Below the pieces are notes generated by a model. That model was given only the letters and a program-made list of their open reading frames with translations, did not search any database and was not told the origin of the DNA. A program made the translations under genes and the position numbers. DNA of 11,586 bases from Candidatus Moraniibacteriota bacterium (GTDB lineage: Bacteria; Patescibacteriota; Minisyncoccia; Moranbacterales; UBA11712): the NCBI GenBank assembly GCA_003157295.1, contig PMJF01000071.1:1-11586 (forward strand), in the 5' to 3' direction. This document shows, in pieces, positions 1-11,586 of this stretch (its first letter is position 1; every line of letters begins with the position of its first letter).

Positions 1-313
1 TCTCGATGATCCCGTTATGGACGAGATAAATATTTTTTCCGCAATCGCAATGAGGATGGGCATTTCGTTCCGAAGGTTTGCCGTGCGTCGCCCAACGAGT
101 GTGGGCAATTCCCAGATTGCCGGCAATTTCCCGGCCATTGATCTTATTTTCCAGTTCCACGACTTTTCCCACCGCCCTTTCCGTTGTAATTTTACCTTCA
201 TCCATAATTGAAATTCCGGCGCTGTCATAACCTCGGTACTCCAAACGCTTGAGGCCGTCCATCAAAATTGGAAGAGCTTTCTTTTTGCCGATGTAGGCTA
301 CAATTCCGCACAT
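1..313 (-). CDS. glmS: Glucosamine-fructose-6-phosphate aminotransferase (isomerizing), N-terminal part
   Basis: GlmS transfers the amide nitrogen of glutamine to fructose-6-phosphate, giving glucosamine-6-phosphate, the committed step towards UDP-GlcNAc; it is cytoplasmic. The gene runs off the left edge, so about 104 N-terminal residues of a normally ~600-residue protein are visible. They begin [17 protein letters not shown], where Cys2 becomes the N-terminal nucleophile of the class II (Ntn-type) glutaminase domain after Met removal. Family motifs follow: [10 protein letters not shown], then [16 protein letters not shown] and HNGIIE. The ATG start is fixed because the nucleophile must be residue 2. 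It lies 28 bp after glmM in an AT-rich gap with no clear Shine-Dalgarno sequence. The gap is too short for a glmS ribozyme, so control by that element is unlikely. The sugar isomerase (SIS) domains lie outside the window. Confidence 0.97.
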
Positions 314-341
314 ATATTTTTCTAATTAAAAAATTTAAATT

Positions 342-1709
342 TTATCCTAAATGTTCCCGTATGATCTTCGCAATTCTCCCGGCATGATCATCGATTTCTT
401 TTTCGCTTCTTCCTTCCACCATCACCCGGCATAAATTTTCTGTCCCTGAATACCGCACTAAAACCCGCCCATCTTCACCCAGTTCACTTTCCACTTCTTT
501 GATCACTTTCATTATTTCCGGGATGGTTTCGAGATCTGGTTTGCTTTTCACTTCTACATTGACCAGGAGCTTGGGAAACAAAGTGATCTCCCCGATGAGT
601 TCCGACAAGGTTTTTTGGAAATAACTCATCGCCGCAAGAAGCATCAGTCCCCCGACAATTCCGTCCCCCGTCGAATGGAAATTAGTGTAGATAATGTGTC
701 CGGATTCCTCCCCGCCTAAAACCGCTCCTTGCTTTCTCATCTCAAAGAATACCGGCCTGTCCCCAACCGCTGTCGCGAAATGACCAATGCCCAATTTTTT
801 GAGCGCGCTTATGAAACCGAGATTACTCATAACGGTCGTCACGACCAGATCATTTTTGAGCTGGCCTTTTTCTTTCAAAAATTTGGCGATGATATATATC
901 ATTTGGTCGCCCGTGAGCGTGTTTCCTTTTTCATCCACCGCGATCACCCGGTCTCCGTCTCCGTCAAAAGCCAGTCCCAGATCGGCTTTTTTATCGAGGA
1001 CGGTTTCACTCAGATTATCCGTATATTGCGATCCGCAACGGTAATTGATATTGCGCCCATTGTGCCTTGCATTGAGCAATTTTATCTCTTTTACGTTTTC
1101 TCCAAAAACGACTGGCGCGACCTCGGAGGTTGCTCCGTTCGAGCAATCAAGAACTATCTTAAGATTGCTTAAAAACGGTTTTTGGGAAATATTATCATCT
1201 TCAGAAATACTGGAAAAGTTATCTGACAAAAATTTTACGTATTTCCTCTCCGCTTCAGCCAAAACTTTTTTTGTCCCTGGAACCTCTTTTCTATTCTCGC
1301 TGGCTTTGTTTTCCGAAATATATTTTTCTATCTCTGCCTCTTCTTCGTCGCTGAACTTCGTTCCATCGCTCTTGAAAGGTTTGAGCCCGTTATATTCATA
1401 TGGGTTGTGCGAAGCCGAAACAACAATGCCCGCTCCCGCTTTTTCCTCGCCGACGAGAAACGAAACGCCCGGAGTCGGGATCACGCCGGCCAAGAGCGCC
1501 TCTGCTCCCGCCGAGATTATTCCCGCGGCCACCGCTTCCTCGAGCATCGGACCGGATTCGCGAGTGTCTTTCCCAATGACGATCTTCGCCGGTAGATTTC
1601 TTTTTCGACAAAAAAGCGCCATGGCCTTTCCGAACCTCGTTGCGATTTCCACGTTCATTTTTTCTCCGCCGACTATGTCTCTGATGCCGTCGGTGCCGAA
1701 TAATTTCAT
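342..1709 (-). CDS. glmM: Phosphoglucosamine mutase
   Basis: GlmM converts glucosamine-6-phosphate to glucosamine-1-phosphate, linking GlmS to the uridylyltransferase step. At 455 residues it has the normal family length. It opens MKLFGTDGIRD, the family signature. The phosphoserine loop SASHNP puts the catalytic Ser at residue 100. The metal loop DGDGDR spans 249-254, the sugar-binding loop GGEESGH spans 332-338, and the phosphate-binding RYSGTE is at 419-424. The order matches the four-domain alpha-D-phosphohexomutase fold. The RYSGTEN form and the pairing with glmS favour GlmM over phosphomannomutase. A slightly long, acidic linker (about residues 163-180) precedes domain 2. The start has no good SD and sits 20 bp after the nucleotidyltransferase gene, consistent with an operon. 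Confidence 0.96.
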   Translation of the reverse strand: MKLFGTDGIRDIVGGEKMNVEIATRFGKAMALFCRKRNLPAKIVIGKDTRESGPMLEEAVAAGIISAGAEALLAGVIPTPGVSFLVGEEKAGAGIVVSASHNPYEYNGLKPFKSDGTKFSDEEEAEIEKYISENKASENRKEVPGTKKVLAEAERKYVKFLSDNFSSISEDDNISQKPFLSNLKIVLDCSNGATSEVAPVVFGENVKEIKLLNARHNGRNINYRCGSQYTDNLSETVLDKKADLGLAFDGDGDRVIAVDEKGNTLTGDQMIYIIAKFLKEKGQLKNDLVVTTVMSNLGFISALKKLGIGHFATAVGDRPVFFEMRKQGAVLGGEESGHIIYTNFHSTGDGIVGGLMLLAAMSYFQKTLSELIGEITLFPKLLVNVEVKSKPDLETIPEIMKVIKEVESELGEDGRVLVRYSGTENLCRVMVEGRSEKEIDDHAGRIAKIIREHLG

Positions 1710-1729
1710 ACTATGAGTTCAATTCTTAA

Positions 1730-2428
1730 TTAAACAATAAATTTTTCGATTTCTGTCTGCGCTTTTTCAAGATCTTCAGGAGATCCTACCGACATCCATT
1801 CAGTTGCGGGGATAACTTTTATCTTATGCTTGTCCGCCATCTTGGCTAGCGTTTGCGGAAGGCCGAATTCTTTCTCGGTGATTCTTACGAGGTCATAATT
1901 GAAAAAGTCTTTGCTCAGAACCATTGCCCCTGTGTTAATAAGCTTGAATTCGAATGAATTCGGTTTTTCGATTATGTCCACCAAATTCCCTTCTTCATCC
2001 GTTTTTATCACGCCATATTTTCTTGGATCCTCCACTTCCCAACCGAGAACCGCAAAATCCTCAGCGCATAATTTTTCGATGTCCGATTTTAAGTAGAGAT
2101 CATCCCCGTTCAAAACCAGAAAATCTCCTTTGATCAGATCCTTGGCGCAGAAAACAGCGCCACCGGTTCCGTCTAGTTCGTCGTGCCTCACGTAAGTAAT
2201 TTTCTTTCCCTTATAATTGTCCTTGAAGTGCTCGCGGATATGATCGCCAAGATAGTTTATGACGAGAATTATCTCTTCGACCTGGTCTGGCACTGCGTCC
2301 AGAATGTATTCAAGGAGCGGCCGGCCATTCACGGGTAAAATGGGTTTGGGAAGGTCATAGGTGAGCGGCCTCATGCGAGTCCCTTTTCCAGCTGCCAAAA
2401 CAACGACCTGTTTCTTTTCATTTGCCAT
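1730..2428 (-). CDS. Sugar-phosphate nucleotidyltransferase (GlmU-like pyrophosphorylase domain only)
   Basis: A 232-residue NTP_transferase-fold enzyme, expected to join a nucleoside triphosphate and a sugar-1-phosphate into an NDP-sugar. The signature loop LAAGKGTRMRPLT starts at residue 11, with PKP at 27-29 supplying the usual catalytic lysine. GTGGAV (87-92), NGDD (107-110, first metal Asp), EKP (154-156) and NTGAMV (165-170) follow in order. The C-terminal metal motif, usually W-x-D-x-G, reads WMSVGSP (211-217), so the second metal-binding Asp is Ser here. There is no left-handed beta-helix acetyltransferase domain, which full GlmU (about 450 residues) has. Its place directly before glmM and glmS suggests a GlcN-1-P or GlcNAc-1-P uridylyltransferase role, but dTDP-, UDP-glucose or GDP-mannose enzymes share the fold, so substrate is inferred. 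It starts 35 bp after leuS, behind a hairpin, and no SD is evident. Confidence 0.85.
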   Translation of the reverse strand: MANEKKQVVVLAAGKGTRMRPLTYDLPKPILPVNGRPLLEYILDAVPDQVEEIILVINYLGDHIREHFKDNYKGKKITYVRHDELDGTGGAVFCAKDLIKGDFLVLNGDDLYLKSDIEKLCAEDFAVLGWEVEDPRKYGVIKTDEEGNLVDIIEKPNSFEFKLINTGAMVLSKDFFNYDLVRITEKEFGLPQTLAKMADKHKIKVIPATEWMSVGSPEDLEKAQTEIEKFIV

Positions 2429-2438
2429 AACATATCTT

Positions 2439-2459
2439 GACGGGAGCCAAACTCCCGTC
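2439..2459. repeat. Perfect hairpin between leuS and the nucleotidyltransferase gene
   Basis: GACGGGAG and CTCCCGTC form a perfect 8-bp stem around a 5-nt loop, starting about 4 nt after the leuS stop on the transcribed strand. No T-run follows on the minus strand, so it is not a canonical rho-independent terminator. On that strand an alternative short stem (ACTCC with GGAGT, loop GACG) shares the first arm, so the two structures exclude each other. It could be a palindromic repeat, an RNA-processing or stabilising hairpin, or a weak attenuator. Confidence 0.7.
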
Positions 2460-2463
2460 GGAG

Positions 2464-5400
2464 TTAAACCACAAAATTAATTAAACGATCGGGCACAAAA
2501 ATGACTTTTTTAATGGTCTTTGCGTCGATGTATTTTACTATTTTATCCTGTGCCAGCGCCAGTTCTTTCGCATCCTTTTCCTTGACACCCGCCGTGACCT
2601 CGATTTGATCGCGCACTTTGCCGTTTATTTGGATAATAAGCGAAATTTGCTCGTCTTTTAAATATTCTTTTTCTGGTTCTGGCCATTTTTCGAGGAATAC
2701 AGAAGTTTTATGACCAAGCCTTTCCCAGAGTTCTTCGGAGAAATGAGGAGCAAACGGAGAGAGCAAGATAATGAATTTTTCATAGTCATCTACACGGATA
2801 AATGTTGATAAAGATGATTCTAATTCGACCGAATCGGGAAATTGCTGGCTAGCTTCTGTTTTATATAATCCATTCAAAAAAATCATCATCTGGCTTATTG
2901 CTGTATTAAATCTAAAATTTTCAATATCTTCCGTGACTTTTTTAATGGTTTTATTTAAGATAATTTTAAGATTTTTTGGTGTATTTCCCTTGCTTTTATC
3001 ATTTTTCCATTTTTCTATATCGCACCAATTTTTAAACCATTCTTTGCCATTTTTTTCTTGCCTTCTTAGGTGTTCGAATATTCTGTCTAAAAATCTCCTC
3101 ATCCCCACCACCCCTTTCGTACTCCAGGCGATGTTTTGCGTGAAGGGCCCCATGAACATTTCATAAAGCCGAACCGAATCCGCTCCGTATTCTGAAATTA
3201 CTTCATCAGGATTGATGACATTTCCCCAGCGCTTGGACATTTTTCTTCCGTCTTCGCCCTGGATAAGTCCTACGTGGACTAATTTCTTGAAGGGCTCCTT
3301 TGTGGAAACCGCTCCGATGTCGTATAAAAATTTGTGCCAGAAACGGGCGTAAAGAAGATGCCGCGTGGCGTGTTCCGCTCCGCCGACATAAAGATCAACC
3401 GGCATCCATTTTTTTTCTTCTGATTTTCCCACCAATTCTTTGGCATTCTTGGGATCGATATAGCGAAGATAATACCATGAGGATCCCGCCCATTGCGGCA
3501 TGGTGTTCGTTTCGCGTTTTGCCGTGCAGCCGTCACCCTTCGTGTGATCACCCGCAGGGTGACACTTTGGACATTTCACGTTCACCCATTCTTTAATGCC
3601 GGCGAGCGGCCCTTCCCCCATTCCGGTCGGTTCGTATTTTTCCACTTTCGGAAGTTCGACCGGCAGATCTTTTTCCGGGACGCCGACCGTTCCGCACTTT
3701 TCGCAATGGATGATCGGGATCGGCTCACCCCAATATCTTTGCCGCGAAAAAACCCAGTCTCGCATCTTGAAGTTCACTTTCTTCCCGCCTATTCTTTCTT
3801 TCTCCAGCCACTTCACCATTTCCCCGCGGGCTTTTTCGGAGGTCAGCTCGTTATATTTTCCGGAATTTATTAGAACACCGGAATCGGTATACGCATCAAT
3901 ATTTTGAGCATAGGCTTTGGCCAGAAAAATATCATCCGGAATCGTAACAGAACTTGAAAGCAGATCACGCTTGACCCAAACGAGATCGTGCAGTTTTTCT
4001 TCTTCTTGGCTTATGGCCTCATTTTTTTCTGATAATAATTTGCAGACAACGCCTGTGGTTTTCACGTATCGATTCAGGTCTTTATGCGCGGCAAAAAATT
4101 CCGCGTGAAACTCTATCGGATGAATTCTTAAGACTTCGACGTCGGTATATCCGGTTTCCTCGGCTATTTCGCGCAATGCCGTTTGCTCGGGCGTTTCTTC
4201 ATTTTCTATCCCGCCAATTATAAAGGTTTTGGGTTTCTCCTTCCCCCATTCATCGCCCTTTAAGTTCAATGTAAGGACTTCCCCTTTTTTATTTTCCAAT
4301 ATTACATGAACAACTCTCCTTACTGTATTCTCTTTTCCCTTTCTCGGAGGATTGCTTTCGTCCAGGCTATACGGCGCCACCACTTGTTTGACCGGCAAAT
4401 TGTATTTCTTCGCGAATTCAAAATCCCGCTCGTCGTGCGCCGGGACAGCCATAACCGCGCCGGTTCCATAGTGGCCGAGGACGTAATCAGCAATAAACAA
4501 AGGAAGTTCTTCATCATTAAAAGGATTGATCACTTTTACGCCCTTGAGTTCAACCCCTGTTTTATCCTTCTGCAGATCGGTTCTCTCGAGATCCGTCTTG
4601 TTTTGCGCTTGGATAATATATTTTTCAACTTCTTTGTAGTTTTCGATTTGATCTTTTATTTTCTCGATAATTGGATGCTCCGGGCCTACGACGCAGTATG
4701 TACACCCGAAAATAGTATCGAGGCGAGTGGTAAAGACTTCGAGCCAGTCTTTTCCGTTGCCAATTTTGAATTTAATGGTCGCTCCCTCGCTTCTTCCGAT
4801 CCAGTTTTTTTGCTGGTCCACAATTGATTTTTCCCAATCCAAGTCTTCGCTGTCAAGATCTTCGAGCAGACGATCGGCATATTCTGTCATTTTGAGGACC
4901 CATTGGCGCATTTTTTTCTGGACCACCTGCGACCCACAGCGTTCACAAAGACCGTTTTCGAGATCCTCAAGCGCCAGTCCCGTTTTGCAGCTGGGGCACC
5001 AATTGATCGGCTCGTCGGATTCGTAGGCAAGACCTTTCTCGAACATCTTGAGAAAGATCCACTGCGTCCATTTATAATATTCCGGATCGGTCGTGTTGAT
5101 CTCTCGATCCCAATCGTATGTGAGCCCGAACAGCTCTAGCTGTTTTTTGAAAGTTTTGATGTTTTCTTTGACTGCCGCCTCAGGATGAATTTTGTTTTGG
5201 ATGGCATAGTTTTCCGCCGGCAAACCAAAAGCGTCCCAACCCATCGGATGTAGGACGGAATAGCCCTTGAGCATCTTGAATCTCGAAACAACATCGGTCG
5301 CGATATACCCCTTCGGATGCCCAACATGCAGCCCCGCTCCCGAAGGATAGGGAAACATATCCAAGGCATAGAATTTCTTATCGCGCGAATAGTCCTTATA

Positions 5401-5466
5401 TATGCCACTTTCCGCCCATTGCTTCTGCCATTTAGGCTCAATTTTCGCTGGATTATATTTATTCAT
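2464..5466 (-). CDS. leuS: Leucyl-tRNA synthetase with an inserted Nudix domain
   Basis: Class I synthetase that charges tRNA-Leu and hydrolyses mischarged products. It has 1000 residues from ATG at 5466, against about 800-870 for usual bacterial LeuRS. In order: N-terminal MNKYNPAKIEPKW; HIGH-type motif HVGH (47-50); zinc ribbon CxxC at 157/160 and 174/177; editing-domain motifs TTRLDT (246-251) and AHDERD (343-348, catalytic Asp345); an extra ~150-residue Nudix domain (about 366-522); AYTDSGVLINSG resuming the editing domain; a second Cys-pair region (588/591 and 632/635); QWAGSSWYYLRY; KMSKR at 742-746 (variant of KMSKS); an anticodon-binding helical domain and the C-terminal tRNA-contact domain. 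An in-frame palindromic insertion adds about HPAGDHTKGDG at 636-646. An upstream start at 5520 stays open but would translate a palindromic repeat; the family N-terminus supports 5466, preceded by a weak AGAAG. Confidence 0.95.
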   Translation of the reverse strand: MNKYNPAKIEPKWQKQWAESGIYKDYSRDKKFYALDMFPYPSGAGLHVGHPKGYIATDVVSRFKMLKGYSVLHPMGWDAFGLPAENYAIQNKIHPEAAVKENIKTFKKQLELFGLTYDWDREINTTDPEYYKWTQWIFLKMFEKGLAYESDEPINWCPSCKTGLALEDLENGLCERCGSQVVQKKMRQWVLKMTEYADRLLEDLDSEDLDWEKSIVDQQKNWIGRSEGATIKFKIGNGKDWLEVFTTRLDTIFGCTYCVVGPEHPIIEKIKDQIENYKEVEKYIIQAQNKTDLERTDLQKDKTGVELKGVKVINPFNDEELPLFIADYVLGHYGTGAVMAVPAHDERDFEFAKKYNLPVKQVVAPYSLDESNPPRKGKENTVRRVVHVILENKKGEVLTLNLKGDEWGKEKPKTFIIGGIENEETPEQTALREIAEETGYTDVEVLRIHPIEFHAEFFAAHKDLNRYVKTTGVVCKLLSEKNEAISQEEEKLHDLVWVKRDLLSSSVTIPDDIFLAKAYAQNIDAYTDSGVLINSGKYNELTSEKARGEMVKWLEKERIGGKKVNFKMRDWVFSRQRYWGEPIPIIHCEKCGTVGVPEKDLPVELPKVEKYEPTGMGEGPLAGIKEWVNVKCPKCHPAGDHTKGDGCTAKRETNTMPQWAGSSWYYLRYIDPKNAKELVGKSEEKKWMPVDLYVGGAEHATRHLLYARFWHKFLYDIGAVSTKEPFKKLVHVGLIQGEDGRKMSKRWGNVINPDEVISEYGADSVRLYEMFMGPFTQNIAWSTKGVVGMRRFLDRIFEHLRRQEKNGKEWFKNWCDIEKWKNDKSKGNTPKNLKIILNKTIKKVTEDIENFRFNTAISQMMIFLNGLYKTEASQQFPDSVELESSLSTFIRVDDYEKFIILLSPFAPHFSEELWERLGHKTSVFLEKWPEPEKEYLKDEQISLIIQINGKVRDQIEVTAGVKEKDAKELALAQDKIVKYIDAKTIKKVIFVPDRLINFVV
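3532..3563. repeat. Nested palindromic element inserted in frame in leuS
   Basis: Perfect outer arms GTCACCCT (3532-3539) and AGGGTGAC (3556-3563) enclose a central perfect palindrome GTGATCAC (3544-3551). The 32-bp unit lies inside leuS and encodes most of an 11-residue stretch that interrupts the second Cys-pair region, where LeuRS proteins usually read CPKCG-PAKRET. The reading frame is kept. This resembles palindromic elements known inside genes of other bacteria (for example the Rickettsia palindromic elements), but the family identity is unknown. Confidence 0.65.
3901..4371 (-). other. Nudix hydrolase domain embedded in the LeuRS editing domain
   Basis: LeuRS residues of about 366-522. 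The complete Nudix box is present at residues 418-440 (bases 4147-4215): Gly418, Glu424, Arg432-Glu433, Glu436-Glu437 and Gly439 match G-x5-E-x7-R-E-U-x-E-E-x-G-U exactly, so metal binding and catalysis look intact. Strand-rich flanks (TVRRVVHVIL before, LHDLVWVKRDLL after) fit the fold. The host editing domain resumes at AYTDSGVLINSG. The role of the insert is unknown; hydrolysis of a nucleotide-linked substrate, or a purely structural role, are possibilities. Boundaries are approximate. Confidence 0.88.
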
Positions 5467-5545
5467 ATTCTTCTGCTTGCCCGTCCGCAGCTTTAGCGAA
5501 GGCGGGCCACTTTTCTTCAATTTTTTTCGGGTCGTATTTTTCCAT
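5459..5545 (-). pseudogene. 28-codon leader ORF, remnant of a second leuS start
   Basis: An ATG ORF that begins MEKYDPKKIEEKW, a clear relative of the true leuS start MNKYNPAKIEPKW (9 of 13 residues identical), continues with PAFAKAADGQAEEYE encoded by a palindromic element, and ends in TAA. Its stop overlaps the leuS start: the leuS ATG lies inside the last codons, in another frame. The two N-termini differ at many synonymous positions, so this is not a fresh tandem copy. It may be the relic of a replaced leuS or a diverged duplicate. Because of the overlap it may now act as a translationally coupled leader peptide. No SD is evident for it. Confidence 0.7.
5479..5507. repeat. Imperfect palindromic element at the leuS start
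   Basis: Arms GCCCG (5479-5483) and CGGGC (5503-5507), extended by imperfect pairing, surround a CTTTAGC centre. The second arm reads GCGAAGGCGGGC. From memory, near-identical palindromes of the form GCCCGCC-GAAGC-TTTA-GCGAAGGCGGGC are abundant between and within genes of Patescibacteria contigs. Here it forms the second half of the leader ORF and lies immediately before the true leuS start. Confidence 0.6.
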
Positions 5546-5558
5546 ATTTATGATAAAG

Positions 5559-5603
5559 CTACTCTTTTAGCTTAGCCTGTTTCAGTGTTTCTTTCAAGGC
5601 CAT
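5559..5603 (-). other. Possible 14-codon micro-ORF or gene-end remnant
   Basis: ATG at 5603 opens MALKETLKQAKLKE, closed by TAG at 5559, 13 bp before the leader ORF. The frame extends upstream without a stop for about 15 more codons to a TGA, and the sequence (SIKVKD before MALKETLKQAKLKE) has the look of an amphipathic coding helix. It could be a short leader, the eroded 3' end of a lost gene, or chance. There is no SD and no family match that I recognise. Confidence 0.2.
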
Positions 5604-5617
5604 ATCTTTGACTTTAA

Positions 5618-5645
5618 TTGAAAATTCGGCGATACTTTTTATAAG
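5618..5645 (+). promoter_or_regulatory. Candidate sigma-70-type promoter for the plus-strand ORF
   Basis: TTGAAA (5618-5623) and TATAAG (5640-5645) are each one base from consensus and are separated by 16 bp, placing a start near 5652. An overlapping weaker alternative is TTGACT (5608-5613) with GATACT (5631-5636), spacer 17. It is the best promoter match I saw in the intergenic sequence and faces the ORF beginning at 5694. Confidence 0.5.
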
Positions 5646-5650
5646 AAATA

Positions 5651-5670
5651 GGGCTCAACTGGGCTAAACT
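5651..5670 (+). repeat. Imperfect 10-bp tandem repeat in the 5' leader
   Basis: GGGCTCAACT is followed directly by GGGCTAAACT, one mismatch. It lies between the predicted transcription start and the SD of the plus-strand ORF. Two copies only; a regulatory role is speculative. Confidence 0.4.
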
Positions 5671-5674
5671 ACCC

Positions 5675-5686
5675 AAGGAGGGAGGT
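5675..5686 (+). promoter_or_regulatory. Strong ribosome binding site that fixes a TTG start
   Basis: AAGGAGGGAGGT contains a full GGAGGT whose end lies 7 nt before TTG at 5694. This is much stronger than any site before the housekeeping genes here and is the main reason to accept the TTG start rather than the internal ATG 24 codons later. Confidence 0.75.
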
Positions 5687-5693
5687 AAACAAA

Positions 5694-5957
5694 TTGGATC
5701 ATTTTGATCATTGTGATGTTACGGAACCCTGCACACTGACAGCAGAAGGAAATTTGCGGGAAAAAATGACAAGGCCAGAGCTTGAGGAGTTGCTCAGGGA
5801 AAAGCTGCCGCTTTGGACCGCAATTTCGACCAGCATTGAACAGTCCCGGTTCAAAGTGGAAATACCTCGCTTTTTCCCGAGGAATTACCCTGGTTTTGCT
5901 GAGCTGCTCAGGTCGCGAATTGGCCAACCTCGATCCGTAGTCATAAGTTTGAGATGA
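5694..5957 (+). CDS. Hypothetical protein, 87 residues
   Basis: The only convincing plus-strand gene. I do not recognise the family. It starts at TTG behind a near-perfect SD and a promoter-like sequence, and is followed by a rho-independent terminator at 6052-6089, so expression as a single gene is likely. The product has a short N-terminus with an HFDHCDVTEPC stretch (Cys7, Cys13; possible metal binding but unproven), a charged helix MTRPELEELLREKLPLW (25-41), and a basic C-terminal half with RFFPRNYPGF and FAELLRSRIGQ. No signal peptide or membrane segment is visible. It is divergent from leuS and convergent with the neighbouring carbonic-anhydrase-like gene. AGG and CGG arginine codons are more frequent than in the atp genes, a weak hint of separate origin. 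Confidence 0.65.
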   Translation: MDHFDHCDVTEPCTLTAEGNLREKMTRPELEELLREKLPLWTAISTSIEQSRFKVEIPRFFPRNYPGFAELLRSRIGQPRSVVISLR

Positions 5958-6010
5958 ATAATGATAAGGCTTATATGGATTAGGCCGAATTCACCCAAAC
6001 AAAATAGAAA

Positions 6011-6031
6011 GGCGGAGCCAGTTATTCCGCC
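6011..6031 (-). other. Small hairpin in the convergent intergenic region
   Basis: GGCGGA (6011-6016) pairs with TCCGCC (6026-6031) around a 9-nt loop. On the minus strand the hairpin is followed by TTTCTATTTTG, so it could be a weak backup terminator for the minus-strand gene ending at 6166. Weak evidence. The rest of 5958-6051 shows nothing that I can assign. Confidence 0.3.
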
Positions 6032-6051
6032 AAATCTCTGTAATCCCCCAC

Positions 6052-6089
6052 CGCCGAGGCTCCACACGAGCCCCGGCGCTGTTTTTTTT
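6052..6089 (+). terminator. Rho-independent terminator of the plus-strand ORF
   Basis: An 11-position GC-rich stem (6052-6062 with 6068-6078, one A/C mismatch, loop CACAC) is followed after three bases by eight T residues. It lies about 95 bp after the stop of the ORF at 5694-5957, on the same strand. Confidence 0.8.
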
Positions 6090-6106
6090 CGGGGAAATTT
6101 TTTTTG

Positions 6107-6148
6107 AATATAATAAAACAGGGCAGGATCCATCCTTGGATTCTGCCC
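6107..6148 (-). terminator. Rho-independent terminator of the carbonic-anhydrase-like gene
   Basis: Arms 6121-6131 and 6138-6148 form an 11-bp stem with one G-U pair and a 6-nt loop. Read on the minus strand, the hairpin is followed by TGTTTTATTATATT. It begins about 17 bp after the TGA stop at 6166. Confidence 0.75.
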
Positions 6149-6165
6149 GGCGTAATTACCCCTTC

Positions 6166-6591
6166 TCAGAGGATTTTTTCAACGGCCGCCAACTTCCGCT
6201 TATCCGGTGTTACAGTAGCATACCGCAAGTGGAGTCTTTGCACCCATGGCCAATGTTGCTTAAGTATGGCACCGGCCTCATTAAGATCACCGACATGGTG
6301 TGTCCGTTCGGCTTCTCGAACTCCTTGCCACTCTCCCTTCATGTCGGCATAATAATGGCAGTCTTCATGGCCAAATATGCCGACGTCAGTGAATTTTTGC
6401 CCCGCATAAAATTGAAGAAGCGGATTTACCGCGATTATTTCGCGGTTCAAAATGATCAGCCTGGGACCACCTGGCAATGGTTGGCAAAAATAATCTTCCG
6501 GACCCAGTCCAAATTCCGACTCGAATGACTCCTCCATCCATACTCTCATTCGAGGATCCGCACAAGGGATAAGCAAGAACTTTTTTAACAC
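6166..6591 (-). CDS. Beta-carbonic-anhydrase-like zinc protein (short form), 141 residues
   Basis: A compact protein with the beta-carbonic-anhydrase ligand pattern: CADPR at residues 10-14 (Cys10 ligand, Asp12 and Arg14 dyad) and HEDC at 75-78 (His75, Cys78 ligands), each after a hydrophobic strand (KKFLLIP and FTDVGIFG). This suggests zinc binding and possibly CO2/bicarbonate interconversion. It is shorter than classical beta-CAs (about 200 residues) and looks like the short 'putative carbonic anhydrase' type; activity is unproven. The start is GTG at 6591, fixed by AGGAGGAG just upstream. It follows a terminator and has its own terminator, so it is probably its own transcription unit. The C-terminal half is rich in His, Trp and basic residues. 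It differs strongly from the similar gene 87 bp upstream, sharing mainly the metal-site motifs. Confidence 0.72.
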   Translation of the reverse strand: MLKKFLLIPCADPRMRVWMEESFESEFGLGPEDYFCQPLPGGPRLIILNREIIAVNPLLQFYAGQKFTDVGIFGHEDCHYYADMKGEWQGVREAERTHHVGDLNEAGAILKQHWPWVQRLHLRYATVTPDKRKLAAVEKIL

Positions 6592-6595
6592 TCTA

Positions 6596-6603
6596 CTCCT
6601 CCT
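6596..6603 (-). promoter_or_regulatory. Strong ribosome binding site deciding a GTG start
   Basis: On the minus strand AGGAGGAG precedes GTG at 6591 by 4 nt. It supports GTG as the start of the 141-residue carbonic-anhydrase-like protein and contrasts with the SD-less starts of the operon genes. Confidence 0.75.
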
Positions 6604-6623
6604 GTTGATAAATAATGTCCATC

Positions 6624-6646
6624 AAAAAAAGCGTCATGCGCTTTTT
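6624..6646 (-). terminator. Rho-independent terminator ending the ATP synthase transcription unit
   Basis: AAAAAGCG (6626-6633) pairs with CGCTTTTT (6639-6646) around the loop TCATG. Read on the minus strand it ends in seven T residues. It lies about 33 bp after the stop of the gene at 6679-7125. It is nearly symmetric and might also work weakly on the plus strand. Confidence 0.75.
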
Positions 6647-6678
6647 ATGTTGTCTATATTCTTGCATATTTAAAAGGA

Positions 6679-7125
6679 TTAGTCAACCCTCAAAAATTCC
6701 ACACTTTCTCCCCCATCCACTAATTTAGCGTAAGCAAGGATCACTTCTTTTCCCGGATATTGGGCCAGGATTTTTTCCTTGGCCCTTTTGAGTTCCCCCT
6801 CATGAAATTTTTGCTCCGCTTCGAGGTCTCCTTTGAATTGAGAAGAGCCTCCATAGGCGCCGCAGTCGGCATGGTTCACGATCACGATCTTTTCGACGTG
6901 GTGCAGATCACACGGAACACCGATGCATTTCATGGCGACATCCACTTCCGAGAGGCAATCGTTGATGGACTTGGCCGCTCCCGGGAGTTTAGGAAAATCA
7001 TATGATTTTATCCCCAGTTCCTCTTCCGCAAATTTCATCGTTTCTTTCCAAAAGCGAAAGTCGATACAGGCCAATACCACGGCCTCGCAATTATGAACAT
7101 CTTTGAACTTAAAATCTACTTTCAT
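6679..7125 (-). CDS. Beta-carbonic-anhydrase-like zinc protein, 148 residues
   Basis: The ligand and dyad pattern of beta-carbonic anhydrases is present: CIDFR at 20-24 (Cys20, Asp22, Arg24) and NHADCGAYGG at 84-93 (His85, Cys88). LPGAAKSIND (47-56) sits where beta-CAs have their Gly-rich loop after the first strand-helix unit. A likely role is zinc-dependent CO2 hydration or a related reaction in the cytoplasm, but this short family has no activity I can vouch for. The N-terminal helix and dimer contacts of classical enzymes are reduced. ATG at 7125 has no clear SD and lies 28 bp after atpC, with no terminator in between, so it is probably co-transcribed with the ATP synthase genes. A terminator follows. 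Cys67 and Cys72 are further cysteines without an assigned role. Confidence 0.78.
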   Translation of the reverse strand: MKVDFKFKDVHNCEAVVLACIDFRFWKETMKFAEEELGIKSYDFPKLPGAAKSINDCLSEVDVAMKCIGVPCDLHHVEKIVIVNHADCGAYGGSSQFKGDLEAEQKFHEGELKRAKEKILAQYPGKEVILAYAKLVDGGESVEFLRVD

Positions 7126-7153
7126 AAAATTTGATCAACCATTACTCTAAAAA

Positions 7154-7594
7154 TTATTCCAATCTCATCCCCCTTCTCGTTAAATGTTTTCTTGCCACTT
7201 TTATTCTCGCCAGATTTTTTTCCAGTATGGCCGCAGCGGTCGCATAATCTGTTTCGTCGGAGCGGATTTTTTCATCTTTGAGTTTCTCGGCTCTTTGCTT
7301 GGCTTCTTCGGCGCGCTTGATATCAATTTCTTCCGCCCGCTCGGCCGTGTCAGCCAGAATCGTAATTTCATTTTTCTGAACCTCGATCATTCCACCCGAA
7401 ACAGCCATCGCGATCTCTTCGCCTCCTTTTTTTGCGACAAGCTCCCCTGATGTCAGAACAGAAATGAGCGGAATGTGGTTTGGAAGCACAGTGATCTCGC
7501 CGTCCTGGGTCGGAAGAGTGACTTGATCAACCGTATCTTCATAGACGGTTTTTTCTGGAGTTACTATTTTAAATTTTATCTTTTTGTCATTCAC
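7154..7594 (-). CDS. atpC: F-type ATP synthase epsilon subunit
   Basis: The epsilon subunit is part of the central stalk of F1; it couples gamma to the c-ring and can inhibit ATP hydrolysis. From GTG at 7594 it has 146 residues, near the usual 130-140. The N-terminal beta-sandwich (about 1-84) includes KIVTPEKTVYED and the hallmark LPTQDGEITVLPNHIPLIS (27-45). The C-terminal helical hairpin (about 87-138) is rich in Ala, Glu and Lys, as usual for the regulatory arm. A longer ORF from TTG at 7645 would add FYIFILTFFFITA, which no epsilon subunit has and which is encoded by an inverted repeat, so GTG at 7594 is preferred. There is no SD at either site. It follows atpD after 108 bp, the largest gap in the operon. 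Confidence 0.93.
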   Translation of the reverse strand: MNDKKIKFKIVTPEKTVYEDTVDQVTLPTQDGEITVLPNHIPLISVLTSGELVAKKGGEEIAMAVSGGMIEVQKNEITILADTAERAEEIDIKRAEEAKQRAEKLKDEKIRSDETDYATAAAILEKNLARIKVARKHLTRRGMRLE

Positions 7595-7600
7595 TGCAGT

Positions 7601-9076
<1,476 letters not shown>

Positions 9077-9082
9077 TTATTA

Positions 9083-9493
9083 TTAATCATTATATATCGA
9101 CGAGTATATTATGCTCCATTTTTTCATCCAAAAAAAATTTCTGTGGTATTGGTAGTGCTCATAAATATCCAGAAGAACATGTATGAGATTGGATAAAAAA
9201 ATTACGTAAACTATCCCGTTATAAAAACTCAGAAGCATCAGAATGAGATTGAACTCGGGCGAATGCAAAATGTATAAACCGGGTTGCATCTTTTCTCTCA
9301 TCTTTTTTCCGATCTCTGTCCACTCTACTGGATTTATTGTTCTGTGCTTAATTGTGAAAAAAAATAAATGGTCAATATCGATCGCAATCCCGGCAATGAG
9401 AAAAATGCCAATCAATTTCCAATTCCATCCCAGGAAATAACTCAATGGAAATACGGTCAGAATATTCGCTGCGACATGCCGTGGGGTGTTCAT
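9083..9493 (-). CDS. YdjM-like membrane protein (putative metal-dependent hydrolase), inside the atp operon
   Basis: A 136-residue membrane protein not normally part of ATP synthase operons. It shows the pattern of the YdjM/LexA-binding putative hydrolase family: His6 near the N-terminus, AIDIDHLF (37-44) with the DxDH motif, LHSPEF with His77, and NLIHVLLDIYEH (102-113) with HxxxD at 105/109. Hydrophobic segments lie at about 9-24, 27-47 and 81-112, with a basic C-terminus. The family is widespread and poorly characterised; hydrolase activity on lipids or nucleic acids is only predicted. It sits 10 bp after atpG and 12 bp before atpD on the same strand, so it must be co-transcribed. Base composition is more AT-rich than the flanking atp genes, hinting at later insertion. 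The start ATG lacks a close SD; a GGAG lies at the end of atpG. Confidence 0.7.
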   Translation of the reverse strand: MNTPRHVAANILTVFPLSYFLGWNWKLIGIFLIAGIAIDIDHLFFFTIKHRTINPVEWTEIGKKMREKMQPGLYILHSPEFNLILMLLSFYNGIVYVIFLSNLIHVLLDIYEHYQYHRNFFWMKKWSIIYSSIYND

Positions 9494-9503
9494 GGAATAA
9501 AGA

Positions 9504-10466
9504 TTAATTCTCCAGCGCCGCTCTCCCCGCAGAAATTTCCGCGATCTCTTGGGTGATGCCGGCTTGGCGGATCTGGTTGAAAATGAGCGTCAGGTTGTTC
9601 ACCATATCGTTCGCCGCATCCGTCGCATTTCGCATCGCTACCATCCGAGCCGATTCTTTCGAGGCGTTCGATTCAAGAATAGCGTGATAGATCTGCATTT
9701 CAACGAGCCGCGGCAGGATCTCCGTCAGCACCATCTTCACATCCGGCTCGACTTTATATTCCATCGGCGGTTCAGGAAGACCAATTTCTTCGGCTAGCAT
9801 ATCCATATCCGCCAGCTGCTTTTCAAGATCCGCTTTCGAAATAGGAAGAATTTGGCGGAATTTCGGCTGTTGGATGACCGGAGAAACATAATCTGTGAAG
9901 ATCGTCACCACTTTTTCATATTTTTTCGCCATATATTCGTCCATGGCGAGTCTCGCCAGCGGTCTCACGTCTTCGGATGAGGGAAGATACGAGAGATCGT
10001 CAAATGCCGCAATGATATTTTTTCCGAATTTCTTGACCGCATGAGCGCCCTTTTTCCCGACGGTAATAAAATCAATTTCGATCTCATTGTCCGGGACGTT
10101 CGATGGGATACTCTGGCTGCCCGCCCGATTGATCTTCAGTTTTCCCGGATTTTTCACCTGCTCGATCGTTTTTCGCACCAGCTGCGAATTGAAACCGCCG
10201 CAAAGTCCCCGGTTGGAACTGATAAGAATTATCAAAATTTTTCTCACTTCCCGCGCTTCAAGCAGAGGCAACTCGTAGTTTTCAAAAGCCCGTGCCAAGT
10301 TTCCAAGCATCGACCAGGCGCTGTGAGCGTAGGGCCGGATAGCCAGCACAGCCGAAACCGCCCGCCTCATTTTCGAGGCAGCCACCATTTCCATCGCTCG
10401 GGTGATCTTTCTGGTATTGTTGATGGATTTTATGCGGCGTCTTATTTCGCGTGTTCCGGATGCCAT
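9504..10466 (-). CDS. atpG: F-type ATP synthase gamma subunit
   Basis: Gamma is the rotating shaft inside the alpha3beta3 ring. It has 320 residues, against about 285-295 usually. N-terminal coiled-coil helix ASGTREIRRRIKSINNTRKITRAMEMVAASKMRRA; central SSNRGLCGGFNSQL (83-96); C-terminal helix with ESNASKESARMVAMRNATDAAND (265-287) and LTLIFNQIRQAGITQEI. The extra length is mainly a polar segment at about 105-128 (KNPGKLKINRAGSQSIPS) before the strand IDFITVGKKG, and an acidic, Pro-rich piece near 222-241. Both lie in the peripheral Rossmann-like domain, away from the shaft. ATG at 10466 is 9 bp after atpA without an SD, so coupled translation is likely. Confidence 0.97.
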   Translation of the reverse strand: MASGTREIRRRIKSINNTRKITRAMEMVAASKMRRAVSAVLAIRPYAHSAWSMLGNLARAFENYELPLLEAREVRKILIILISSNRGLCGGFNSQLVRKTIEQVKNPGKLKINRAGSQSIPSNVPDNEIEIDFITVGKKGAHAVKKFGKNIIAAFDDLSYLPSSEDVRPLARLAMDEYMAKKYEKVVTIFTDYVSPVIQQPKFRQILPISKADLEKQLADMDMLAEEIGLPEPPMEYKVEPDVKMVLTEILPRLVEMQIYHAILESNASKESARMVAMRNATDAANDMVNNLTLIFNQIRQAGITQEIAEISAGRAALEN

Positions 10467-10475
10467 TTTTTCGAC

Positions 10476-11586
10476 TTAGCTATTATTCCCGTACACTTCC
10501 TTATACTCCACGATCGCCTCTTTGAGAGCGTTTTCCACCTCTTCCGTCAGTTCTTTTTTCTCCTTTATCATTGCCAGAACTTCGCTCTTCATATCCTTCA
10601 TATATTTATGAAATTCCGCTTCCCATTTTTGCACCTTTTCCACCGGCACATCGTCGAGATATCCGCTGGTCAGGGCGTATAGGATCCCCACCTGGTTTTC
10701 CACCGGCATCGGAACATATTGATCTTGCTTCAAAACTTCTACCGTCCGCTGTCCGCGCTCGATCTGTTTTCGCGTCGCTTCATCAAGATCTGAACCGAAC
10801 TGCGCGAAAGCTTCCAATTCCCTGAATTGTGCTAGATCCAACCGCAATTTTCCGGCCACTTTTTTCATCGCTTTGATCTGCGCCGCGCTGCCCACCCGAG
10901 AAACGGAAAGGCCGACATTCAAGGCTGGACGGATACCTTTATAGAACAAGTCCGATTCAAGATAGATCAGCCCATCCGTAATGGAAATGACGTTGGTCGG
11001 AATATACGCGGAAACATCGCCCGCTTGGGTTTCAATGATGGGAAGAGCCGTGATCGATCCTCCGCCGAAATCTTTTGAGAGTTTGGCCGATCTTTCCAGA
11101 AGCCTGGAATGAAGATAGAAAATATCTCCCGGATAAGCTTCCCGTCCCGGAGGGCGCTTGAGAAGAAGCGACACTTGCCGATATGCCCAGGCGTGTTTCG
11201 AAAGATCATCGTATATCACGAGCACATCTTTCCCTTGATCCATAAAATATTCCCCGATCGCACAACCCGCGTACGGCGCAATGAATGAAAGCGCCGCCGG
11301 ATCAGATGCCCCGGCCACGACGACAATGGTATGGTTCATCGCATCCCGCTTTTCCAGTTCGGCCACGATGCGCGCCACCTTTGATTCCTTCTGTCCGATA
11401 GCGACATAGATACAAATAACGTCTTCTGACCTTTGATTGATGATCGCGTCGATTGCCAGCGCTGTTTTTCCTGTTTGGCGGTCGCCGATGATGAGTTCTC
11501 GCTGCCCTCGACCGATCGGAATTGTTGAGTCGATCGCCTTGATCCCTGTTTGCAGCGGCTGATTCACCGATTCGCGGGCGATCACG
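10476..11586 (-). CDS. atpA: F-type ATP synthase alpha subunit, C-terminal part
   Basis: Alpha forms the non-catalytic nucleotide sites and stator contacts of F1. The gene runs off the right edge: 369-370 residues of a normally ~500-residue protein are visible, and the N-terminal beta-barrel is missing. The first visible codons ([19 protein letters not shown]) are internal; the GTG there is a valine codon, not a start. Walker A GDRQTGKT is at 34-41 of the visible part, Walker [18 protein letters not shown] at 121-137, and [10 protein letters not shown] carries the arginine finger (visible residue 230). The C-terminal helical bundle ends YKEVYGNNS. All functional motifs look intact. It is the first visible gene of the operon; the promoter and the Fo genes must lie beyond the window. 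Confidence 0.97.

What the first reader, a model, noticed from the sequence alone, without database searches (positions are those of the whole stretch)
5459..5545. A diverged second leuS N-terminus forms a leader ORF that overlaps the leuS start codon
Seen: ATG at 5545 opens MEKYDPKKIEEKW, 9 of 13 residues identical to the leuS start MNKYNPAKIEPKW at 5466. The frame then runs through a palindromic element and stops at a TAA that overlaps the leuS ATG region (ATGAATAA). The two copies differ at many synonymous sites. Inference: either a relic of an older leuS displaced by homologous or homeologous recombination, or a diverged duplicate now used as a coupled leader peptide that could control leuS translation.
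Basis: partly seen in the sequence, partly recalled or inferred. Interest (0 to 1): 0.72.

Follow-up and report, generated by a model that had tools for sequence, protein, structure and literature searches.

The report
Displaced leuS start beside palindromic element
The extra leuS beginning in front of the leucyl-tRNA synthetase gene is real; it looks like the gene's old front end, cut off by a short palindromic DNA element while a second, diverged front end took over, and the same arrangement recurs in other ultra-small bacteria.

Summary
ORF 5459-5545 (minus strand) starts MEKYDPKKIEEKW, 9 of 13 residues identical to the leuS start at 5466; 200 window shuffles reached at most 6. The palindrome is a 31-bp element (5476-5506) of a family found in 67 of 285 class genomes, with a covarying hairpin.

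The layout recurs: I found 17 species with a leuS start copy ending at the Trp-13 position, then such a hairpin, then a diverged intact leuS start. The in-frame duplication without the element was found in 0 of 379 genomes. Gene-end relics beside the element also occur at transketolase, M48-peptidase and tRNA genes.

Best reading: copy 1 with its promoter is the original leuS 5' end, displaced by an element-linked event that left leuS a second start. It is broken in three relatives and in frame with leuS in four. The tRNA and M48 relics rule out translational coupling as a general explanation; in the window it stays possible, untested.

Unsolved: what moves the element, and where copy 2 comes from; which copy is older differs between cases. 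TGG at the junction was imposed by most searches. A close analogue is the fungal mitochondrial hybrid gene (PMC3630166).

The parts
5561..5597 (-). putative promoter (TTGAAA ... GCTAAGCTAAAAGAGT) of the original leuS start
   Evidence: similar TTGAAAAAA..GCTAAAGT stretches precede leuS in several relatives; closest to G007's leader; by eye, no promoter test
5507..5545 (-). copy 1: displaced leuS 5' end, ATG to Trp-13 codon (MEKYDPKKIEEKW)
5459..5545 (-). 28-codon ORF of copy 1 read through the element; TAA overlaps leuS ATG
5476..5506 (-). palindromic element CCCGCCTTCGCTAAAGCTGCGGACGGGCAAG
   Evidence: covariation in the family
5467..5475 (-). spacer CAGAAGAAT between element and leuS ATG; may continue copy 1 as codons 14-15 (Q-K)
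   Evidence: inference by eye
5428..5466 (-). copy 2: present leuS start MNKYNPAKIEPKW
2464..5466 (-). leuS, 1000 codons, LeuRS domains (PF00133, PF13603, PF08264)

Best explanation
Copy 1 (5507-5545) is the original 5' end of leuS, still carrying the old promoter. A short palindromic element sits directly behind its Trp-13 codon, and the event that placed it there also left leuS with a second, diverged 5' end (copy 2) from which the enzyme is now made. Copy 1 is therefore a displaced gene end. SHOWN: the layout, its recurrence in 17 species, the lack of the tested duplication phase without the element, decay of copy 1 in three lineages, and comparable relics at other gene ends. INFERRED: that insertion and duplication were one event. 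Possible routes are template switching between the similar codons 1-4 (M-x-K-Y) and 13-16 (W-Q-K-Y), or arrival of a relative's gene end; the filter would be that insertion into an essential gene survives only if an intact end is restored. What moves the element is not known.
For: 17 species with leuS copy-element-copy: 11 of 18 loci of an exact pattern scan of GTDB r220 genomes and 8 of 379 phylum genomes, own genome included, all 25 match rows inspected. The in-frame 36-nt duplication without the element: 0 of 379 in the same sample, up to 3 mismatches, against 4 in-frame and 4 unfused cases with it. An exact pattern leaving the junction free (GGCAAG 2-32 nt before a leuS ATG) hit 2 of 383 class genomes, G000 and G002, both with copy 1 ending at TGG. 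Polarity: G124's copy 1 starts ATGGAAGA behind a promoter similar to G125's single start; copy 1 is nearer than copy 2 to every element-free relative compared for G668 (1), G702 (2), G678 (1) and G693 (1). Copy 1 is broken in G590, G485, G002. In 87 unselected element sites, 9 had flank similarity above the null 99th percentile at protein level (about 0.9 expected), 4 at DNA level; read by eye these include transketolase, M48-peptidase and tRNA gene ends (families). Element hairpin: positions 4-23 pair in 71 of 91 distinct elements (shuffle maximum 60), 12-15 in 84 of 91 (maximum 66).
Against: Most searches required TGG before the element, so the fixed junction is partly ascertainment; one search was exact and misses other tails and the in-frame cases. 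Polarity is not uniform: of 9 cases compared, copy 1 is nearer to relatives in 4, copy 2 in 2 (the window, against all 4 relatives, 25 vs 21 of 33 for G001 and by 1-2 for the rest; and G590, against 5 of 6 by 2-6 and 1 by 4-5), and 3 are mixed or tied (G007, G124, G536). Copies differ at 157 of 516 sites in 15 alignable cases, 85 at third positions, 50 synonymous and 51 nonsynonymous codons: a fresh duplication would be near identical, and a dead relic should show a lower third-position share. Between G678 and G693 copy 1 differs at 6 sites, 5 synonymous (sequences), which suggests constraint, at least where fused in frame. 78 of 87 unselected elements show no flank duplication at these thresholds. 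No transposase was linked to the element.
Confidence: 0.55

Rival explanations
1. Coupled leader: copy 1 is translated and hands ribosomes to leuS by termination-reinitiation at the overlapping stop/start, with the hairpin tuning this.
For: In 10 of the 12 unfused cases entered (of 13) the copy-1 frame ends between -2 and +14 nt of the leuS ATG, including ATGA and ATGNATAA overlaps; copy 1 keeps Tyr-4 and Ile-9 in 11 of 11 early cases.
Against: leuS starts themselves carry stops in the other two frames at +4 to +28 in 23 of 24 frames examined, so overlap is nearly automatic once the copy-1 frame is open. Copy 1 has stops in G590 and a frameshift in G002. Relics at tRNA genes and behind M48-peptidase stops cannot couple translation. 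No Rfam match in the window.
Confidence: 0.15
2. Homeologous replacement only: a foreign leuS recombined in, leaving the resident start as debris; the element is incidental.
For: leuS of this genus is closer to other families than to its own at a syntenic locus; the copies differ at codon level like two separately evolved starts.
Against: The element is at the same codon in all 17 cases (though most searches imposed this); no element-leuS arrangement without copy 1 among 383 genomes. G590's copy 2 is like its own genus, and the first 96 residues of G124's LeuRS are 84% identical to its genus mate.
Confidence: 0.18
3. Old tandem duplication of leuS codons 2-13 by slippage; the element landed later in the spare copy.
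For: Codons 1-4 and 13-16 are similar, giving a slippage site; the copies are more diverged than the element's own arms (by eye).
Against: 0 of 379 genomes with the tested in-frame duplication lacking the element, against 4 in-frame and 4 unfused cases with it in the same sample; other phases were not tested.
Confidence: 0.12

Closest known systems
Fungal mitochondrial hybrid genes made by mobile ORFs (atp6, atp9, cox2, nad3 of Glomus; atp6 of Allomyces; PMC3630166, passages read)
   Same: A mobile insert leaves two diverged copies of one gene end, the native one displaced; for Glomus atp6 the paper gives 63.5% DNA and 91% amino-acid identity between the copies.
   Different: There the insert encodes an endonuclease and 3' ends are swapped; here the insert is about 31 bp, encodes no enzyme, and in leuS the 5' end is affected, in bacteria.
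Rickettsia palindromic elements (PMC10969869, passages read)
   Same: Short palindromic repeats inside conserved genes, often as in-frame fusions.
   Different: The review gives about 150 bp; the passages read do not mention duplication of the target gene end. Sequences were not compared.
REP elements and RAYT transposases (PMC3733652, passages read)
   Same: 20-40 bp hairpins with short unpaired ends, also found inside genes.
   Different: No GTAG or CGTC tag at the window element; its tail is CAAG. No Y1 transposase match in the window's genome and no significant association in the class sample.

Membership tests
REP / RAYT-mobilised elements | GTAG or CGTC tag next to the hairpin | tested here: not met
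   window element reads AAGTGG-CCCGCC...GGGCAAG-CAG; feature taken from PMC3733652
REP / RAYT-mobilised elements | cognate Y1 transposase in the genome | tested here: not met
   PF01797: no match in G000 (90% complete); element-positive genomes 49 of 67 with Y1_Tnp versus 137 of 218 others, Fisher p 0.14
Dispersed palindromic element (general) | dispersed copies with conserved base pairing | tested here: met
   67 of 285 class genomes (reversed-pattern control: 2 genomes); covariation. Movement itself was not observed.
Mobile-ORF hybrid gene | two diverged copies of a gene end around an insert | tested here: met
Mobile-ORF hybrid gene | endonuclease ORF in the insert | tested here: not met
   insert is 31 bp plus a 9-bp spacer
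Regulatory leader peptide | leader ORF conserved across relatives | tested here: inconclusive
   open into the element in 11 of 12 unfused cases entered, stopped in G590; frameshifted in G002, motif lost in G485
Regulatory leader peptide | leader translation changes downstream expression | not testable with these tools
   needs reporter or ribosome profiling
Rickettsia palindromic elements | sequence relationship to a known RPE family | not tested
   no RPE sequence was fetched

The most novel reading that the evidence does not exclude
Patescibacteria host a minimal 'insert and restore' mobile element: a hairpin of about 30 bp that enters conserved gene ends (leuS codon 13, transketolase, M48 peptidase, tRNAs) and in the same event supplies or copies a working replacement gene end, the bacterial counterpart of mitochondrial hybrid-gene elements but without an enzyme of its own.
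Probability: 0.3. Interest if true: 0.82.

Novelty: new variant of a known kind. Interest (0 to 1): 0.62.

Why it matters
It would explain how hairpin elements survive in near-minimal genomes where many genes are essential, it gives an exact, repeatedly hit site (leuS Trp-13) for studying their mobility, and it warns that leuS starts in these genomes can be mis-annotated or hybrid. Paper searches listed no description of it; the library is open-access only, one search found no paper, the other listings were capped (8 to 20 papers shown) and I saw titles and abstract beginnings there.

Tried and rejected
Chance similarity: rejected. Assembly error: unlikely, because 17 species share the layout, 11 of them in public records of several projects. 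RAYT/IS200 mobilisation: no support. Known RNA element: no Rfam match in the window. Plain target-site duplication at every insertion: not supported, since 78 of 87 unselected sites lack detectable duplications, although old non-coding duplications would be invisible to that test. Slippage duplication first: not supported in the phase tested. A special link between leuS and tRNA-Leu: four tRNA-Leu cases were seen (L038, L039, L111, L192), but three came from TGG-requiring patterns, so I make no claim. TIGR stem arrays (PMC12045711, passages) were considered because they hold palindromes and occur in CPR bacteria; not tested. RNA folding of four copy1-element-copy2 stretches gave the element hairpin in G000, G124 and G693 and another pairing in G678; I noticed no other shared structure.

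Dropped rows: I removed pattern-selected loci, sites with short flanks and near-identical right flanks, leaving 87. Of its 9 high-scoring sites I do not read L097, L113 and L087 as gene-end relics. L061 (transketolase) reads as a relic but was not above that threshold. In one search G485 was left out of the counts for a 1-nt length difference; G002 was never entered because of its frameshift, and it is also missing.

Full report
WHAT IS THERE. On the minus strand the window reads: putative promoter (5597-5561), ATG at 5545, codons MEKYDPKKIEEKW ending in TGG at 5507, a 31-bp palindromic element (5506-5476, CCCGCCTTCGCTAAAGCTGCGGACGGGCAAG), a 9-bp spacer CAGAAGAAT, and the leuS ATG at 5466 opening MNKYNPAKIEPKWQKQW. 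The similarity of the two starts is beyond chance. The window is one contig of a 1.02 Mb, 84-contig genome; two of its family members, G002 and G007, match named Ca. Moranbacteria/Moraniibacteriota records.

IT RECURS. Among the first relatives, family members G007 and G002 showed the same order: promoter, leuS start copy, palindrome, leuS; same-genus G001 and family members G004, G005, G006 did not. A pattern scan of 128 order genomes matched 7 genomes, of which G000, G007 and G124 are leuS cases. An exact scan of the GTDB r220 collection gave 18 loci; 11 are leuS with this layout (Berkelbacteria, Moranbacteria/Moraniibacteriota x3, Magasanik-, Kaiser-, Falkow-, Nomurabacteria x2, a Paceibacterota bacterium and an unnamed bacterium) and 7 are chance matches in other groups. 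A phylum sample of 379 genomes gave 25 match rows in 24 genomes; 8 genomes are leuS cases: G000, G702, G485, G590, G536, G678, G693, G668. G702 and G668 are the unnamed-bacterium and Berkelbacteria cases of the exact scan. Together these are 17 species. In four (G668, G702, G678, G693) the first copy is in frame with leuS through the element and the second copy has no ATG of its own.

THE ELEMENT. A generic pattern found it in 67 of 285 class genomes; the reversed control hit two genomes. Two base pairs that the pattern restricts but does not fix covary: 71 of 91 against a shuffle maximum of 60, and 84 of 91 against 66; relatedness inflates such counts somewhat. In G693 the insert at the same leuS place has another sequence but again folds into a hairpin ending in CAAG.

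COUPLING OF ELEMENT AND DUPLICATION. The in-frame 36-nt duplication without the element was found in 0 of 379 phylum genomes with up to three mismatches; only this phase was tested. The same sample holds 4 in-frame and 4 unfused cases with the element. An element tail GGCAAG 2-32 nt before a leuS ATG occurred in 2 of 383 class genomes, G000 and G002, both with copy 1 (exact pattern, other tails missed). Most other searches demanded TGG before the element, so the fixed junction is only partly an independent result.

WHICH COPY IS OLD. G125, a genus mate of G124, has a single start..aggatATGGAAGATAAATAC; G124's copy 1 has a similar promoter and the identical ATGGAAGA, there interrupted by a second, different palindrome. 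In one search (33-nt comparison, 9 cases) copy 1 is nearer to element-free relatives in G668, G702, G678 and G693; copy 2 is nearer in G000 (all four relatives) and G590 (all six); G007, G124 and G536 are tied or mixed. In G590 copy 1 has decayed, but its first codons still look like the genus mates' start. For the window, copy 1 resembles G007's copy 1 (33 of 39 nt). The leuS of this genus is closer to other families than to its own at a syntenic atp-leuS-nucleotidyltransferase locus, so gene replacement is a real component here.

STATE OF COPY 1. Across 15 alignable cases 157 of 516 sites differ between the copies, 85 at third positions, 50 codons synonymous and 51 nonsynonymous. Copy 1 is broken in G590 (stops), G002 (frameshift) and G485 (motif lost), but looks constrained between G678 and G693, where it is fused in frame (6 differences, 5 synonymous). 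It is thus not a generally required leader.

OTHER GENE ENDS. Among 87 unselected element sites, 9 exceeded the null 99th percentile for flank similarity at protein level and 4 at DNA level. Read by eye, several are gene-end relics: transketolase starts (L061, L066; PF00456), three successive ends of an M48 peptidase (htpX by recall) separated by two elements (L105) and one more such case (L106; PF01435), a tRNA-Asn 3' end (L074) and a tRNA-Lys 5' end (L101). Pattern-selected cases add tRNA-Leu and tRNA-Gln 5' ends (L038, L039, L175, L192).

MECHANISM. The common denominator is a hairpin element inside or beside a displaced gene end, next to an intact gene. I favour one event in which insertion and restoration of the gene end are linked. 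For leuS the similar codons 1-4 and 13-16 offer a template-switch site; transfer of a relative's gene end would explain the synonymous divergence better. The data do not decide. No transposase was connected.

COMPARISON. It works like the mitochondrial hybrid genes of fungi (PMC3630166, passages), but lacks the endonuclease that defines those elements. It shares form with Rickettsia palindromic elements (PMC10969869, passages) and REPs (PMC3733652, passages), but the REP tag and transposase features were tested and not met.

Noticed in passing
window 3958-4320 (LeuRS residues 383-503): A NUDIX domain (PF00293) sits inside the LeuRS CP1 editing domain; the same-genus G001 enzyme shows none, G124 and G009 have it, and G005 has another insert with a sub-cutoff nucleotidyltransferase hit. 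One paper search found no paper with all its terms.
   Followed up: partly
L040 and L057 (G124); similar stretches in L113, L114: A second palindrome family, CCCCGTTAGA..TCTAACGGGG, with a similar tail; in G124 it interrupts copy 1 itself.
   Followed up: no
L111, L112: A full tRNA-Leu or tRNA-Ala gene is followed by the element, roughly 35-45 bp, an inverted element-like stretch, and a second copy of the tRNA 3' end (by eye).
   Followed up: no
L105: Three successive diverged copies of the C-terminal end of an M48 peptidase, separated by two elements.
   Followed up: partly
L101: The 5' end of a tRNA-Lys gene occurs three times in a row, the first split by the element.
   Followed up: no
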